Assembly: GCF_003002825.1 (NCBI RefSeq)
Contig: NZ_PVTE01000001.1
Location: 186,001 to 250,000 of the forward strand
Direction: 5' to 3'
From: Spirosoma oryzae
GTDB lineage: Bacteria > Bacteroidota > Bacteroidia > Cytophagales > Spirosomataceae
DNA length: 64,000 nucleotides
Both the position numbers and the translations under genes were made by a program. Below are positions 1 through 64,000 of the stretch, one piece after another. Below the pieces are notes generated by a model, which saw only the letters and a program-made list of their open reading frames with translations, was not told where the DNA came from and ran no database searches. Numbering within the stretch: the stretch's first letter is position 1; the number at the start of each line of letters is the position of its first letter.

Positions 1-74
1 CGTTTTACGTGGTTTTCTTCGGATTAGCCGCGCAGGGAAAAGGCTACCGCTGGAAAGGCCGGCGACTGGAATAA
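1..74 (+). CDS. C-terminal end of an upstream gene, possibly a glycosyltransferase
   Basis: Reading from base 3, an open frame runs into the window and stops at TAA (72-74). It leaves 23 residues ending in a basic, aromatic tail with the motif YRWKGR. Endings of the WKGR type are common in Bacteroidota family 2 glycosyltransferases, so that is a guess rather than a call. The polysaccharide deacetylase starts 121 bases later on the same strand; the spacer holds imperfect forward and inverted copies of CGGTTTAC. Confidence 0.4.
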   Translation, partial: FYVVFFGLAAQGKGYRWKGRRLE

Positions 75-195
75 CGCTGGTATTCGGTTTACGGGGTTCG
101 GTATACGGTTTGTCTCGTAGGCAGCCGACCGTACGAACACCATCTCCACAAGGGGCGAACCGTAAACTGTAAACCATAAACCGTAGACCACACGA

Positions 196-843
196 ATGGG
201 CTTCTTTCTGCATAAGTCGAATTTTCTGCTCAGAACCGTATATCCTGAGTTCTGGTGGAAGGTAGAGGGCGACGTGGAACCAACCATTTACCTGACGTTC
301 GATGACGGCCCGATTCCCGACGTGACGGAATTTGTGCTCGAACAGCTCGACCGGTATGCGGCCCAGGCTACGTTCTTCTGCATCGGCGACAACGTGCGCA
401 AGCATCGCAATGTCCTGTATCAGGTACTAGAAGCCGGACACATGGTGGGCAACCACACCTACAATCACCTCAACGGATGGAAAACGGACGATGAGACGTA
501 TCTGGAAAATGTGCAATCCTGCCAGCACGTGCTGGGTGTCGAAACAGCCCTGTTTCGTCCGCCGTATGGCCGTATACGCAAGACCCAGGCCGCGCAGGTA
601 ATGGAACACCATTCGGTGGTGATGTGGGACGTGCTGACCGGCGACTTCGACCAGACTATGGCACCCGATGTCTGCCTGAAGAAAAGTATTCAGCATACCG
701 AGCCCGGTTCGATCATCGTTTTCCACGACAGCCTGAAAGCGTGGCCGAATATGCGCTACGCACTCCCGCGCCTGCTGGCTCATTTTGCCGAACGCGATTA
801 CACGTTCCGGGCCGTTCCGCAGCCTGTCTACGCCGGTTTCTGA
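196..843 (+). CDS. Polysaccharide deacetylase (NodB homology domain, CE4)
   Basis: 215 aa, almost wholly a single NodB domain. Visible CE4 motifs in order are TFDDGP near residue 34 (catalytic base and metal Asp), NHTYNH near 86 (metal-binding His pair), RPPYG near 121, a WD pair near 146, and VFHDS near 180. The family removes N- or O-acetyl groups from peptidoglycan, chitin oligomers or capsular glycans with a divalent metal. No signal peptide is obvious, so it may be cytoplasmic or exported without a classical leader. The ATG at 196 precedes all conserved motifs. TatD begins 34 bases after its stop, which suggests co-transcription. Confidence 0.9.
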   Translation: MGFFLHKSNFLLRTVYPEFWWKVEGDVEPTIYLTFDDGPIPDVTEFVLEQLDRYAAQATFFCIGDNVRKHRNVLYQVLEAGHMVGNHTYNHLNGWKTDDETYLENVQSCQHVLGVETALFRPPYGRIRKTQAAQVMEHHSVVMWDVLTGDFDQTMAPDVCLKKSIQHTEPGSIIVFHDSLKAWPNMRYALPRLLAHFAERDYTFRAVPQPVYAGF

Positions 844-877
844 TGAACCGACGCGCTCACTCCGGCGTTGCTTTCGC

Positions 878-1693
878 ATGACCTACATTGAAACGCACGC
901 GCACGTATACGACGAACAGTTTGCTGCCGACTTGTCCGACGGTGCCGACGTGGTTGGCCGTGCCCGCGAAGCCGGTGTTACCCAACTCTGGATGCCCAAT
1001 TGCGCCCGCGAAACCGTTCCGGGTATGATGGCGCTTGCCGAACAGTACCCCGACACCTGCCTGCCCATGATGGGGCTGCACCCAGCTTATGTCAACGACA
1101 CCATCGACGACGAACTGGTAGCTGTCGAGCAGTGGCTGAACAAGTATCCGTTCATTGCGGTTGGGGAGATCGGCCTGGATTTTTACTGGGACATGACCCA
1201 CGTCGACCGGCAGTTTGCGGCTTTCGAAACGCAACTGCGCTGGGCGGCCGAACGGGATCTGTTTGTATCAATGCATACCCGCTCCGGCCACGACCGCAAC
1301 GCCTTTACCGAAGCCGCCGACTTGCTCGAAAAACTGGCCTTACCCGGCCTGACGGGCATTTTTCATTGCTTCGTCGGCACGCTCGATGAGGCCCGGCGGG
1401 CTACCGAGATGGGTTTCAAACTGGGCATCGGCGGTGTCAGTACGTTCAAAAACGGTGGACTCGACAAGGTGCTGCCCCACATTGGTCTGGAGCACCTGGT
1501 GCTGGAAACCGACGCGCCGTATCTGGCCCCGGTGCCGTATCGGGGTAAGCGCAACGAACCCGCCTACATCCCGCTCATCGCGCAGCGTGTCGCCGATTTA
1601 AAGCAGATGCCCGTGGCTGAGGTCGCCCGCCAAACCACCGCGAATGCCACGGCGTTGCTGGGAAAAAAGGTATTGACAGGATTACAGGATTAG
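878..1693 (+). CDS. TatD family metal-dependent hydrolase (DNase)
   Basis: 271 aa from the ATG at 878; longer in-frame upstream starts would overlap the deacetylase. TatD-family metal ligands are visible: ETHAH at the N-terminus, VGEIGLD near residue 93, MHTR near 131, FHCF near 163, and LETDAPYLAP near 212. The family are TIM-barrel Mg-dependent 3'-5' exonucleases/DNases linked to DNA repair. The last codons and the TAG stop lie inside the left terminal inverted repeat of the element at 1675-1892, so the present C-terminus (TGLQD) appears to have been supplied by that insertion. Confidence 0.92.
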   Translation: MTYIETHAHVYDEQFAADLSDGADVVGRAREAGVTQLWMPNCARETVPGMMALAEQYPDTCLPMMGLHPAYVNDTIDDELVAVEQWLNKYPFIAVGEIGLDFYWDMTHVDRQFAAFETQLRWAAERDLFVSMHTRSGHDRNAFTEAADLLEKLALPGLTGIFHCFVGTLDEARRATEMGFKLGIGGVSTFKNGGLDKVLPHIGLEHLVLETDAPYLAPVPYRGKRNEPAYIPLIAQRVADLKQMPVAEVARQTTANATALLGKKVLTGLQD

Positions 1694-1892
1694 CAGGATT
1701 TAGGGAATTGTTTGTGAATCGTTCTGTTATCCCGACGTTGGTTTGGGATAATAGAGAAGGCCTTTTACTTAGTGATAAACAGCCTTTGAAGGTTAGGGAA
1801 CAACCGGCCGTGCTGGAAAATCGGCGCTCGTTCGCTCAACCCGTGTTATCTGCGTGCTAACAATCAAATCTTGTTAATCCTGTAATCCTGTC
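1675..1892. repeat. Small element with 27-bp terminal inverted repeats (MITE-like), copy 1
   Basis: The left end (1675-1701) starts GACAGGATTACAGGATT and the right end (1866-1892) is its near-perfect inverse, ending TAATCCTGTAATCCTGTC. About 164 bp of non-coding sequence lies between. The same inverted ends flank a different core at 57111-57269. The left end supplies the tatD stop codon, and the right end finishes 15 bases before the asparaginase ATG. Confidence 0.75.
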
Positions 1893-1907
1893 CATAACTT
1901 GCGGCCT

Positions 1908-2993
1908 ATGCCGTACACAACCATTTGCCTGACGCCTGCCCAGCCCCGGCAGGCGTCATCGACTTCCCCAGCGCGCTCAGTGCTGGTCATCTATACCGGC
2001 GGGACCTTTGGTATGGTCTACGACCCCAAAGCCAGTCAGCTCATTCCGTTCGATTTTGAACAGGTGCTCGACCGCGTGCCGGAGCTGAACCGGCTCGATT
2101 TTCAGATCAACATAACCATGCTGAGCGAGATCATCGACTCCTCAAACATGACCCCCGCCATCTGGGTCGAGCTGGCACAACTGATCGAGCGAAACTACAC
2201 GCAGTACGACAGCTTTGTGATTCTGCACGGTACCGATACGATGTCGTATACGGCGTCGGCGCTTAGCTTCATGCTGTCGGGCCTGAACAAACCCGTTATC
2301 CTGACCGGTGCGCAGTTGCCCATTGGGGTGGCCCGGTCCGATGCCCGCGAAAATTTCATTACGGCGTTGGAAATTGCGGCTGCGCAGATCGACGGACAGC
2401 CTATCGTGCCGGAAGTGTGCGTGTATTTCAACTCGTTGCTGCTGCGCGGCAATCGCTCGACCAAGCAGGAAAGCGTACAGTTCAACGCCTTTGCGTCGGA
2501 GAACTACCCGCACCTGGCCAATGCCGGGGTGAGTATCGACTACAACCGCCCGTTTATCCGCCCCGTCGACCCTGGCCAACCGCTGACGGTACAGACGAAC
2601 CTCGATCCGAACGTCGCCATTCTGAAACTCTTTCCGGGCATTACGCCAATTGTGGTCGAAGCGATTGTGTTAAACCCGGCGCTGCGGGGCGTGGTACTGG
2701 AAACTTTCGGTGCCGGAAACGCGACCACGGAAAGCTGGTTTCTGGACATGCTGAAAGCCGCCATCGAACGCGGCCTGACCATTTTTAACGTCTCGCAGTG
2801 TGAAGGGGGGCGGGTAACGCAGGGGCAGTACCAGACCAGCAAGCGCATGGCCGAGATTGGCGTGGTCAGCGGGGCCGACATCACAACCGAAGCCGCTATC
2901 ACGAAACTGATGGTGGTACTGGGGCAGGAGCAGGACCCGGCGCGGGTGAGTGCCCGTCTGAGTCAGCCGATTAGCGGGGAAATGAGCCTGTAA
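1908..2993 (+). CDS. ansA: Type I (cytosolic) L-asparaginase
   Basis: 361 aa from the ATG at 1908; a TTG nine bases upstream is possible but less likely. It converts L-asparagine to L-aspartate and ammonia. Both catalytic-threonine signatures are present: YTGGTFGM near residue 30 and HGTDTMSYTASAL near 107. The length fits the bacterial type I enzyme, and no signal peptide is seen, consistent with a cytosolic enzyme. It is a single-gene unit following the inverted-repeat element, and tRNA-Ser lies 70 bases downstream on the same strand. Confidence 0.93.
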   Translation: MPYTTICLTPAQPRQASSTSPARSVLVIYTGGTFGMVYDPKASQLIPFDFEQVLDRVPELNRLDFQINITMLSEIIDSSNMTPAIWVELAQLIERNYTQYDSFVILHGTDTMSYTASALSFMLSGLNKPVILTGAQLPIGVARSDARENFITALEIAAAQIDGQPIVPEVCVYFNSLLLRGNRSTKQESVQFNAFASENYPHLANAGVSIDYNRPFIRPVDPGQPLTVQTNLDPNVAILKLFPGITPIVVEAIVLNPALRGVVLETFGAGNATTESWFLDMLKAAIERGLTIFNVSQCEGGRVTQGQYQTSKRMAEIGVVSGADITTEAAITKLMVVLGQEQDPARVSARLSQPISGEMSL

Positions 2994-3016
2994 GCAACTT
3001 TTTTTGTGGTCAGGGC

Positions 3017-3047
3017 TTGACAATGGTCATGCAGACGTGCATCTTTG
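3017..3047 (+). promoter_or_regulatory. Promoter of tRNA-Ser
   Basis: TTGACA at 3017-3022 and CATCTTTG at 3040-3047 are separated by 17 bp and lie 17 bp before the tRNA. The second box is one base off the Bacteroidota -7 consensus TAnnTTTG. Confidence 0.55.
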
Positions 3048-3063
3048 CAGTCCCAAATCACAC

Positions 3064-3150
3064 AGAGAGCTGCCGGAGTGGTCGAACGGGTCTGATTCGA
3101 AATCAGAAGTACTCGCAAGGGTACCGGGGGTTCGAATCCCTCGCTCTCTG
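3064..3150 (+). tRNA. tRNA-Ser (anticodon CGA)
   Basis: 87 nt with a perfect seven-pair acceptor stem (AGAGAGC with GCTCTCT), anticodon stem TCTGA/TCAGA around loop TTCGAAA (anticodon CGA), a long class II variable arm, a T arm with TTCGAAT, and discriminator G. CCA is not encoded. Its 3' end, from base 3137, is the prophage attachment core and was probably supplied by the phage on integration. Confidence 0.95.
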
Positions 3151-3151
3151 C
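3137..3151 (+). repeat. attL core, 15-bp direct repeat within the tRNA 3' end
   Basis: TCCCTCGCTCTCTGC is repeated exactly at 44818-44832. With one mismatch the match extends four bases further left (3133 and 44814). The integrase gene lies 235 bp inside this end. Confidence 0.85.
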
Positions 3152-3172
3152 ACTAAGTGTTTGATTTAGACC

Positions 3173-3200
3173 GAGCCGCCCCCAAAAAGGGCGGCTTTTT
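3173..3200 (+). terminator. Rho-independent terminator after tRNA-Ser
   Basis: Stem GCCGCCC (3175-3181) with GGGCGGC (3189-3195), followed by five T. It is inside the prophage end and resembles the terminator that follows the tRNA fragment at attR (44853-44877). Confidence 0.8.
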
Positions 3201-3385
3201 CGTTGTGTTACAGATGTATTAGCCTGTAATATAACTCGCTCCCCCTGCAAACAGCCGGAGGCCCCCACGGTGGCAACCAAAAACCGGAGGTGGCACCCTC
3301 GAAATACTGGCATTCAGGTTTTAAGCGTGATTTAAAGTCGAGTAGTTTTGTTGGATTAACCTAAAAGTTACCGTAAAACTGCTCT

Positions 3386-4669
3386 ATGAATAATAGAAGA
3401 ATGGAACCTTTGTTCTGGACCCACCAATCCAAAAAATCAAAAGATTTAGTAACAATATATTTCCGCATCACAATGGACAAAACCCGCGTTGAGCTCGGCT
3501 CGACCGGAATCCAAATAAACCGTAAACACTGGAATCAGGAGGGGCAGCTCATTACCGCCCGGACCGGCGAGGCTCAACAGCAAAACCAAACGCTCGGGAT
3601 GCTGAAAACAAAGGTTTGGGCCGTTTACAACGACTTAATCCGTACAAACGAACCGTTTACCGTTAACAATATTAAGAAACTCTTTAAGCAGGAGGGGAAA
3701 GGCTACTCGTTTGTAAGTTTATTTGAGGTGTACCTTAAGCAGATCGCCAAAGACCCCGAAATCAGTCGCGGGACCTGTCAGACCTACGAGGTCGTCAAGA
3801 ATGGAGTCGCCGGGTGGCTTAAGGAGGAAAAGAAACTCCCGGACCTATCAGGTGAGGGGTTTGGCGTCGCCATGATGGAGGGGTATCGAACGTGGCTCCG
3901 GCTTGATCTTAAGCGAAAACCGGCAACGATCAGAAAGCATACCCAAATAGTAAAGCAGTTGCTTACATGGGCCGCTCTTAACGACTACACGACGCGCAAT
4001 CCGTTACAAGGCTACCGAATACTAAAGGTTAAGCCCAACGAGCCGGTTTACCTGACTGTTGAGGAATGTCTCGAGCTCTTAACGTATGACTTTGGTCCGA
4101 GCGACAAAGTGCTCGGCGAGGTCCGGGATTATTTCCTTATGTGCTGTTTCTCCGGGCTCGCGTTCGCCGATATAAAGTCGCTCCGGTCGGAACATCTGTT
4201 TTACCGGTCCTACCGCCCCTCCGAGCAAGCCGAGCCGCTCGGTATGATGTGGCTCGAGAAAGGCCGCGTTAAGACCGATGTTAAGGCCCGGCAACCCTTG
4301 CACCCAATCGTAAAATATATCCTCGATACTCGGTACGGCGGCAAACCGGAAAACATTCACGTTCGGCCCAATCAGAAAACGAACCTTTACCTTAAGGTTA
4401 TCGCGCTCCGTCTGGAATGGAAAAAGGTTATCACTACCCACGTCGGCCGAAAGACGTTCGCCAACCTGTGTCTAAATGGCGGATTGTACTCGGAGCGATT
4501 CGCTGAGGTTTGCCCGGCTGTCCTGAGTTTTAAAAACCGGAGTTTCTCGACCGAATCCACGCTCGCCATGATGGGCCGAACATCGGCGAAAGGGTTCGAG
4601 GCTTACGCAACGGTTGACGAGCGTAGAATTATGCTCGAACTCCAACCCGTTACGACGGCGACGGTATAA
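3386..4669 (+). CDS. int: Phage integrase, tyrosine recombinase (Bacteroidota type)
   Basis: 427 aa with an N-terminal Arm-like region (residues 1-100), a SAM-like core-binding region (110-215) and a C-terminal catalytic domain. Visible catalytic features are the beta-strand lysine region near KTDVKARQPLHP, HVGRKTFAN (box II His/Arg), MMGRTS near the usual HxxLGH position, and AYATV carrying the nucleophilic Tyr. At the usual Arg I position the sequence is CFSGLAFADIKSL, so the first arginine is not where it is expected; IntDOT-type recombinases also lack it. About 20 extra residues separate box II from the MGRTS motif. It would catalyse integration at, and excision from, the tRNA-Ser att site. 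Translation starts at ATG 3386, and a terminator follows directly. Confidence 0.93.
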   Translation: MNNRRMEPLFWTHQSKKSKDLVTIYFRITMDKTRVELGSTGIQINRKHWNQEGQLITARTGEAQQQNQTLGMLKTKVWAVYNDLIRTNEPFTVNNIKKLFKQEGKGYSFVSLFEVYLKQIAKDPEISRGTCQTYEVVKNGVAGWLKEEKKLPDLSGEGFGVAMMEGYRTWLRLDLKRKPATIRKHTQIVKQLLTWAALNDYTTRNPLQGYRILKVKPNEPVYLTVEECLELLTYDFGPSDKVLGEVRDYFLMCCFSGLAFADIKSLRSEHLFYRSYRPSEQAEPLGMMWLEKGRVKTDVKARQPLHPIVKYILDTRYGGKPENIHVRPNQKTNLYLKVIALRLEWKKVITTHVGRKTFANLCLNGGLYSERFAEVCPAVLSFKNRSFSTESTLAMMGRTSAKGFEAYATVDERRIMLELQPVTTATV

Positions 4670-4670
4670 A

Positions 4671-4698
4671 AGGAAAGCCCGGGAGACCGGGCTTTCTG
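4671..4698. terminator. Terminator after integrase
   Basis: GAAAGCCCGG (4673-4682) pairs with CCGGGCTTTC (4687-4696) around a four-base loop. It lies between the convergent integrase and the 4700-4945 gene and may serve both directions. Confidence 0.8.
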
Positions 4699-4699
4699 C

Positions 4700-4945
4700 T
4701 TAAGCGGTTGGTTTGCGTCGCCGTTTTGGCTTGAGCAACTCTCCGAGAATCTCTCCGGCCTTTGCTACCTGCGAGCCGATTCGGAGCTCGTGAATCTCCT
4801 CCCGGGTCCACGTCGGCCGTTCGGCTATTTGCTCGAAAAAGTAGTCTACGGCGGCTTTGTAGCTATCGGCCGAGTTGCGAATCTCGGAGCTCTCGAGGTC
4901 GATATTCTCGAGCTCGGTTATAATGTCGCTTAAGGAAAGAGGCAT
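4700..4945 (-). CDS. Small acidic phage protein of unknown function
   Basis: 81 aa, leucine- and glutamate-rich N-terminus, basic tail (KPKRRRKP). I do not recognise a family. It is the last minus-strand gene before the integrase and is cut off from the terminase gene by about 395 bp and a hairpin, so it is probably expressed separately. An arginine/lysine-rich tail could bind nucleic acid, but nothing else supports that. Confidence 0.5.
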   Translation of the reverse strand: MPLSLSDIITELENIDLESSEIRNSADSYKAAVDYFFEQIAERPTWTREEIHELRIGSQVAKAGEILGELLKPKRRRKPTA

Positions 4946-5339
4946 ATTAAAGGAGTAATTTTAAAGTTAAGCACAAACAAGCCGCGAATATTGGCAAAAA
5001 GTACTTTCGAGTAATTTGCGACCCGAACTAAAATTGTAACTAGCTACTAATCAAAACAATAGTAGAATAAAAGGGCATTTCAAAAAAGTTGCACCCTTTT
5101 TTTTGGGGAAATCGGCCTAAAATTCGGAAAATCAGCCGGTTGCGAAAAAGAAAATCAAAAAAACGGCCGTTTTTCTCTCTCTCGACCCCGCCCTTTAGCA
5201 TTTTTGGAAAGTCGATTTTTGGAAATTTCCGAAAATATGAAAGGCCGACCGAGCTCGCGCTCGACCGGCCTCGGGTGGTTGGTGGTCTGGTTTCACTTTC
5301 CAAAATGGAAAGCGGCCCGGAGATCAGGAGCCCGGCTCG
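4946..5339. other. Non-coding interval downstream of the terminase, with a hairpin terminator
   Basis: No convincing gene. It contains A/T-rich runs, repeated TTTTTGGAAA strings (about 5190-5230), and an imperfect hairpin at 5242-5271 (AGGCCGACCGAG with CTCGACCGGCCT). On the minus strand the hairpin is followed by a short T-rich stretch and would end the late capsid/terminase transcript. Confidence 0.5.
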
Positions 5340-6851
5340 CTACAAAAACGATACGTCGAAATCTGCGTAGTTTGCCTGAGTCGCCCCGCCTTTGAGCTTC
5401 CAAATAATGTAGTAGTCTACCGTGTCGGAGAGGTGAGTCGCTCGCTCCTGTTCAATGCTCGAGCTCTCGCTCCCCTTGTCCTTACTGTAGTCGGGCTTAA
5501 GCGGGCTGTTCTCGATACTAAGTATCGTCGCCTTACACTTGATGCCGTCGAATCGTACCTTGAGCTTGGTCTCGTCTAGCTCGCTTAGTACGTCGGAGAT
5601 CAAGACGAACTTATCCTTGTGCGGTGGGTTGTAGTTCAATGGGCTGACCGTGACAACCCAACCGGCCGACCGTAGTATCCCGGCGAACTGGTCGAACATA
5701 CTCTCGGTCGAACCGGCGCTCTTGTTCTTCCCGTTACGGTCGCCGGTAAGCGTGACCGTTTTTTTACGGTGCGTAAAATACTCGGTAACGAACCGGCTCG
5801 CCAACGTCTGCGCCATTGTAAGCCCCTCCTCGGTCTCCTTAACGTATAGGTTATCGACCTGCCGAGCGAGGAGCTCCTCCGACTGCCATACGGTGCAACT
5901 TGTAAAGTGAGCGTTGAAGTCGATAGAAAGCTCGAGGTTCTCGTTATCGTCGTAGAACGGCTCGCCATTATAGACCGTCTCCTCGAGCTCCTCCGTATCG
6001 GTCTCGTCTTTTACGACGTGCACGTTATAGCGAAAGCTCGGATAAAATCCGTTCGGTAATCGGGAGATAGCCTCGCCCTCAACCTCGACTTTAAATTCCA
6101 GCCGGGAGAGCTGTTTTTTCAGCCTCGGAATATAATCGAGCGGTAGAAAGGCTTGGTTGTCTTTGGTCTTTACTTTGGTGTAGAAGTAATTGCCGGGCTC
6201 TTTTTTGGCTTGCTCCTCAATGTCGTGCAACCAAGCCGCGTCGGGTGTCCACGGTGGCGACGAAAAAACGGCAAACGTATGATGGAGGGTAGAGCTAAAT
6301 TTTCCGACGTTGGCGCGTAATGTGGGTAAAACCACTTTTAGCCACGCCTTTTTAAAATTTAGGCCCTCATCAACGACGTAAAAATCAAAGTTCGAGCCTC
6401 GGTTTTCGTCGGCCGAGAGCTTGAAACTTTCCATCTCGATAACGAGACCGTTCGGGAACGAGATACAGTTCTCCCAGTTATCCGGCGACTGGTAAGGCCG
6501 GTCGAAATGAGCCGGAGGCTCGCGCCAAAGTACGTAACAACCCTCGCCGGTTCGGAAATCGTACTCTTTGATACCCCAACGCTCCCACGCCGATTTTAGC
6601 CCGGCCGTGAGTTTCGACTTTGCTTTCTTAACGGTCTTAACGCCCCAACCGCCCCGGGCTCGCGGCATCTCCTCGACGCAATACATCAGGTAATCACCGA
6701 GACAAACCGATTTCCCGGAGCCCCGGCCGCCAATCATTGCGACCATCTCGTAATGGTGGCTAGTGACGGCCGCGAGAAATTCGGCTTGCTTCTCGTTAAC
6801 CTCGAGCTCGAGTTCGAGCTCCTCCTCGAGGGCGTTATTTTTCGAGCTCAT
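5340..6851 (-). CDS. terL: Terminase large subunit (packaging ATPase/nuclease)
   Basis: 503 aa. Walker A GGRGSGKS at about 41-48; Walker B YVVDEG at about 158-163, with Asp161/Glu162 as likely catalytic acids. The C-terminal half has RNase H-like nuclease acids: SIDFNAHF near 308 and TGDRNG near 365. The protein cuts concatemeric phage DNA and pumps it into proheads through the portal. The N-terminus is a very acidic stretch of alternating Glu and Leu. The start overlaps the small-terminase candidate by 17 bases. It is the final gene of the capsid unit, an unusual placement because terminase usually precedes the portal; here portal and terminase are about 27 kb apart. Confidence 0.9.
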   Translation of the reverse strand: MSSKNNALEEELELELEVNEKQAEFLAAVTSHHYEMVAMIGGRGSGKSVCLGDYLMYCVEEMPRARGGWGVKTVKKAKSKLTAGLKSAWERWGIKEYDFRTGEGCYVLWREPPAHFDRPYQSPDNWENCISFPNGLVIEMESFKLSADENRGSNFDFYVVDEGLNFKKAWLKVVLPTLRANVGKFSSTLHHTFAVFSSPPWTPDAAWLHDIEEQAKKEPGNYFYTKVKTKDNQAFLPLDYIPRLKKQLSRLEFKVEVEGEAISRLPNGFYPSFRYNVHVVKDETDTEELEETVYNGEPFYDDNENLELSIDFNAHFTSCTVWQSEELLARQVDNLYVKETEEGLTMAQTLASRFVTEYFTHRKKTVTLTGDRNGKNKSAGSTESMFDQFAGILRSAGWVVTVSPLNYNPPHKDKFVLISDVLSELDETKLKVRFDGIKCKATILSIENSPLKPDYSKDKGSESSSIEQERATHLSDTVDYYIIWKLKGGATQANYADFDVSFL

Positions 6852-7371
6852 AGGTTACGGTTTCAACCTCGTTTTTCTCGGCCGGAGCCGGAGCTCCAAT
6901 CATTACCGACTTGGTTTTGATGGTAATTTTCGTCGGCCGTTTGTAGGCGTCGGCGTTGTTGGTTTTCTCCTCCGAGTAAGCGCCGTCGATTTTTGCGGCC
7001 TCCTTAAGCAGGAGCGCGGCCGCTCGGAAATCCTCGGCCTCCATTGCCTTTTTATAGGCATCCTTAAACATCTCGGCATATAAGTATTTTATGCCGTCCT
7101 TACTGCGGGTCTGTCTGACCTCGCCGAAAACCGCGTAAGCGAGGGCGAGAATCTCTCGGGCGCGTCGGTCCTGTATGTGCTGCGAGCGTTTGAGCGTCGT
7201 TAAGACCTGCGAATCCGAGTAGCCCTCCCGGAGTTGGTTTCGGGCAAACTCGATACGGTCGTAAACGTCGAGTTGGGTTTGGGTGAGCTCGAACGTCTCG
7301 TCTATCAGGTACTTTTGATAGATCGAGAGCTCCTCTTGTACCTTAGCGAGGTACTGATTATGCTGTCTCAT
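6835..7371 (-). CDS. terS: Probable terminase small subunit
   Basis: 178 aa. The N-terminal half is helical with a helix-turn-helix-like stretch (LREGYSDSQVLTTLKRS, about 68-84), followed by a long alpha-helical region and a flexible tail. Small terminases recognise the packaging site and load TerL. The call rests on position, directly upstream of and overlapping terL, and on size and fold type, not on a sequence match I can prove. The start overlaps the preceding gene by 14 bases, a sign of translational coupling. Confidence 0.6.
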   Translation of the reverse strand: MRQHNQYLAKVQEELSIYQKYLIDETFELTQTQLDVYDRIEFARNQLREGYSDSQVLTTLKRSQHIQDRRAREILALAYAVFGEVRQTRSKDGIKYLYAEMFKDAYKKAMEAEDFRAAALLLKEAAKIDGAYSEEKTNNADAYKRPTKITIKTKSVMIGAPAPAEKNEVETVTYELEK

Positions 7372-7759
7372 GTTTTAGGCGAATTAGCTCGGTTTCGTAG
7401 TCGTTTTTGATTGCCTCGAGCCGGGCGAGATCGGTCTCCCAGCTTGCCCGGTTTTTGTGCTCCGGGCTCTCCTCGATTTTCTTCTTTGTCTTGGAAATGT
7501 TGACGCGGGTTTTTTGGAGCTCGGCTCTAACCTCGGCCTCCGAGATGCCGAGCCGGGCCTCGGTGGGCTTTACGCGGCCGGTCGGCTCGGGTTTCCGTTT
7601 TTCGCCGGTCGTGAGCTCGTGGCGAACGTCTTTCCACTCCTCCCGGATGGTGATAATTTGGTCGATAACGACCTTACGCCCGGCCGTGTCGGAGTCGGCG
7701 AAATCGGCGAGGGTATTCGACAAAAGAGCGGCCTCCTTATGCAAAGCATCTGCTCGCAA
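7358..7759 (-). CDS. Phage coiled-coil protein, unknown function
   Basis: 133 aa, highly charged and almost entirely predicted helix, with heptad-like leucines in the last third (ARLEAIKNDYETELIRLK). It lies between the capsid genes and the terminase and overlaps the next gene, so it is probably a packaging or head-completion accessory protein. No family is recognised. Confidence 0.6.
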   Translation of the reverse strand: MRADALHKEAALLSNTLADFADSDTAGRKVVIDQIITIREEWKDVRHELTTGEKRKPEPTGRVKPTEARLGISEAEVRAELQKTRVNISKTKKKIEESPEHKNRASWETDLARLEAIKNDYETELIRLKHETA

Positions 7760-7797
7760 AGAAAGCCGCTCTTTGGCGTCAATGGGAGCCGGAGCCG

Positions 7798-8187
7798 TTA
7801 GCTCTGAGTCTCGTTTTTTTTTGTCTCCTCGGCGTCTTTATCGGCTTTGTCCTTGTCGGCCTTTGCCTGATCGTCGGCCGCTTTTTTGTCGGCTTTGGCT
7901 TTATCGTCGGCGGCTTTCTTCTCGGCTTTTTTCGCCTTGAGCATCTCCTCGAGGTCCTCAATTGAGAGCTCGCTCGCGCCGGTCGTTTCGGTCGCTTTGC
8001 CGTCCTCCTGGCTTGTCGAGCTCGCGCTCGTCTCGGCCGAGATCGGCTCGGCGGGCTCCTCTGCCTTTGCCTGATCGTATTCGGCCTGAGCCTTGTCGAA
8101 AGCCTCCTTTTTGCCGACGTTGGTCGGGTCGGCCTTGTGGTGCATCTCGGCCAACTGAGCGGCCGCTTTCAAATGAGTAAGTTCCAT
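7798..8187 (-). CDS. Low-complexity Ala/Lys/Asp-rich phage protein
   Basis: 129 aa. After about 35 ordinary residues the sequence turns into Ala/Glu/Thr/Ser-rich linker and then repeated KKAADDKAKADK blocks (about 88-120), giving a highly charged helix. Such proteins beside capsid genes may be head decoration, scaffolding or linker proteins; this cannot be decided here. The repeats make frame shadows on the other strand look open, but the ordinary N-terminus and spacing favour this frame. Confidence 0.6.
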   Translation of the reverse strand: MELTHLKAAAQLAEMHHKADPTNVGKKEAFDKAQAEYDQAKAEEPAEPISAETSASSTSQEDGKATETTGASELSIEDLEEMLKAKKAEKKAADDKAKADKKAADDQAKADKDKADKDAEETKKNETQS

Positions 8188-8253
8188 AGATTATTTGGTT
8201 AACAGCTCCGTTCTCAACGAGGATTTCGGGAGATTATTCGGCCGTTAGGGTGA

Positions 8254-8454
8254 TTACTTGGTTTTGGTTGGCTCGGTGGTGGCTGGTGTGGTGGTTGCGG
8301 TGTCCTCGGTGATCTTGAGGTATAGGCCCGGGTACTGAGCGTCGATAAGCTCGGCGTCTTTAATGGGCATCGACTCGGAGAGCTTGACCTCGCGGTCGCC
8401 AATCGAAAAAATTAGGTTCTCAGCGGAATGTATAACAGTGATTTTTTTTGCCAT
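8254..8454 (-). CDS. Small phage protein, possible head-completion or decoration
   Basis: 66 aa from the ATG at 8454. A longer reading from 8508 runs through a terminator hairpin and is unlikely. It begins MAKKITVIHSAEN and ends in a Thr/Pro-rich tail. A short beta-rich body with a flexible Thr/Pro tail fits a minor virion protein, but I do not recognise a family. It is expressed downstream of a terminator at 8470-8489, so at lower level than the capsid or from read-through. Confidence 0.55.
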   Translation of the reverse strand: MAKKITVIHSAENLIFSIGDREVKLSESMPIKDAELIDAQYPGLYLKITEDTATTTPATTEPTKTK

Positions 8455-8462
8455 TGTCTTAG

Positions 8463-8489
8463 AAAAATGCCTCCCCCGGTTGGGGGAGG
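8463..8489 (-). terminator. Terminator between virion-protein gene and downstream genes
   Basis: On the minus strand CCTCCCCC-AACC-GGGGGAGG is followed by CATTTTTC. The stem is 8470-8477 with 8482-8489. It would reduce transcription from the capsid/virion-protein genes into the packaging genes. Confidence 0.8.
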
Positions 8490-8537
8490 TCTTGGGTAAA
8501 ACAGTCAATTTTTAGGGCCTATCGAAAATCGGCTAGG

Positions 8538-9254
8538 TTAGGTCGCCGAAACGCCCGGAATCGCTATCGCGTCACCTACCGGCATATAGTTGAACATATA
8601 GCCATCTTGCTTCGCCTTGAGCGTCCACTCGCGCCGGTCGGAGCCTTTCGCGCCGGTCGTGTGCATAACCTCGAATTGCAGGCCCATAAACGAACTGCCA
8701 GCGATAACGCGCTGACCGTCGTTCATCACGACACATGCAACGACTTCGGTGTTAATCAGCTTGTCGATTGCGTCGCACTGTTCGGGCGTAAAACCGGCGA
8801 TTTTAACCTCGAGCGATTGCTCCCAACTCTGGTAGCCCGTCGAGCCCTTGAGCGAGCCGTCGAGCTTCAGCGAGTTATCGGAGACCTGAACCTCGACAAA
8901 AACCGGAGCCGGTGTCGCGGTAATAAACGTCGGCGCGGCCGTGATCTTACCGGCCGTGATAATCGACCGTTTCGGGTATTCGGCTGCAAACTGATCGGTT
9001 GCAATCAGAAACAACCGACGCGCTCCGCCCGGGTTAATGGTTTGCTGCGGTGTGCGCGGAATCGCGGCTAATGTGGCATAAGCGGCCGTTGTCGGCTCGA
9101 ATAGCGAGAGGCCCGTTACGGCCTGAAATCCGGCCGTTGCGAGCGGCATCGCGACCACTCCGGCCAATACGTTATTTGTCGCAAAAGCGACGGCCGAGGC
9201 CAGCAAAAGCAGGCAGACCGAGCCGATAATCGAGGTAATTGCTTTCTTGTTCAT
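8538..9254 (-). CDS. Putative major virion protein (tail-tube-like) with hydrophobic N-terminus
   Basis: 238 aa. Residues 1-55 contain two hydrophobic stretches (about 8-26 and 30-50), followed by a beta-rich region with SLEVKIAGFTPEQCDAIDKL (about 147-166) and a terminal RREWTLKAKQDGY. The gene follows the major capsid gene with its own A-rich leader (ACAACAAATAC upstream of the ATG), typical here of highly expressed virion genes. Tail tube or other abundant virion protein is the best guess. The hydrophobic N-terminus is odd for a tube protein and could mean membrane association during assembly. Confidence 0.5.
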   Translation of the reverse strand: MNKKAITSIIGSVCLLLLASAVAFATNNVLAGVVAMPLATAGFQAVTGLSLFEPTTAAYATLAAIPRTPQQTINPGGARRLFLIATDQFAAEYPKRSIITAGKITAAPTFITATPAPVFVEVQVSDNSLKLDGSLKGSTGYQSWEQSLEVKIAGFTPEQCDAIDKLINTEVVACVVMNDGQRVIAGSSFMGLQFEVMHTTGAKGSDRREWTLKAKQDGYMFNYMPVGDAIAIPGVSAT

Positions 9255-9304
9255 TCGGGGTATTTGTTGTAAAAAATTGGAGGGTGAGAGAGAAAGGAGA
9301 GGAG

Positions 9305-9357
9305 GGAGGCTCCGGGCTCGCTGCGGCTGTCAACTCGAGCGGAAAGCCGGAGCCTCC
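9305..9357 (-). promoter_or_regulatory. Intergenic hairpin between capsid and next virion gene
   Basis: GGAGGCTCCGG (9305-9315) and CCGGAGCCTCC (9347-9357) form an 11-bp perfect inverted repeat with a 31-base loop. No T-run follows on the minus strand, so attenuation or RNA stabilisation is more likely than full termination. Confidence 0.5.
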
Positions 9358-9365
9358 GGCTCGCC

Positions 9366-10343
9366 TTATACTTTGTCGTTAAGGAATAACAGCTTGCCGT
9401 AACCGTAGTCGAAACCGACCGACATACGGATATTAATATCCCAGCCTTTGACACTATCGACTACTTTCAGCCGGTAGGCCGAAACGTCCTCGTTGCAGAC
9501 AAAGAACAGGTTCGACGCGGGCGTTATCGCCATTGTCTGCTTACCCACGAGGCCAATGTCTGGCGTTACCGTTACGCTCTCGTAGCCGTCTACTTTGGTC
9601 ATTACGTCGCCCGGCTTGAGCACGTTCGGAAACTTGGCGATACGGCGCTCGTTAACGAGCCGGGCCATACCGGGTGAAAGTCGGAGTTGGAGCGCCTGAC
9701 TCAATAGGGCCTCGTTTACGCTCTCGACTAGCTTACACATGGCGATTACCTCCTCGTATGCGTTGGTACCGTCAATCGTTGCTGTTACGGCCCGAACCTG
9801 AGTCGAGGCAATGTCGCCGTTAACAGCTCGCCCGGCCGTCATTTTTGCCAGTAAGCCCGTAATCGCATACGCCGAGCCACGAGTCGAGGCATTTTTAACC
9901 GCTTTCCAGCTCGACATAGTCCGCAGGTTGGCCCGGGCCGTTTTGAGGATTTGCGTGATGAAAAAGACCTCGAACGGATTAGCAATAACCTCTTTCTCGG
10001 TTTTCAGACCGGCGATAAATTGGAGGTACGAACGGTAAAGCGTTTGTATTTCGCCGATGGTGAAATGCAAATCAATATCCACGTCCTCGAACTCGGGAAC
10101 CCGGGCTCCGAACTTAAGCGGGTTGTCGGCTGGGTCGAAATCGTCCGAGGCCGATTTGAGCACGTCCATAACCTCGAGGTTAACGAGCGGGCTCTTGTTG
10201 TCGGTAACGAGGAGGCTAAAATCCTGCCGGAGCGCGGCCTCGCCGTCGATTAGGGCATTGGTGATAATGTCCCGGCGACCGTCGAAAACCTGCATCAACG
10301 CCGAGGGCATTTTGTCGAAATTGAAACCTTTTATTTGTGGCAT
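9366..10343 (-). CDS. Major capsid protein (HK97-like)
   Basis: 325 aa, the right length for an HK97-fold coat protein. It sits in the canonical order after an S49-type protease and a coiled-coil scaffold. The helical N-terminal region (1-60), a charged E-loop-like region (70-100), a long spine-helix candidate (about 108-140) and a beta-rich C-terminus fit the fold; no cysteine or crosslinking motif stands out. The upstream leader has the A-rich ACAACAAATAC string seen before other virion genes here. The call is contextual plus general fold features. Confidence 0.82.
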   Translation of the reverse strand: MPQIKGFNFDKMPSALMQVFDGRRDIITNALIDGEAALRQDFSLLVTDNKSPLVNLEVMDVLKSASDDFDPADNPLKFGARVPEFEDVDIDLHFTIGEIQTLYRSYLQFIAGLKTEKEVIANPFEVFFITQILKTARANLRTMSSWKAVKNASTRGSAYAITGLLAKMTAGRAVNGDIASTQVRAVTATIDGTNAYEEVIAMCKLVESVNEALLSQALQLRLSPGMARLVNERRIAKFPNVLKPGDVMTKVDGYESVTVTPDIGLVGKQTMAITPASNLFFVCNEDVSAYRLKVVDSVKGWDINIRMSVGFDYGYGKLLFLNDKV

Positions 10344-10432
10344 TTAAATGGGTATTTGTTGTTAAAATGGGTGTTGTTTACTGGTCAATTAGGGGTAGGT
10401 GAGCTCGCTTAGTCGTTACCCGCTAGGCGGTC

Positions 10433-10843
10433 CTATCCTTTCGCTTGGCGGAAGTGCTCGAGAGCGCCCGCGTTATAGTCCGAAAGGCCGGTCGGCGTCT
10501 CGGCCTTGTTGGAGGCATCCTCGGCCGGTTTATCGCGGCCCTCGGCGTTCTTTCCGTCGAACCAACCCTTGTACTTATCCCGGTCGGTTTCGGCCTCCTT
10601 AAGCGTTGCCTCGAGCGTCTTAACGCGCTCCTCGGCGGTGGTCGCCCGGGTGGTGGCTTCGGTGGCTTTCGTCTCGGCCGTCGCTTTCTCGCCCTCGAGC
10701 GCCGTTATCCGGTCGGCCGCTTTGTTGGCGTCGGCGGTAAACTGGTTGTACTCCTCGGTCGAGAGCTTTTCCGAGATCGTTTTTTCGGAGGTTCCGAATA
10801 GGGTCGCGACAACGGCCGCGAGGGTGCTTTTTACTACTGACAT
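10433..10843 (-). CDS. Capsid scaffold protein
   Basis: 136 aa, strongly alpha-helical with a central coiled coil (about 45-95, repeated KATEATTRATTAEERVKTLE-like heptads) and a Lys/Arg-containing C-terminus. Between protease and capsid this is the classic scaffold position: it templates prohead assembly and is then digested by the S49 protease. The start is 10 bases after the protease stop. Confidence 0.8.
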   Translation of the reverse strand: MSVVKSTLAAVVATLFGTSEKTISEKLSTEEYNQFTADANKAADRITALEGEKATAETKATEATTRATTAEERVKTLEATLKEAETDRDKYKGWFDGKNAEGRDKPAEDASNKAETPTGLSDYNAGALEHFRQAKG

Positions 10844-10853
10844 ATGAAAAAAA

Positions 10854-11741
10854 TTAATTGGGTTTTGCTAGTTGGCGAGCCCGGGCGACGGCGAGCTCGA
10901 GCGAGCCGGTCCGGTCGGCGAGGCCCATCGAAATCGCGGCTTTCGTGTTAAACATCTTGCCCGATGTCCATTCGTCGGAGGAGAGCCGACCGGCCCGGCC
11001 GCGTTTTACCGCTCCGTGAAACTCTTTCTTTGCTCCGTTAAGCGTCGCCTTTATGTCGGCGATTGTAGCCTCGGAGAGCGGCTCGATACCGTTAAGCGGT
11101 GCTTTGTCCTCGCTGCCATCCGAGCGGAAAATCGTCGGCACAATCCCGGCTTTCTCGTAGGCTCCGGCGTAGTTCATGTACAGCATGATTACCCCGATTG
11201 AGCCTATCTCCGTAACCGACTGGTCCTCGAGGATAATCTCGTCGGCCTGCGAGGCAATGTAGACGCCCGCCGAGGCACAAAACGGCGTCCATACGACAAC
11301 CGGCTTACTCGTGTTCTTAACGGCATCGGCAAAGGCCCGGAGGCCGTCAACGCCCCCGCCCGGCGTGTTCATCTTAAGGACCGTCGCCTTAACGGAGCCT
11401 GAGCGGTCGGCGGCTTGGATAAGGCCGGTTAAGTCCTCGTAACCCCACGAGCAAAAGCCGTAACGGTCGAGAGCGCCGATAATGGGAATAATTGGCACGT
11501 CGCCCCCGGTGGGTTCGGCGTAGTAGCTGACGCAACGCTCGTAATAGGCCGAGGAGCCCGGGCGAGGGCCTGAGCGGTCCGAGGAGTCGAAGTAGGCCGA
11601 GGGGTGATTTCCCTGCATCGAGGGCGGTACGGCCTCGCGGCCGGAAAGGAGCCTCGGCGTAATAATGCCCTCCATCTGACTAGCGTAAGCATAGTTGAGC
11701 ATCCAAAGGCCGGAGAACGTAGAAAAAGTAAAACCTCTCAT
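10854..11741 (-). CDS. Prohead protease, S49 (SppA-like) serine peptidase
   Basis: 295 aa. The Clp/crotonase-like core starts near IPIIGAL (residue 85). The nucleophile motif ASAGVYIAS lies near 161 and TEIGSIGV near 182, with MNTPGGG at about 124 as the oxyanion-type glycine loop. The C-terminal GRLSSDEWTSGKMF is typical of S49 phage proteases. It processes scaffold and coat during prohead maturation. It is the first gene of the capsid unit and is preceded by a late-promoter element at 11791-11798. Confidence 0.88.
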   Translation of the reverse strand: MRGFTFSTFSGLWMLNYAYASQMEGIITPRLLSGREAVPPSMQGNHPSAYFDSSDRSGPRPGSSAYYERCVSYYAEPTGGDVPIIPIIGALDRYGFCSWGYEDLTGLIQAADRSGSVKATVLKMNTPGGGVDGLRAFADAVKNTSKPVVVWTPFCASAGVYIASQADEIILEDQSVTEIGSIGVIMLYMNYAGAYEKAGIVPTIFRSDGSEDKAPLNGIEPLSEATIADIKATLNGAKKEFHGAVKRGRAGRLSSDEWTSGKMFNTKAAISMGLADRTGSLELAVARARQLAKPN

Positions 11742-11790
11742 TAACGAACGGGATTGACGTTGCGAAAATGAGAGGTTTGAGAGCCTCGAT

Positions 11791-11798
11791 AAAGGACC
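11791..11798 (-). promoter_or_regulatory. Late regulatory element, capsid unit
   Basis: Minus-strand GGTCCTTT, 50 bases before the protease start, with TCATTTTCGC about 20 bases downstream as a weak second block. It abuts the inverted repeat at 11797-11835 and faces away from the plus-strand cassette. Confidence 0.55.
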
Positions 11799-11835
11799 TA
11801 ATTACATAGGCAAGTTTGCCGTCTATGTAATTAGG
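11797..11835. terminator. 13-bp inverted repeat between capsid unit and cargo cassette
   Basis: CCTAATTACATAG (11797-11809) and its exact inverse (11823-11835) around 13 bases. On the minus strand the hairpin is followed by TCCTTT. It may terminate leftward read-through or act as an operator next to the late element. Confidence 0.55.
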
Positions 11836-11971
11836 AGGCCGCTTTTACCAAATATTTATGCTCTGCTAATTATTGACTTGATAAATAAACGGACAACTGA
11901 GAGATTTGACAATCAGATTCTTGAAAAGGTGCTCCGGCTTAGAGCAAACGTTTCACTTTAAATGGGTAACT

Positions 11972-12427
11972 ATGTTGCTTTATTACCTTAAAAAAGGTTT
12001 GGGAAGGTTGTTGAATAAAATAGTATATCCTGTACTCGGTATTGCTATGATTTCGTTGATAGCTTATGCCATCGTAATGGGTATTATTTCTTGGCGGAAA
12101 GAAACAGAAGCTCTTGACGAATGTCATCGGTACACAATTGGGTACGCAACTGAGGTTAAAAGAAAAACACTATATTATAGATATTCAACCGAAGGGGGAA
12201 ATTTTAATGGTAGTTGGGGGCAAAAACCTAGAAGCTGGAAAGATTATTTTAAGGGAAATTTTGTCGCTAATAAATTTCTATATAAGAGGTTTCTAATAAA
12301 ATATAGCTGTAAAGATCATAAAATTAGCCAAATTGATTGGAGCCACTCTATCCCTGAAACAGTAGAACGAGCTCCTTATAAAGGCTGGGAAAATATACCA
12401 AGTCACTTGCCTAAGAATAAGTTTTAG
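11972..12427 (+). CDS. Small membrane-anchored protein, cargo pair member 1
   Basis: 151 aa from the ATG at 11972; an upstream in-frame ATG at 11906 would add 22 residues and place a basic segment before the anchor. One hydrophobic segment (about residues 18-40, IVYPVLGIAMISLIAYAIVMG) is followed by a soluble domain with ECHRYTIGYATEV, YYRYSTEGG and a terminal GWENIP. The next gene repeats the same plan: anchor, EQCVRITVA, YTYKVAGKQY, GWDEIP. The pair are diverged paralogues with a single anchor and a small periplasmic or surface domain. Plus strand and AT-rich, unlike the GC-rich minus-strand late genes around it, it is likely lysogenic cargo. Confidence 0.75.
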   Translation: MLLYYLKKGLGRLLNKIVYPVLGIAMISLIAYAIVMGIISWRKETEALDECHRYTIGYATEVKRKTLYYRYSTEGGNFNGSWGQKPRSWKDYFKGNFVANKFLYKRFLIKYSCKDHKISQIDWSHSIPETVERAPYKGWENIPSHLPKNKF

Positions 12428-12447
12428 TTGCGTAGCAAGCAAATAAG

Positions 12448-12879
12448 ATGAGAATAATCTTACCACCCTACATTGAAAAGACTGTCGCTAAAGTCGCTAA
12501 ATATGCCGGTCCGTGTATACTTATAGGGATTTTCGTTTTTGCGGTTGGTAAGCATATGTTTACTAGAATTATGCTAGAGCAATGTGTTCGAATTACTGTC
12601 GCTACTACTACAAGTGCTTCTGGAGGTGGATACAGAAAAGGAAATTCGCTAAGCTACACCTATAAAGTAGCCGGTAAGCAATATGAAGGAGGTTACGCTG
12701 GAGGGAAACTAAACCATATAAACGTAACCAAACAAGTAGCTCGCGCCATGCTCGTTCGTCGCCATTACGTTAAGTTTTCGTGTGCTTATCCTAGTTTGTC
12801 GGAGTTACTGTACGATAAGGAAGTGCCTGGTTCAGTAATTACTATTCCACCTGACGGATGGGACGAAATTCCTCGATAA
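12448..12879 (+). CDS. Small membrane-anchored protein, cargo pair member 2
   Basis: 143 aa. A hydrophobic segment (about 18-38, AGPCILIGIFVFAVGKH) is followed by a roughly 100-residue domain paralogous to its neighbour (shared Cys after the anchor, Tyr-rich strand, second Cys near FSCAYP, GWDEIP ending). It starts 20 bases after the first gene's stop, giving a two-gene operon. The paired cysteines in both paralogues suggest an extracytoplasmic disulfide. Function unknown; superinfection exclusion or host-envelope modification are plausible but unsupported. Confidence 0.75.
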   Translation: MRIILPPYIEKTVAKVAKYAGPCILIGIFVFAVGKHMFTRIMLEQCVRITVATTTSASGGGYRKGNSLSYTYKVAGKQYEGGYAGGKLNHINVTKQVARAMLVRRHYVKFSCAYPSLSELLYDKEVPGSVITIPPDGWDEIPR

Positions 12880-12907
12880 AGCTAAGTCTCTAGTCAATCA
12901 TAGTGTT

Positions 12908-12925
12908 ACTAGCTAATCAGCTAGT
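12908..12925. terminator. Short palindrome at the end of cargo pair 1
   Basis: ACTAGCT-AATC-AGCTAGT between the convergent cargo pair and the DUF1353-like gene, whose stop codon it overlaps. There is no T-run, so terminator function is uncertain. Confidence 0.35.
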
Positions 12926-13384
12926 GTCGAATTGGCCTCCTTTGGCCCGGAATCGTTGCCAGTTCAAGCCGCCAAAGAGCCGCACTCCGGCATAATAAAG
13001 CCGGTTGCGAAAGCGGCCCGGGTTCATTCGTTCCATGAGCTCGAGGTAAACCGAATCGGCATACGCTCGCCCATCGGCCGGGAGGTTCTCGTTAACGGCT
13101 GCGAACTCCTCCCAACGCATATACAAATAGTCGTGCGCGTAGGCTGCGAGGTTGGTCTTATTGTTGAACGCCGGAAGAACGCTCCACGACCAAACCGGCG
13201 TCGAGTGTGCATCGCTAACGAACCGCTCCCGGATATACAGGAGCCGACCGTCGGCGAGCTCGAGGAGTACGGCTCGCCCGATTTCCATTTGGTCGGTTTT
13301 GGGGAGCTCGCTGTCGATAACGATCGGGAGCCGGTAGGCCCTCGCCGAGCGGCCGATTACGAGCGGCCCGGGCGCGTTACTCAT
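12917..13384 (-). CDS. DUF1353-like phage protein
   Basis: 155 aa. The family pattern is visible: FVSDAHSTPVWSW (about 56-68), then AAYAHDYLYM (about 80-89), then a helix with DGRAYADSVYLELM (about 103-116). DUF1353 proteins are small phage proteins of unknown role, often near tail or lysis genes; the spaced His/Asp residues suggest a metal site or hydrolase-like fold. It overlaps the preceding gene by four bases (ATGA) and ends the tail-fibre unit. Confidence 0.7.
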   Translation of the reverse strand: MSNAPGPLVIGRSARAYRLPIVIDSELPKTDQMEIGRAVLLELADGRLLYIRERFVSDAHSTPVWSWSVLPAFNNKTNLAAYAHDYLYMRWEEFAAVNENLPADGRAYADSVYLELMERMNPGRFRNRLYYAGVRLFGGLNWQRFRAKGGQFDTS

Positions 13385-13818
13385 AGAACGGCGCGTTTGT
13401 CGAGCTTACCGATTTCCTGCTGAATCATCGCGTAAAACATCGAGAGAACCGGCGTTTTGCCGTTTATCTGCATCCCGGCCGCTTTTAGATCGTCTATGCA
13501 AATCGACTGAAAAAACGCCAGTTGTGAGACGGTTTCCTCGGTGCTGGTTTCGACCGGCTTTCCGGTCTGATCGACAACGGCTCCGGCCGTCGTGCGGCTA
13601 ACGAACTGGTCGCGGTAACGGACCTCAGCCGCCCGGCGTTGCTCGGGAGAGAGTTCTCCGAGGGCCTCGAGAATCGGGACGCCCTCCCGGTTATGCGTAA
13701 CGACGCGGATTTCCTGCGTCATATTGAGGTCGCGGCTAATCACTAGATTTTCGTGATAGGCAACCCGAGTAAAACCCGAGATCGGCTCATCGGAGACGGG
13801 TAACGATATTGAGTTCAT
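13381..13818 (-). CDS. Phage protein of unknown function in the tail-fibre unit
   Basis: 145 aa. A beta-rich N-terminus (1-60) is followed by a helical region (about 60-140). No family recognised. It starts just after the fibre-like gene and overlaps the DUF1353-like gene by four bases, so the two are probably translated together. A chaperone or accessory of the fibre is possible from position only. Confidence 0.65.
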   Translation of the reverse strand: MNSISLPVSDEPISGFTRVAYHENLVISRDLNMTQEIRVVTHNREGVPILEALGELSPEQRRAAEVRYRDQFVSRTTAGAVVDQTGKPVETSTEETVSQLAFFQSICIDDLKAAGMQINGKTPVLSMFYAMIQQEIGKLDKRAVL

Positions 13819-13833
13819 GCGTAAAGCGTTTAC

Positions 13834-15543
13834 TTATTGAAATAACATTGACTTGATACTCCCGCCGATGTTGACAACGAGCCGGGTTTGTCCTGTTGAG
13901 GTGTTGTGTACGACGCGCCAGCAATCGGCCGCGAGCTCGCTCGATTGAGCGTCGCCCCCTTGCCGGGAGACCTTGCCCGAGATCGAGCCGTTAACCTGTA
14001 GGAGGTCGCGGTCGTTAGGTACGGTTTGTCCAATCAGAAAACGGCCATCCGGCGTGAACCGAGCCCGTTCGACAATCGCTCCCGCTCCATTCCAGCCACG
14101 AATAATAAAATGGTTGTTGTTTAGTACGCCGAGGTCCCAGTTTCCGGCGTCAACCTGTGCCAGCCGGATAAAGCCGCCGTTGCCGCCCCCTCCTCCGGTG
14201 AGGTTGATAAACTGCGCGACAATGCTATCAGGTGGATTATTGCCGCCAGCGTCGAAAGGGTAAGCTAGATTAGATCGGTTAATCCCAACCCTGCCGTTTC
14301 CCTGTATTCGCATCAGCTCGACGCTAGTCGCCGAGGACGTACCGGCGTAAAATATATGGTTGTTGGTTGTTGCGTCTATCTGGTAACGCATACCGTTGGC
14401 ATCGTAGCCGAACCCGTCGAACTGGTGATCGTTACCATTTGGGTCGAGTAAGGCAATCTTTTTGTTTGCCAGCGCAAACGGAAACTTAAGAATGCCGTTA
14501 AGCAGAAAATTTCCGATAACGTGGAGCTTCTCGCTCGCCCCTCCTCCGCTGCCGCCGAGGATTAAGTCGCCGTTGCCGTTAAGGAACGCTAATAGCCGTT
14601 TTGTCGCGGCTCCCGCTTGTTGCCAGAACGAGAACCCCGAGCCGCTAATATTGGAGTTGATAAACGCGAGCTCGCTCGAGCCGCCTATCCAGTTGGCCCC
14701 GAGGGACAACTGAGCCGAGCCGGGCTCGGTGATCGGAGCCGGAGGGAAACCGCCGTCGCCGTTGGTAATGGTGAAACTCGGAAAGCGTTGTCGGAACGCC
14801 TGAATCGGTTTGTACTGGCTAGGCTTGGTCGAGTTGAAAACCTCGGTGCCGAGTAGGTTCGTCGTATAGGTGGGCGTCGAATAAATTATCGCCTGCGCGA
14901 AGTTGACGAACCGGGCCGAGATAGCTTTAAAATTGTTGTCGGAGACCATGTAGATAACCGTCCGGCCGTCACTCATCTGTTGGCAGATTATGCCCGTCGC
15001 GTTGGCATCGCCCCGGCTGGTATACTGGTAGCGAAAGCCGCCCCGGTTGGCGAAATAAAGGTCGAGCTCAATCGGTGAGCCCCCGCCATTGTCCCACGGC
15101 TTGCCGATAAACGCGACCTGAGCAAAGTCGAACGTTCCGCCCGTTCCGGCCGGGAGCTCGCCAATCGCAAAGTAACGGGTCGCGGCTAGTCCGTCCGTCG
15201 AATTGGTGATCGTGAAAAAAGGGCTTACGCGGTTGCCGTTGAGCGTGTCGAGCCATGCGTCCGTAGCCTCGAGCGAGGCCGCTGTCCCGTTGGAGTAGTC
15301 GCGGCCGAGAACGGTTTTCGCTGTCCGGTAAACGGCGTCGGTATTTGCCCCGCCTGGCTGTCTGTCACTGAGCCGGAGCCACGTCGTTAAGTTGTTGTTG
15401 ATGCCGGTTTTTACCCAGTCAATAGCCGCGAACAAGGTCGCCCGGAGAATTGCGGCTTTTATCCGTCTCGGCCGGTTGGGTGGCGAGTCGGGTAAGTTAC
15501 TGTTGATTAATCCCCTGAGTTGTGTGTCGTCGGGTGCTGCCAT
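13834..15543 (-). CDS. Tail-fibre/appendage-like structural protein
   Basis: 569 aa. A compact charged N-terminus (1-60) is followed by long Gly/Asn/Thr-rich, beta-rich sequence with repeated short strands and Gly runs (SGGGASEKLHVIGNFLLNG near 330, NLTGGGGGNGGF near 445). It ends with SGKVSRQGGD and a terminal block NTSTGQTRLVVNIGGSIK. Gly/Asn-rich strand repeats with a head-group end are typical of receptor-binding or appendage proteins. No chaperone or peptidase domain is recognised. Its leader carries the ACAACAAATAC motif found before abundant virion genes. Confidence 0.65.
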   Translation of the reverse strand: MAAPDDTQLRGLINSNLPDSPPNRPRRIKAAILRATLFAAIDWVKTGINNNLTTWLRLSDRQPGGANTDAVYRTAKTVLGRDYSNGTAASLEATDAWLDTLNGNRVSPFFTITNSTDGLAATRYFAIGELPAGTGGTFDFAQVAFIGKPWDNGGGSPIELDLYFANRGGFRYQYTSRGDANATGIICQQMSDGRTVIYMVSDNNFKAISARFVNFAQAIIYSTPTYTTNLLGTEVFNSTKPSQYKPIQAFRQRFPSFTITNGDGGFPPAPITEPGSAQLSLGANWIGGSSELAFINSNISGSGFSFWQQAGAATKRLLAFLNGNGDLILGGSGGGASEKLHVIGNFLLNGILKFPFALANKKIALLDPNGNDHQFDGFGYDANGMRYQIDATTNNHIFYAGTSSATSVELMRIQGNGRVGINRSNLAYPFDAGGNNPPDSIVAQFINLTGGGGGNGGFIRLAQVDAGNWDLGVLNNNHFIIRGWNGAGAIVERARFTPDGRFLIGQTVPNDRDLLQVNGSISGKVSRQGGDAQSSELAADCWRVVHNTSTGQTRLVVNIGGSIKSMLFQ

Positions 15544-15567
15544 TAGTTGTATTTGTTGTTTAGTGGT

Positions 15568-16134
15568 TTACGCATTGAATGAGGAGCCGAACTCGAGGTC
15601 GAACTCGGTCTCGGCAAAGAGCGCGGCCGAATCGAAACTCTCGAGAAAATAAAGGGAGTGCCACGAGCGCCCCCGGAGCGTGAGCGTTACCGCGTTGGCG
15701 TCGCGAATCGAGCGGCCGGTAAAGAGCGCGAGCCCGTTCTCGGGCTCTCCGGCAATGTAGGCCGCTCCGTTCTGGTCGAGCATCAGCGCGACCCACTCGC
15801 GGCCCCGGTTGGCCTCGGCCCAACCGATAAGCCTCGGCTCGTTTCGGGGAATGACGGCCGAGAGCTCGAGATCGTAAACTCGCCCCTCGCCCGAGGTTTG
15901 GCTCGTCTCCTGCATCGTACAACCGCCGACCGGAAACACGAGCTCAACGAGGGGAGCGCCCTCGGCGACCGAAATCCCGTATTGGCTTACGGTGTGGGGT
16001 GAGGCATCGACGGGAATCTCCTCGGGTGTGGCGAGGTAAAGCAGGTCCTCGAGGGCGAGGAGCTTAAGCCGGGCAATATGCCGGGCGTTGGGCAATCCGT
16101 AGAAGAGGCCGAGCCGGGTTTCGGTTACGATCAT
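15568..16134 (-). CDS. Phage tail-region protein, unknown family
   Basis: 188 aa, beta-rich with conserved-looking GLALFTGRSIRDANAVTLTLRGRSWHSLYFLE near the C-terminus (about 138-169). It is the first gene of the fibre unit, preceded by the best copy of the late element (second block two bases before the ATG). It reads like a tail-tip or baseplate component, but I cannot name a family. Confidence 0.65.
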   Translation of the reverse strand: MIVTETRLGLFYGLPNARHIARLKLLALEDLLYLATPEEIPVDASPHTVSQYGISVAEGAPLVELVFPVGGCTMQETSQTSGEGRVYDLELSAVIPRNEPRLIGWAEANRGREWVALMLDQNGAAYIAGEPENGLALFTGRSIRDANAVTLTLRGRSWHSLYFLESFDSAALFAETEFDLEFGSSFNA

Positions 16135-16136
16135 AG

Positions 16137-16174
16137 CCCAAAACTCGGCCCGGGTGAGCCTCGCCGAAAGGACC
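16137..16174 (-). promoter_or_regulatory. Late regulatory element, fibre unit
   Basis: Minus strand GGTCCTTT (16174-16167), 15 bases, then GGGCCGAGTTTTGGG (16151-16137), two bases before the ATG at 16134. The same two blocks with the same 15-base spacing occur at 35197-35160 and 36348-36311. Confidence 0.65.
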
Positions 16175-16210
16175 GAAATACGGCCCGTTTGGAAAGCGCC
16201 CTAAATGACA

Positions 16211-16243
16211 AAAACCGGCCCTCCGCGTTGGAGAGCCGGTTTT
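16211..16243. terminator. Terminator upstream of the fibre-unit late element
   Basis: AAAACCGGC (16211-16219) and GCCGGTTTT (16235-16243), with T-runs on both strands, so bidirectional. It separates the 16293-16790 gene from the fibre unit. Confidence 0.75.
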
Positions 16244-16257
16244 TGGCTTATTTGTCG

Positions 16258-16331
16258 CCCGGACTTAGGGTGCATTAGCCGGACTTTTTAGTCTATACCC
16301 GGACAATTGGTGCAATAGCCGGACTTTTTAG
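16258..16331. repeat. Two direct repeats with 40-bp period
   Basis: Copies at 16258-16291 and 16298-16331 share CCCGGAC, then GGTGCA(T/A)TAG, then CCGGACTTTTTAG. The second copy encodes the last residues of the 16293-16790 gene, so the first looks like a duplication of that gene's tail. Confidence 0.65.
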
Positions 16332-16790
16332 GGAAAAATTTTTCCGGTTTTTCTTTTCGACTCGGTTAAGATAATCGCGGTAAATCTTGCGGATTGTCTC
16401 CCACTCGAGCTCTATGTCGGGCGTAATATCGTAGCGGGTTAGAAAGCTACGGATGTACTGCGAATAGTCGCCCCCGCAAAGGTGATGCACCGACCGTACC
16501 TCGGAGATCAACGTCCGGCGAAAAATCTCGTCTAACTGCCTGACGAAATCCGGGTATTTCTCGGGAGGCATTTCGTAGGCTTTCTCGCGGCAATAGTAGG
16601 TAAGTACGAGCGTCGTTCCGCTCGGCTTCTCGGGTACAATCGGAAAGGGAATCGACCGGCTCGCGAGGTGAATCATTCGGCCGATTTCGTTCCACTTTTC
16701 AATGTGGACTACGCCCTCTTGTCCGTCGAACTCACCCTCGATAAACTTCTTTAGATAACGTGGAACGGGTAGCGTTAGCTTTTTGAGCAT
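16293..16790 (-). CDS. Phage protein of unknown function, possible regulator
   Basis: 165 aa, mixed alpha/beta, basic C-terminus. No domain recognised. It forms its own unit between terminators (16211-16243 and 16830-16860) and has no late element. Its start codon is directly preceded by CAAAATTTCCAA, a leader shared with the early-region genes starting at 38848 and 41888. That suggests early or regulatory expression rather than a virion protein, an inference from the leader alone. Confidence 0.6.
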   Translation of the reverse strand: MLKKLTLPVPRYLKKFIEGEFDGQEGVVHIEKWNEIGRMIHLASRSIPFPIVPEKPSGTTLVLTYYCREKAYEMPPEKYPDFVRQLDEIFRRTLISEVRSVHHLCGGDYSQYIRSFLTRYDITPDIELEWETIRKIYRDYLNRVEKKNRKNFSLKSPAIAPIVRV

Positions 16791-16829
16791 TTGGAAATTT
16801 TGCGGTAATCATATCAGCAAAGGAGGTAA

Positions 16830-16860
16830 CGGGAGGAGCCACAAGATACGACTCCTCCCG
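16830..16860 (-). terminator. Hairpin after the tape measure gene
   Basis: CGGGAGGAG (16830-16838) and CTCCTCCCG (16852-16860), six bases past the tape-measure stop in the transcribed direction. No clear T-run. Confidence 0.55.
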
Positions 16861-16866
16861 CAATTG

Positions 16867-19800
16867 TCAACCCTTACCGGCAAAGCTCGAAATCGCGCCG
16901 ATAAGCGAATCCAGTCGCCCGGCTTGGTTGGTGCCGTAAACGGCTCCCTCCACACCGTTGACGGCTCCCCTCACTTGGTAAACCGCTCCCTCGACGGCGC
17001 TAATCGAACCGCGTAACCCGCCAACCTGAAACGCCATACTATCGAGCCCGTTCGCCGTCCGGGTTGCCAGCACGTCGAGCGAATAGGCCGTCTGATTGGA
17101 GAGGCTCTCGAGCGCCCGAACGAGATCGGCGTCGAGCGTCGCGAGGCTTTGCTCGGTGCGGTCGGCGAATCGGTCGAGCGTGTCGATTGTCTGCCGGTGG
17201 TTATCCGTTAGGAGCGTGATCGTTTCCCGATGGTTGTCCGTTAAGAGCGTAACGCTCTCGAACTGCTGATCGGTCAAGAGTTGAACCGTCTCTTTCTGGT
17301 TGGCCCGGGTGAGCTCAACGGTCGCTTTCTGGTTGGCCTTAACGAGGGTAACGCTCTCGAGCTGGTTTGCCTTAACGAGCGTAACGGTCTCTTTCTGGTT
17401 TTGCTTAACGAGATCGGCGCTCGCTTTGTGGTTGGTGGCGAGCGTTTTTAAGAGCTCCGTCTCCAACTCGGTAACGGCCTTAACAATCTCCTCGCTCATT
17501 CCCTCGAACCCTTTCCCGGTCTTGTTCTCGAGGCTGGTAAAGCCTTTCGTTAACGAGAGGTTGAGGAGCGTAAAGGAAAGTTTCTGTTGTGCCGAGAGAG
17601 CCTCGAGGCCCCGGCCGTTGTCGCGGTTCGATACGTTGAGGGCGGCTATTATCTCGCGGCTGCGGTCGGCGAGTGCCTGCGTCAGATCGGCCGAGAGTCG
17701 GTCGGTATTGGCCCGGGTGCGCTCGTTGATACTTAGGGCAATGAAGCCGAGCCGGAGGCCGAGCGCGTCGAATAGGCTGTCGAGTTTGGTCGTTAGGGCT
17801 TTGGTATTCTCGGCCGCGTGTTTGTCGGCGAGCGTAACGGCCTCCTCGATTTTTGCCAGTAACCGGAGTTGTTCCTTAACGGCCTCCTGAGCGGCCGCGA
17901 CGGTGGCCTCGTCGTTAACGCCCCCCTCGCTCCCGGAGTTGCTGCCAGCGTCGGAGCTATACTCCGAATCGCTCTCCTTAATCGTACCATACTCGTACAT
18001 ACCCCGGCCCCAATAGGGAGCCGAGAACAGACCGCCGTTTTTGAACGCCGGAGGAGCCTCGAGGCTCCGGGCCGAGCGGCCCATCGCGTCGCGGTCGCCG
18101 AGAACCGAGCTCCGGCGACGGTTGGGCGTCCGGGCGTTGCGAAACATTTGCTCGATTAGCGGCCGGTTGGCCTCGGTTTGCTCCCGGCTGATAATGGCCT
18201 CGTCGCCCTCCATTTCGCCAACCTCCCGGCCGCTCTGTCGGTCGATTAGCGCGATACCGCTCTCGCCGTAGCTCGAGCCGTGTCGCCCTCCCCGGGCAAT
18301 AAAGCCGCCTTTCTCAAATTGGGGTGTTGGTTGCCGCGCAATCATGGCGACCTGTATTCCGGTCATTACCGCCGACATAGCCGCGAAAACAAGGTTTACC
18401 GGCCAAATAGTCGAGGCTAGGGCTTTCAACGTCGCGAGGGCTCCCGTTATGAGGGCCGTCGCCATGTCTGCCTTTTTCTGCGCCTGCCACGCCTTGAGTT
18501 TGGCGGCTGCTTCGGCGGCCCGGGCTTTCTGATTCTCGGCCTCGATTTGCCGGTTAAGCTCCTTTTGGTTCTGAATCCGGGTTTGTTTCTCGGCCTCGAC
18601 TTTCTTTAGCTTTTCGCGCTTTTCTTTCTCGGCCTCCTCGATTGCTTTATCGGCCTGCTCTTTGGCGAGCCGAATCTTTTCTTTCTGGTCCTCTTTGGCT
18701 TTGGCGAGAATCTCCTTAGCCGCTTTCTCGTCGCCTTTCTGAACGGCCTCGATTGCCTTAAGCTCGGCCTCCGACTGATCTTTGGCGAGCTCGGTTTTCG
18801 TTTTGGCCGTCTGTTTGGCGAGCTCGGTTTGGGTTTTGGCCGTCTCCTTTGCCTGTTCGATTTTGAGTTTAGCCTCATCCTCGGCGAGCTTTTTCTCGGT
18901 ATCGAACTTATCCTTTGCCTCCTTGAGGAGCTGTTTTCGGGTCTCCTGGTCTACGTCCTTGCGCTTGTTAATGGCCGCGATTTCGGCGTCCCGCGTAACC
19001 TCGGCCGCGTCGATTCGCTCGTCTTTGGTCGAGGTCGCCGATTTGATAGCGGCTTTCTCGGCATCCTGAGCGGCCTGAATCGTTCGTTTAGCCTCCTCCT
19101 GAGCGGCCTCGATTGCGTCCTCGGCCGTCTGTTTGGCCGTCGCGCTCTTTTCGTCGGCCGAGGTTTTGTAGCTCTCGAGCTGGTCGGCGAGCTTCTTTTT
19201 CTCCTCGCTCGAGGAGAGGCTCCGGTATTGGCTTTCGAGGCTCGAGATTGTCGATTCGGTCGCCGATTTTATGGCCGAAACTTTGTCGTTACTCTCCTGC
19301 GTAATCCGCTGTTTTTCGAGCTCGGCGGCATCCTGCGCGGCTTTCTCGTTGGCGAGTTGTTGCTCGAGAATTGCGACTTTCTCGTCGCGAATCCGTTTAG
19401 CCTCGGCGATAGCTCGCTCGGCCCGTTGTTGCTCGAGCCCGTTCAGGAATTGTACGGCGGCTTGGGCTATCTGCCCCACGGCCTCGTACTTTTCCATGTT
19501 CTGCGAAAGCCGTTTTTGCCACGCCGACTTTTCGCCCTCGAACATTTTGGAGCCGTGTTCGATAAACGCGTTAAGGTCTCCGGCGAGGAGGCTCTTAAAT
19601 GCGTTCGCGCCGTTGCTCCAAATGGCTTGTTTTTTCTGCCGGAGCTCCTCCTCGCTCTTAGCGACCTCGGCCGAGTATTTGGCTCCGGCGAGTTGGCGCT
19701 CGTTATAGTAGCGGTCGGAGATTGCCGCCAGCGCCCGGGCGAGCTGGTCCTTATCGGTTATCTCCCGAGCGGCTTTCGCTTTCTCGGCGTTCTCCTCGGC

Positions 19801-21822
19801 GTCGAGCCGGTTAATAGTCGCCGTAAAGTCGCGGCTCAACCGCTCGCGGTGAATCTCGTTAAGTTTGGTCGAGTTGCCTTTCGCCTGTAGCTCGCGCCAG
19901 TCGAGGAGGGCGTTATAGGCTTGCCGCTCCTGCTCAATAATGCCTTTCTCGGCCTCGAGTTGTTTAGCGAGCTCCTCCTCGGCTTTCTTGCGTTTTTTCT
20001 CGGCGAACTCTCCGGCCGTCCTCGCGATTTCTGACTCGAGCCGTTTATTGATTCCCTCGATAGTCGCGGCTTTCTCGGCCTCGCTCGCTTTGCTACGGAG
20101 TACGGCCTCGGCCTCCCGGTCGCGCTTAACCATGAGCTTAACGAACTCGCGCTGCTCCTCGTCCTTGATGCTGTTGATATGCGTCTCGGCCTCGGCCCGG
20201 GCGAGCTCCTCGAGGGCTTTCTCGTTGGCTTTCTGCGTGTCGGCGAGCTGTTTTTGGTGGGCTTTCTCCTCGGCTTTCCGGGCTTTCTCGGCCGCTTTCT
20301 CGCGGTCCTTGAGGGCTTTCTCCTGCTCTTTGGTGATTTCCTTCTGAAACTTCTCGCCCTGCTCTTTCCCGGCAAACTGAGCGGCAATACCGGCGTTCGG
20401 GTCTTTCCACGTATCGACAATCTGAGTAACGCCAACCTTTACGTTTTTCTGTATCGCGTTGAGCGCGTCAGCGCCGAGCTTTTTTGTCTCCTCCCATGTC
20501 GCTTTTGCTCCGGCAATGTTGCCTTGTGAGAGTTGCAAAGCGGCCTCGCCGAGCGAGAAAATCATTTTGCCCGTATTGAGAACCGTCTCGCTAATACCGA
20601 CAACCATCGTTTTTGCAATCAGCAAAACCGTACCGACCGCTTTCCCGAGGAGCGAGAGCGCCGGGATTGCCCTACCAATCAAATCGAGGATAGCGACGAA
20701 GATCGGCCGGAGCCCGGTTCCGAGCTCAACCTTGAGGGCGTCGAACGAGTCGCCGAGGTTGCTCGATTTGCCGTCGAGCGTGTCCATCATATCGGCATTC
20801 TGACCGGCTACGCCTTTCATCTTGCCGAGGGCCGTTAAGACGCCGAGCGTTGCCTCCTCCTGACTTTGGAAAGTACTAACGACCTTATTCGTTTTCTTAT
20901 CGAGAACCTCGAACCCCTCGCCGGTATTCTTAACGACGAGGTTCGCGTCCTTGAACTTGAACGCGACCTCCTCTCCGGCTTTGGAGGCTCGCATCCCGAA
21001 CTCTTTTAAGCGCTCAAACTCGCCGGTTGCCGCGTCGAGCAAGCCCTCTACGAGTTGGTCGAACGTCTTACCCTGCGAGGCTGCGAGGTCCGTTAAGGCG
21101 ACCATTTCGGTTTTGGTCGGTCGGAGCCCCCGGTTAACCATTTTAACGTAACCGTCCGTTATTTCATCGACCGAGAACGCCGTTTGCGCTCCGAGTTGCT
21201 TAATCGCTGCGAGTGATTCCTTAGCCGCCTTTGAGTTGCCGCCGAGTGCCGTCGTGAGCACTTTCTCGTACTTCTCAAATTTGGCGGTCGTCTCAAAGAT
21301 GCTTTTGCCGATGTCGATAATATAGCCGACAACCTGCAACGCCATAAACGCCTGAAACGCGGTCGCCATGATCTTGACGCCCCCGCCGATTTTGTTCCAT
21401 AGCGAGGGCTGTCCGAGGTCCTCGCCCCCTTTCTTAATGGTCGTTACCTGCTTGTTTACGTCGCTGAAATACTTCTCGGCCTCGCCGAGTCGTTTCGCGG
21501 CCGCGTTAAATTCGTCGGTGCCGGGCTTGAGCTTTTTAAGCTCCCGGTTAAGGTCCTTAACGTGGTTGTTCAGTTGGGCGTAGGTGAGCTGCGAGAGATC
21601 GACCTCTTTCTTAAGCCGGGCCGTCTCGGTGGTTACGTCCTTAAGCTCGGCCTTGTATTTTTTCCACTCCTCGGAGCCTTTGCCCGGCCCGTTGGTCTCG
21701 ATTTCCTTAAGCGTCTTACGGAGCTCTTTCGCTTTGGTGTCGAGTTGGGTTAGATCGTTGGCGAGCTCGGTCGAGTCGCCCCGGAGTTTGAGCGTTGCGG
21801 TTTCGTTTAGATTTACAGCCAT
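16867..21822 (-). CDS. Tape measure protein
   Basis: 1651 aa, by far the largest gene. An N-terminal coiled coil (1-130) precedes hydrophobic segments near 146-176 and 390-415. A very long Ala/Glu/Lys/Gln-rich coiled coil (about 490-1110) follows, then a hydrophobic stretch near 1117-1161. The C-terminal domain has seven tandem 11-residue repeats (about 1469-1546; units like VKANQKATVEL, TRANQKETVQL, LTDNHRETITL). The protein sets tail length and is injected with the DNA; the usual rule of about 0.15 nm per residue would give a tail near 250 nm. Eleven-residue repeats imply a right-handed coiled coil. It follows a 195-residue gene by three bases. Confidence 0.92.
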   Translation of the reverse strand: MAVNLNETATLKLRGDSTELANDLTQLDTKAKELRKTLKEIETNGPGKGSEEWKKYKAELKDVTTETARLKKEVDLSQLTYAQLNNHVKDLNRELKKLKPGTDEFNAAAKRLGEAEKYFSDVNKQVTTIKKGGEDLGQPSLWNKIGGGVKIMATAFQAFMALQVVGYIIDIGKSIFETTAKFEKYEKVLTTALGGNSKAAKESLAAIKQLGAQTAFSVDEITDGYVKMVNRGLRPTKTEMVALTDLAASQGKTFDQLVEGLLDAATGEFERLKEFGMRASKAGEEVAFKFKDANLVVKNTGEGFEVLDKKTNKVVSTFQSQEEATLGVLTALGKMKGVAGQNADMMDTLDGKSSNLGDSFDALKVELGTGLRPIFVAILDLIGRAIPALSLLGKAVGTVLLIAKTMVVGISETVLNTGKMIFSLGEAALQLSQGNIAGAKATWEETKKLGADALNAIQKNVKVGVTQIVDTWKDPNAGIAAQFAGKEQGEKFQKEITKEQEKALKDREKAAEKARKAEEKAHQKQLADTQKANEKALEELARAEAETHINSIKDEEQREFVKLMVKRDREAEAVLRSKASEAEKAATIEGINKRLESEIARTAGEFAEKKRKKAEEELAKQLEAEKGIIEQERQAYNALLDWRELQAKGNSTKLNEIHRERLSRDFTATINRLDAEENAEKAKAAREITDKDQLARALAAISDRYYNERQLAGAKYSAEVAKSEEELRQKKQAIWSNGANAFKSLLAGDLNAFIEHGSKMFEGEKSAWQKRLSQNMEKYEAVGQIAQAAVQFLNGLEQQRAERAIAEAKRIRDEKVAILEQQLANEKAAQDAAELEKQRITQESNDKVSAIKSATESTISSLESQYRSLSSSEEKKKLADQLESYKTSADEKSATAKQTAEDAIEAAQEEAKRTIQAAQDAEKAAIKSATSTKDERIDAAEVTRDAEIAAINKRKDVDQETRKQLLKEAKDKFDTEKKLAEDEAKLKIEQAKETAKTQTELAKQTAKTKTELAKDQSEAELKAIEAVQKGDEKAAKEILAKAKEDQKEKIRLAKEQADKAIEEAEKEKREKLKKVEAEKQTRIQNQKELNRQIEAENQKARAAEAAAKLKAWQAQKKADMATALITGALATLKALASTIWPVNLVFAAMSAVMTGIQVAMIARQPTPQFEKGGFIARGGRHGSSYGESGIALIDRQSGREVGEMEGDEAIISREQTEANRPLIEQMFRNARTPNRRRSSVLGDRDAMGRSARSLEAPPAFKNGGLFSAPYWGRGMYEYGTIKESDSEYSSDAGSNSGSEGGVNDEATVAAAQEAVKEQLRLLAKIEEAVTLADKHAAENTKALTTKLDSLFDALGLRLGFIALSINERTRANTDRLSADLTQALADRSREIIAALNVSNRDNGRGLEALSAQQKLSFTLLNLSLTKGFTSLENKTGKGFEGMSEEIVKAVTELETELLKTLATNHKASADLVKQNQKETVTLVKANQLESVTLVKANQKATVELTRANQKETVQLLTDQQFESVTLLTDNHRETITLLTDNHRQTIDTLDRFADRTEQSLATLDADLVRALESLSNQTAYSLDVLATRTANGLDSMAFQVGGLRGSISAVEGAVYQVRGAVNGVEGAVYGTNQAGRLDSLIGAISSFAGKG

Positions 21823-21825
21823 TGC

Positions 21826-22413
21826 TTACTGTTGGGAAAAGAGGAGCCTCACTCCTCGCATTGCGGTTAAAAAAGTTTGGTCGGTAAGGTCCCGAAAGAG
21901 ATAGGGGAGCACGTCGGAGAGGAGCGGGTCGGAGTAAATGCCGCGATAGCCCCGGGAGATGTTGGGGAGCCGTTGGCGGTTCATTTTGATTGCCCACGCG
22001 ATACGCTCGACCGTCGCCAGATCGGAGGCCGGTCGGCTTAGATTTTTGGTCGGATAGCCGGGGACGTAAGCGAACTTGTTAAGCCCTTTCTCCTCGACAA
22101 ATCGCTCGATTGCTGCGAGGGGAGGGGTTCGCGTGTAGTTCATCGAACGGAGGTCGCGTAGCCGGAAATAACCGACCATTTCGAGCCGGGCCTCGACGTA
22201 ACCGTTAGCCTCGGTCGCGGCCGTTCGCCGGAATGAGTTAAGCATTTCGCCGGTCAGCACGAGCCCGGCCGCTTTCGCCCGGGCAATAAAAGCGGCCTCG
22301 GCTTTGATAATGTACTGGTCGAGGATTTGGGCCGTATTGCGGTTGGTGGTTAACCACGTCGCCCGGGCCGGTCCGCCGGTGCGGTCTCCTCTCACCCCTG
22401 TCGCTGATTCCAT
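21826..22413 (-). CDS. Tail-completion or neck-like phage protein
   Basis: 195 aa. The N-terminal helix-rich part contains LTGEMLNSFRRTA (about 52-64), a beta segment and an Arg-rich C-terminus. The TG-x-L-xx-S pattern recalls gp10-type neck or tail-completion proteins, which have a similar size, but the match is weak. It opens the tape-measure unit and is preceded by a late element at 22455-22462. Confidence 0.55.
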   Translation of the reverse strand: MESATGVRGDRTGGPARATWLTTNRNTAQILDQYIIKAEAAFIARAKAAGLVLTGEMLNSFRRTAATEANGYVEARLEMVGYFRLRDLRSMNYTRTPPLAAIERFVEEKGLNKFAYVPGYPTKNLSRPASDLATVERIAWAIKMNRQRLPNISRGYRGIYSDPLLSDVLPYLFRDLTDQTFLTAMRGVRLLFSQQ

Positions 22414-22454
22414 AGCTTGTTTTTGGGCAAGCTAAACTGGGATGCAGTGTCTAT

Positions 22455-22462
22455 AAAGGACC
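22455..22462 (-). promoter_or_regulatory. Late regulatory element, tape-measure unit
   Basis: Minus-strand GGTCCTTT, 42 bases before the start at 22413. The second block is weak (AGTTTAGCTTGCCC). Confidence 0.5.
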
Positions 22463-22835
22463 AAAAAGCTTGATTTGAGTTGCTATAATGCGAATGGAAG
22501 TAACCGCAGCCATGTTATATATTTCACGATTGGTGTCAAACCATATGAAATAAAAAGACCATGTATCATTCTTGGTACTATCCGTTTCGCTGATCTTGGT
22601 GATACAGATGATAAGAAAAGAAATTGTATAAAAAGAAGAATCTGTGATAAAAGTAGACATAGATATACTCGCTAATAGATTCACTTACAAAGTGTACTGG
22701 TGCGCTGAGCAGTGTATTGCTATGTTGCATGTACTTATAAGCCTCTAAGTAGATGTAGCTAGTTATTTTTTTTACTCAATTTATAATTAAAATAACAATA
22801 TTATTTAATTATTAAAATGGCATTAATGTTATAGT

Positions 22836-22843
22836 TATGTTTG
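22836..22843 (+). promoter_or_regulatory. Promoter -7 box of the lipoprotein cassette
   Basis: TATGTTTG matches TAnnTTTG exactly and lies 45 bases before the ATG in an AT-rich leader. No clear -33 TTG at the expected distance. Confidence 0.5.
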
Positions 22844-22888
22844 TGAACAATTACTTTAATTTTTTTCTAAAATTTTCCTTTAATTGTT

Positions 22889-23896
22889 ATGAGACATTTT
22901 ATTATAATGCTTTCTGTTTTGTTCTTAGCGTCTTGCTCTAATATGGATAATTTAGGGCCATCACAAAATAAACTTTCAGTTGATAATAAAGCAGAATTAT
23001 CTATAAAAGATGGTACACTTTCTTTTGGAAGTTATGATAGTTTTCTAGCTTATCTAAAAAAGGTAGATAACCTTAAGCCTGAAGAATATATAGATTGGTC
23101 AAATAGCTTAGGCTTTGAGTCTTTATATACTAGTTATATAAATGACACTAAATCAATGGGTATTAATAATAAAAAGCTTAATAGTATAAATTCAGCACAT
23201 GCCAAGCTTTCTAATAAAAAAGGATGCCTGTATATCTCAAATAGCACGTACTTCTTTTCCGAAAAAGAATTAAAAGTTATAGCTGGAGTAGGATTAGAAA
23301 AACAGGAGATGCTTGTGCATACAGATAATAAGTCTGACTATGCGAAAAAAGGTATAATGTATTCAGACGTTGTACTAGGAATAAGAGATAAGTCTAAAGA
23401 TAGTCCTAATGCTAGGTATCCCGATTTTGAGATGTTTCAAGATGGGAATAGAGTAGTTATGAAAAACAAAAATACTAGTGCCGGTGGTGATAATTGTTAT
23501 TTAAGAACCAAACTGATATGTAGAGGTTACAATATGTTTGTCCCTTCTCCAGGAGGTTCTGTTTGCAACAGGGATCCTTTTACGGGTGAACTCTATTGCT
23601 CGCCCGATTTTGTGATGATACGAAAAGCCACAATGCTTGTTGAAGCTGAATTTTATAAAATTTCTCTTGGAGAACGTAGAATAGTACCCCAGCGGTACGA
23701 AACGAACTGGAGTTTTAAAGTAGATGGGGTACCATACACTGGTTCTTTTGTTGAAAGTGGTACTGAGTTTTTTGATATTACTTTCTATGATGGGCCAAGT
23801 GGTAATATCACTGATTTTAATGTTCCGATCGCAGCGTATGATTACTTCGATGAAACGCTAAAATCTTCGTCTACAGCATTCTTATTTACATACTAA
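22889..23896 (+). CDS. Prophage-encoded lipoprotein, unknown function
   Basis: 335 aa. Signal peptide with lipobox LASC (Cys16), so membrane-anchored after processing. The rest is a soluble domain with an N-terminal helical part and a beta-rich C-terminal half that includes a Cys/Pro-rich stretch (about 195-240, several Cys suggesting disulfides). Very AT-rich with A/T-ending codons, unlike the late genes on both sides. It starts a two-gene plus-strand cassette with an outer-membrane barrel 59 bases downstream, between baseplate-like and tape-measure genes. Phage-encoded lipoproteins can block receptors (T5 Llp); that role here is inference. Confidence 0.8.
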   Translation: MRHFIIMLSVLFLASCSNMDNLGPSQNKLSVDNKAELSIKDGTLSFGSYDSFLAYLKKVDNLKPEEYIDWSNSLGFESLYTSYINDTKSMGINNKKLNSINSAHAKLSNKKGCLYISNSTYFFSEKELKVIAGVGLEKQEMLVHTDNKSDYAKKGIMYSDVVLGIRDKSKDSPNARYPDFEMFQDGNRVVMKNKNTSAGGDNCYLRTKLICRGYNMFVPSPGGSVCNRDPFTGELYCSPDFVMIRKATMLVEAEFYKISLGERRIVPQRYETNWSFKVDGVPYTGSFVESGTEFFDITFYDGPSGNITDFNVPIAAYDYFDETLKSSSTAFLFTY

Positions 23897-23955
23897 ATAC
23901 AATATTCACCCAACTTGTACGTTTATTACTTATTTGTTGGGTGAATATAATCATT

Positions 23956-24489
23956 ATGAAATTAGCGCTCTCAATCGTAATATTGATTACATTTTCGTCA
24001 GTTTTTTGTAAAACTTATGGGCAAGACCATAGATTTCAGACAGGAATTAGCGCTAACATGCTTTCGCCTTCATCCAAGCTAGATTTTTCAGATCCATACT
24101 TTGGGGGCTCGTTAAGAGGTCGTTATTATTTTAGTGATAAGAACGATGTATATTTGAGAGCAGGGGTAGTGTCAAACAGTCTGAATAGGTCGAATACAAA
24201 CAATATTATTATTTTTTCCGCTGGTGTTGAACATTTTTTCTTTAATCGTACAGCATTCACTCCTTACCTAGGTATAGGTATAAGCTTATATAAGGAGAAA
24301 AGTGTAAGTTTTAGCGATAATTTGTTGAATAGTAGCGGGGTAGATCCAAGAATAGGGCTTCAGTATAAGGTGTCAGATATTATTTCTCTAGAGTTGGATG
24401 CGAGTTACCAAATGACTGTAGGTAGTCGCTTTCAGAATACTGCCGCATACTTGGGGTTAGGTGCTAACTGGAATATGGGTAGAAAATAG
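23956..24489 (+). CDS. Outer-membrane beta-barrel protein (Lom/OmpX-type), prophage cargo
   Basis: 177 aa from the ATG at 23956 (an in-frame GTG lies 15 bases upstream). Signal peptide to about residue 22 (SVFCKTYGQ). The body shows alternating beta strands rich in aromatic residues (GRYYFSD, YLRAGVVSN, FSAGVEHFFF, PYLGIGISLY, RIGLQYKV, SLELDASYQM, AYLGLGANWNM) and ends in an aromatic/Met strand, as eight-stranded outer-membrane barrels do. In lambda the equivalent position beside tail genes holds lom. It is likely made in the lysogen with the upstream lipoprotein, and a perfect terminator follows. Confidence 0.85.
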   Translation: MKLALSIVILITFSSVFCKTYGQDHRFQTGISANMLSPSSKLDFSDPYFGGSLRGRYYFSDKNDVYLRAGVVSNSLNRSNTNNIIIFSAGVEHFFFNRTAFTPYLGIGISLYKEKSVSFSDNLLNSSGVDPRIGLQYKVSDIISLELDASYQMTVGSRFQNTAAYLGLGANWNMGRK

Positions 24490-24495
24490 TATAGA

Positions 24496-24532
24496 GTTTA
24501 AACGTTGTACAAAAGAGATACAACGTTTAAAC
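24496..24532. terminator. Bidirectional terminator, end of lipoprotein/barrel cassette
   Basis: 14-bp perfect inverted repeat GTTTAAACGTTGTA (24496-24509) and TACAACGTTTAAAC (24519-24532), between the convergent barrel gene and the minus-strand gene ending at 24598. Confidence 0.75.
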
Positions 24533-24597
24533 CTATAACGAAGCGTAAAAAGTATATCCTGAAAAGATAAGATTTTCAAGGTATGCGAAAAAAAGTT

Positions 24598-26028
24598 TTA
24601 GACTCTTATGAAAAGAACCTGAGCCGGAGCTCGGACCGGGAGCGAGGCTATCACTTTTAATGGGAGGTAGTTTACCCCGTTGATGTGGACCTTTTGCGAA
24701 AAGTCGAGCGAGGCCAAATCGAACTCGTTAAGCGTCATATTCCGGGCGAGGTAAAACCAACGGCTCCGTAACTCCTCGTTTTTGGTCCAAAACGTTCGCG
24801 CTAGGCCCTTATCTCCTGTCCAGTAAAGCGAGAGAGCGCCGAGGGTGCTCGAGGCCGTAGGAGCGTCGTTATTCGCGTCGCCCCCGGTGTAGAACAGGAG
24901 CCGGGCTCCAAACTTGTTGGCCGACTGGTTGAGCGTCGCCGTAACGCCTGCCTGCTTGCACGTCGCCGTTCCGCTCGCGGCATCCATAAGGAGGGTCGAA
25001 AACTTGCTTTTGAGCGGTGCGATTCCGGTCGGCTCGGCGAGCTCGGCCGAGAGATAGTCGGCCGTAATCGGCGGCTTATCCTTAAGCAAACCGTCGTTGG
25101 AGTCGAGCTCGCTCCCGAGTTGTAATCGGCGGCTCGTCTCGGGCTGTTTGCGGTAAACCTTGAGGGCTTTCTCGCTCCAATCCTTGACGGTTGGCCGCTT
25201 GAGCATATCCGACGTAAAACCAATCGAGAGTTTCCGCTCGGCCGGGCTGAACGTAAACGAGAGGTTAAACAGCTTACGGAGCTCGAGGAAAAACTCGGCG
25301 AGCGTGAGCTCCGGTAAATGCCGCGAGATCGTAACGGCCGAGGCTCCCGGTCCGGCGTCCCGGTCGAGCGCCCGGGTATTAAACAAAATCAACTTTCGGA
25401 GCTCCGGCCGGGTCGTGAAATAGTCGCCGGTTATGGTCGTGCCGGTAACGGCCGCAATCCGGCCGAGGAGGTAATCGACAAACAAAAACGGCACTTTCGG
25501 CCCGGTGGCCGAGTAGGCTCCCGACGCGAAATCGTTCATTTTGCCCGAGTAGCTGACCTCGGCCCCGTTGGAGCCGTAATAGTCCGGGTTTACAATTGTG
25601 GGAAAGCAGACGGCCGGAGCGTTGCCCGAGTTCACAAGCTTAACGAGCGGATTCGGGAGGGCAAGCGAGCCGAAATCTATCTCGCTCAACGGCTTATACT
25701 GATGCGCCCCGAAAAACTCGCCTAGGGCTTGCACAACTGTAAACGAATACTCCGAACCGGCCTCGGTCAGAACGGCCGCTCCGGTCTGCAATAGTTGCCC
25801 GTTGTAATATTTCTCGCACATATAGCGAAACGAAACCGCGTCGTTTTGCAGTAGATCGGGATAGCCCAAAATTGCCCGGTTCCGGGCCGAGGCCGGGAGG
25901 TTGGGAATCGTTACTTTGCTCGAGAGAATATCGTCGTAAACGAGGTAAGGGCTCACGAGCTCGAGCTCAATCTTTGCCCCGGGCGAGAGATCAACGATTC
26001 GCCCGTTCATGCGGATTTGTAGCGACAT
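24598..26028 (-). CDS. Tail/baseplate structural protein
   Basis: 476 aa, mostly beta-rich. The N-terminus begins MSLQIRMNGRIVDLSPGAKIELE and contains SKVTIPNLPASARNR near 38-52. Several strand-rich modules follow and the end is hydrophobic (LPLKVIASLPVRAPAQVLFIRV). It reads like a distal-tail or baseplate protein on which the neighbouring 687-residue protein could sit. No named family is claimed. It ends the baseplate unit and starts three bases after the previous stop. Confidence 0.6.
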   Translation of the reverse strand: MSLQIRMNGRIVDLSPGAKIELELVSPYLVYDDILSSKVTIPNLPASARNRAILGYPDLLQNDAVSFRYMCEKYYNGQLLQTGAAVLTEAGSEYSFTVVQALGEFFGAHQYKPLSEIDFGSLALPNPLVKLVNSGNAPAVCFPTIVNPDYYGSNGAEVSYSGKMNDFASGAYSATGPKVPFLFVDYLLGRIAAVTGTTITGDYFTTRPELRKLILFNTRALDRDAGPGASAVTISRHLPELTLAEFFLELRKLFNLSFTFSPAERKLSIGFTSDMLKRPTVKDWSEKALKVYRKQPETSRRLQLGSELDSNDGLLKDKPPITADYLSAELAEPTGIAPLKSKFSTLLMDAASGTATCKQAGVTATLNQSANKFGARLLFYTGGDANNDAPTASSTLGALSLYWTGDKGLARTFWTKNEELRSRWFYLARNMTLNEFDLASLDFSQKVHINGVNYLPLKVIASLPVRAPAQVLFIRV

Positions 26029-26031
26029 AGC

Positions 26032-28095
26032 TTAACGGGTGGTTACGAGAAAGTAATATTTGTCTCCGGCCGAGGGTGTGACCGGGAAAGCGAAGTACTC
26101 CGAGCCCTCGAGGTTGAACGCAAAATCGAGGTTCATAACCGAGACGCCGTTCCGCCAAATCTTGACGTTACCGAGGCCCGATACCGGCCCGTAAACCATA
26201 AATCGCCAATCGGCCGTTTTCGGCGGGAAATCGAGATCGTTCGAGCCAACCGGAAACACGTAAGGCCGGTCGGTGCCTTGTACGGTCCAAATATTGCCGA
26301 GGTCCGGCTCGACTCCTCCGCTCTGGTTGGGCGTTCCGGTCGCCGGGTCTCCTCCCCAAAAATGGAGCGCGACGCGGCTCGGGTCGGCGGCTCGGTAGTG
26401 CCATAAACCGGCCGGGATTGCCACGTTATAAAGCTCGGGTTGTACGGTGCACGTCCCGTTAAGGTTGGCGAACTCCTGCGTATTGCTCGCCCGGTATTGA
26501 GCCTCGGCGAGCTCGTCGCCGTCGCCCGGCCGCTCTCCTCCGTAGGTTCCGGCCGGTATCGAGACAATCGCCGGACCGCCGACTCCGGCTCCGCAATTGG
26601 TGCGGGTGTAGGAGGTCGGCCGGGAAATAGCCGCGTTGGGGTAGGGCGTCGAACCGGCAACCCCGCCCGGGATAACCGCGTCGGCGATAAAATCCGGGTC
26701 ACCCTGAACGTTGGGCTTTTCAGTCCTCGGCTTGTAGGGCGTTTTGTCGTCGAGGTAGTATCGTTGGAGCCGGAGCGGTCGCCCCCGGCCGGTTCGTTTG
26801 CCGTTGGCGTCGAGCGTCTGAACGATACCCACGCCCCGCCAGCCCGTCGCCCGGGCGCTCGTGACCGGCGCGGCCGGGAGATCGGAGTAACTCGTCTCGA
26901 GCTCGGTTTGTCGAAAGATGAATGTTCGGCTTACGAGGCCGCTCGCGTCCTCGGCATCAATCAGGCTGTTTGTAACGAGCTCTAACGGAATGTGTCCCTT
27001 ATCGGTAATCAGATAGACCGACTCGGCGAGCATGAGCTCGTCAAAGGTTCGGAGCGTTTGCCGGGCGTTACGCTCGAGCCAACCCGTCGAAATTTGGAGT
27101 TGTCGCTCGCCCTCGAGGTAAACCAGTTTTGCGCTCGAGAAATCGGCCCCGGCTCCGAACGGTCGCTCGACCTCGGCCGAGGTCCGGCTCGTTTTGAGCG
27201 TCTCGAAACCCTCGCCGAGGAGTCGAATCGTGTCCCAACCGCCGAGGCTGTTACAAAACAGGATTTGCCGCTCCTGCCTGCGGTATTGCGTATCGAGCCG
27301 ATAGAGCCGCGTTTCGGAAAGTCGGTATTGGTTGCCGTCTGAGAGCCAAACCTCGTAACTGATAACCGGCTTGCCGAGCGTATCGAGGCCGAGGGCTTTC
27401 GGGCCGACCGGCATACAAACGACCTGATACAAACCGACGCCCGTTAAGCTCCCCCGGTCGAGGACCTCGCTCGTGCCGTCTGCGTAGTTTACCTCGACGC
27501 GCCGGACAACCTGCGCCGGGTTGGGCGTCTGGTTAAGCAGAAAGTAAAGATACTCCTCCGAGCTCGCGCCGACTGTCTTTCCGTCTGGTTGCCACGTCAG
27601 CCACGAGCGCGTAAACCACTGATCGAAAAAGCGGGAGCCCCAACCGGCGAAATCAGCCTCCGAAAGCCCGGCTTTGATAAGCCACTGTTTCGGCCGGGTT
27701 ACGTTGGTGCCGGGAATCAAAACGCCGTTGTTCTGAATCGACTCGGCGAGCTGGAACGGCATCGTTAAGGAGGCAATCACCGAAAGGCCGGTTTGGGCGA
27801 AATCGGGCTTTTGCCGTTCGAGGACCTCGTTAAGGAGTTCATCAATCCGAAAGTAAGCGCCCTCGTAAACGCTCGCCGAGCCGTTGGCGAGCGGTGGTTT
27901 CTCGCTCCCGGGCATCGTTAGCAGTTTGGCGAACGTCGGCGAGAGTGGAAAGCTCGGGATTGAAATGTCGAGGAAATACCGGAGCCCGGTTCGGTCGGCG
28001 AGGCTCGGGTCGGCCGGTTCGATAATGGGCTCGATACGGTTCCGGCTGAGGAGGAGCGGGAGGAAAACAACGTCGGCTTTTAGTGCGTCAATCAT
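26032..28095 (-). CDS. Tail-tip/appendage protein with DUF5977 domain
   Basis: 687 aa. About residues 1-460 are beta-rich structural sequence of unknown fold. Residues 495-549 match the DUF5977 pattern closely: SYTRTNCGAG, SIPAGTYG, an acidic Gly/Asp turn, AEAQYR and ANLNGTC, with the paired end cysteines. The last about 130 residues form another beta module. DUF5977 repeats occur in large Bacteroidota surface and phage proteins, where they probably form stalk or adhesion modules. Long tail-tip protein or receptor-binding component is the best call. Confidence 0.75.
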   Translation of the reverse strand: MIDALKADVVFLPLLLSRNRIEPIIEPADPSLADRTGLRYFLDISIPSFPLSPTFAKLLTMPGSEKPPLANGSASVYEGAYFRIDELLNEVLERQKPDFAQTGLSVIASLTMPFQLAESIQNNGVLIPGTNVTRPKQWLIKAGLSEADFAGWGSRFFDQWFTRSWLTWQPDGKTVGASSEEYLYFLLNQTPNPAQVVRRVEVNYADGTSEVLDRGSLTGVGLYQVVCMPVGPKALGLDTLGKPVISYEVWLSDGNQYRLSETRLYRLDTQYRRQERQILFCNSLGGWDTIRLLGEGFETLKTSRTSAEVERPFGAGADFSSAKLVYLEGERQLQISTGWLERNARQTLRTFDELMLAESVYLITDKGHIPLELVTNSLIDAEDASGLVSRTFIFRQTELETSYSDLPAAPVTSARATGWRGVGIVQTLDANGKRTGRGRPLRLQRYYLDDKTPYKPRTEKPNVQGDPDFIADAVIPGGVAGSTPYPNAAISRPTSYTRTNCGAGVGGPAIVSIPAGTYGGERPGDGDELAEAQYRASNTQEFANLNGTCTVQPELYNVAIPAGLWHYRAADPSRVALHFWGGDPATGTPNQSGGVEPDLGNIWTVQGTDRPYVFPVGSNDLDFPPKTADWRFMVYGPVSGLGNVKIWRNGVSVMNLDFAFNLEGSEYFAFPVTPSAGDKYYFLVTTR

Positions 28096-28100
28096 AGGGG

Positions 28101-28373
28101 TTAGTAAGCGAGCTCGCTTTCGTCTATGTGGTGGGAGATTCGGTAAATACCGTCGCGAACCGGCTCGAGCTCGAAACAGATCGGGAGGTTACGGCGAACG
28201 GCGAGGTAGTTAAACCGCTCCTCGACCTCCGTAGCTCGCTCGGGTGAGTCGAGGGCAATCTCAACAACCGGGAGGCCGCTCTCGAGTCGTTTAAACGTTT
28301 GGTCGAGGAGCTCGAAATAATTAAACCGGAGGGCCGCGAAATCAATCGGCGGGAGGGGAGTCGTAACGGGCAT
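28101..28373 (-). CDS. Small phage tail-region protein
   Basis: 90 aa, acidic, alpha/beta, rich in Glu and Arg (SPERATEVEERFNYLAVRRN). No family recognised. It opens the baseplate unit behind a late element at 28387-28424 and is followed after five bases by the DUF5977 protein. Confidence 0.6.
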   Translation of the reverse strand: MPVTTPLPPIDFAALRFNYFELLDQTFKRLESGLPVVEIALDSPERATEVEERFNYLAVRRNLPICFELEPVRDGIYRISHHIDESELAY

Positions 28374-28386
28374 ATCGCTAAGTTTT

Positions 28387-28424
28387 GCGAAAGCTCGCCC
28401 GGCGACCGGCCTTGGGAAAGGACT
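28387..28424 (-). promoter_or_regulatory. Late regulatory element, baseplate unit
   Basis: Minus-strand AGTCCTTT (28424-28417), 16 bases, then GGGCGAGCTTTCGC (28400-28387), 13 bases before the start at 28373. Confidence 0.6.
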
Positions 28425-28459
28425 GAATTGAAGAGTTTGGCTTAGTAGTAGACAGTTTA

Positions 28460-28518
28460 ATTATTTAATGTAAAACATTAAATAATAATTGTTTTGTATT
28501 AATTTATGACTACGTTTG
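28460..28518 (+). promoter_or_regulatory. Promoter and palindromic operator of the DUF2975/HTH cassette
   Basis: A 12-bp perfect inverted repeat ATTATTTAATGT / ACATTAAATAAT (28460-28471 and 28475-28486) precedes TTG (28489-28491). After 19 bases comes TACGTTTG (28511-28518), a perfect Bacteroidota -7 box. The palindrome is well placed for autoregulation by the HTH protein. Confidence 0.6.
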
Positions 28519-28541
28519 CTCCACACTAAATTACTTGCACC

Positions 28542-29030
28542 ATGAAAATAATAAACGTCCTATTTTGGGGAGTCTCTATTCTTATCGGGCTTGAGTGCCT
28601 GTTATTCACTTATCGGGGTGTATCCATCATTGGAGAGTATTCAGGTGTACTTAGGTGGATGTGGGTATTTAAAATAGCTACATACATGGGCATCGTAGCT
28701 ATTGGCTTCTTAGTATTCAGGATGAAGAAAACGTTTAACAAGCGTGGTTTCCTAGAGTTGACGAGTGTCAAACAACTTCGTTCTGTTGGTCTGCTGGCTC
28801 TTGTCGTTGCCATGCTTAACTCATTTGCCAATGCAGGTATGGACACTTGGCACTACTATAAAAAAGAGGTGAGTTTTCAAGAAGCACAAGGACAATTTAC
28901 CCTGTACCTGTTTGAGCATATATTCGATCATTCACTGATCATCTACGTGCTCGTTCTGTCAATCTTGATGTTGAGCTACTTTGCGCAAAATGCCATCGCA
29001 GTAAAGCGGGAAAACGAAGCGTTTATATGA
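28542..29030 (+). CDS. DUF2975 four-helix membrane protein
   Basis: 162 aa with four hydrophobic helices (about 5-25, 42-64, 82-102, 128-150), the layout of DUF2975 proteins, which are almost always paired with a small YozG-like HTH regulator, as here. Its last four bases overlap the HTH gene (ATGA), implying coupled translation. Such pairs act as membrane protein plus regulator modules of unknown signal. As a plus-strand cassette between late genes it is cargo rather than a virion function. Confidence 0.8.
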   Translation: MKIINVLFWGVSILIGLECLLFTYRGVSIIGEYSGVLRWMWVFKIATYMGIVAIGFLVFRMKKTFNKRGFLELTSVKQLRSVGLLALVVAMLNSFANAGMDTWHYYKKEVSFQEAQGQFTLYLFEHIFDHSLIIYVLVLSILMLSYFAQNAIAVKRENEAFI

Positions 29031-29278
29031 ATGGAGCTATTATTGTGAATTTAGATGTAATGATGGCCCGAAGAAAGATGTCCCTTAACGAGTTGTCTCA
29101 GCGGGTCGGTATATCTAACGTCAATCTATCGGTGCTTAAAACTGGTAAAGCAAAAGGGGTGCGTTTTGACACACTAGCGGCTATCTGTAAGGTGTTGCAA
29201 TGTCAACCAGGTGACATATTGGAATATGCAGATACTACGTCAGAGGAGGAGATTCCTCTCTTAGTTGAGAATGACTAA
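29027..29278 (+). CDS. YozG-type XRE helix-turn-helix regulator
   Basis: 83 aa. A Cro/CI-type HTH spans about residues 12-65 (MSLNELSQRVGISNVNLSVLKTG recognition region; CQPGDILEY closing motif, characteristic of the YozG subgroup). A short acidic tail follows. It is the cognate regulator for the DUF2975 protein encoded by the overlapping upstream gene and probably binds the palindrome at 28460-28486. Confidence 0.88.
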   Translation: MNGAIIVNLDVMMARRKMSLNELSQRVGISNVNLSVLKTGKAKGVRFDTLAAICKVLQCQPGDILEYADTTSEEEIPLLVEND

Positions 29279-29325
29279 AAGTAATGAGCCTCAACCGATC
29301 TGGTTGAGGCTCATTACTTTTAGTC
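29273..29325. terminator. Bidirectional terminator with 24-bp perfect stem
   Basis: GACTAAAAGTAATGAG... (29273-29296) pairs perfectly with 29302-29325 around a five-base loop, with A/T tracts at both ends. It serves both the HTH gene and the convergent 29324-29563 gene. Confidence 0.85.
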
Positions 29326-29563
29326 ATTTATACTTTTTGCGGGTTAGGTAAGGATTTTCCCGGAGGTAGTTCTCGACCTCCTTTTTAGCCAGAAAGCGAC
29401 GGGTTTTCTCGGGCTTGAGCACGACTAAATTTTGGTAAACCGAGAGCCGTACGAGGCCGGTCTTAACGAGCGCCGTTCTAGGATTTGAGAACAGATAGCG
29501 GATAAAAACAAGCGGCCCGGCGAGTAACCAGACGGCCCAAAACAGGAGTTTACGGCGTAGCAT
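29324..29563 (-). CDS. Small membrane protein in the tail module
   Basis: 79 aa. One N-terminal hydrophobic helix (about 6-25, LFWAVWLLAGPLVFIRYLF) and a basic C-terminus (RRFLAKKEVENYLRENPYL). No family known. A decayed homologue with an in-frame stop lies outside the prophage at 46612-46853, so the gene belongs to a wider phage family. It starts nine bases after the previous gene's stop. Confidence 0.65.
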   Translation of the reverse strand: MLRRKLLFWAVWLLAGPLVFIRYLFSNPRTALVKTGLVRLSVYQNLVVLKPEKTRRFLAKKEVENYLRENPYLTRKKYK

Positions 29564-29572
29564 AGTGGTAAG

Positions 29573-30037
29573 TTACGAGTAAATAACGGGATTGATTGGC
29601 AACGCAAACCGGACCTTTGCCTCGTAGCCGTAACAGGCATCGGCAACGAGCCACGAGACCGGCTCGAGCATCAGCGACCGGCCCTCCTCGAAAAGGATTT
29701 GTTCGCCGTCATTGGCCCGGAGCTGTTTGTAAATCTCGGTTGCGAGCCGCTCGGCCTCGTCGTACGTCGCGTCCTCGTCGGCATAGTTGCCGAGCCCGGA
29801 GCAATAACAAAAAACGTAGAACGTAACGTCGAACCAGCCGAGCGTTTGTTCGGCTCCGTTGTCGCTTAAGCGGCATTTCGGCCGGAGGCAAAAGACGCCC
29901 GGGTAAACGTCCTCCGAGCGACTGTCGGCGAGAAACCGTTCCATTCGGTCGCCGTCCGACAATACGGCGTAATTGATGCCGGGAACGGTTTTCGCGAGCG
30001 GGATAAAATAGTCTTTAAACTGCTTGGTTACGTTCAT
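29573..30037 (-). CDS. Tail-completion-like phage protein
   Basis: 154 aa, alpha/beta, with a central beta-rich region (GWFDVTFYVFCYC) followed by a helix (ERLATEIYKQLR) and a terminal strand (EAKVRFALPINPVIYS). Size, position and beta-helix-beta plan resemble tail-terminator proteins, but this is structural intuition. The terminal segment is preserved in the remnant at 46863-46990. It overlaps the preceding gene by four bases. Confidence 0.55.
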   Translation of the reverse strand: MNVTKQFKDYFIPLAKTVPGINYAVLSDGDRMERFLADSRSEDVYPGVFCLRPKCRLSDNGAEQTLGWFDVTFYVFCYCSGLGNYADEDATYDEAERLATEIYKQLRANDGEQILFEEGRSLMLEPVSWLVADACYGYEAKVRFALPINPVIYS

Positions 30038-30879
30038 TGGTTGGCGGCTTTATTACGTTCGTATTCGGCGAGTAGGTCCTTACGGTGCTCCTCGAGATAG
30101 AGTAGAACCTCGTGCACGTTAGCCGCTTTGGTGCCGCTCATGTTGCCGAAAATATGCTTTTCGGCCAGTAGGTGCGCGTTCTTAACGAGGCCCTGCGCCG
30201 GGTACTCCTCGGGCTCGCCGTCGCCGTCGCCGAAAATGGCATATTGGCCGAGGAGCGTTTTCATATTTCCGGCGAAAAACAGCAGGACCGCGAGCTTATC
30301 GGCCTCGGCGAGTTCGTTAACGAGAGCCGCTCGCTCGCGGGCGATATACTCGTTATAGAGCTCGCGCTCGTCGCCGTTCCAATCGGCCGGCCGATTGCCG
30401 GGAGCGGCCGGTCGGCATAGCGTCGCAACCAATAAATTAAGCCGCTCGTTACCGGGTACGAGTTGCCGGATATAGGCGAGAAAATGGATATACGCGTCGG
30501 TGAGCTCGCCGAAACTCATCGTTAAGAAACCCGTCTCCGGGAGGAGGTAATCGACGCCGTTAACGGAGATCGAGCCGAACGGCCGCTCGTGAATCGGCTC
30601 CGATTCCATCCAGCCGAGGAGCCGGTAAAGGTCGCGCAAAACGATAGCGTTGGCGGTCCGGGCTTTCTTGCCGACTTGGTTTCCGAAATGCTTTCGCATG
30701 AGGAGTTTCCAAACGCGTGGTTTGGCGTTCAACGCGAGCCGGATTATCTCGAGGTAGCTATCGCCGGTCGCCGGAGTGAAATAAACCAGTTGGAGGAGTT
30801 GGGCCAACCGTTCGGGAGGAACGTCGGCCCAACGCTCGGGCAACTGGTACGCGGTATTGTCGAGGTGAATCGTTCGCAT
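30034..30879 (-). CDS. Phage tail-assembly protein of unknown family
   Basis: 281 aa, mostly helical. It opens MRTIHLDNTAYQLPERWADVPPERLAQLL, a pattern seen in Bacteroidota phage proteins that look like tail-assembly chaperones, and has an acidic internal linker (GDGDGEPEEY near 219-228). Its position before the tail-completion-like gene supports a tail-assembly role. No catalytic motif is visible. Confidence 0.55.
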   Translation of the reverse strand: MRTIHLDNTAYQLPERWADVPPERLAQLLQLVYFTPATGDSYLEIIRLALNAKPRVWKLLMRKHFGNQVGKKARTANAIVLRDLYRLLGWMESEPIHERPFGSISVNGVDYLLPETGFLTMSFGELTDAYIHFLAYIRQLVPGNERLNLLVATLCRPAAPGNRPADWNGDERELYNEYIARERAALVNELAEADKLAVLLFFAGNMKTLLGQYAIFGDGDGEPEEYPAQGLVKNAHLLAEKHIFGNMSGTKAANVHEVLLYLEEHRKDLLAEYERNKAANQ

Positions 30880-30888
30880 TGCTCCGGC

Positions 30889-31158
30889 TTAGATGCTGTC
30901 GAGGGCTTTCTTTTGGGCGAGCGCCTTAAAATCGACGGTTAGTTGAGCGATAACGGCCGCGACAATCCCCTCGATTAACGAGCTCGTCTCGGCGACGGTC
31001 TTAAGGAACGCCGGGAGCTCGATTCCCTGAGCCTCGAGGCCCATTAGAAAGGCCGAGAAAAGCCCGAGGATAACTCCGGCGTTCCGAATCAGTGAGAACA
31101 GTTTCGGCGTCGGAGCCGAGAATCGCTCGAGGAGCGAAAGGTCGTTTTGGTTGTGCAT
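30889..31158 (-). CDS. Holin-like membrane protein
   Basis: 89 aa. A short charged N-terminus, a hydrophobic helix at about 22-42 (SLIRNAGVILGLFSAFLMG), a second at about 62-80 (SLIEGIVAAVIAQLTV) and a basic C-terminus: small size, two helices and charged tail, as in class II holins. It lies next to a secreted CHAP hydrolase. It would permeabilise the inner membrane at lysis; a membrane role in the virion cannot be excluded because the neighbours are structural. Confidence 0.65.
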   Translation of the reverse strand: MHNQNDLSLLERFSAPTPKLFSLIRNAGVILGLFSAFLMGLEAQGIELPAFLKTVAETSSLIEGIVAAVIAQLTVDFKALAQKKALDSI

Positions 31159-31161
31159 TGT

Positions 31162-31818
31162 CTACTGTTTAAAGTGGTCCGTCATTACGGTTTGCAGCGT
31201 TGGGCTAATCCAGTTCGCAATGAGCTTTATATCCGAGACGCGTCGCCGGTTGATGTAGCAGCCGCCCCGGGTGCCTTTCCCCCCGGTGGTGTTGAAACCG
31301 AGTAATAAAACATACTCGGCGTCCGGGTCGAATCGGTCCTGAGCGAGGCCCTCGATATGGCTCCCGAAAATCGAAACGGCGTCCATTCGTTGCGGTGCGA
31401 TTCCGCTCCGTTGGTTGCCTCGTCGGTTGCGTCGGTAGATTATCCGCTTACTGTCCGAAAAGTAGCTCGAAACCATTCCAGCCGCCCGGACCGGAATCCA
31501 TAGGCCGTTTACGCGGTGGCAGTAGTTGAAACCCGAGGCACAATAGAACGCCCGGTCGGGCAAGCCGTTATACTTGTTGATTTTGGAAATCCACGGCGCA
31601 TCATTGTGGTTAGTACGCTCAGTTTTGCCGACATAACTCGCGGCCGTGTCGTAAATGGCTTGCCGGAGGATTGTCTCGTCAAACGAGATCGGCCGGGCCG
31701 GAGCCGGTTTATCTCGTTTGACCGGGTCACGCCTGACGGATTGCGCTACGGCTTGACTAAATGCGATAGAGCCGAGTGTAAGAGAAATAACGAGATGAAA
31801 ACAACGGTTAAAACGCAT
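31162..31818 (-). CDS. Secreted CHAP/NlpC-like peptidoglycan amidase or peptidase
   Basis: 218 aa. Signal peptide ending AVAQS (about residue 27), so exported by Sec. Cysteine-hydrolase signature: ASYVGKTE helix start (60-67), FYCASGFNYCH with likely nucleophile Cys93, and SIFGSHIEG with His154, followed by an LLGFNTTGG loop. This is the CHAP-type architecture of small Bacteroidota phage hydrolases. The own signal peptide distinguishes it from the endolysin at 36.3 kb. Its start overlaps the upstream membrane-protein gene by 73 bases. Confidence 0.75.
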   Translation of the reverse strand: MRFNRCFHLVISLTLGSIAFSQAVAQSVRRDPVKRDKPAPARPISFDETILRQAIYDTAASYVGKTERTNHNDAPWISKINKYNGLPDRAFYCASGFNYCHRVNGLWIPVRAAGMVSSYFSDSKRIIYRRNRRGNQRSGIAPQRMDAVSIFGSHIEGLAQDRFDPDAEYVLLLGFNTTGGKGTRGGCYINRRRVSDIKLIANWISPTLQTVMTDHFKQ

Positions 31819-32561
31819 CGCTGAAAAGGGGTTAATTCTTCGTGAAACTCGGTAAACAGACTCTTACGGTTTTTGCCGAACGGGAGCACGTAAAGCAGAA
31901 TAAAGGGCGCGAAAATCGCCAGTTTCGCCAGCGCGAGCGGGAGGTCGAAAAACTCGACAAACTTCTCGAGGTAAAACTTTTGGATGCTCGTCGCGTCGTA
32001 GGGTTGCGTTTGGAGCTCGGCCGGTAGGTCCTTGTTCTTCTCGGTTAACGCGGCTCCCGAGGAGAAAAACAGCCCGTAAGAGACGTACAGAATCAGCGAG
32101 AGAAAGCCGATTTGCAGCGCGAGAACGAATCGGCTCGAGCTCGTCGCTTTGGCCGGTTTGGGCTCGGCTTGCTCGAGCTCTTTCGGAATCTCGAGGCCGA
32201 GCTCCTGAGCGAGGGCGAGCGCGTTCGCGTCGGCCTCGAGCGCCCAACGGATATAGGTCTTTTTCGAGGGCTCGTCGGTCTCGCTCGCGGCCGTCGCCCG
32301 GAAGTTTTTAGCCTCCTCCCGGTAGGCGTTGTATTGTGCGAGCTTACGCTCGTACTCGGCCTCCTGAGCGGCCCGGCGTTTGTCCTCGAGCTCGGTTCGC
32401 TTTTTGGCGAGAGCCTCGGTCTCGCGCTCGAGCTCGGCCTCCTCCGAGTCGTACTCGCTCGCGACGGTCTCGGCGACGGCCTCCGGCTCGGGCTCATTCT
32501 TTACGATTTTCATAGGAGCCCGGCGCGGGTCCTGAGCGTGTCGATTGTGTTGCATAGTCAT
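31746..32561 (-). CDS. Phage membrane protein with coiled-coil N-terminus
   Basis: 271 aa. Residues 1-135 are charged and helical, with an Ala/Glu/Lys-rich coiled coil (about 35-85). Then come three hydrophobic segments (about 145-170, 208-226, 245-265). No family recognised. Inserted between the connector-like protein and the CHAP hydrolase, it could position lysis or injection machinery in the inner membrane; speculative. Its 3' end overlaps the CHAP gene by 73 bases. Confidence 0.6.
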   Translation of the reverse strand: MTMQHNRHAQDPRRAPMKIVKNEPEPEAVAETVASEYDSEEAELERETEALAKKRTELEDKRRAAQEAEYERKLAQYNAYREEAKNFRATAASETDEPSKKTYIRWALEADANALALAQELGLEIPKELEQAEPKPAKATSSSRFVLALQIGFLSLILYVSYGLFFSSGAALTEKNKDLPAELQTQPYDATSIQKFYLEKFVEFFDLPLALAKLAIFAPFILLYVLPFGKNRKSLFTEFHEELTPFQRCVLTVVFISLFLLHSALSHLVKP

Positions 32562-32578
32562 TGCGTTGTTTACTGGTT

Positions 32579-33562
32579 TTAAAGGATTATTAAGTCGGAG
32601 TTGGTGAAATCGGGCTCGGCCTGCGGGTCGCTCTGGTTGGCCGCGTAGTAGCCCGGGAAAAGGCTCGGGCTCGCCGTTTTGTCGAGGTAGTTTTTCGCCC
32701 GGGCGAGGTAGGTCGAGGCATCGGCGAGGAACTGTCGCCGGAGGCTGTCCCGGGTTCCGGCTCCGGGCGCGACCTGTTCAATCGTGCCGTCTTTGGAGCG
32801 TTGCTCGGAGATGCCGCTCGGCGAGACGTTAAGCGGGAGGTACGGGAGGGCCTCGAAAATTGCCGCGTGAGCGAGCGCCGGGAGGAGCTCGTTAAGGAGA
32901 GCTTTCTCGGCAACGGTGAGCGTTAACGGGAGGCCGCTCGGGTCTCGGTATTTAGCTTTCAGATCGGCGAAAACCGAATCGCCCAGGAGGGGTAATAGAT
33001 AGAGCGTCTCGGCCCGTTCGACGTAGGTTACGAGGCCGGAGAAAAAGCGGGTGTTTTTGCCCATACTCGGCACGTACCGAGCGAGCTCCCACGCCGAGCG
33101 GATAAAGACGCGGTTCCGCTCTTTGTAAGCCTCGGAGCCGGTCCAACTCGCCGGGCGAATCCGCTCGAGCTCGCCGAAAAAATCCTCGAGGCTCCGGTCA
33201 ACCATCGCGAGATTAGCCTCGCGGGAGTCGAGGTATTCCCATTTTGTAACCGGCGTCGTGTTGTTGGGGTTGGCCTTTGTCATACCCAAATCGCCAACCC
33301 GTAGTTTGAGGTGCGGGAACGCCAGATCGTAAGCGTACCAACTTACGCAAGCCTGAGCGAGCTCGAGGAGCTCGGCCTCGGCTCCGGCTCCGACCGGGAG
33401 GTTGGCGAGGTCCTCGAGGTGTTCGAGGAGATCGGCTCCGACCTCCCGGCGAAACCAACGGAGACCGCTCTTAACGAACGGCTCGACGGTCGCCAAACTA
33501 AGTTTTGCCTGTACTGCGCCGAGCTCGCGCTTGAGGGTTTCGACGGTAACGAGTTCGACCAT
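32579..33562 (-). CDS. Head-tail connector-region protein (DUF6712-like)
   Basis: 327 aa, largely helical. It begins with a short beta segment followed by LVTVETLKRELGAVQAKL and continues with several amphipathic helices. It lies directly after the portal gene (stop and start abut), the expected place for a connector or adaptor, although its length is greater than typical adaptors. General appearance recalls DUF6712 proteins of Bacteroidota phages; I cannot verify this. Confidence 0.6.
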   Translation of the reverse strand: MVELVTVETLKRELGAVQAKLSLATVEPFVKSGLRWFRREVGADLLEHLEDLANLPVGAGAEAELLELAQACVSWYAYDLAFPHLKLRVGDLGMTKANPNNTTPVTKWEYLDSREANLAMVDRSLEDFFGELERIRPASWTGSEAYKERNRVFIRSAWELARYVPSMGKNTRFFSGLVTYVERAETLYLLPLLGDSVFADLKAKYRDPSGLPLTLTVAEKALLNELLPALAHAAIFEALPYLPLNVSPSGISEQRSKDGTIEQVAPGAGTRDSLRRQFLADASTYLARAKNYLDKTASPSLFPGYYAANQSDPQAEPDFTNSDLIIL

Positions 33563-34831
33563 TTAGTTTTGATTGACAACGGCCGCTTTCCCGTTGGGGT
33601 TAGCGTCGAGGGTGGTTAATTGAACGCCGGTAAAGGCCGGAATTACGTCGGTGTAGCCCATCAGCCGGAGCGCGTGAACGACCGGCGTTAGTACTATCTG
33701 ACGGTGTACGGGTGTGCGGAAATGTTGCTGATAGTCGGCAACGACGCGAATCTGAGCGCCGGAATCGCCGGATTTCGAGCCGGGCGTTACCCCGCCGAGG
33801 ACCGGCAAAATGCCGACGCCGTTCGTAATGCTTACGTTTGCCATCTCCCAGACTTTCGAGTAAGCGTCGTCGCTCATTTCGTTCTTCAGCGAAACCACGT
33901 CGATACTGTCGAGGGCTTTCCCATCCTCGCCCCGGAGGTAGCGCGTTAAGAGGCTCTTGTTAACGTTATCGACGCCGGAAAGCCATTGCTTAAGGTTCTC
34001 GCCGAACGCGGCCCATTTCCCGGCGACGGCTTTCGCGTCGAGCTCCTTACTCCCGTCCTTATCGAAGTAGTCTCGCGGCATCTTGATTAAGTATTTCAAG
34101 TTGTAGCCGTTCTTAATGCCGCTCTTGTGAAAAAGCGGGATAAGGTTCGCGAGCTCAATCCAATCTTTCGAGAGCCACCACGAGGGGAAATCGTACCACG
34201 GATTCCCGGGAATGTGCTCCCGGCAATGGAGGATAGAGACAACGTTCGCTTTCGGGTCGCGCCGGTTAAAGGCCGGAATCGAGATGCTGTCGGAATCGTT
34301 AAAGGAGGTCCGGTCGCCGAAATTCGGGTTAAGGAAATACTCGCTTACGGCCTGTCCTTTGGTCGGTCGGCCGATACGGGTCGCGAACGAATCGGAGGTC
34401 TCGAGAATCGGCATACCGCCGACCGTAAACGAGAACCGGGTAAACGGGTTGGCGTTATGTACGCGCTCGTTAATCGCTGCAATAATGTAATCCTGCAATT
34501 CGGTCTCGAACTGCCAGTCGATAAGCTGACTGTCGATATACGGCTCGAGTTGCTGTTTACCGTCTGCGATAACCCGTTTAAAGAAGCCGAGCCCGGAGCC
34601 GTAAATCATATCGCGTTGAGCCTCGAGGAGGGGCTTAACCTGATTGTTTTGCTCCTTAAGCCGGTTCATCTCGTTTGGCTTGTTGTCGTTAGCCCCCCAA
34701 AAAACGTGTTTGTTGGAGCCTCCGGCGACGGCCGAAACGCCGAACGATTGGTCGCGTGAGTTGGTCAGTTGTACGACCGCCCCGTAGTTTTTGCTTTCGA
34801 TAACGAAAGCCTCGTCGTTTATCCAATTCAT
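33563..34831 (-). CDS. Portal protein
   Basis: 422 aa. The N-terminal part has NDNKPNEMNRLKEQN (about 49-63), a typical start-of-portal region, followed by IYGSGLGFFKR (about 76-86). A long alpha/beta body carries DYIIAAINERVHNANP and a long C-terminal helical stretch (KSLLTRYLRGEDGK, then SKVWEMANVSITNGVGILPVLGG). The portal ring sits at the capsid vertex and is the DNA conduit and terminase docking site. In this prophage it is separated from the terminase and capsid genes by the whole tail module. Confidence 0.8.
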   Translation of the reverse strand: MNWINDEAFVIESKNYGAVVQLTNSRDQSFGVSAVAGGSNKHVFWGANDNKPNEMNRLKEQNNQVKPLLEAQRDMIYGSGLGFFKRVIADGKQQLEPYIDSQLIDWQFETELQDYIIAAINERVHNANPFTRFSFTVGGMPILETSDSFATRIGRPTKGQAVSEYFLNPNFGDRTSFNDSDSISIPAFNRRDPKANVVSILHCREHIPGNPWYDFPSWWLSKDWIELANLIPLFHKSGIKNGYNLKYLIKMPRDYFDKDGSKELDAKAVAGKWAAFGENLKQWLSGVDNVNKSLLTRYLRGEDGKALDSIDVVSLKNEMSDDAYSKVWEMANVSITNGVGILPVLGGVTPGSKSGDSGAQIRVVADYQQHFRTPVHRQIVLTPVVHALRLMGYTDVIPAFTGVQLTTLDANPNGKAAVVNQN

Positions 34832-34833
34832 AC

Positions 34834-35127
34834 TTAAAAGGTGTGATTGACGCGCCGACCGTTGTACTCGAGAATCAGGTCGATAAGGACGTTAAAGGGC
34901 TCGCGGGTGGTTACGTCCTCGACTAGAAAGAGGTGGTTTCCGCTGACGTTGGCGCGGAACTTACCGGCTCCCGGCGTCGATTTCGTGGTCTTACGGCATC
35001 GCGGTTTAAAGCCGATAGAGCCGTCTTTGCGGCAATACCGGAGCGAGAACTCGTTCGGCTTGCCGTCGAGTCCTAACTCTTGGTGAATCTCGGCGAACAT
35101 CGCCCGGCGCGTAATGGGTTGGCTCAT
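34834..35127 (-). CDS. Small basic phage protein
   Basis: 97 aa, about 20 percent basic residues (FRYCRKDGSIGFKPRCRKTTKS region). Beta-rich after residue 25. Unknown family. It precedes the portal by two bases and overlaps the 35124-35636 gene by four bases. Confidence 0.6.
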   Translation of the reverse strand: MSQPITRRAMFAEIHQELGLDGKPNEFSLRYCRKDGSIGFKPRCRKTTKSTPGAGKFRANVSGNHLFLVEDVTTREPFNVLIDLILEYNGRRVNHTF

Positions 35128-35636
35128 CCGTTATAGCCTTCCGGCTCGGTTGATTTATGCCCAAAACTCGGCCCGGTTGAGTCTCCCGGAAAGGACCGTT
35201 TTGCGCCGGGTTGCGGCCAACGTCCGTAGTTAAAAAAGTCGCGAAAGGCTTCCATTCCGGCCGCTATGCCGAACGCTTGCTCGGCGGCTTTTCGTTGGTA
35301 CTCCTGTTCGGCGTTCCAGTCGAAAAGGTCGCCAACGTGTTTTGGAATCTCGACCAAATAAACGCTTTCGTTTGGCCGCGATTGGAGCTCCCGGATAAGG
35401 CTACGCCGGTTAACGGGTCGCCCGGCATGATAGCGTAAGTAAACCGGCTCGTAGGGCTCGACGGTTTTCCGCTCCGGCATCGGAGGAGGAGTCGAGGCCG
35501 GTAAGTTGTTGGCCTTTGGGGGCTCCGGCTTAACGAACGGCGAGGCCCATTTCCCGGCGAGCATATAGCCGAGCGAGACTCCTCCCAACAAACCGGAGAA
35601 ATAAAACAGCAAAACGAAACACAAATCGAAATTCAT
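35124..35636 (-). CDS. Phage membrane-anchored protein
   Basis: 170 aa from the ATG at 35636, which overlaps the upstream stop (ATGA); longer in-frame starts would run through the spanin-like gene. N-terminal hydrophobic helix (about 5-27, CFVLLFYFSGLLGGVSLGYML), then a Pro-rich linker (about 40-62) and a helical domain. No family recognised. The late-element copy at 35160-35197 lies inside its last codons and drives or marks the next gene. Confidence 0.55.
   Translation of the reverse strand: MNFDLCFVLLFYFSGLLGGVSLGYMLAGKWASPFVKPEPPKANNLPASTPPPMPERKTVEPYEPVYLRYHAGRPVNRRSLIRELQSRPNESVYLVEIPKHVGDLFDWNAEQEYQRKAAEQAFGIAAGMEAFRDFFNYGRWPQPGAKRSFPGDSTGPSFGHKSTEPEGYNG
35160..35197 (-). promoter_or_regulatory. 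Late regulatory element, portal unit
   Basis: Minus-strand GGTCCTTT (35197-35190), 15 bases, then GGGCCGAGTTTTGGG (35174-35160), embedded in the end of the upstream gene, 63 bases before the 35127 start. Confidence 0.6.
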
Positions 35637-36049
35637 AAACCTTTGATTTTGGCGTAAATGGTTAGTGCGATAAGCCCTCGAAAAAACCAGTTCTCGAGCC
35701 GGGCTCGGCCGAGCTTTTGGGTTGTCTGGTTGAGGGTCTCGGTTGTTTTGGCGAGTGCCTGATCTTTCGCGGCCGAGCCTGCTTTGCACTCGTTAAGCTC
35801 GGTCGAGAGGCCGAGGAGCCCTCGGTCCTTGTTGGCAATGGTTGCCAGATAACCGGCCTCCCGAGCCCGGGCGAAATCGCCCTTAACGAGGTCGGCGTTT
35901 ATGTGGCGAACGTTGCGGATAAACTCGGCCTCGATATAAGTTCGGCTAGTGTCGGCGGTATCGCTGGTTGATTGAGCGCATGAGCTCGAGATCGGAAAGG
36001 CGAGCGCAAGAGTCGAGAGCAATACGCTCGCGTAAACGGCTGTTTTCAT
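35633..36049 (-). CDS. Secreted helical protein, candidate outer spanin partner
   Basis: 138 aa. A signal-peptide-like N-terminus (1-26, ending SSSCAQS) is followed by a mainly helical domain with a Cys, then a C-terminal hydrophobic patch (FFRGLIALTIYAKI). Its start lies inside the preceding gene in another frame, overlapping it by 104 bases, and its end overlaps the next start by four. The nested out-of-phase arrangement and export signal recall Rz1-type outer spanins, but the lipobox is not canonical and the protein is longer than typical Rz1. Confidence 0.55.
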   Translation of the reverse strand: MKTAVYASVLLSTLALAFPISSSCAQSTSDTADTSRTYIEAEFIRNVRHINADLVKGDFARAREAGYLATIANKDRGLLGLSTELNECKAGSAAKDQALAKTTETLNQTTQKLGRARLENWFFRGLIALTIYAKIKGL

Positions 36050-36308
36050 GGCTTAACGAATCGGTTTTGGTGGTTTGTAAAGCGAGTCGGCCGCTCCATT
36101 TGATCGAGTCGGCGACGGCCTGTTTTTGGGAGACTAAGCGGCCGAGCGATTCCCGGTTCTCGTGGCACGTCGAGAGCTCTTTTCGGGTCGATAAGTGAAG
36201 CAGCACGACGGCGAGGAGGCAAAGGCCGAGGGTTACGGCGAGGATAATCCAACCGAGCCGCTCGGTCGGTCGGAAAGGAGGAGGGGAGAGGTTTTGTTCG
36301 TTGGTCAT
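35946..36308 (-). CDS. Candidate inner spanin (Rz-like)
   Basis: 120 aa. One N-terminal transmembrane helix (about 18-40, LGWIILAVTLGLCLLAVVLLHL) followed by a coiled-coil periplasmic domain (about 45-110), the Rz layout. It follows the M15 endolysin gene and contains the start of the next gene in another frame. Together with the endolysin this is a plausible Gram-negative lysis cassette. The call is architectural, not by sequence match. Confidence 0.55.
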   Translation of the reverse strand: MTNEQNLSPPPFRPTERLGWIILAVTLGLCLLAVVLLHLSTRKELSTCHENRESLGRLVSQKQAVADSIKWSGRLALQTTKTDSLSHENSRLRERIALDSCARLSDLELMRSINQRYRRH

Positions 36309-36310
36309 AG

Positions 36311-36348
36311 ACCAAAATTCGCCCCTCCCAACCCTCCCGGAAAGGACC
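36311..36348 (-). promoter_or_regulatory. Late regulatory element, spanin-like unit
   Basis: Minus-strand GGTCCTTT (36348-36341), 15 bases, then GGGGCGAATTTTGGT (36325-36311), two bases before the ATG at 36308. The first block begins in the endolysin stop codon. Confidence 0.6.
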
Positions 36349-36791
36349 TACTTACCGGCGAGTTTCTTCCAGCCGGTTAGTTCAAAGTGCGGCCTATCGG
36401 GCAGGCTTTTAAAGTTGCCGCCCCACGTTATGCCGGTCGATTTGAGCACGAGCGGAGCGAACAAATCGAACCATTTGTCGGACCAATCTATCCGGCCTCC
36501 TTTTGCGAGGAAAGCCACGTCGAACGCGAGCGCCGGTTTATAGTTGTGAGCAGATTCTCCGGCCCGGGCGTTGGTGACGCGCTCGGCCGGTTCATCAATC
36601 TTGCCGTTTCCGTTGTTGTCGATTTTGTCGGTCGGTTGATTGAACAGAGCGGTTTGCTCCTCCGGGCTCCGAAAGGTGCAGGAGATAAACGGTTTGGGAG
36701 CCTCCGGGTAAGTGAGGAGGAACTCGGCCTCGGCCTTACCAAAGGCATAGGCTAAAAGCGGGTGTAAATCAGAAATCGAGCGAGGGGGCAT
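36348..36791 (-). CDS. Phage endolysin, M15-family L-Ala-D-Glu/D-Ala peptidase with EF-hand-like loop
   Basis: 147 aa, one M15 (VanY/endolysin) domain. The zinc-site motif SAHNYKPALAFDVAF gives His82 and Asp91, and RPHFEL gives His135. It cuts the peptide stem of peptidoglycan. Between them and the N-terminal helix is an insert DNNGNGKIDEPAE (about 58-70), which looks like an EF-hand calcium loop. Related T5 endolysin is calcium-dependent. No signal peptide, so it needs a holin to reach its substrate. It is the first late gene; the late element lies at 36859-36866. Confidence 0.88.
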   Translation of the reverse strand: MPPRSISDLHPLLAYAFGKAEAEFLLTYPEAPKPFISCTFRSPEEQTALFNQPTDKIDNNGNGKIDEPAERVTNARAGESAHNYKPALAFDVAFLAKGGRIDWSDKWFDLFAPLVLKSTGITWGGNFKSLPDRPHFELTGWKKLAGK

Positions 36792-36858
36792 CGTAAATAG
36801 CGGCCGCCGTAGCGGTTGGTTTGTTTACGGCGAAATAGCACTCGTCCGGAGCGGCCCG

Positions 36859-36866
36859 AAAGGACA
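36859..36866 (-). promoter_or_regulatory. Late regulatory element, endolysin unit
   Basis: Minus-strand TGTCCTTT, 68 bases before the start at 36791, right after the terminator at 36867-36892. The second block is weak (GGACGAGTGCTATTTCGC). Confidence 0.5.
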
Positions 36867-36892
36867 CAAAAAAGCCCTCCGGGAGGGAGGGC
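36867..36892 (-). terminator. Leftward terminator in front of the endolysin unit
   Basis: Minus-strand GCCCTCC-CTCCC-GGAGGGC followed by TTTTTTG. Stem 36886-36892 with 36874-36880. It would stop leftward read-through into the late operon. Confidence 0.75.
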
Positions 36893-37024
36893 GTTTAAAG
36901 TTGTACTGACCCGTTTGTAAACAAATTATTGCCACGCTTCACATTTATGTGTACAATCGCAATGGGAAATTAGAAATTTGTAGCATTCCGACCCCAACCC
37001 TCGCATAGTTAAATCCGAACACCA

Positions 37025-37957
37025 TTGAAAAAGACTGACCGAACCGTCCATTATTACGAACTGGCTTTAGACCACCACAACAACGGCTTAAACCAAGAGG
37101 AAAACCTTATTCAAACGTTTTCCGCAATCATCAATCAGGCTCATAAGCGTTCTCCAGAACGTTACCGAAACTTGGGAGGAAAATTCATTTTCATTCAAGG
37201 TGTAGTTATTGACTCTGCCAATAGACAAATCAAGGGTAAACTGCGCAGCGTACGTACAGACGTTAAACCCGAAATTTTGAACATGCTCACCGATGCCGCT
37301 AGAGGCATAGATACAGTTGAAGGTGAAGGGATAATGGAAACCAGTCATTTCATTATCAACTATGTTCATGCCCGGAAGCGCCCTTTACTAGCTTTTGAGT
37401 TTAATGTACAGGGGGGGCGTATTGGTGACTTACTTAATTACATAATCAAGGTAGGTAACGATCATGATCTCATACGTGATGGGAGATATATTCCAATCGG
37501 CCGAGGTTCAGTAGAGAGCATTCTGGAAAGAATCCGTAGGTGTTCGGAGATCGAAATTAAAGTCCATAAGGATGATATACATAGAGTTAAGCAATTAGAT
37601 GAAGATACATTCGCCGCACTTGACAAACTCGCAACGTCTTTTCAAAGCGAATATGTAGCCGTAGATTTAAAATATGATTACAGACAGAGAGACGATACTA
37701 GAGAAGGGAATAATATAGTCGAACGTATCGTTAATGGCTTGTTAGGGCGTCCTGACTTAGCAAGCGCCTTCAAGAAGCTAACGGTAACGGCTGAAGATAG
37801 TGAAAGAGGTAATCTTTTAGATACGTTCGATTTGCTTGTCGATAAACAAAAAAGTAAACTCAAGGTTCAGCTAGTTGAAGGACACGCGGTTGTTGTTTCT
37901 GACGATATTTTTCACCAAATTGAGAAGGAAATCATTAAGAAACGACTTTTAGATTAG
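37025..37957 (+). CDS. Soluble protein of unknown family, component A of a cargo pair (candidate defence sensor)
   Basis: 310 aa, TTG start at 37025; no ATG lies before the conserved body. The N-terminal half is alpha/beta with VHYYELALDHHN (about 8-19), KFIFIQGVVIDSANRQIKGKL (about 54-74) and HFIINYVHARKRPLLAFEFN (about 106-125). The C-terminal half has an IEIKVHKDDIHRVKQL strand-helix (about 180-195) and a charged C-terminal domain. The layout recalls uncharacterised families such as DUF4747 or DUF4868/KwaB, but this is only a structural impression. The gene ends five bases before a four-helix membrane protein. Plus strand, AT-rich. The soluble plus four-helix membrane layout parallels Kiwa (KwaB plus KwaA), hence the candidate anti-phage call. 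Confidence 0.6.
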   Translation: MKKTDRTVHYYELALDHHNNGLNQEENLIQTFSAIINQAHKRSPERYRNLGGKFIFIQGVVIDSANRQIKGKLRSVRTDVKPEILNMLTDAARGIDTVEGEGIMETSHFIINYVHARKRPLLAFEFNVQGGRIGDLLNYIIKVGNDHDLIRDGRYIPIGRGSVESILERIRRCSEIEIKVHKDDIHRVKQLDEDTFAALDKLATSFQSEYVAVDLKYDYRQRDDTREGNNIVERIVNGLLGRPDLASAFKKLTVTAEDSERGNLLDTFDLLVDKQKSKLKVQLVEGHAVVVSDDIFHQIEKEIIKKRLLD

Positions 37958-37962
37958 TCACA

Positions 37963-38514
37963 ATGAATTGGCTGAGAGGTAAATATAATCGCTTCATGGA
38001 CTGGTACGTTAAGTATCCTATTATCAAGGACTTAGCGTTTGTTGTTTTGGTGTGGTTAGGCTCGTACAGGTTGCCTATTTTTGACTTCAAAGTAACAGAT
38101 AAGGCCAATCAGCTTAATATAATGTCTAGTATAATCGGGGCTAGCATTTCTTTAGCTGGTTTTTTGATCGCTGCTCTTACGATCATAGTGACATATAAGT
38201 TAACGACGAAGGATAAGAAAGCCATTGATACCAACCTCCCCACTGAACTGGTGTTCGTTAGCCGACACTACTACAGGATGATTGCAGTGTTCAGGGATGC
38301 TATAATAGAGTTGCTTATCTGCACCGTGTTCCTATATGTCGTATGGGCTTCATCTGATAATATAACTGTTACGACTGCAAATAAAGCAGTTGTCTCGGGC
38401 ATAATGTTAGTCACTTTGCCAATTTTCAGAAGCTTGGCACTTCTTTTCAAGCTTCTGAACCTTGATAAGTCAACCGAGGACCATAGGCATCTTTTGGAGG
38501 AAGAAGAATACTGA
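37963..38514 (+). CDS. Four-helix membrane protein, component B of a cargo pair (candidate effector)
   Basis: 183 aa. Four hydrophobic helices at about 18-40, 48-78, 108-126 and 138-158, with a positively charged N-terminus and an acidic C-terminus (EDHRHLLEEEEY). It starts five bases after component A. There is no catalytic motif or signal peptide. Size and topology match small membrane effectors of anti-phage systems such as KwaA or depolarising abortive-infection proteins; a transporter or sensor is also possible. A terminator follows at 38563-38592. Confidence 0.6.
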   Translation: MNWLRGKYNRFMDWYVKYPIIKDLAFVVLVWLGSYRLPIFDFKVTDKANQLNIMSSIIGASISLAGFLIAALTIIVTYKLTTKDKKAIDTNLPTELVFVSRHYYRMIAVFRDAIIELLICTVFLYVVWASSDNITVTTANKAVVSGIMLVTLPIFRSLALLFKLLNLDKSTEDHRHLLEEEEY

Positions 38515-38562
38515 AGTGTTTGAATGCTATTACATTAAGTATGTGTTGAACACCAATTACAA

Positions 38563-38592
38563 GAAAGCCCGGCGTGAAAGTGCCGGGCTTTC
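38563..38592. terminator. Bidirectional terminator between cargo pair and early genes
   Basis: GAAAGCCCGGC (38563-38573) and GCCGGGCTTTC (38582-38592) with T-rich flanks on both strands. It ends both the rightward cargo pair and the leftward early operon. Confidence 0.8.
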
Positions 38593-38626
38593 GCTTTTCT
38601 ACTGCGCACGAAGTTGCTCGAACTGG

Positions 38627-38848
38627 TCAAAAGAGCATGGTTTGGGCGAGTTGAGCTCGTAGCTCCTTATTTTCTTTCTCGAGCTTATCGGCCTCCTCGG
38701 CGCGGTCGATTACGGCCTTAAGGTGTTTCGCGATAGCCTCCTGCATCATTTTGTTATAGACGCCGTGAACGAACCCGAGGTCGAGGATTGTCGATAGTTT
38801 GCCGCCGAACTTTAGCGAGGTTCGGAGGGTGTGTATTATCTCTTTCAT
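38627..38848 (-). CDS. Small coiled-coil early phage protein
   Basis: 73 aa. N-terminal half with LKFGGKLSTILDLGFVHGVYNKMMQ, C-terminal half a charged coiled coil (KAVIDRAEEADKLEKENKELRAQLAQ). The shared leader CAAAATTTCCAA stands directly before the ATG. Unknown family. It is the last gene of the early operon and follows the LytTR gene. Confidence 0.55.
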   Translation of the reverse strand: MKEIIHTLRTSLKFGGKLSTILDLGFVHGVYNKMMQEAIAKHLKAVIDRAEEADKLEKENKELRAQLAQTMLF

Positions 38849-38896
38849 TTGGAAATTTTGAGATTGGCCGAGCCGGAGATCGGGCTCGGCCGTTGG

Positions 38897-39277
38897 TTAA
38901 TTCCCGGCTCGCTTAACGAGCTCGAGTAGTTGGTCTTGAATTTTGAGAAACCGGCGACGGGCGACCGGTAGGAGCTTTCCGTTACGGAGTTGAATCTTTG
39001 CGCCGTTCCGGTGTATGTCGCCCGGAATCAGCCGTTTTACGAAAGCCGGATTAACGATATACTGCTTATGCACTCGGATAAAATCCGGGAGAATCGTCTC
39101 GTACTTGGTTATCGTAATCGAGACCATTACGGCCGGTTTACGGCTCCGTATCAGTCGGCTGTAATTGCTGTCGCCTGCGAGGTATATAATCTCCGAGGGC
39201 GCGACGGTTTTCTTACGGTCGCCCATTCCGACCACAAGCGAGCCGCTCTCGTTAAGCCGGGTCGCGGTTCCGTTCAT
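38897..39277 (-). CDS. LytTR-type DNA-binding regulator
   Basis: 126 aa. LytTR signatures: IIYLAGDSNYSRLI (about 30-43), FIRVHKQYIVNPAFV (about 66-80) and RNGKLLPVARRRF (about 98-110). It binds direct repeats through beta strands and is usually linked to a receiver domain; here it stands alone, lacking a receiver. It overlaps the upstream gene by four bases. In a prophage it may be an early or late-gene activator, which is interesting given the conserved late element. Confidence 0.85.
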   Translation of the reverse strand: MNGTATRLNESGSLVVGMGDRKKTVAPSEIIYLAGDSNYSRLIRSRKPAVMVSITITKYETILPDFIRVHKQYIVNPAFVKRLIPGDIHRNGAKIQLRNGKLLPVARRRFLKIQDQLLELVKRAGN

Positions 39278-39657
39278 GCTCGTTCTGCTTTGCCGTCGAA
39301 CGTATGGTTTTGAATCAGCGTAAGCAGGCTCGAGAGTTGCTCAGGCGTCTCGGCGTTGGCGAGCCTCCGGGCGAACGTGAGAATTACGTCGCGGCTCGCG
39401 AGATAAAACTCGCGGTGCTCCGGCTTGAGGTTGTAAATGATTTCGCCCCGGAGCGCGTGAGCTCGATTCTTAACGGCCGATTTAATCGGCGTCTCGGCGA
39501 GCGTGAGGAGGGCGAGCTCGTGCAAAAAGCCGTTAACGGCCTGTTGCTTTCGCTTCTGCTCGGAGGTCTCCTCCGGTGTGGTTTGTTGGGCTTTGTTGGC
39601 AATCATTTTAAAACGCTCGGTTTCACCGACGCGGCTTGTTTCACTTTGCATAGTCAT
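39274..39657 (-). CDS. Early phage protein of unknown function
   Basis: 127 aa from the ATG at 39657 (another ATG at 39651). Strongly helical: Gln/Glu/Lys-rich N-terminus (about 15-40), then LALLTLAETPIKSAVKNRAHALRGEII and a terminal helix. Unknown family. Its start overlaps the small membrane protein gene 39641-39799, and its last four bases overlap the LytTR gene. Confidence 0.6.
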   Translation of the reverse strand: MTMQSETSRVGETERFKMIANKAQQTTPEETSEQKRKQQAVNGFLHELALLTLAETPIKSAVKNRAHALRGEIIYNLKPEHREFYLASRDVILTFARRLANAETPEQLSSLLTLIQNHTFDGKAERA

Positions 39658-39799
39658 AAAATTTAGCGGGTAATTCAGCGATTCCAGCCATCGAGAGGAG
39701 CGGCCCAAAGAGAGCGGCTCCGACCATGAACAGGCATAGACAAATGAGGCATAGGGCGATAAACGCCGGAAAGAGAATGATTACAACGAGCGTTTTCAC
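39641..39799 (-). CDS. Small membrane protein (52 aa)
   Basis: 52 codons from a GTG at 39799 to TGA at 39641, read directly from the sequence. The N-terminal two thirds are very hydrophobic (KTLVVIILFPAFIALCLICL, then MVGAALFGPLLS) and the tail is short and charged. One or two helices. It overlaps the next gene's start. A second holin or small stress peptide is possible; no evidence beyond topology. Confidence 0.5.
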   Translation of the reverse strand: MKTLVVIILFPAFIALCLICLCLFMVGAALFGPLLSMAGIAELPAKFYDYAK

Positions 39800-39810
39800 T
39801 AGGGGAAAGG

Positions 39811-40137
39811 TTAATCGGTGAGACCTGCGTTAACGAGTTCCTGATCGAGTTCGCAAAGGAGCCCTTGTAGCTCGGGCGTTAGCTGGTGCGCTTGCAGTTC
39901 GGCATAGAGCGCCCGGGCAACTTGGAGCGAGATCGTTACCGCAAAGCGTTTAGTCGTTGGGCGATTGCGCCACGTAAAAACCTGAGCGGGTGTAAGTTTT
40001 GCCCGGTAGTCCAGGAGGATAAGCTCCTCGATACGGAGGCCGAGCGATTCTCGAAAGGAGAGGTTACGCGGGTCGGGAATAAAGCCGATAAAGGCCGCGA
40101 ACTGACTCCGATAGAGCCGGAGGGTAATCTTAAACAT
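39811..40137 (-). CDS. Early phage protein with an out-of-prophage paralogue
   Basis: 108 aa. Contains QFAAFIGFI near the N-terminus, then AQVFTWRNRPTTKRFAVTIS and VARALYAELQAHQLTPELQ. The 47100-47462 gene outside the prophage encodes a clear homologue (QFAALIAFL, QVFTWGQRN, VARALHQEM, HPLTPDQQALLRHLDQ). No named family. It overlaps the next gene by eight bases. The homologous pair shows that this gene is part of a recurrent early module. Confidence 0.7.
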   Translation of the reverse strand: MFKITLRLYRSQFAAFIGFIPDPRNLSFRESLGLRIEELILLDYRAKLTPAQVFTWRNRPTTKRFAVTISLQVARALYAELQAHQLTPELQGLLCELDQELVNAGLTD

Positions 40138-40324
40138 TCGCTATGCCTAGCCGTTGCAGATCGTTGGTACTGAGAATCCCGGTCTTTCGCAGATTAAGGC
40201 AACCTTGCCGGAGCACGAGATCGACGCGGCTCGGGTCGAAAAGGTCGGGTTGTGCTGAGATAATCCGCTCGCCCTCGACTACTGCGTAAGGGACTACTCG
40301 CTTAAATCGTCGCCGTTTTTTCAT
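40130..40324 (-). CDS. Small early phage protein
   Basis: 64 aa, very basic N-terminus (MKKRRRFKRVV). Then a short alpha/beta body (QPDLFDPSRVDLVLRQGCLNLRKTGILS). Unknown. The CAAAATTTCC leader motif lies 23 bases upstream (40347-40358). Confidence 0.5.
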   Translation of the reverse strand: MKKRRRFKRVVPYAVVEGERIISAQPDLFDPSRVDLVLRQGCLNLRKTGILSTNDLQRLGIANV

Positions 40325-40366
40325 TATGTTTGCCCGTTAATATTTTTTGGAAATTTTGAGTTGGAA

Positions 40367-40399
40367 CCCTCGCCCTCATTGAGAGCGAGGGCTTTTTTT
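40367..40399 (+). terminator. Hairpin with plus-strand T-run
   Basis: CCCTCGC (40367-40373) and GCGAGGG (40385-40391) followed by seven T on the plus strand. The genes on both sides are transcribed leftward, so it would end antisense or opposing transcripts rather than the early operon. Confidence 0.55.
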
Positions 40400-40742
40400 A
40401 TCCGTTGCCGGTTCGGATTAGGAGCTCGCTTAAGGTCTCTTTGAGCTCCTCGATTTCGGCCCGTTGGTAGTAGATCAATTCATTGTCCCGGAGCGCGTCC
40501 CATCGTAATTTTTCGAGTTCTTGCTCGCTAATGATCGGAGCCGGGTCGCTGTAGCCGAGTAGCTCCTTAAGCGTTACGCCGATTGCCTGAGCGATTCTCT
40601 CGAGTAGTTCGAGCGTTAACTTATTCCCTCGTTTTTCAAAGCGGAAATAAGACGTTTGGTCTATTCCTAGCCTCCTTGCAACCTCGGCTTGAGATAAGCC
40701 TTTCCGGTTGCGTATTGCCTTAATGTTCGCCGTTAGGTCCAT
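40398..40742 (-). CDS. XRE-family transcriptional regulator
   Basis: 114 aa. A Cro/CI HTH spans about residues 5-62 (KGLSQAEVARRLGIDQTSYFRFEKRG), followed by a C-terminal helix (LRWDALRDNELIYYQRAEIEELKETLSELL, coiled-coil-like). It is in the early operon after the 250-residue gene and could be the Cro-like partner of the CI-like repressor at 44218 or an independent operon regulator. Confidence 0.88.
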   Translation of the reverse strand: MDLTANIKAIRNRKGLSQAEVARRLGIDQTSYFRFEKRGNKLTLELLERIAQAIGVTLKELLGYSDPAPIISEQELEKLRWDALRDNELIYYQRAEIEELKETLSELLIRTGNG

Positions 40743-40757
40743 TGCTTAGGAGGGCGG

Positions 40758-41510
40758 CTAGTTGGCCTTAAACCGGCGATTCATATTTGCAATCATGCCG
40801 TTAACCTCGCTCTCGGCTTTGGTTACGTATTCGGCGGGAGGCTCGGCCTGACGTGGCTCGCTCGTTACGATTGCCGGAGCGGTGGCGAGCGTTGGAGTCG
40901 CCGGGAGATCAATCGAGGCCGGACGAACCATTGGCGAGGTTTGGGGGAGAGGGTGTCCGCTGTATTCGTGCTTAAGCCGATGGTAAAAGCCCTCGACTCG
41001 TTCTCTCGGGTATTTCTTCTCGAGTAGAAATTTGCAATGGTTTACGAGGTGCTCGATTGTCGGAAAGCGGGTTTTACTGAACTCGAAATCGGTTTTTTCG
41101 GTGTGCCGAAAGCCCGGCCGGGAGGGTAAGTATTCTTTGTAGTTGAGGCCCGTTCCCGTTAAGCGAGCCTTATAAATCCGGTCTAAAAATTCGGTGGTTG
41201 GGAGCGAGAACTTAAGCCGGTCGAAAGCCTCGTACCTCTCGTAGTGCATCTGCAAAAGGAGCGTGTCCTTATCGCGGTGTAGGAACTCCCGGCGATAGAA
41301 CGACATAAGGAAACATTTGTCGAGATAGCCGTTATTGAGGAGCCGGGCTATACAATCTTGGAGTAATGCCTCTTTGTCCTGTTTCTCGGCCTGTCCGACG
41401 TTTTTCGAGTAACCGTCGAACGTGTAGCCGTTCGTAAGCCGGAGCTCCCAACGATACGTCGAGCCCTCTTTGTCGCCGACAAACTTCTTTTTCTGTGTAA
41501 ATACTGACAT
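40758..41510 (-). CDS. Early phage protein of unknown family
   Basis: 250 aa. An alpha/beta region (1-190) rich in Lys, Arg and aromatics (QKKKFVGDKEGSTYRWEL; HYERYEAFDRLKF; YPRERVEGFYHRLKHEY) is followed by a Pro/Ala/Thr linker (about 190-225) and a basic tail (NGMIANMNRRFKAN). No domain recognised. It is the largest early gene and so the only candidate for a replication or DNA-transaction protein, but no ATPase, primase or HTH motif is visible. Confidence 0.6.
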   Translation of the reverse strand: MSVFTQKKKFVGDKEGSTYRWELRLTNGYTFDGYSKNVGQAEKQDKEALLQDCIARLLNNGYLDKCFLMSFYRREFLHRDKDTLLLQMHYERYEAFDRLKFSLPTTEFLDRIYKARLTGTGLNYKEYLPSRPGFRHTEKTDFEFSKTRFPTIEHLVNHCKFLLEKKYPRERVEGFYHRLKHEYSGHPLPQTSPMVRPASIDLPATPTLATAPAIVTSEPRQAEPPAEYVTKAESEVNGMIANMNRRFKAN

Positions 41511-41582
41511 GGTAGGAAATTAGGAACGGTCCGCCGTTGCGGTTGGAACGTGTTTAAGTAGGGAGAGAAAAAGATCGTGGCT

Positions 41583-41888
41583 CTAAGCGGCTGAGGAGAA
41601 AGCGAGGAGCTGTTTGATATTATCGGCCGCGTTTTCGGGTTGGCTTTCGAGGATTCGGAGAACGGCCGTTAAGGTTTGCTTTTCGGCGAGTGCTCCCACT
41701 CGGAGCCCGGCCTCGTAACCGGCGTCGTAACCCGAGCCGTAACCCTCGATATAACCATTACCGTAAGCGCCCGAGCTTATAGTCGCTCGCTCGAAAGCGC
41801 GGTCTATCCGCTCGGCTTGGCTGATTTTGGAGGACCGGGCGAATAGGGCGACAAAGACTCCGGCGATAGTGGTTTGAATTGCGTTCAT
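41583..41888 (-). CDS. Small early protein of the repeat-bounded array, member 1
   Basis: 101 aa. A hydrophobic N-terminal helix (about 5-20, TTIAGVFVALFARS), then a Gly/Tyr-rich stretch with GYGSGYDAGYEAGLR and a helical C-terminus. No family recognised. The start has the CAAAATTTCCAA leader and the stop lies in the boundary repeat. Confidence 0.55.
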   Translation of the reverse strand: MNAIQTTIAGVFVALFARSSKISQAERIDRAFERATISSGAYGNGYIEGYGSGYDAGYEAGLRVGALAEKQTLTAVLRILESQPENAADNIKQLLAFSSAA

Positions 41889-41977
41889 GGTTTGGAAATT
41901 TTGAATTGGAAAGGATTGATTTAAGACTTTATGAGCCTATCGGCTTGCTTTAGTTGCTCGAAAAAAAGATCGTGGCT

Positions 41978-42232
41978 CTAAGCGCCCGGTCTGGTCTGTG
42001 GTGCCGAATTTGGATTTTCGGCCGCTTTTTCAGCCTCATTTTCCACCAATCCGAGGAGCATCTTTAAATGAACTCTCTCAATCTTGAGTGCGTCGGTTTG
42101 CCCGAACGAGTAACCCCGGTCCCATTCGTCGGCGTCCGATTTGTAGCGCCGTTTTTTTGCCTCCTCGAGATCGTTATTTGTGATCGTGAGCATTGCCTCG
42201 AGGTGTGTTTTAAGCGTCTGTAAGGTTTCCAT
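41978..42232 (-). CDS. Small early protein of the repeat-bounded array, member 2
   Basis: 84 aa, helical, acidic/basic mix with WDRGYSFGQTDALKIERVHLKMLLGLV; Pro-rich tail. Its GYxxGxxDA pattern resembles member 1, suggesting a distant relationship. The stop lies in the boundary repeat. Confidence 0.55.
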   Translation of the reverse strand: METLQTLKTHLEAMLTITNNDLEEAKKRRYKSDADEWDRGYSFGQTDALKIERVHLKMLLGLVENEAEKAAENPNSAPQTRPGA

Positions 42233-42275
42233 CGGTTTTTGTGGGTTTTAGTAGGATTAGAAAAAGATCGAGGCT

Positions 42276-42548
42276 CTAAACGGCCGGAGCGCCGTCTCCC
42301 TCGGGATTCTCGATTTTGGCGCTCGGCTCGGGAGTGTTAGAAAGCATCGCCGAGAGGTTCGTTAAAAACCCTATTTCGCTGTTTATCTGATGGTCGAGGT
42401 TCTTACACCAGTTGTTTGCCGCTAACCAGCCGAGCCCCTCGTTTCCCTTAATACGATTGAGGATTCGAGCGAGCCGGTCTCGCTCTTGGTTGAGCACGTC
42501 GAGCCGGGAGGTAATTGTCGCGATTGCTACTCGGTTTAAAATGGTCAT
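42276..42548 (-). CDS. Small early protein of the repeat-bounded array, member 3
   Basis: 90 aa, helical (ITSRLDVLNQERDRLARILNRI; NNWCKNLDHQINSEIGFL), with an acidic C-terminal tail. No family recognised. The stop lies in the boundary repeat; another diverged repeat lies beyond its start. Confidence 0.55.
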   Translation of the reverse strand: MTILNRVAIATITSRLDVLNQERDRLARILNRIKGNEGLGWLAANNWCKNLDHQINSEIGFLTNLSAMLSNTPEPSAKIENPEGDGAPAV

Positions 42549-42813
42549 CGTTTTTAGCCTCTCTGAGCGTTTTTAGGGTTGTTGGCTTGTTTTAGCAGAC
42601 CGAAAAAAATATCGCGTCGCTCCGGGCCTCTCTCGGCGTCTGGTGGCGAAATCGAAATTTTCGCGGGTTTTTCGGGCCAACTTTCCGGCCCTCGGGATTT
42701 CGCGCCAAAATCGGCCGAGGGTCGTTTTACAGTTATTCAGTTAGGGAGAAACTGCTCTTTAGAGCCGTTTACAAAACTGTTAATCTGGTTATTCCAGACG
42801 TTTACTGTAATTG

Positions 42814-42853
42814 TTAACTTGGAGTTAACTTACTGGTTAACTTTGGGTTAACT
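42814..42853. repeat. Four GTTAAC iterons at 11-12-bp spacing
   Basis: GTTAAC begins at 42814, 42825, 42837 and 42848, each followed by TT or TG. The 11-12-bp period puts the sites on one helical face. Candidate replication-origin iterons or a multimeric operator. Confidence 0.7.
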
Positions 42854-42902
42854 GGGTTTTGCCCAAAAAAAACTGTCAAACTGACAGGCAATAGAGTACC
42901 GC

Positions 42903-42926
42903 TCGACCTTTGACGGTCGATTTTTT
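42903..42926 (+). terminator. Rightward terminator
   Basis: TCGACC (42903-42908) and GGTCGA (42915-42920) then six T. Confidence 0.7.
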
Positions 42927-43017
42927 GGAAAGCTGTTCGTTTGGCCTCGGGTGCACTCCTCGGCCTATGTGTGCACTAGAACGGTTAGCCCTATACGTTG
43001 GCAAAAAGGGAGGGGAG

Positions 43018-43049
43018 AATCACTCTCCGAATCGAGTCGGAGAGTGATT
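43018..43049. terminator. Bidirectional terminator
   Basis: 13-bp perfect inverted repeat AATCACTCTCCGA (43018-43030) and TCGGAGAGTGATT (43037-43049). Confidence 0.7.
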
Positions 43050-43094
43050 ACTTAGTTTCTTTTCCTACCAAATTACCTTACGGGCTTTCCGTAG

Positions 43095-43175
43095 TTGGGG
43101 AGGAGGGTCTCGAACCCCCTAGACCGGCCGGGTTTAACCCGCGCCCACCGGTCTTTACCTGCTAATACTCCCCAA
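43095..43175 (-). ncRNA. tRNA-like structure with intact acceptor and T arms
   Basis: The minus-strand sequence has an eight-pair acceptor stem (TTGGGGAG with CTCCCCAA) and a five-pair T arm with loop TTCGAGA and G-T wobble. The middle does not fold as a normal tRNA: there is no usable D arm. A 7-bp stem AGACCGG/CCGGTCT encloses GGGTTAAACCC, where a Leu-type TAA anticodon would have only three clean stem pairs. CCA is not encoded. It may be a tRNA pseudogene, mimic or divergent phage tRNA. Confidence 0.4.
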
Positions 43176-43249
43176 AATTTAGAGCGGGAGGAGACGTCTC
43201 CCACTCGTTAAACCGCCGAACGCTCTTGGCCGAGGTCCTAGCAACCTCG

Positions 43250-43501
43250 CTACTCGGGTGACTTGCCACCGTTCGCAAACTGTGCGTTTGCTTGGATGAA
43301 TGCGTTTTTAGTGTACTCCATCAAAAGCCCGAGGTCTCGAACCTCCCGGAATAAAACCGGGTCGATTATCGGCTCCTTATCGAGTATAGCCTCCCGTTCC
43401 TGTTTGGCCGCTCGAATCGCTCGGTATAGTTGCCCGAACGTGAGATCGGTATCAAAAACGAGCGAGGTTATAAACTCTCGTCTCGGTGACTGGTATCTCA
43501 T
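43250..43501 (-). CDS. Early phage protein of unknown function
   Basis: 83 aa, helical, with FGQLYRAIRAAKQEREAIL and LLMEYTKNAFIQANAQF. It overlaps the next upstream gene's end by 50 bases, which is somewhat large. Unknown family. Confidence 0.5.
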   Translation of the reverse strand: MRYQSPRREFITSLVFDTDLTFGQLYRAIRAAKQEREAILDKEPIIDPVLFREVRDLGLLMEYTKNAFIQANAQFANGGKSPE

Positions 43502-43769
43502 CTCTCGACTCGATTTTTATCCGAAACTTGAGGCCCAATACCTCAAACGTTGCGACTCTGGTTACGAAATCGAACTCGGCGTCTTTATAGGCGGCTATAA
43601 ATTCGGCCGGTTCAATTACTACGTCTATCCGTTTAGCTTCTCGAACCGCAAACGTTGCGATTGCCTGCTCTAACGAATGCCCCGCCTTCTCAATCGCCCG
43701 TATGCCGTCTGCCTTAAGCTCGAGGTCTACCGAATAATCGGCCGGGTTAAGCGGCTTTTCGTAGATCAT
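43452..43769 (-). CDS. Early phage protein of unknown function
   Basis: 105 aa, alpha/beta: a helical N-terminal half (IRAIEKAGHSLEQAIATFAVREAKRI) and a beta-rich C-terminal half. No family recognised. It overlaps the 98-residue gene upstream by 23 bases, as expected for an early operon. Confidence 0.55.
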   Translation of the reverse strand: MIYEKPLNPADYSVDLELKADGIRAIEKAGHSLEQAIATFAVREAKRIDVVIEPAEFIAAYKDAEFDFVTRVATFEVLGLKFRIKIESRDEIPVTETRVYNLARF

Positions 43770-44043
43770 CGCTCCCGGAGTTAAGCTCGACTACGTTTCC
43801 CGGGAGAGCCGGTATCGTATTCGTGTCAAAATTTTCCTGAGTAAACCCGAGGTAGGTTATCATAAGCGGCCCGATTACGCAATCAACTTTCTGCAAGTTT
43901 TTTTTCGGATTGTTGCAGACGTTCCTTATAAAGGAATTAAACTTTTGTCTCCGAGCTAATTCGGCGTTGAACTCGTTAAACCGACCTAAATCTCTGGTTT
44001 TAAGTCTGTTGTAGTGATCTTTTACGGTCGGCTGGTTCGACAT
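43747..44043 (-). CDS. First early gene, divergent from the CI-like repressor
   Basis: 98 aa. Begins MSNQPTVKDHYNRLKTRDLGRFNEFNAEL and contains FNSFIRNVCNNPKKNLQKVDCV. The first leftward gene facing the repressor is the usual cro position, but there is no clear HTH signature, so Cro-like function is unproven. The intergenic region holds two palindromic operators. Confidence 0.55.
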   Translation of the reverse strand: MSNQPTVKDHYNRLKTRDLGRFNEFNAELARRQKFNSFIRNVCNNPKKNLQKVDCVIGPLMITYLGFTQENFDTNTIPALPGNVVELNSGSDDLRKAA

Positions 44044-44095
44044 AGAGTAAATTTGCTACCGATACATAAACTTTTTGTTGGGTCGTGTCGTATTT

Positions 44096-44136
44096 GTTAC
44101 ATAGTTTGTATCATAAATCGTTACAAAACTTGTAAC
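44096..44136. promoter_or_regulatory. Tandem palindromic operators in the lysogeny switch
   Basis: GTTACAA-AAC-TTGTAAC at 44120-44136 is a perfect 7-bp inverted repeat with a three-base centre. GTTACAT-AGT-TTGTATC at 44096-44112 is a one-mismatch-per-arm version 24 bp away. They lie between the divergent CI-like gene and the first early gene, as lambda-type operators do. Confidence 0.65.
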
Positions 44137-44217
44137 CTGTTTCGGTGTTCCAACGTCACAAAAGTAGGTAAACTTGTATTCAATGCAAGTTTTTCAAACT
44201 TAAAATGAAAAAAAATT

Positions 44218-44715
44218 ATGGTAAATGTCGCTGAACGCATCAAAAAGGCACTTTTCGCGAAATCTTGGACTGTAAAAAAACTTTGTGGAGCGATTGAAGT
44301 TTCCGAGGCCGGTTATAAACACATGGTCGAAAACAACAGTTGGAAACTCCATAACCTTAGCAAAATCGCCGAGGTATTAGATATGCCGTTAACGGCGCTC
44401 GTCTCGGAGGAGGAGCCGGAGATCGTCTCCCGGCCGAGCGGTGAATCCGAGGCTTATTTGCAGGACCATCTTAAGCGGCTCGAGGAGAATTTCGCTCGCC
44501 TGTCTGCCCAACTAGAAACTAAAGACCGGCAAATCGACGGCCTCCAACGGACCGCCGACTCGTTACAGCGTTACGTCGATACGCTCCTCGGTAGTACGCC
44601 TGCTAACGAGAAAGCCGATAAGAAAGCAAAGTCTTTTCTTAAGCCTGCTACCGAGACCGGAAGAGTTGTCGAGATGTACCCCGCCGAGAAATCGGAATCG
44701 AAAAAATCGGCCTAA
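44218..44715 (+). CDS. CI-like phage repressor (HTH plus coiled coil)
   Basis: 165 aa. N-terminal HTH (about residues 5-60, with WTVKKLCGAIEVSEAGYKHMVE as the recognition region), then a coiled coil (about 80-125, DHLKRLEENFARLSAQLETKDRQIDGLQ) that should mediate dimerisation, and a Lys/Ser-rich tail. There is no LexA-type self-cleavage domain, so induction would not be the usual RecA route. Divergent from the early genes with paired operators between. It is the last gene before attR. Confidence 0.82.
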   Translation: MVNVAERIKKALFAKSWTVKKLCGAIEVSEAGYKHMVENNSWKLHNLSKIAEVLDMPLTALVSEEEPEIVSRPSGESEAYLQDHLKRLEENFARLSAQLETKDRQIDGLQRTADSLQRYVDTLLGSTPANEKADKKAKSFLKPATETGRVVEMYPAEKSESKKSA

Positions 44716-44760
44716 CGCGCCTATTTTTTTAGGGTTACGGCATTACTTACGGTGGCAGGC

Positions 44761-44781
44761 TGTTAGCTGAATCAGCTAACA
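44761..44781. promoter_or_regulatory. Perfect 21-bp palindrome near attR
   Basis: TGTTAGCTGA-A-TCAGCTAACA, 36 bases inside the attR core. It may be an excision-related or regulatory site. Confidence 0.45.
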
Positions 44782-44817
44782 CGGTCTAAACCAAATTCTT
44801 AACTAAAGGGGTGCGAT

Positions 44818-44832
44818 TCCCTCGCTCTCTGC
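44818..44832 (+). repeat. attR core, 15-bp direct repeat
   Basis: TCCCTCGCTCTCTGC, identical to 3137-3151, the leftover 3' end of the original tRNA-Ser. Confidence 0.85.
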
Positions 44833-44852
44833 CAACGTTGATTGAGAACAAG

Positions 44853-44877
44853 CCGTCCCCAAAAGGACGGTTTTTTT
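44853..44877 (+). terminator. Probable original tRNA-Ser terminator
   Basis: CCGTCC (44853-44858) and GGACGG (44865-44870) followed by seven T. Resembles the phage-side terminator at 3173-3200. Confidence 0.7.
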
Positions 44878-44923
44878 GTTTTCAGATTCGATTATAATAT
44901 AATTCGACAACCTCTAACAAGGC

Positions 44924-45151
44924 ATGCTAGCTCGTGAAGTACAGCGAGCGAATGAGAACAAAGGCGATAATTACTCCTCGGACGAGTTAACGTACCAGTC
45001 AGAAGTCATTCAGAAATACAGACGTGGCATAACTTTTCTTTACTCGGCTTTATTCAGAGCCTTGTCGTCGGCCTACAAGCGAAGCGATGAAGAAACAAGG
45101 CTATTGATAGTAGATGTATTAGATCGGTATACTCAGACCGCTTCATCATAG
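44924..45151 (+). CDS. Small protein of unknown function
   Basis: 75 aa, helical (YQSEVIQKYRRGITFLYSALFRALSSAYKR). It starts at ATG 44924, 92 bp right of the attR core. No family recognised. A hairpin terminator follows at about 45156-45195. Confidence 0.5.
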   Translation: MLAREVQRANENKGDNYSSDELTYQSEVIQKYRRGITFLYSALFRALSSAYKRSDEETRLLIVDVLDRYTQTASS

Positions 45152-45155
45152 CATC

Positions 45156-45195
45156 AAAAAAGAGCCCCAGCCGGTTAGTCGAGGTTCTTTTTAAT
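45156..45195. terminator. Terminator between convergent genes
   Basis: AAAAAAGAGCC left arm and GGTTCTTTTT right arm, imperfect, between the 45151 gene and the 45208 lipoprotein stop. Confidence 0.6.
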
Positions 45196-45207
45196 TCCGA
45201 GTAATAT

Positions 45208-46575
45208 CTATTCAACAACTACATCACGCTCTAAGGGCTCAGACGAAATTACTGTGTTGTCTGGTTTGAGTACCTCAAACGAGAATTTATAGCGGTCCGA
45301 TGGGACAGTTGACGGTAGCTCAAACTGAGCCGGGCCAGTTAGAGCTAGTGGTACTAGGTAGGATACCTGCTCTTTTGTTAACGAAGTCAAGCGAACTCGA
45401 CTAACTGCCGTTTCATTCGGTTTCAGTGTATATAGGTATGATACGTAAGCATTGGTGATTATACCATATTGCTTACTTCTTTTTAGCTTGATAGGTGTGT
45501 CAAATGATATTGTAGGTGCCAGTAGGTTATGTTCTTCTGGTGAGGCATACCCGTAAACATTCTGAATAGCTAAATCTTTGCTTGAGGCAACTATACTTAT
45601 TCGCATGTATGCATCACTTGGTTGCCCGTTTAGTACAGCTTGTGCGTAATAGTATCCTGGTTTCAGATTGTTAATTGCCGGTATTTTAAAAGTCGGCTGT
45701 GTGTCGATGTATGATAATATTTTAATTGTAGTGGCTGACTGGTCTCGACTTCGTAACATCAATTCAGGATTATCGGATTGAAAGATATTCTGAGCGAATA
45801 TGGTAGTTGGACCAGCACCGAGAACGACGGGGAAATTATCGTCAATACCTATGTAAGGTTGACCTCTGATTAAACGAACAGGCTGATTTAGTACTGCCTT
45901 TCGGCCATTAGCTTTGGTAAAGACAGCAGTATAGTCGCCCGGTTCATAGAAGAACCCACCGCCAATCAAGGCGCTTGCGAAAACTGCTCCATCTGTTCTT
46001 AATTGTCTGTCGCAAAGTGATAGAATAGTAGGTCTTTGCTTAGTCGTATAAAGGCTTATTCCTGTTTTTATATTCGTTAACGTTAATGTCCCTAGTGGGT
46101 CGCCATCGAGGAAGTTAAATAGGGGTAAACACAAATAATTTGTGGTAGAAGCATTTACAGTGAAATTAAGTGGCTCCGTCAGTGTGGCGAACATTAAATC
46201 TCCAATTGGTTTGAATGCAATTACATACGCATTCGTTTTATTGCTCGCCGTACTGATACGAATAGAATCATTTTTCACTGTTGTGTAGATGTATAATGGA
46301 CCAGGGTATTTATTGACTAGTTTAGTTCTCTGAGTAAGTATAAAATCGGGCGTGACGGCATCGTGTGAAAAGCTAGTTGGAACCGTAATTGTTATTACTT
46401 TACTGACTTGGTCTATACTAATATTTTCGTCTGGTATATCTGGCAAATGCATACTAAGGATAAGTGGCTTGTCATCGGGCCCAAATACTCGATCAATGAG
46501 AGGTACGCATCCTGTCATGAGTATAATCAATCCGATGATCGGGAGAGCGTATCGAGTGAAAAGACGCTTTTGCAT
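45208..46575 (-). CDS. Host lipoprotein with repeated beta domains
   Basis: 455 aa. Lipobox LMTGC (Cys about 22), so membrane-anchored after Lsp cleavage. The remaining sequence is beta-rich in several sandwich-like modules (ISIDQVSKVITITVPTSF; LTLTNIKTG; FKIPAINNLKPGYYYAQAVLNG, typical of IPT/Ig-type repeats). Family cannot be fixed. Nothing else looks phage-related about it, although it lies between attR and the remnant region. Confidence 0.7.
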   Translation of the reverse strand: MQKRLFTRYALPIIGLIILMTGCVPLIDRVFGPDDKPLILSMHLPDIPDENISIDQVSKVITITVPTSFSHDAVTPDFILTQRTKLVNKYPGPLYIYTTVKNDSIRISTASNKTNAYVIAFKPIGDLMFATLTEPLNFTVNASTTNYLCLPLFNFLDGDPLGTLTLTNIKTGISLYTTKQRPTILSLCDRQLRTDGAVFASALIGGGFFYEPGDYTAVFTKANGRKAVLNQPVRLIRGQPYIGIDDNFPVVLGAGPTTIFAQNIFQSDNPELMLRSRDQSATTIKILSYIDTQPTFKIPAINNLKPGYYYAQAVLNGQPSDAYMRISIVASSKDLAIQNVYGYASPEEHNLLAPTISFDTPIKLKRSKQYGIITNAYVSYLYTLKPNETAVSRVRLTSLTKEQVSYLVPLALTGPAQFELPSTVPSDRYKFSFEVLKPDNTVISSEPLERDVVVE

Positions 46576-46611
46576 AGTAGTGGATTTGTGAAATGTAGCT
46601 TTAGCCCTGTC

Positions 46612-46853
46612 GTTTTCGATTTAGGTATAGATTCTCTGGAAGGTAATTGTCAACCTGCTTTTTGGCGCGAAACTGACGCGTTTATCAGGCTTTCGCTCGG
46701 CAAAGTTTCGATATACTGAGTGTAGTACGAATCCCACTTTAATAAGCGCCATGATCGTCCTAGCGTGGTCCGGATTGAGAACAGGTAGCGGAGTAAAACG
46801 AGCGGACCTGTGAGTAATCAGACGGTCTGAGACAGGAGTTTTCGGCGTAGCAC
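46612..46853 (-). pseudogene. Decayed copy of the 79-aa tail-module membrane-protein gene
   Basis: The translated minus strand gives RRKLLSQTV, stop, LLTGPLVLLRYLFSIR, matching RRKLLFWAVWLLAGPLVFIRYLFSNP of the prophage gene at 29324-29563. The start codon has become GTG and a Trp codon has become TGA. Similarity continues, with drift, to the 3' end. Confidence 0.75.
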
Positions 46854-46862
46854 AGCGGTAAG

Positions 46863-46990
46863 TTACGAACAGATAACCGAATTGGTCGGTAGGGCAAACC
46901 GAACCTTTGCCTTATAGTTCTTACAGGTATCTGTTACCAGCCACGAAAGCAGCAAGTAACAACTAGATTTTACTATCGCGTGTATGTCCT
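46863..46990 (-). pseudogene. Fragment of the 154-aa tail-completion-like gene
   Basis: The C-terminal segment SWLVTDTCKNYKAKVRFALP then TNSVICS matches SWLVADACYGYEAKVRFALP then INPVIYS from the prophage gene at 29573-30037. The gene order relative to the previous fragment is the same. The N-terminal part of the original gene is missing or unrecognisable; the right boundary is approximate. Confidence 0.7.
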
Positions 46991-47099
46991 TTATCGCATC
47001 ACTAGGATTATTTAACCATGCAACGCCGTACACACATCTCTGCTTTCTCGCCCTAATTCTCATCGGACGTGTAAACGGATCACCAGTGCTTAACACTAC

Positions 47100-47462
47100 T
47101 TAAGCGTAAGCCCCTGGTGGGTTGCGGGCGTATCGTTGCAGCAACTGAGGGCGGTAGGTAGATATGGTCTGGTCGAGGTGGCGGAGCAGAGCCTGCTGAT
47201 CGGGGGTGAGCGGGTGATAGGGCATTTCCTGGTGCAGGGCGCGGGCGACGGTAACAGGCAAACGGTATTTGTATGACCGGCGGGCGTTGCGCTGTCCCCA
47301 GGTGAAGACCTGTTCCAGGCGTAGTGTCGCCTGAAAGGCCAACAGCACACAAGCCGTCAGCGATTGTTGCTTTAGGGGCAAGTCAAGGTTGTCACGGCTA
47401 ATGCGACTCAGAAACGCGATCAGGGCGGCAAACTGGGCGGGATATAGCGAAAGCGTGAGCAT
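47100..47462 (-). CDS. Intact paralogue of the prophage 108-aa early gene
   Basis: 120 aa, homologous over its length to the product of 39811-40137 (shared QFAA-I-F, VFTW, VARAL and LTP-QQ-LL--LDQ patterns). Open and intact despite decayed neighbours. It suggests either recent survival or selection, or exchange with a related phage. Function unknown. Confidence 0.7.
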   Translation of the reverse strand: MLTLSLYPAQFAALIAFLSRISRDNLDLPLKQQSLTACVLLAFQATLRLEQVFTWGQRNARRSYKYRLPVTVARALHQEMPYHPLTPDQQALLRHLDQTISTYRPQLLQRYARNPPGAYA

Positions 47463-47925
47463 GGGCGCAGTTTTTTAGTCACCAGCTCAGCCAATATTGA
47501 TACCAATAGCGTGGTCGCAGGCTACTAAATTGGCCGAGCATGGCCGTTTTTTGATTTTCTTGCGGGAATGGGTATTGATCCGGTCGTTGGCCGTCGCGCC
47601 GAAACGGTTTGGTATCAGTCAGCAGCGCCTGTTCGGTCTTGAACCGTTGCTACGGGTCGAAGGGGCTCCAAACGTGTTATCCAGTGCGATTGCCATTGGT
47701 CGGCGGGGCCAGATGGCTGTGGGTGAGCGTAGCGAAGATGGCTGGTACGGACTGATACGTTTCCTGATTGGCCTGTATGAACGGATGAATCGTGGACGAT
47801 GTGCGGTCCGTGCCGGACAGAACAAAGAAGTGCAGCAGCATGTCAGTAGCTTGATTTGTCGTTGTGTTGGAAGCTAACCGAGATGCAGCTGCCTGACGGG
47901 CCTTGTCGTTTGACGGACAGTGCTG
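47463..47925. other. Interval without a supported gene
   Basis: Both strands have open frames (for example a plus-strand frame 47497-47877 and a minus-strand one 47619-47825), but neither has a recognised product or a convincing start. This is probably decayed sequence belonging to the older element. Confidence 0.4.
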
Positions 47926-48357
47926 TTACACCGAACGCAGCCGGGTGGCGGGGGTTAGGTTGATCGTAAACCAGTAGCGGTACAACTGACTGAGTAGCGC
48001 GTTCCAACCTTCCATCGTGACCGGTTTACTATGGCAGGCCGAGAAACCCTTATTGTACGCCCGTTTTGCGCGAAATGCATCCAACAGCGTGTCCAGCAGT
48101 AGAATAGGCGTGAACGTAAGGCTGGGGTGGTCGATCAGAGCGTCGATCGCGTCGGGCGCTATCGGGGTGTCGAACGTAGCCGAATCGACCAAAACGAGCT
48201 GATAGGTTTCGTTTTTTTCGACATGCGTGATCGCTTCGGCTATGGACGAAACTGTATCCCAGACGATTTTACCAAAAACGGGCTGCGCCAGCTGCACAAC
48301 CGAACGGGCCAGCGTGGTATCTGCTTCGATCAATAAGACGGTCGGTACATTGGGCAT
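47926..48357 (-). CDS. Single-domain response-regulator receiver, atypical
   Basis: 143 aa, one receiver domain. Acidic pair Glu11/Asp13, phospho-acceptor Asp58 in LVLVDS, and Lys111 in HSKPVT are present, but the usual small Ser/Thr position is in LLLDT, so switch chemistry may be altered. No output domain, so it must act through protein contacts. First of three receivers within 1.6 kb, all different in their key sites. Confidence 0.8.
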   Translation of the reverse strand: MPNVPTVLLIEADTTLARSVVQLAQPVFGKIVWDTVSSIAEAITHVEKNETYQLVLVDSATFDTPIAPDAIDALIDHPSLTFTPILLLDTLLDAFRAKRAYNKGFSACHSKPVTMEGWNALLSQLYRYWFTINLTPATRLRSV

Positions 48358-48546
48358 GAAAAAAGTTTACCGCAGTACTTTCATAGCTTGAGCGTATTCT
48401 GTGCCACAACGAAACAACGCGTCACAGTAGGGAAATGGTTGTCGGTACCCTGCCAATTTCGTTGTTTAGACAGCGTGTAAAGAAACGGTAAACAATTTGG
48501 CAGAGGTGTTGGTATACACTAATGGCCCAATCAGGCGATTTTTCAT

Positions 48547-48978
48547 ATGTATCCCCAAACTGACCCACGCGTAATCCTGTACATCGACAGCGATGAGGAT
48601 GACCATTTCCTCTTTGGTTCGCTGTTGAAGACCATCGCCCCCGACTACACGCTACAATCTTTTATGCGGGCCGAAGACGCGTTGACTTACTTACAGCAGA
48701 CCGAACAACCGCCCTTTCTGATTTTGTGCGAAGTACTGCTACCCGGCATGACGGGTCTTGAATTACGACGAACTATATACGCCGACGAGCAGCTGCGCAA
48801 ACGGAGTATCCCCTTCGTATTTGTTTCTGATCCCGTTATCCAGTCGGTTATCGAAGAAGCGTTCGAACTGACGGTGCAGGGTTTCTTTGAAAAGAGCCAC
48901 AACCGGCAGCAACAGCTACAGGACCTTACGCTGATCCTGAACTACTGGCAAACAAGCTTTCACCCCAACAAAGTCTAG
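48547..48978 (+). CDS. Single-domain receiver with Asp to Glu at the phosphorylation site
   Basis: 143 aa. The acidic pocket (Asp14, Asp16 in YIDSDED) and Lys116 (FFEKSHN) are kept, but the acceptor position reads LILCEVLLPGMTG with Glu62 instead of Asp. Glu at this position can mimic the phosphorylated state, so the protein could be constitutively active or only a binding partner. It runs divergently from the first receiver. Confidence 0.8.
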   Translation: MYPQTDPRVILYIDSDEDDHFLFGSLLKTIAPDYTLQSFMRAEDALTYLQQTEQPPFLILCEVLLPGMTGLELRRTIYADEQLRKRSIPFVFVSDPVIQSVIEEAFELTVQGFFEKSHNRQQQLQDLTLILNYWQTSFHPNKV

Positions 48979-49007
48979 TTGAAGTCGAACAACCGTCACG
49001 AAGCTAA

Positions 49008-49460
49008 TCACGTTTGACTGGCCGGGCGTATGCCGTTGAGGGGCGGCAGCGTAACCGTTTCGTACCAATATTGCCGTAAACCAGCCATAAACCGTTTCCA
49101 TTCGTCCAGACTGAATGGCTTGTGAATGAACGACGATGCGCCGGTCTGGTAGGCCTGATACACCAACGGAAGCTGGTCGTTGGCCGAGATCATCAATATC
49201 TGTAGTAGGGACAGCCGCTCATCCGACCGGATCTGCGCCAGAAGTTGCAATCCGTCGATCGTGTCGTTGAGGTCAACGTCCATCAAGACCAGCTGGGGCA
49301 GTCGTCTTGGGCTGGATTGCAGCCATTCCTGCGCCTGATGGGCATTGCTGACGAAAGTAAACTGCGCTTCCGGGAAGGTATTACGGGCGGCCTGGGTCAC
49401 GACAAGTGGCAGCGCCTGGTCATCGTCTATGAACAGGATCAGGAAAGGGCGGTGTGTCAA
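49008..49460 (-). CDS. Single-domain response-regulator receiver, canonical
   Basis: 150 aa. All key residues are present: Asp12-14, Asp61 in LVLMDVDL, Ser92 in MISAND, Lys114 in FIHKPFS. Receiver-only proteins often work in phosphorelays or bind motor or cyclase proteins. Convergent with the Asp-to-Glu receiver. Confidence 0.88.
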   Translation of the reverse strand: MTHRPFLILFIDDDQALPLVVTQAARNTFPEAQFTFVSNAHQAQEWLQSSPRRLPQLVLMDVDLNDTIDGLQLLAQIRSDERLSLLQILMISANDQLPLVYQAYQTGASSFIHKPFSLDEWKRFMAGLRQYWYETVTLPPLNGIRPASQT

Positions 49461-50078
49461 ATCGAGGGTAGCAACAAATGAATAGACACAAATGTAACGC
49501 TTTTGTGCAAGCGGGGCGTATCAAACTGTAGCTGTCGACAGTACCCGTAGAAAACGGCTGGCGAGTGTGGTTACCACCCTATTCGCTACGTTTACTTCAT
49601 GGTTGCATGAACTGGACGCACTACATACGTTGATGTGTTGACACGACGTATATCCTGGCGATTTCGTGAAACCGCGTAAAGCGCTACATCCGTCACCTGT
49701 CGGAATGGACCGATCGGAACGATTGTTCGTGACGAATCTACTCAGTAACTGTCGTTGTACGGAATGGATGAAGCCGCTCGCCTTCGGATGAAGACGAACC
49801 AGGCTGAGCGATTGGGTAAACTGCTGGCCGATCAGGAGAAAAAGCGGGCGCAATCAAAGGAAAGGCACCGGTGTGACTTTGTCTTACTGCAACAATGCGA
49901 CGATAGCCAGAATGGAACGGATTGCGCCCTAAATCCACTGAGGAGAACTTTGTCTATGTGGAAGTAAAGTCTCCTTCAGGGGATTTAGGGGTAAAAACAG
50001 GCGATTATTGGGCGACTGGGCCCTGCTGGTGCCGGGTAATCTGCTCACAGCACTGAGGGAGGCTGTAAGAGCTGGTTC
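49461..50078. other. Interval with a palindromic repeat and no supported gene
   Basis: A 70-codon plus-strand frame (49755-49967) is charged but has no family and runs into the palindromic repeat at 49928-49992, so it is not called as a gene. The rest is non-coding. Confidence 0.4.
49928..49992. repeat. Dispersed palindrome CCCTAAATCC...GGATTTAGGGG
   Basis: Left arm CCCTAAATCCACTGAGGAG (49928 onward), right arm ending CTTCAGGGGATTTAGGGG (to 49992). The same arm sequences occur in the nested palindrome at 60813-61258. Confidence 0.65.
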
Positions 50079-50384
50079 TTACCAATGCGTAAAACCTAAC
50101 GAATGGGCGGGACCAGCCTGATGGATAAACGGATTAGCTGCATTTTCCGAACTGACCAGTTCGATACCACAGGGCAGGGGAGAGGCCGATTCGCTGGCTT
50201 GTGCGTAGACCAATCCGATGCGGCAACCCGTCGTTTCGGCTTGTTCCAGCATGTCGAATAAACGGGTGACGCCAACCAGATAGAAGGCCATGCTCAGTAG
50301 GTTACCATAGCGCCAGTCGGCCGACTCCCGCTGCGATCGTTCGGCTTTAGTGATGTACTGCTTGTAAAGTTGAAATCCGTTCAT
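50079..50384 (-). CDS. Hypothetical protein
   Basis: 101 aa. Helical N-terminal part (MNGFQLYKQYITKAERSQRESADWRYGNLLSMAFYLVGVTRLFDML) and a Ser/Ala-rich C-terminus. No family recognised. Start ATG at 50384. Confidence 0.5.
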   Translation of the reverse strand: MNGFQLYKQYITKAERSQRESADWRYGNLLSMAFYLVGVTRLFDMLEQAETTGCRIGLVYAQASESASPLPCGIELVSSENAANPFIHQAGPAHSLGFTHW

Positions 50385-50740
50385 GTTTCACTGTATCATA
50401 GGTGTAAGTACTACTAAATTCATAGGCAATATATGCAAATGATATATACTATTCATAAGGATTTAGTTAAAAATTTGATTAAAATGTTAACTAATAATTA
50501 ACATTTTCCTTTTGTGTGATGCGGTAATACCAGTGTTATGATTAGTGCTGACAAACCACTGAGTCAGCCAAATCGTTACAGTAAGTGAAGTGTATTTACT
50601 ACTCGCTACAAATCAGATTGTTGTACATTAACCTTGCTTAAGTATACAATATATAAAATAGGTTAATTTTTCATGTAGAATTTTGGTTTATGATAGACTA
50701 GTGTGCTTTATTTGTGAACACACTGTCCTTTTTCAACCTT

Positions 50741-50854
50741 ATGTATCAGCAATCTACGACATGGCGATTTATGCCTTTGTGCGATCAGGCCTGTTTGCAG
50801 GTGATGGCTTATTGCCCCCGTTTCGCCAGCAGCTGGCTTATTTTCCTTAACTGA
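50741..50854 (+). CDS. Possible 37-aa small protein
   Basis: ATG at 50741, TGA at 50852-50854. Residues include three Cys, several aromatic residues and a hydrophobic end (SSWLIFLN). It is followed directly by a hairpin and a terminator, so the unit has transcript-like boundaries. It may instead be part of a non-coding RNA. Confidence 0.3.
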   Translation: MYQQSTTWRFMPLCDQACLQVMAYCPRFASSWLIFLN

Positions 50855-50901
50855 TTTCTTCCGAAGGAATCAGATAGCATTGGCTCCTAAGCCATACTAG
50901 C

Positions 50902-50930
50902 AAGCCTACTGGTAACACCGGTAGGCTTTG
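50902..50930 (+). terminator. Terminator of the small ORF unit
   Basis: AAGCCTAC (50902-50909) pairs with GTAGGCTT at about 50921-50928. Only a short T-rich stretch follows. Confidence 0.6.
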
Positions 50931-51139
50931 TTCGTCTTGCCCGTTCCCCGCCGATTGAACAGGTCTGTCGCCCGTCGATGGGCAAGTCCAACCGGGTGCT
51001 GCACTTGATGGCAGGATCGGGTATAACTGAATCAGAATTCAGCCCGTACGCTCACTCTTTTCATGTAGTTACAACATACAGGTCCGCCAATTTCTTTTAG
51101 GCCATACACACACGTTCATCAACGCAACAGCTTGACACC

Positions 51140-51385
51140 ATGGTTGTAAAGGTTGGAAAATTGAAGGGGCCATTCCGGGGATTCCGGAATCTGGAAACGC
51201 GGTTTGTCTTTCTGGACGGTAGCGTCTGGCGACAGCGGCAACCCAAATATCTGTACTTCTACGCCAACAGACCCCGTGCCCGGGTGCTGTACGAAAACGG
51301 GCGCTATGTGCTGGAAGTTGACGGAACTGACGAAACGATCGAGGTAATCGAAGAAACGGCGGCTTCGCAGCGGGAAGATCAATAG
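51140..51385 (+). CDS. Small hypothetical protein
   Basis: 81 aa, beta-rich and basic in the first 50 residues (VKVGKLKGPFRGFRNLETRFVFLDG; KYLYFYANRPRARVLYENGRYVLEVDG), acidic at the end. Unknown family. Good composition and compact size support it as a gene. Confidence 0.6.
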   Translation: MVVKVGKLKGPFRGFRNLETRFVFLDGSVWRQRQPKYLYFYANRPRARVLYENGRYVLEVDGTDETIEVIEETAASQREDQ

Positions 51386-51741
51386 ATCGTAAACGTTTTC
51401 TACCGTCTTTCATATTGGGAACTGACTACCTGTGGTACGCTGGTATCTCGATCCTGTTTCTTCCTGGTGAACCGTTAGGAACGTCCCACTATCTTGATGG
51501 AACATCGAGCCGTTGCACCCGTGATTCCCTTTGTCCGTTTGCGTCTACTGGTGAAGCGTTGGGTAAAAAGAGTTGTCCAGATGGCTTAGATGAGCCAGAT
51601 TGCAGCCATACTGAGTGGCCTCAGTATATCACCGATAAGGTGGTACTGGAAAGGCGGTTGCTGATGGTAACGAATCTCGAATGCCGCAAGGATAAATGCT
51701 ACTAACGAGCCGACAATAGACTCGTTAGTAGCGTAAGGGTA
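51386..51741. other. Interval without a supported gene, containing a bidirectional terminator
   Basis: A 96-codon plus-strand frame (51415-51705) is Cys- and Thr-rich with poor start context and is not called. A perfect 11-bp inverted repeat lies at 51699-51731. Confidence 0.4.
51699..51731. terminator. Inverted repeat CTACTAACGAG / CTCGTTAGTAG
   Basis: 51699-51709 and 51721-51731, just past the stop of the minus-strand secreted-protein gene at 51742. No long T-run follows. Confidence 0.55.
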
Positions 51742-52062
51742 TTAGTTGACGCGCTCTTTTTTCATCGACTTCGTTGTTTTGCGAGTGCTTTTAGTCCGTG
51801 AGTTCTGGGACTTATTACTACTGCCAGTTCCGACCGTCGATTGCATACCGTATGAGGTTCCGTTCGATGATCCAACGACGTCACTTCCTGCTGTGGTGCC
51901 GGTTCTCGTTGCAGAACCATTTGTGCCGCTTCCTGTGCCACTGTTTACTGTAGTCCCGTCCGTGTTCGGATTCGTCTGGCGGTTTTTGCCAGTTGTTGTT
52001 TGCGCGTGGGCTGCACTGAGACACATCGTCAGAACAGCCATGATCGTCATTACCTTTTTCAT
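51742..52062 (-). CDS. Small secreted Ser/Thr/Gly-rich protein
   Basis: 106 aa from ATG 52062 (MKKVMTIMAVLTMCLSAAHAQ, a clear signal peptide). Mature region almost entirely Thr, Gly, Ser, Asn with a basic end (KSTRKTTKSMKKERVN). Disordered, likely surface or matrix-associated. No family. Confidence 0.7.
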   Translation of the reverse strand: MKKVMTIMAVLTMCLSAAHAQTTTGKNRQTNPNTDGTTVNSGTGSGTNGSATRTGTTAGSDVVGSSNGTSYGMQSTVGTGSSNKSQNSRTKSTRKTTKSMKKERVN

Positions 52063-52361
52063 ACGTTGCTGAATGTTGTTGCTACTACTTCGAAAACAGA
52101 CTGATATGTAAAAAGTTATGCGAATTCGTTCGGCATCAACGACGTGAAGGCTACGGCCGCGTAACGAATGCAGTGCTGTCAATGGGCGTGCATACAAGTA
52201 AGTAAACAGGCTGTACCGGACAGCTCCAAAGTGAATGATAGTGGGTCAACCCGTACAAAAATCGAACAAGGTAGTCTGCTGGTATTGAACACGGGCGACC
52301 GTATAGGTGGCGATAACTACGTAAACAGGCGTATATTCGTCGGTACTGAGCCACTGCCCGT

Positions 52362-53744
52362 ATGTCATTTCGCCACACGGTTCGCCAGCGAACCTACGTT
52401 TTTGACGATCTTAAAACCTTACTGGCCCGGGCCAGCCCACTGCGGTCAGGGGATGAACTGGCGGGGCTAACAGCCCGGTCGGCTGAGGAACGGGTGGCTG
52501 CCCAAATGGCCCTGGCGGATCTGCCACTGACGCATTTTCTGACCGAAACGGTCATCCCCTATGAACAGGATGAGGTAACCCGACTTATCATCGATTCACA
52601 CGATGCGTCGGCGTTCGCGCCAATCTGCTCGCTGACGGTTGGTGAATTGCGTAACTACCTGCTGGACTATGCAACCACAACCGACACCCTGCGGGCGCTC
52701 CATTGGGGACTAACGCCCGAGATGGTGGCGGCTGTGTCGAAACTCATGCGCAACCAGGATCTGATTGCCGTTGCCAGCAAGTGCGAAGTCGTCACGCAGT
52801 TTCGCAACACCATCGGCCTGTCGGGGCGACTGAGTACCCGACTTCAACCCAACCACCCCACCGACGACGCTCGTGGCATTGCCGCCAGCCTGGTCGATGG
52901 CTTGCTTTACGGCTCCGGCGACGCGGTCATCGGCATCAACCCCGCCACCGACCATCTGCAAACAACCGTCCGGCTGTTACACCTGCTCGATTCGGTACGC
53001 GAACGGTTCGCCATTCCCACGCAGACCTGCATACTGAGTCACCTGACGACGACGATCCAGGCGATTGAGCAGGGGGCACCCGTCGATCTGGCGTTTCAGA
53101 GCATCGGCGGTACGGAAGGTGTCAACGCATCCTTCGGGGTCGACCTGGCACTGCTGCGCGAAGGACTGGACGCTACCCGGTCGCTGAATCGGGGTACACT
53201 GGGGAAAAACGTGATGTATTTCGAGACAGGGCAGGGGAGTGCCCTCTCGGCCAACGCGCACCACGGTGTCGATCAGCAAACGGTCGAAGCGCGGGCCTAT
53301 GCGGTAGCGCGTATGTTCGACCCGCTGCTGGTCAATTCCGTGGTCGGGTTTATCGGACCGGAGTACCTCTACGATGGTAAACAGATCATCCGGGCGGGGC
53401 TGGAAGACCATTTTTGCGGGAAAGTGCTGGGCCTGCCCATGGGTGTCGACATCTGCTATACCAACCATGCCGAAGCCGATCAGGACGATATGGACACGCT
53501 GCTGACGGTGCTGGGCGCGGCCGGGGTAACGTTTATCATGGGTATCCCCGGTGCCGACGACGTTATGCTGCACTACCAGAGTACCAGTTTTCACGACGCA
53601 CTCTATCTCCGACGCCAACTGAACCGCCGTCCGGCCCCGGAGTTTGAGCAATGGCTGCTGAAGATGGGTATTCTCAACGACGCCTTACAACTGCAACCCG
53701 TTCAAAAGGGTCATCGCCTTGTCGCATCTGTATCAACTTTCTGA
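52362..53744 (+). CDS. eutB: Ethanolamine ammonia-lyase large subunit
   Basis: 460 aa, full-length. Characteristic EutB segments include RLIIDSHDASAF (about 76-87), CEVVTQFRNTIGLSGRLSTRLQPNHPTDD (141-169), FQSIGGTEGVNASFGVDL (about 246-263), YFETGQGSALSANAHHG (about 287-303) and MGVDICYTNHAEADQDDMD (about 363-381). With EutC and adenosylcobalamin it converts ethanolamine to acetaldehyde and ammonia, supplying nitrogen and carbon. The next gene is a DUF4377 lipoprotein 12 bases on, and eutC lies 1.46 kb further. No cobalamin riboswitch seen. Confidence 0.95.
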   Translation: MSFRHTVRQRTYVFDDLKTLLARASPLRSGDELAGLTARSAEERVAAQMALADLPLTHFLTETVIPYEQDEVTRLIIDSHDASAFAPICSLTVGELRNYLLDYATTTDTLRALHWGLTPEMVAAVSKLMRNQDLIAVASKCEVVTQFRNTIGLSGRLSTRLQPNHPTDDARGIAASLVDGLLYGSGDAVIGINPATDHLQTTVRLLHLLDSVRERFAIPTQTCILSHLTTTIQAIEQGAPVDLAFQSIGGTEGVNASFGVDLALLREGLDATRSLNRGTLGKNVMYFETGQGSALSANAHHGVDQQTVEARAYAVARMFDPLLVNSVVGFIGPEYLYDGKQIIRAGLEDHFCGKVLGLPMGVDICYTNHAEADQDDMDTLLTVLGAAGVTFIMGIPGADDVMLHYQSTSFHDALYLRRQLNRRPAPEFEQWLLKMGILNDALQLQPVQKGHRLVASVSTF

Positions 53745-53756
53745 TCCCTGACAATC

Positions 53757-54092
53757 ATGGTTTTCTGGCGAATCCTGACATTCACGACGCTACTGGCGGT
53801 AACGGCTTGCGAGAAGCGGATTGGGCCGGAAGTGCCCGTCCGGCTAACGATGCAAATTGACAGTAAGCAGGGCGACTGTTCCTATCTAGGGCCACGTAAA
53901 TGCCTACAGATTCGTGAGCATGATAACGAACGATGGTCGTTTATGTACGAAGGGATCGAGGGATTTACGTACGAATCTGGCTACCGATACACCGTCGAGG
54001 TATGGCGTCAGACGCTGCCTATCGATGGAATCGCCGATGCATTGCCGTACCGGTACGCACTCATTCGGGTGATTAATAAAGTAAAGCAATGA
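53757..54092 (+). CDS. DUF4377-type lipoprotein
   Basis: 111 aa. Lipoprotein signal with lipobox VTAC (Cys about 18). The domain contains DCSYLGPRKCLQIRE and WSFMYEGIEGFTYESGYRYTVEV, the DUF4377 pattern (paired Cys and GF-YE-GY). It sits 12 bases after eutB, between eutB and eutC, with no obvious link to ethanolamine use. Confidence 0.8.
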   Translation: MVFWRILTFTTLLAVTACEKRIGPEVPVRLTMQIDSKQGDCSYLGPRKCLQIREHDNERWSFMYEGIEGFTYESGYRYTVEVWRQTLPIDGIADALPYRYALIRVINKVKQ

Positions 54093-54223
54093 CCCTGTTT
54101 GCCGTTGCTGGCCGATAAAGACAACCGGCAACAGTATGCTGTAGTTGGAAACGCCGGTATCAAACCGTTTTTTCTAACTTACTACTGGATATGGTTAACG
54201 TAAAGTTTAATTGAACAACAGTA

Positions 54224-54466
54224 GTGAGAGTACAAAGACAGATTAGTTGGTTTAGCATCTCCAGTGAAGAACTCGTAGGAGAAAGCAGTATAGATCATGT
54301 ACCTCTGGATGATTTGAAGAAGCTTTTTGATCCTCCTGCTGACGATCCATTAATGTACAATCCCTACGAAATTAATATATATCAAGCCAAGGAGCTTCGG
54401 CGATGGGTAAGGTTAATCTTTGACTTTGATTCGTTCACTTACTACGCTGAATGCTTCCAAGCCTAA
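54224..54466 (+). CDS. DUF7683-like small protein
   Basis: 80 aa with GTG start at 54224. Pattern ISSEELV, PLDDLKKLFDPPADDPLMYNPYEI and FDFDSFTYYAECF fits DUF7683, small proteins found near polymorphic toxins and elsewhere. Function unknown. A strong terminator follows. Confidence 0.6.
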   Translation: MRVQRQISWFSISSEELVGESSIDHVPLDDLKKLFDPPADDPLMYNPYEINIYQAKELRRWVRLIFDFDSFTYYAECFQA

Positions 54467-54476
54467 CATAACGTAT

Positions 54477-54514
54477 GCTACTGAATATACCGGCGAGCCG
54501 GTATATTCAGTAGC
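54477..54514. terminator. Perfect 18-bp hairpin
   Basis: 54477-54494 (GCTACTGAATATACCGGC) pairs exactly with 54497-54514 around two bases. Confidence 0.75.
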
Positions 54515-54630
54515 TGCTGGTGAGGTAGCGGGGCACGTTATCTGCTGATGGGTTGACGGACGGGCCACCGTATATGGACATGCTGGTTTGGAGTGTAAAA
54601 AAACGAACGGATAAGCACGTATTGATACTA

Positions 54631-55113
54631 ATGAATGGTAAACGATTACTACTGCTGGCACTCTATCTCACTGTCGGGCTGTCTGGTTATGCTCAACAAA
54701 CTCATGGTGCTGACTCTCTTGCCCGGTATGCCATTGGTAAGCCGGTTGTCGAGTACGATACGGTACAGGCAGTGCGTCAGCTCTTTGCAGCCAAACGCGA
54801 CGTTGCCGGGTACACGGCCAACATAGGTATGCTGACCACCGGTGTGGGTGGTGTTTTTCTGCTGTCTACCCTGGCGTTTGCCAATCTTGTTGGTGGTCTT
54901 GTCGGATTGAAACCCGATCCCGGCAGAGTCGCTGTCCTTGGTTTAAAATTGACATCCCCCGGTTTATTGATTACTTCGCTTGGCGTCGCCAAGCGAATTC
55001 GCTATAACCGAAAGCGGGAAGAAGCCATCTTACTGGCGTATGAACAGGGACAACCCTTACCACCGTTCGTTCGGCGTTCGTTGACCAGGAGATACGACCG
55101 GCTGAATAGATAA
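54631..55113 (+). CDS. Membrane protein with signal peptide, unknown
   Basis: 160 aa from ATG 54631. Signal peptide to AQQ (about 23), then a soluble segment. A hydrophobic region follows (about 70-95, MLTTGVGGVFLLSTLAFANLVGGLVG) and a second at about 105-125. The C-terminus is basic (RRSLTRRYDRLNR). No family recognised. Separates eutB from eutC. Confidence 0.6.
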   Translation: MNGKRLLLLALYLTVGLSGYAQQTHGADSLARYAIGKPVVEYDTVQAVRQLFAAKRDVAGYTANIGMLTTGVGGVFLLSTLAFANLVGGLVGLKPDPGRVAVLGLKLTSPGLLITSLGVAKRIRYNRKREEAILLAYEQGQPLPPFVRRSLTRRYDRLNR

Positions 55114-55208
55114 GATGAATGCGTAGCACCAGAACTGCCGAGTGGTGCGATAGCAGATGCGCTGTTCGGCCAATAGGTACGCTACCGAGTCATCGATAAA
55201 ATGAACGC

Positions 55209-56021
55209 ATGAACAATGTAAACGAGCAGCCCGACAGCCTTGATCCCTGGGCATTTTTACGAACCCATACGGCCGCCCGTATCGCGCAGGGACGCGCCGG
55301 TAATAGTCTGCCGACCCGTGCGCTGCTCGATTTTCAGCTCGACCACGCCCGCGCCCGCGATGCTGTCCACGCCACCCTCGACACGAATGCGCTGCTGGCA
55401 GCGCTTACCCAGCACAAGCTGGATGTTCTTCGCCTGCAAAGCCGCGCCACTGACCGACCGACTTATCTGAAGCGTCCCGACCTGGGGCGGCAGCTGAGCG
55501 CCGAATCATATGCACAGCTACACGAGCGCGATCAGGAGGCTACGCTGGTGATTGTCGTTACCGATGGCCTGTCGGCGACGGCGGTGCAGAATCACGCTCT
55601 GTCGGTGGTCGGCGGGTTGGCGGCTGGAGCAAAACGCCGGGGTTGGTCGCTGGCTCCTGTGTGTGTGGTCGAGCAGGGGCGCGTTGCGATTGGGGATGCC
55701 ATCGGTAACGCGTTTGGGGCAGCTCTGCTGGTGGTGCTGATTGGCGAACGGCCGGGCCTTTCCTCGCCCGACAGTCTGGGGGCTTACCTGACCTACCAGC
55801 CCCGCCCCGGCCTGACCGATGCGTCGCGTAACTGTGTATCGAACATCCGGCCGGAGGGCTTACCTGCCGGGGTTGCGGTTGACAAGCTGCTTTGGCTGCT
55901 CGATGAAATGCACACGCGTCGGCTGTCGGGCGTGGGGCTGAAAGACGAAATGCCTACGCATACACCGCTGCATACGTCTTCCCCGGACGTGTCCGCACAA
56001 ATCCCCGAAACTCCAGATTGA
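55209..56021 (+). CDS. eutC: Ethanolamine ammonia-lyase small subunit
   Basis: 270 aa. EutC segments: ARIAQGRAGNSLPTRALLDFQLDHARARDAVH (about 23-54), VVTDGLSATAVQNHA (about 116-130), IGERPGLSSPDSLGAYLTYQPRPGLTDASRNCVSNIRPEGL (about 178-218). It completes the AdoCbl enzyme with EutB. The C-terminus runs about 25 residues past the last conserved block and overlaps the convergent dprA end by 68 bases. Confidence 0.93.
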   Translation: MNNVNEQPDSLDPWAFLRTHTAARIAQGRAGNSLPTRALLDFQLDHARARDAVHATLDTNALLAALTQHKLDVLRLQSRATDRPTYLKRPDLGRQLSAESYAQLHERDQEATLVIVVTDGLSATAVQNHALSVVGGLAAGAKRRGWSLAPVCVVEQGRVAIGDAIGNAFGAALLVVLIGERPGLSSPDSLGAYLTYQPRPGLTDASRNCVSNIRPEGLPAGVAVDKLLWLLDEMHTRRLSGVGLKDEMPTHTPLHTSSPDVSAQIPETPD

Positions 56022-57066
56022 GCAGCAACGCAGCCAGCCGGTTCATCGGAATCTGAGTCTGCCAGCTCAACTCATCGACGTGCAGTTCCGTGTGTTGACG
56101 GAGAAGCGCCAGTACCTGACTTTCTTCGGTGGTCAGGTCGAGGGGAAGCGAGGGCGGGGTGCGGGGTGTTGGCGTCGCCGATTGGGGCAGGTCCCAGCTT
56201 AACGCGTCAATCAGGTCGGCGGGGCTGGTGTAGATCTGCGCTTTGTGTTCCCGAATCAGCTTGTTACAGCCCGCCGAAAACGTCTGACTGAGTTGCCCCG
56301 GTACGGCAAATACCTCGCGGTGGTAATTGTTGGCATACTCCGCCGTGATAAGTGCCCCTCCTTTCGCGGCTGCTTCGACTACCACCACCGCGTCGCTGAT
56401 ACCGGCGATGATACGGTTACGGGCTGGAAACAGATGCGGGTTTGGCTTCGTCCCTGGTGGACTCTCGGTAAGCAAGCCGCCCTGCGCCAGCATCTCCTGC
56501 GCCGATTTCTGATGTACGTTCGGATAGATGATATCCAGACCACTGGCCATTACGCCTATCGTCGGCAGGCCATGCGTCAGGCTGGCGCGATGGGCGGCAA
56601 TGTCGATCCCGTAGGCCAATCCACTGATGATCGTAACACCGTGCGGTACCAGTGCTTCGACCAGTTCGGCCGTGATCCGCCGGCCGTAGTCCGTTGCCTG
56701 CCGCGTCCCGACGAGACCGATGGTCCGGCTCGTGTTGAGCGAGCCGTTGCCCCGCCAGTACAGCAGGGCGGGCGCATCGTACAAGCCTTTCAGCCGGGTG
56801 GGATAATCGGCATCGGTGTAAAAGAGGGCGGTGGCCTGTAGCGCGTCGAGTCGCTTCAGGATGGCTTCGGCTTCGTGTTGCACGTTGGCCCGGAGCAGCG
56901 CCCGGACGGTTACTTCGCCGATACCGGGAATCCGAAGCAGGCGGGCCGGGGGCGTGGTAAATACGTTGGCGGGCGAGCCGCAATAGCTGACGAGCTGCCG
57001 AAGCAGGATGCTGCCGACGCCCGGAACAAGGGTCAGCGCAATGGAAGATTGACGGTCGGTGGGCAC
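55954..57066 (-). CDS. dprA: DNA-processing protein DprA
   Basis: 370 aa. Helix-hairpin-helix-like N-terminus (about 1-65), Rossmann core with GLVGTRQATDYGR (about 116-128), ISGLAYGIDIAAHRASL (about 146-162), PTIGVMASGLDIIYPN, LFPARNRIIAGISDAVVVVEAAAKGGALITAEYA (about 211-244), and a C-terminal winged-helix region. It loads RecA on incoming single-stranded DNA during natural transformation. Tail-to-tail overlap with eutC. Confidence 0.95.
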   Translation of the reverse strand: MPTDRQSSIALTLVPGVGSILLRQLVSYCGSPANVFTTPPARLLRIPGIGEVTVRALLRANVQHEAEAILKRLDALQATALFYTDADYPTRLKGLYDAPALLYWRGNGSLNTSRTIGLVGTRQATDYGRRITAELVEALVPHGVTIISGLAYGIDIAAHRASLTHGLPTIGVMASGLDIIYPNVHQKSAQEMLAQGGLLTESPPGTKPNPHLFPARNRIIAGISDAVVVVEAAAKGGALITAEYANNYHREVFAVPGQLSQTFSAGCNKLIREHKAQIYTSPADLIDALSWDLPQSATPTPRTPPSLPLDLTTEESQVLALLRQHTELHVDELSWQTQIPMNRLAALLLNLEFRGFVRTRPGKTYAAVYA

Positions 57067-57110
57067 AGAAGCAATGTTAATACGCCCAAACTACGAAGTT
57101 TTTCAGAATT

Positions 57111-57269
57111 GACAGGATTACAGGATTGTCAGGATTTAATGGTACGTGGATGACACAGATGACGCTGACAAGCGCAGATTTTTCCGTTTCGAATCCAGAT
57201 TAGCGGTAACCCGCCACAATTTGCGTCATCCGCGTGCTATCAAAATCCTGCCAATCCTGTAATCCTGTC
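57111..57269. repeat. Small element with 27-bp terminal inverted repeats (MITE-like), copy 2
   Basis: Left end 57111-57137 begins GACAGGATTACAGGATT; right end 57243-57269 is its inverse, as at 1675-1892. The core differs from copy 1, except that both cores end with GCGTGCTA before the right repeat. Confidence 0.75.
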
Positions 57270-57363
57270 TAAAAAGAATAGCAGTTCGGTAATGGTTCGG
57301 TTACATTGGGGTAATCTGCGGATGGTTACTTTGCAAAATCGTTTTAACCTCATTTTAACGAAT

Positions 57364-58851
57364 ATGCGCCGTTCTGCCGCTCTATCATCTACCTTACTGC
57401 TTTCCCTGTTTGCCCTGGCGGCCTGTAACACGACCGAGAATCCGGACGTACCTACGTCGGAGGTTGTGCTCAAATCATACTCGACCAACCCGGCCCTGGT
57501 CAAGTCGCTGAGCGGATTCAGTGACCTACAGGTGATGCCGCTGATTAGCTCCGACGATAAGCTGGAGCAATCGCCGAACTTCGTCTACGGTGGTCAGCCC
57601 GACGGAGCCGGCCTGATGAAAAACCCGAATGGCGAAGGCTATATTTTCATCACCAACCACGAATACCTGCGCTCGGCGTCGCGGGTAATGCTCGACAAAA
57701 CCTTCAAACCAGTGAAGGGCGAATACGTCGTCAACTACGACGGCGGTACGTGGCGGCTTTGCTCGGCTACCCTGGCGACGCCCGAAACCCACGGCTTCGG
57801 GCCGCTGTTCCTGACGGCGGGCGAAAGCGGCTCGGAATCGATGGTACATGCGATTAATCCGGCGGGCGCGGCCGACCCTACAAATAAAAACCGGGTGTTG
57901 CCTGCCCTGGGTAAAGCGTCGATGGAAAACGCCGTGCCGCTGCCGAAAGATGCGTATACGGGTAAAACGGTGGTAATCATCGGCGAAGATGACAGCAACG
58001 GCCAATTGCTGGCGTACGTATCGAATACGGTCGGTGATTTGCAGGGCGGAAAATTGTATTTTCTGCGGGCCAAAAATCAGGACCCCGTCGAAACCAGCAT
58101 GGAAGTGGGCAAGACATACGACGTAGAGTTCGTGGAAGTCGACAACGCCAGCGCATCAACCGGATCGCAGATTGCGGCCCAGTCGGTGGAGAAAAAAGCC
58201 ATTCAGTTTGCCCGTGTCGAGGACGTCGACTACCGCAAAGGCGGTGGCGCGAACAGCCGTGAGGTGTACTTCACTGCTACGGGTGTCAGCCAGAGCGACA
58301 AAAAAACACCGGTAACCGGGAAGACCATGTGGGGCCGGGTATACCGCCTGGTGATGGATGCCAGCAACCCGCTGGTGGGCAAGCTGACGCCCGTGATCGA
58401 CGGTAATGTCAACCCCGGCAACAGCATCGTCAACCCCGACAACCTGTGCGTGACCAACAACTACGTTTATATCCAGGAAGACGGCGATTCGTTCTACCTC
58501 GACAACAAGCACGACGGCCGTATCTGGCAGTTCAACATCGCTACCGGTGAGAATAAGCCGATGCTGGAAATGAACCATCAGCGCGACAATTCGACCTTCA
58601 ACAGCAAGTACAACACGACCAATACGCAGTTGCTCAGCTCCTGGGAGTACGGGGCCATGCTGGACGTATCAGACATCGTTGGTAAGCCAAATACCTTCCT
58701 GATAAACCTGCACCCGCACACCTGGCGTGATATGAAATACAGCAACCCGGACGGAAGCAGTATCACCAAAGCTGTCAGCATAACAGATGGCAACACCGGC
58801 TCGTTTGCTGAAGGTGGTCAAACCGTAATCGTGACGGGAATCCCCCGCTAA
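57364..58851 (+). CDS. PhoX-family (DUF839) lipoprotein, possible phosphatase
   Basis: 495 aa from ATG 57364 (upstream in-frame ATGs lack a signal). Lipobox FALAAC (Cys about 20). Beta-propeller-like sequence with FITNHEYLRSASR, YVVNYDGGTWRLCSATLATPETHGFGPLFLTAGES and EDGDSFYLDNKHDGRIWQF. PhoX enzymes are Ca/Fe alkaline phosphatases; key ligands cannot be confirmed here. It is followed by a cytochrome-c peroxidase gene on the same strand, an order often seen in Bacteroidota. Confidence 0.75.
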   Translation: MRRSAALSSTLLLSLFALAACNTTENPDVPTSEVVLKSYSTNPALVKSLSGFSDLQVMPLISSDDKLEQSPNFVYGGQPDGAGLMKNPNGEGYIFITNHEYLRSASRVMLDKTFKPVKGEYVVNYDGGTWRLCSATLATPETHGFGPLFLTAGESGSESMVHAINPAGAADPTNKNRVLPALGKASMENAVPLPKDAYTGKTVVIIGEDDSNGQLLAYVSNTVGDLQGGKLYFLRAKNQDPVETSMEVGKTYDVEFVEVDNASASTGSQIAAQSVEKKAIQFARVEDVDYRKGGGANSREVYFTATGVSQSDKKTPVTGKTMWGRVYRLVMDASNPLVGKLTPVIDGNVNPGNSIVNPDNLCVTNNYVYIQEDGDSFYLDNKHDGRIWQFNIATGENKPMLEMNHQRDNSTFNSKYNTTNTQLLSSWEYGAMLDVSDIVGKPNTFLINLHPHTWRDMKYSNPDGSSITKAVSITDGNTGSFAEGGQTVIVTGIPR

Positions 58852-58892
58852 ATTCTTGACCTGAAAGGTCTGAATTTTCATAAACAGTACAC

Positions 58893-58929
58893 TACCCCTT
58901 CCTGTCAGACCGGCGGAAGGGGTATTTTT
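58893..58929 (+). terminator. Terminator between PhoX and peroxidase genes
   Basis: TACCCCTTCC (58893-58902) and GGAAGGGGTA (58915-58924) then five T. Confidence 0.75.
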
Positions 58930-58942
58930 CATTTCGTCTTCC

Positions 58943-60748
58943 ATGGTTTTTGTTCGAAACCGGTTTCTGACCCGTGTACTTGTTGGCTTGAGCGTACTGG
59001 TGGCTATGCTGGGTGGTTCGGCCTGCCAGCATACGGCAACTGAAAAGCCTGCTATGCGCGTGAAAGCGCAGTTTACGGCTGATCTTCAGCAGTTCGAAAA
59101 AGAGACGGCGCAACTGCTCCAGCTGGCGGAGCGCACGGCATCGACCGATTCGCTGCAACGGGCGTTTGTGGCTAGCCGTCGGGCGTACAAGCGGCTGGAA
59201 CCTCTGGCCGAATATTACTTTCCGGCGACGACGCGACTGGTCAACGGGCCACCGGTGCCGGAAGTAGAGGTCGAGGAAACCAAACTCTTTCAGCCGGAAG
59301 GCTTGCAGGTCATCGAGCCGTTGCTGTACCCCGACTTCGATACGACCCGTCGGACCGAACTGGTGCAGGAGATTGGAAAACTGCGGCAGGAAACCAGTCG
59401 GTACAAAACGTTGTGGGAAGTGGCCCAGCCGATGGACGAGCAGCTTTTCGACGCCCTGCGGCTGGAAATCTTTCGGATTATCGCCTTGGGCATCAGCGGA
59501 TTCGACACGCCCGGTTGTCAGACAGCCATGCCCGAAGCCGCCGTGGCGCTGGCATCGGTACGGACATATGCGTCGTTCTACGGCGACGAGCAGCCTACGG
59601 CAGCGACGCTGCAACAGGATCTGCGCGCAGCCGAAGCGTATCTGAATCAGCACCCCGACTTTGACACCTTCGACCGGGCGACGTTCATCACGCACTACGC
59701 CAATCCACTATCGGCAAAATTGCTGGCCTACCAGCAGGCGTTAAGCATTGCGCCCCTGACCGACCGACGACCGCTGCGGGCCAACGCACCGACCTTGTTC
59801 GCCCCCAACGTGTTCGATGCGGACGCCTATGCCGCCACCGTCGACGACCGGATGAACCCCGCAAAGGTAGCCCTGGGTAAGCAGCTCTTTGCCGACCCGA
59901 TCCTGTCGTCCAACAATCAGCGGGCGTGCATAAGCTGCCACCAGCCCGACAAGGCATTCACCGACGGACTGGTCCGCAACAAAACGCTGACGGGGCAGGG
60001 GGTAATTGGTCGTAACACGCCGACGCTGCTCAACGCGGCCCTACAGGCGGGGCAGTTCTACGACACCCGGTCGGCATCGCTGGAGAATCAGTCATTTGAT
60101 GTGATTCACAATGCCAACGAGATGCGCGGCTCACTGCTCGACGTCGTGCGCAAGCTGGAACAGCGGCCGGCTTACATTGCGCAGTTCAAACAAGCCTTCC
60201 CCCGCATGAACGGGCACATCGAACCGGCCCACGTACAGAACGCACTGGCTAGTTACGAACGCACGCTGCTCTCCTTCGACTCCCGCTTCGACCAGTACAT
60301 GCGTGGGCGCAGGCAGGCGCTCTCCGACCAGGAAGTGCAGGGGCTGAACCTGTTTATGGGTAAGGCGCGCTGCGGAACCTGCCACTTTATGCCGCTTTTC
60401 AACGGAACCGTGCCGCCGACTTTTACCGATACCGAGTCGGAAGTGCTGGGTGTGCCGGAAACCCGCGCCGGCCGGAAACTCGACCCGGACCTGGGCCGCT
60501 ACGCCCACACCAAACTCGACCCGCTACAGTATTCCTTCAAGACGCCCACCCTGCGCAACGTCGCCCGGACGGCACCCTATATGCACAACGGGGTGTACCA
60601 GACGCTCGAACAGGTTGTCGACTTTTACAATCGCGGGGGCGGGCAGGGGCTGGGCTTTACCCTGCCCAACCAGACGCTCTCGCCCGACAGTCTGCACCTG
60701 AACCAGTCGGAGCAGGCCGCACTCGTCTCGTTTATGAAGGCGTTGTAA
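58943..60748 (+). CDS. Imelysin-like and di-haem cytochrome-c peroxidase fusion, lipoprotein
   Basis: 601 aa. Lipoprotein signal (GGSAC, Cys about 28). Residues 40-270 are helical and imelysin-like (YFPATTRLVNGPPVPEVEVEE near 92-112, GISGFDTPG near 186-194). Residues 290-601 are a MauG/CcpA-type peroxidase with two haem sites CISCH (about 332-336) and CGTCH (about 477-481) and a conserved FKTPTLRNVARTAPYMHNG (about 533-551). It would reduce peroxide or modify proteins in the periplasm; the imelysin part suggests iron or metal linkage. Confidence 0.85.
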   Translation: MVFVRNRFLTRVLVGLSVLVAMLGGSACQHTATEKPAMRVKAQFTADLQQFEKETAQLLQLAERTASTDSLQRAFVASRRAYKRLEPLAEYYFPATTRLVNGPPVPEVEVEETKLFQPEGLQVIEPLLYPDFDTTRRTELVQEIGKLRQETSRYKTLWEVAQPMDEQLFDALRLEIFRIIALGISGFDTPGCQTAMPEAAVALASVRTYASFYGDEQPTAATLQQDLRAAEAYLNQHPDFDTFDRATFITHYANPLSAKLLAYQQALSIAPLTDRRPLRANAPTLFAPNVFDADAYAATVDDRMNPAKVALGKQLFADPILSSNNQRACISCHQPDKAFTDGLVRNKTLTGQGVIGRNTPTLLNAALQAGQFYDTRSASLENQSFDVIHNANEMRGSLLDVVRKLEQRPAYIAQFKQAFPRMNGHIEPAHVQNALASYERTLLSFDSRFDQYMRGRRQALSDQEVQGLNLFMGKARCGTCHFMPLFNGTVPPTFTDTESEVLGVPETRAGRKLDPDLGRYAHTKLDPLQYSFKTPTLRNVARTAPYMHNGVYQTLEQVVDFYNRGGGQGLGFTLPNQTLSPDSLHLNQSEQAALVSFMKAL

Positions 60749-60812
60749 GTAAGAGTGACGAAATTCCGGGTCTCCTGTGGTGTCAGGTCGGGCTGTTTAG
60801 TACTGGTTAGCT

Positions 60813-61258
60813 ATACCCCCCAGCCCCCTGAAGGGCAGGGCTGTTAAGTTCTTGATTTAATGCTGGTATTGGCCAAATTTCCTTCGGCTAAACCACCCCC
60901 CAGCCCCCTAAAGGGGGAGCATTCTGCGGATGAACGGCTCCCCCTTTAGGGGGCTGGGGGGTGGGGCTACCCAGAACTTAACGGCCCTGCCCTGAAGGGG
61001 GAGTGTTTCGCAAATGAACTGCTCCCCCTTTAGGGCTAATCTTGTAGGGGTTTCACGTCCTGTACTTAACTGGCTTTATGGACAGGCTTTTTTACCCCTA
61101 AATCCCCTGAAGGGGACTTTACTCGCACTTAGAAAAAGTCCGGCAGCGGCCGACCGCCCTTCAGGGGATTTAGGGGTAAAAAAGCTCCTTTGCGAAGTGC
61201 TCGGTTTTGAAGGCTCAAAACCCCTACAAGGTTAGCCCTTTAGGGGGCTGGGGGGTAT
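60813..61258. repeat. Nested multi-level inverted repeat
   Basis: Outer arms 60813-60835 and 61236-61258 (ATACCCCCCAGCCCCCT and inverse). Inside are 60892-60919 with 60938-60963, 61033-61053 with 61218-61238, and 61094-61116 with 61157-61177 (ACCCCTAAATCCCCTGAAGG and inverse). No gene within. Related arms occur at 49928-49992. Confidence 0.8.
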
Positions 61259-61307
61259 TTCAGCCACAGCTTAACACCCCTGCGGTACCACGGCTTTTTC
61301 TGCTAAT

Positions 61308-61673
61308 CTACTCCTCTGCATCGTCGACGGGTTTGTTGGGGTCGGGTGGGTCAAGGCTGCTGCGCATCTGTTCCAGAAACGACTTGATCTCGCGGAGCTT
61401 TCCCAGAAAACGCGCGTTTTCGTACCGTTGCTGATCGCGTTTTTTCAGTTCTTCCCGCGCCCCCGCCAGGGTAAACCCCTTGTCTTTGGTCAGCGTCAGT
61501 ATCTCGCGCAATAAGGTAATGTCGGCGGGGGTGTACACCCGATCGCCGGACTTGTTTTTTTTGGGTTGTAACGACGGAAATTCCTTTTCGTAGAAGCGGA
61601 GTGTCGGCGGGGTGACGCTGAGTATATCCGCTACTTCCCGGATACCGTAGTACATCTTCTCCGGCTGTTCCAT
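61308..61673 (-). CDS. MerR-family transcriptional regulator
   Basis: 121 aa. MerR HTH with YGIREVADILSVTPPTLRFYEKEFPSLQPKKNKSGDRVYTPADITLLREI (about 9-58) and a C-terminal coiled coil. No Cys ligands in the C-terminus, so probably not metal-sensing. Divergent from alaS. Confidence 0.9.
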   Translation of the reverse strand: MEQPEKMYYGIREVADILSVTPPTLRFYEKEFPSLQPKKNKSGDRVYTPADITLLREILTLTKDKGFTLAGAREELKKRDQQRYENARFLGKLREIKSFLEQMRSSLDPPDPNKPVDDAEE

Positions 61674-61835
61674 GCTTGGGTTAGGTAACTACCCGAAAAA
61701 ACCGCAAGATTCTCCGTAAATTTGCGACTCATTCTGTTTGTTTATTAAACGGTACCTGGTGCCGCTGTAGAACGGCCCGCCATCGGGCCCTTTTCGTCCC
61801 GGCTGGACGGCCTCCGGCTGACCCTATTCATACGT

Positions 61836-64000
61836 ATGACTTCTTCCGAAATCCGTCGGCATTTTCTCGACTTCTTCCAGTCTAAACAGCACCTTATCGT
61901 TGCGTCGGCTCCGCTGGTAGCCAAGAACGACCCTACGCTCATGTTCAATAACTCGGGCATGGCGCAGTTTAAAGACTTCTTTCTGGGCAACGGAACGCCC
62001 CCGGCCAAACGCGTCGCCGATACGCAGAAATGCCTGCGCGTGTCGGGTAAGCACAACGACCTGGAGGATGTCGGCTTCGACACCTACCACCATACCATGT
62101 TCGAGATGCTGGGCAACTGGTCGTTTGGCGATTACTTCAAGAAAGAAGCCATTCACTGGGCGTGGGAACTGCTGACGGAGGTCTACCAGCTTCCGAAAGA
62201 CCGGCTGTATGTGTCGGTGTTTCAGGGCGATGACAAAGACAACGTTCCCTTCGACCAGGAAGCCTTCGATCTGTGGGAGCCTATCGTCGGGAAAGACCGC
62301 ATCATCTATGGTAACAAGAAGGACAACTTCTGGGAGATGGGCGATACGGGGCCGTGCGGTCCCTGCTCGGAAATCCACGTCGACCTGCGATCAGCGGAAG
62401 AAGTAGCCCAGCAGCCCGGCAAGGAACTGGTCAACGCCGACCATCCGCAGGTGGTGGAAATCTGGAACCTCGTGTTCATGCAGTTCAACCGCAAGGCCGA
62501 TGGATCGCTGGAGCCCCTGCCGGCCCGTCACGTCGACACGGGCATGGGCTTCGAGCGGCTGTGTATGGCCATTCAGGGTAAAAAGTCGAACTACGACACC
62601 GACGTGTTCTCGGGAACGATCAACGTGATCGAAGAGCTGTCGGGCAAACCCTACGGTGGCACGATGGACAAGAGCGATGTGGCCATGCGCGTAATCGCCG
62701 ATCACATCCGGGCCGTATCGTTCGCCATTGCCGACGGGCTGGTACCGAGCAACAGCAAGGCGGGGTACGTCATCCGCCGGATTCTGCGCCGGGCTATCCG
62801 CTACGGGTATTCGTATCTGAACCTGACCGAGCCATTCATGACCAAGCTGGTGCCGACCCTGGCGCTACAGTTTGCCGAGGTATTCCCCGAATTGAATGCC
62901 CAGCGCGACTTCGTGGCAACGGTGATTCGGGAAGAAGAGATTGCCTTCCTGCGCACGCTCGGTACGGGTCTGGGCCGGCTGGATCAGATCGTAACGGATA
63001 CGAAAGCCGCCGGTAACGCGTCGATCGCGGGTGAGACGGTGTTTGAATTGAACGATACCTTCGGCTTCCCCGCCGACCTGACGGCCCTGATTGCCCGTGA
63101 AAAAGGACTGGGTATCGATGAAGACGGGTTTCAGAAAGCCCTGCAGGAGCAGAAAACCCGTTCCCGCAAAGACGCAGCTTCATCGGCCGGCGACTGGATT
63201 GAACTGGCGGATGCTACAGCCGGTTCGCGGTTTGTTGGTTACGATCAGACTGAGTCAGAAACCCGGATTGTTAAGTACCGGAAAGTACAGAACAAACAAG
63301 GTGTTCAATATCAGGTTGTACTGGCAGAAACGCCATTCTACGCCGAGTCGGGTGGTCAGATTGGTGATACGGGTACGCTGACGCTGCTGGATGCCGGAAA
63401 GCCAGTGGGTCGCCTGCTTGTTGTCGATACGAAAAAAGAAAATGACCTGACCATTCATGTCATCGACCCAACTCAGGCAGTGGGCTACACATCCACGGTG
63501 ATGGCAAACGAACCGGGTAAGGCATGGGGAGTGTTTCCGCCTAAATCAATTATTACTACTCTCAGCAACGGCGACAAGGTGGTTAGCTGGCCGTCAGGCG
63601 ATGGTCTTGAAGCCGATCAACTGGAGGATCTATTCAAACAGTCGGACGCTGTACGTGCCAAAATCGACACGATTCGGCGGGCGCAGATTGCGGCCAACCA
63701 CTCGGCGACGCACCTGCTGCATTCGGCCCTGCGGGACGTGCTGGGTACGCACGTTGCGCAGAAAGGGTCGTACGTTGGCCCCGACGCCCTGCGCTTCGAC
63801 TTCTCCCACTTCTCGAAAGTAACCGACGAGCAACTGGCGGAGGTAGAGCGAATCGTGAACGAAAAAATTCGCGAAGATATTCCGCTCGATGAGCAGCGCA
63901 ACGTGCCGATCGCGCAGGCGAAAGAGATGGGTGCAACAGCCTTGTTCGGCGAGAAATACGGCGACTTCGTCCGGGTCATCACGTTTGATCCCAGCTATTC
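61836..64000 (+). CDS. alaS: Alanyl-tRNA synthetase, 3' truncated by the window end
   Basis: 721 full codons of a usual 870-880 are present. Motif regions: [61 protein letters not shown] (class II core). The editing domain motif [11 protein letters not shown] lies near the end of the window. Charges tRNA-Ala and edits mischarged serine/glycine. Start ATG 61836, divergent from merR. The missing part would be the C-terminal C-Ala domain. Confidence 0.96.

Follow-up and report, generated by a model that had tools for sequence, protein, structure and literature searches.

Integron gene cassettes are small genes that alternate with a repeat and show variable occupancy, and the stoperators of cluster A mycobacteriophages are short, phage-specific repressor-binding sites placed in one orientation between genes. 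Sequences acting in transcription regulation are mentioned for L5 and other cluster A phages in the accessible text of PMC3203893. The same accessible text describes the SAS/ESAS of cluster K mycobacteriophages as one-orientation repeats lying just before the start codons of unrelated genes, which sometimes contain the stop codon of the preceding gene, are conserved across phages and are in part subcluster-specific; the SAS itself is 13 bp long, lies at the ribosome-binding site and is preceded by 17-bp inverted repeats, and the role of these sequences is described as unclear (PMC3203893). SAS-like sequences also appear in Microbacterium phages, according to the accessible part of PMC7302621. 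In T4-type phages, promoter early stem-loops (PeSL) are described as mediating gene shuffling (accessible part of PMC4503421, citing Arbiol 2010 and Comeau 2014). A literature search, with most subscription journals outside its reach, listed no title on the leaders of Spirosoma prophages.

The locus presented here combines a repeat in one orientation ahead of small phage genes with a gene content that varies among relatives. It lies in a stretch of 64,000 nucleotides from Spirosoma oryzae (the window).

The repeated element of the early operon

The window is bacterial chromosome carrying a prophage, and the repeat array sits on the minus strand in the early operon of this prophage. The same early region is also present in a public viral contig, and a scan of the window against Rfam at gathering score matched the tRNA and no other family. 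The features considered are the following:

3064-3151, tRNA-Ser
3386-4669, integrase-like gene beside the tRNA-Ser, named from its sequence by eye
40758-41510, minus strand, g250, conserved 250-aa early gene used as comparison anchor
41512-41648, minus strand, element copy c1, between g101 and g250, its TAG stopping g101; 59 bits
41583-41888, minus strand, g101, 101-aa gene
41907-42043, minus strand, element copy c2, between g84 and g101, its TAG stopping g84; 83.4 bits
41978-42232, minus strand, g84, gene of an 84-aa helical protein
42205-42341, minus strand, element copy c3, between g90 and g84, its TAG stopping g90; 60.6 bits
42276-42548, minus strand, g90, 90-aa gene
42549-42685, minus strand, element copy c4, core GATATTTTTTT, preceding g90 in the leader, behind the promoter region; 87.4 bits
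42730-42746, minus strand, CCCTAACTGAATAACTG, upstream of c4 in the presumed promoter region, by eye similar in several relatives

Four repeats were located on the minus strand, at 41552-41591, 41947-41986, 42245-42284 and 42589-42628, with start-to-start spacings of 395, 298 and 344 nt. A 20-mer is found in three copies at up to 3 mismatches, versus 0.02 expected from shuffles (none of 100 shuffles reached 3), and a search of the host genome for copies beyond these four found none.

The repeat is the visible middle of a larger element of ~137 nt, which extends from -72 to +65 around GATCTTTTT and comprises, from 5' to 3', an A-rich half, 16 nt that are specific to each phage, the near-invariant GATCTTTTTTT core and a last part that ends A-rich before the next start codon. 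Identity between phages is at background at about -72, reaches 0.92 over the core and is about 0.3 by +65 to +85, with values of 0.34-0.92 per 10 bases from -72 to +65 and a background of 0.26 (140 pairs). An ungapped alignment of 62 bases takes in thirteen copies, and one of about 136 bases with few gaps takes in fifteen. At E <= 1e-4, profile R2, built from these, picks up 18 copies, spread over 10 of the 222 Spirosomataceae genomes searched; three of the copies (one in G188 and two in G194) were absent from its model. R2 discriminates, whereas the short model R1 does not, since it matches 210 of the 222 genomes at E <= 0.5. Carriers among the named relatives are Spirosoma and Rudanella prophages, and the early operons of the closest g250 relatives show the same core in one orientation.

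A matrix derived from the 14 copies outside the window was run over 127,896 window positions. Over the full element length it ranked c4 first, and for the part behind the core it ranked c4, c3 and c2 as 1, 2 and 4 and c1 as 9311, indicating that c1, whose 3' part is weakly conserved, has lost that part. When the core was left out together with the preceding 20 bases, the first of the 127,896 positions was a stretch inside the 3' end of g84, followed by c4 in second, c1 in 16th and c3 in 123rd place.

All 18 copies have one orientation and lie on the same strand as the adjacent small genes. In a by-eye count, in which the anchors g250, p108 and the 150-aa gene are not taken as inserted genes, the element precedes nine of nine inserted genes and follows seven of them; this count omits the 95-aa gene of L132, with which the element precedes 9/10 and follows 8/10. 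In L055, L056, L058 and L059 the element lies in the leader and no gene immediately precedes it, the exception to the general arrangement being L132e2, which lacks a co-oriented gene behind. Within the window, c4 stands ahead of g90 and c1 ahead of g250, so that each of the four genes is preceded by a copy.

These positions partly confirm and partly modify the sequence-only reading, which had described three unrelated small genes sharing an 18-base 3' end, with a fourth repeat past the first-transcribed gene. The first three bases of the 18-mer are indeed the TAG stop of g101, g84 and g90, although it is identical in two copies and differs at one base in the third. The fourth repeat exists, but it lies ahead of g90, and the described alternation had left out a fourth gene (40758-41510), which the first copy precedes. 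No relation to the other two is seen for g90, but g84 and g101 are homologous (local-alignment z 7.7, 0/300 shuffles). The idea of a shared gene end had the arrangement the wrong way round, the element leading the genes. The stop codon is shared because three reading frames run into the 5' half of the element, and the common 3' end is the element's own sequence translated as a protein tail. In the window and in one L057 copy the frame reads through the 5' half and stops at the TAG nine bases before the core, while in G188, G194 and L132 the preceding gene stops near the 5' edge of the element. The structure model of g84 is a two-helix hairpin, its last residues being of low confidence because the frame ends inside the element.

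Several further observations concern the surroundings of these copies. A sequence similar to CCCTAACTGAATAACTG is present upstream of the early operon in L053, L058, L059 and other relatives, and in L060-L064 in the opposite orientation; CCCTAACTGAATAACTG probably belongs to the early promoter or operator. A palindrome, GCTCTAAAGAGC, lies at 42754-42766 in the presumed promoter region and has TTTAGAGCC in common with c3. An operator role for this palindrome was considered and rejected, no such copy being found in the promoter regions of other phages and comparable chance matches being abundant. In L132 (G146), where the elements lie in an island next to an ABC-transporter-like gene and not beside a 250-aa gene, a possible third, degenerate element is seen at 9004-9038 on the minus strand between opposite-strand genes, beside two good copies. 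The weak third copy L132e3 (R2 E 0.0079) was excluded from alignments A2 and A3 and from the 18 copies, but was included among the 19 stretches of the local-hairpin and promoter/attC-box tests described below.

The window also contains other repeats. A second one, of 40 nt, occurs on the minus strand at 16136-16175, 35159-35198 and 36310-36349, ahead of same-strand genes; two copies are 90% alike and the third 70%, and two lie directly before an ATG, an arrangement that points to a repeated leader in the late operon of the same phage as well. A 179-nt repeat (29485-29663 and 46775-46953, 78% alike) corresponds to a phage gene end duplicated beyond a repressor-like gene.

Gene content around the element in related prophages

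Counting the window's own genome, 21 of 200 family genomes contain a relative of g250. Upstream of the 250-aa gene, the following contents were found:

Window: four elements, three genes
L054: two elements, two genes (70-aa gene and single-strand-binding protein)
L059: two elements, no gene
L055, L056 and L058: one element each, no gene
L053 and L057: no element

The comparison proposed in the sequence-only reading thus shows relatives that differ by single genes gained or lost at the element, with zero to three genes at this position, and supports that reading in part. In L057, two elements flank an 80-aa gene further down, before p108.

The sister prophages G188 and G194, which share 84% identity over 3.2 kb, each carry a 150-aa gene (147 aa in G188) followed by an element. 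After this element, G188 continues directly with p108, while in G194 two further genes follow, first of 76 and then of 70 aa, separated by a second element; the alignment places the start of the 0.6-kb insert of G194 at the first base behind the element and its end at the p108 ATG. Such a clean insertion junction is seen in this one sister pair.

Homologous pairs are found within these arrays. The 76-aa and 70-aa genes of G194 are paralogous (z 18.3), and the latter is closely related to a gene of L054 (z 41.9) that lies behind an element elsewhere in the operon. Likewise, g84 and g101 are homologues of the 80-aa gene of L057 (L057/L075; L075:6864-7106), a family with one weak, interrupted match elsewhere among 222 genomes. 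No relative of g90 was found in 200 family genomes, searches with g84 gave no convincing match in phages (best E 0.5) or plasmids, and PHROGs and Pfam provided no convincing name for any small element-bounded gene. As a separate observation, the single-strand-binding gene takes different operon positions in related prophages (L160:8836-9291 and L054), and only in L054 does an element precede it.

Considering these data together, we regard the ~137-nt element as probably a start-associated regulatory leader that would also provide a boundary for recombination, both the regulation and the way in which the genes recombine being inferred. Spirosoma and Rudanella prophages place the element ahead of early-operon genes, where it would most likely control the expression of the gene behind, through a factor of the phage or of the host that reads it in DNA or RNA. 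Since the copies are interchangeable, recombination inside the element or at its edge, presumably ordinary homologous recombination, would allow small genes to be acquired, lost or duplicated one at a time.

A distinctly less probable, though serious, alternative is that the element is a regulatory leader and nothing else, each early gene needing one, in which case the variable genes would be ordinary phage mosaicism kept by selection and recombination at this place would be nothing special. Such a role agrees with the element being old and constrained over its whole length, with its presence before conserved genes with nothing inserted, and with other gene gains that happen without it, since the 105-aa, 77-aa and single-strand-binding genes of G188 are all absent from G194 and have no element. 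It accounts less well for the left junction of the sole clean pair, which falls exactly at the 3' end of the element, and for the homologous small genes lying behind elements at two operon positions.

The phage-specific segment, folding and coding

Copies of the same phage resemble each other mainly in the segment from -16 to 0, where identity is 0.61 within a phage (11 pairs) versus 0.36 between phages (125 pairs), a difference reached in none of 5000 label shuffles; L160, the sister of L161, was excluded from this test. With the window left out, the values are 0.54 and 0.34 (p 0.0034). No difference is seen for the core in the full set (0.92 within, 0.90 between) or for the far 3' part (0.39 and 0.41), and smaller ones appear in the 19 bases behind the core (0.58 and 0.48, p 0.013) and, with the window left out, in the 5' half (0.58 and 0.49, p 0.0056). 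Over the whole element, within-phage copies are only slightly more alike (0.55 versus 0.49, p 0.017). As they are hardly more alike outside the middle, a recent duplication of a whole unit is not visible in the window.

The pattern of the 16-nt segment fits a factor specific to each phage, and the likeness within a phage may also derive from local gene conversion or from a recent common origin of the middle part. As a speculative and rather doubtful extension, the element could be a two-part address label, with a scaffold and core common to all phages and a 16-nt segment particular to each, whose own label would be read by a phage-encoded factor. A gene landing behind the element would then fall at once under the early control of that phage and, if true, the element would serve as a port for gene swapping that carries its own specificity code.

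That the conserved feature is instead an RNA hairpin, terminator or attenuator around the T-tract appears unlikely. Single copies do fold well there, as L132e1, which is terminator-like, and L054b, and the mean z over 19 stretches is negative (-0.63 and -0.68), although these average values are weak. A search for a consensus RNA structure in both element alignments, that of 15 copies included, gave no consensus pair; pairing partners vary from copy to copy, and the fold z-scores of 16 stretches scatter around 0. The T-tract hairpin, good in single copies and absent from the alignment, was therefore discarded. TAnnTTTG, a promoter consensus that may not be the one used by these phages, was present in none of the 19 stretches.

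Quite improbable is also a coding element, in which the conserved peptide HDLFLxLLKQ would act as a leader peptide or, after small genes, would be added by amber readthrough. Frame 0 of nine leader copies has one stop from -62 to 0, versus eight and eight in the other frames, and scores best from 0 to +36 (z 1.6), but no z-score reaches 2, a stop stands one or two codons before the core in six intergenic copies, and the third codon positions of GATCTTTTT hardly vary. The peptide (HDLFLxLLK, in frame 0 of most of the copies found early) is lost in the later G188 and G194 copies, and this candidate was likewise rejected.

Regarding the cassette exchange of the sequence-only reading, what survives is the exchange of single genes bounded by the element, as in the clean insertion of G194, and what finds no support is an integron-like system. 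In the one genome searched, the integron integrase model TIGR02249 gave no match above cut-off, its seven sub-threshold matches being of the level seen in 14 of 14 control genomes. The attC boxes occur in 4 (RYYYAAC) and 2 (GTTRRRY) of the 19 stretches, one stretch having both, which does not exceed shuffles (means per stretch of 0.25 and 0.09). Thus, despite the alternation of repeats with small genes and the different occupancy among relatives, a site-specific recombinase using the repeat like an integron attC and moving circular cassettes is the least credible explanation, considering (i) the lack of an integrase above cut-off, (ii) boxes no commoner than in shuffles and no conserved fold, and (iii) the last inserted gene of both L054 and G194, which no element follows.

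Comparison with known systems

The array shares with integron cassettes its alternating small genes and repeats and their variable occupancy, and differs from them in that integrase above cut-off, attC boxes and fold are lacking and in that the element leads the genes. Like stoperators, the copies are phage-specific, one-orientation sites between genes; stoperators are known repressor-binding sites, whereas protein binding to the Spirosoma element is putative, with the HTH proteins at 40398-40742 and 44218-44715 among the candidate binders.

As far as the accessible descriptions of SAS/ESAS allow the comparison, the element is similarly found in one orientation before starts, sometimes holds the previous stop codon, is shared between phages and has a part that is specific to a narrower group. 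It differs in its length of ~137 nt, its other sequence and a core-to-start distance of ~30-90 nt, and neither the 13-bp SAS consensus nor the 17-bp inverted repeats, as given in those descriptions, was present when sought in the element consensus. With PeSL, in the accessible account, it has in common a repeated, presumably regulatory sequence between small variable genes that is tied to gene shuffling, but it bears no conserved stem-loop and no TAnnTTTG, a consensus that these phages may not use. Shuffling of the PeSL type is represented here by one sister pair and by homologous genes found at two places in the operon. In position and apparent behaviour the element resembles both SAS/ESAS and PeSL, while by sequence and anatomy it belongs to neither. 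Start-associated repeats and shuffling motifs are already known from actinobacterial and T4-type phages; the present element belongs to a temperate Bacteroidota phage family, with defined limits, a sister pair with a clean insertion and a phage-specific segment, and would permit a direct test of whether leaders of this kind serve as control sites, as ports for recombination, or in both roles.
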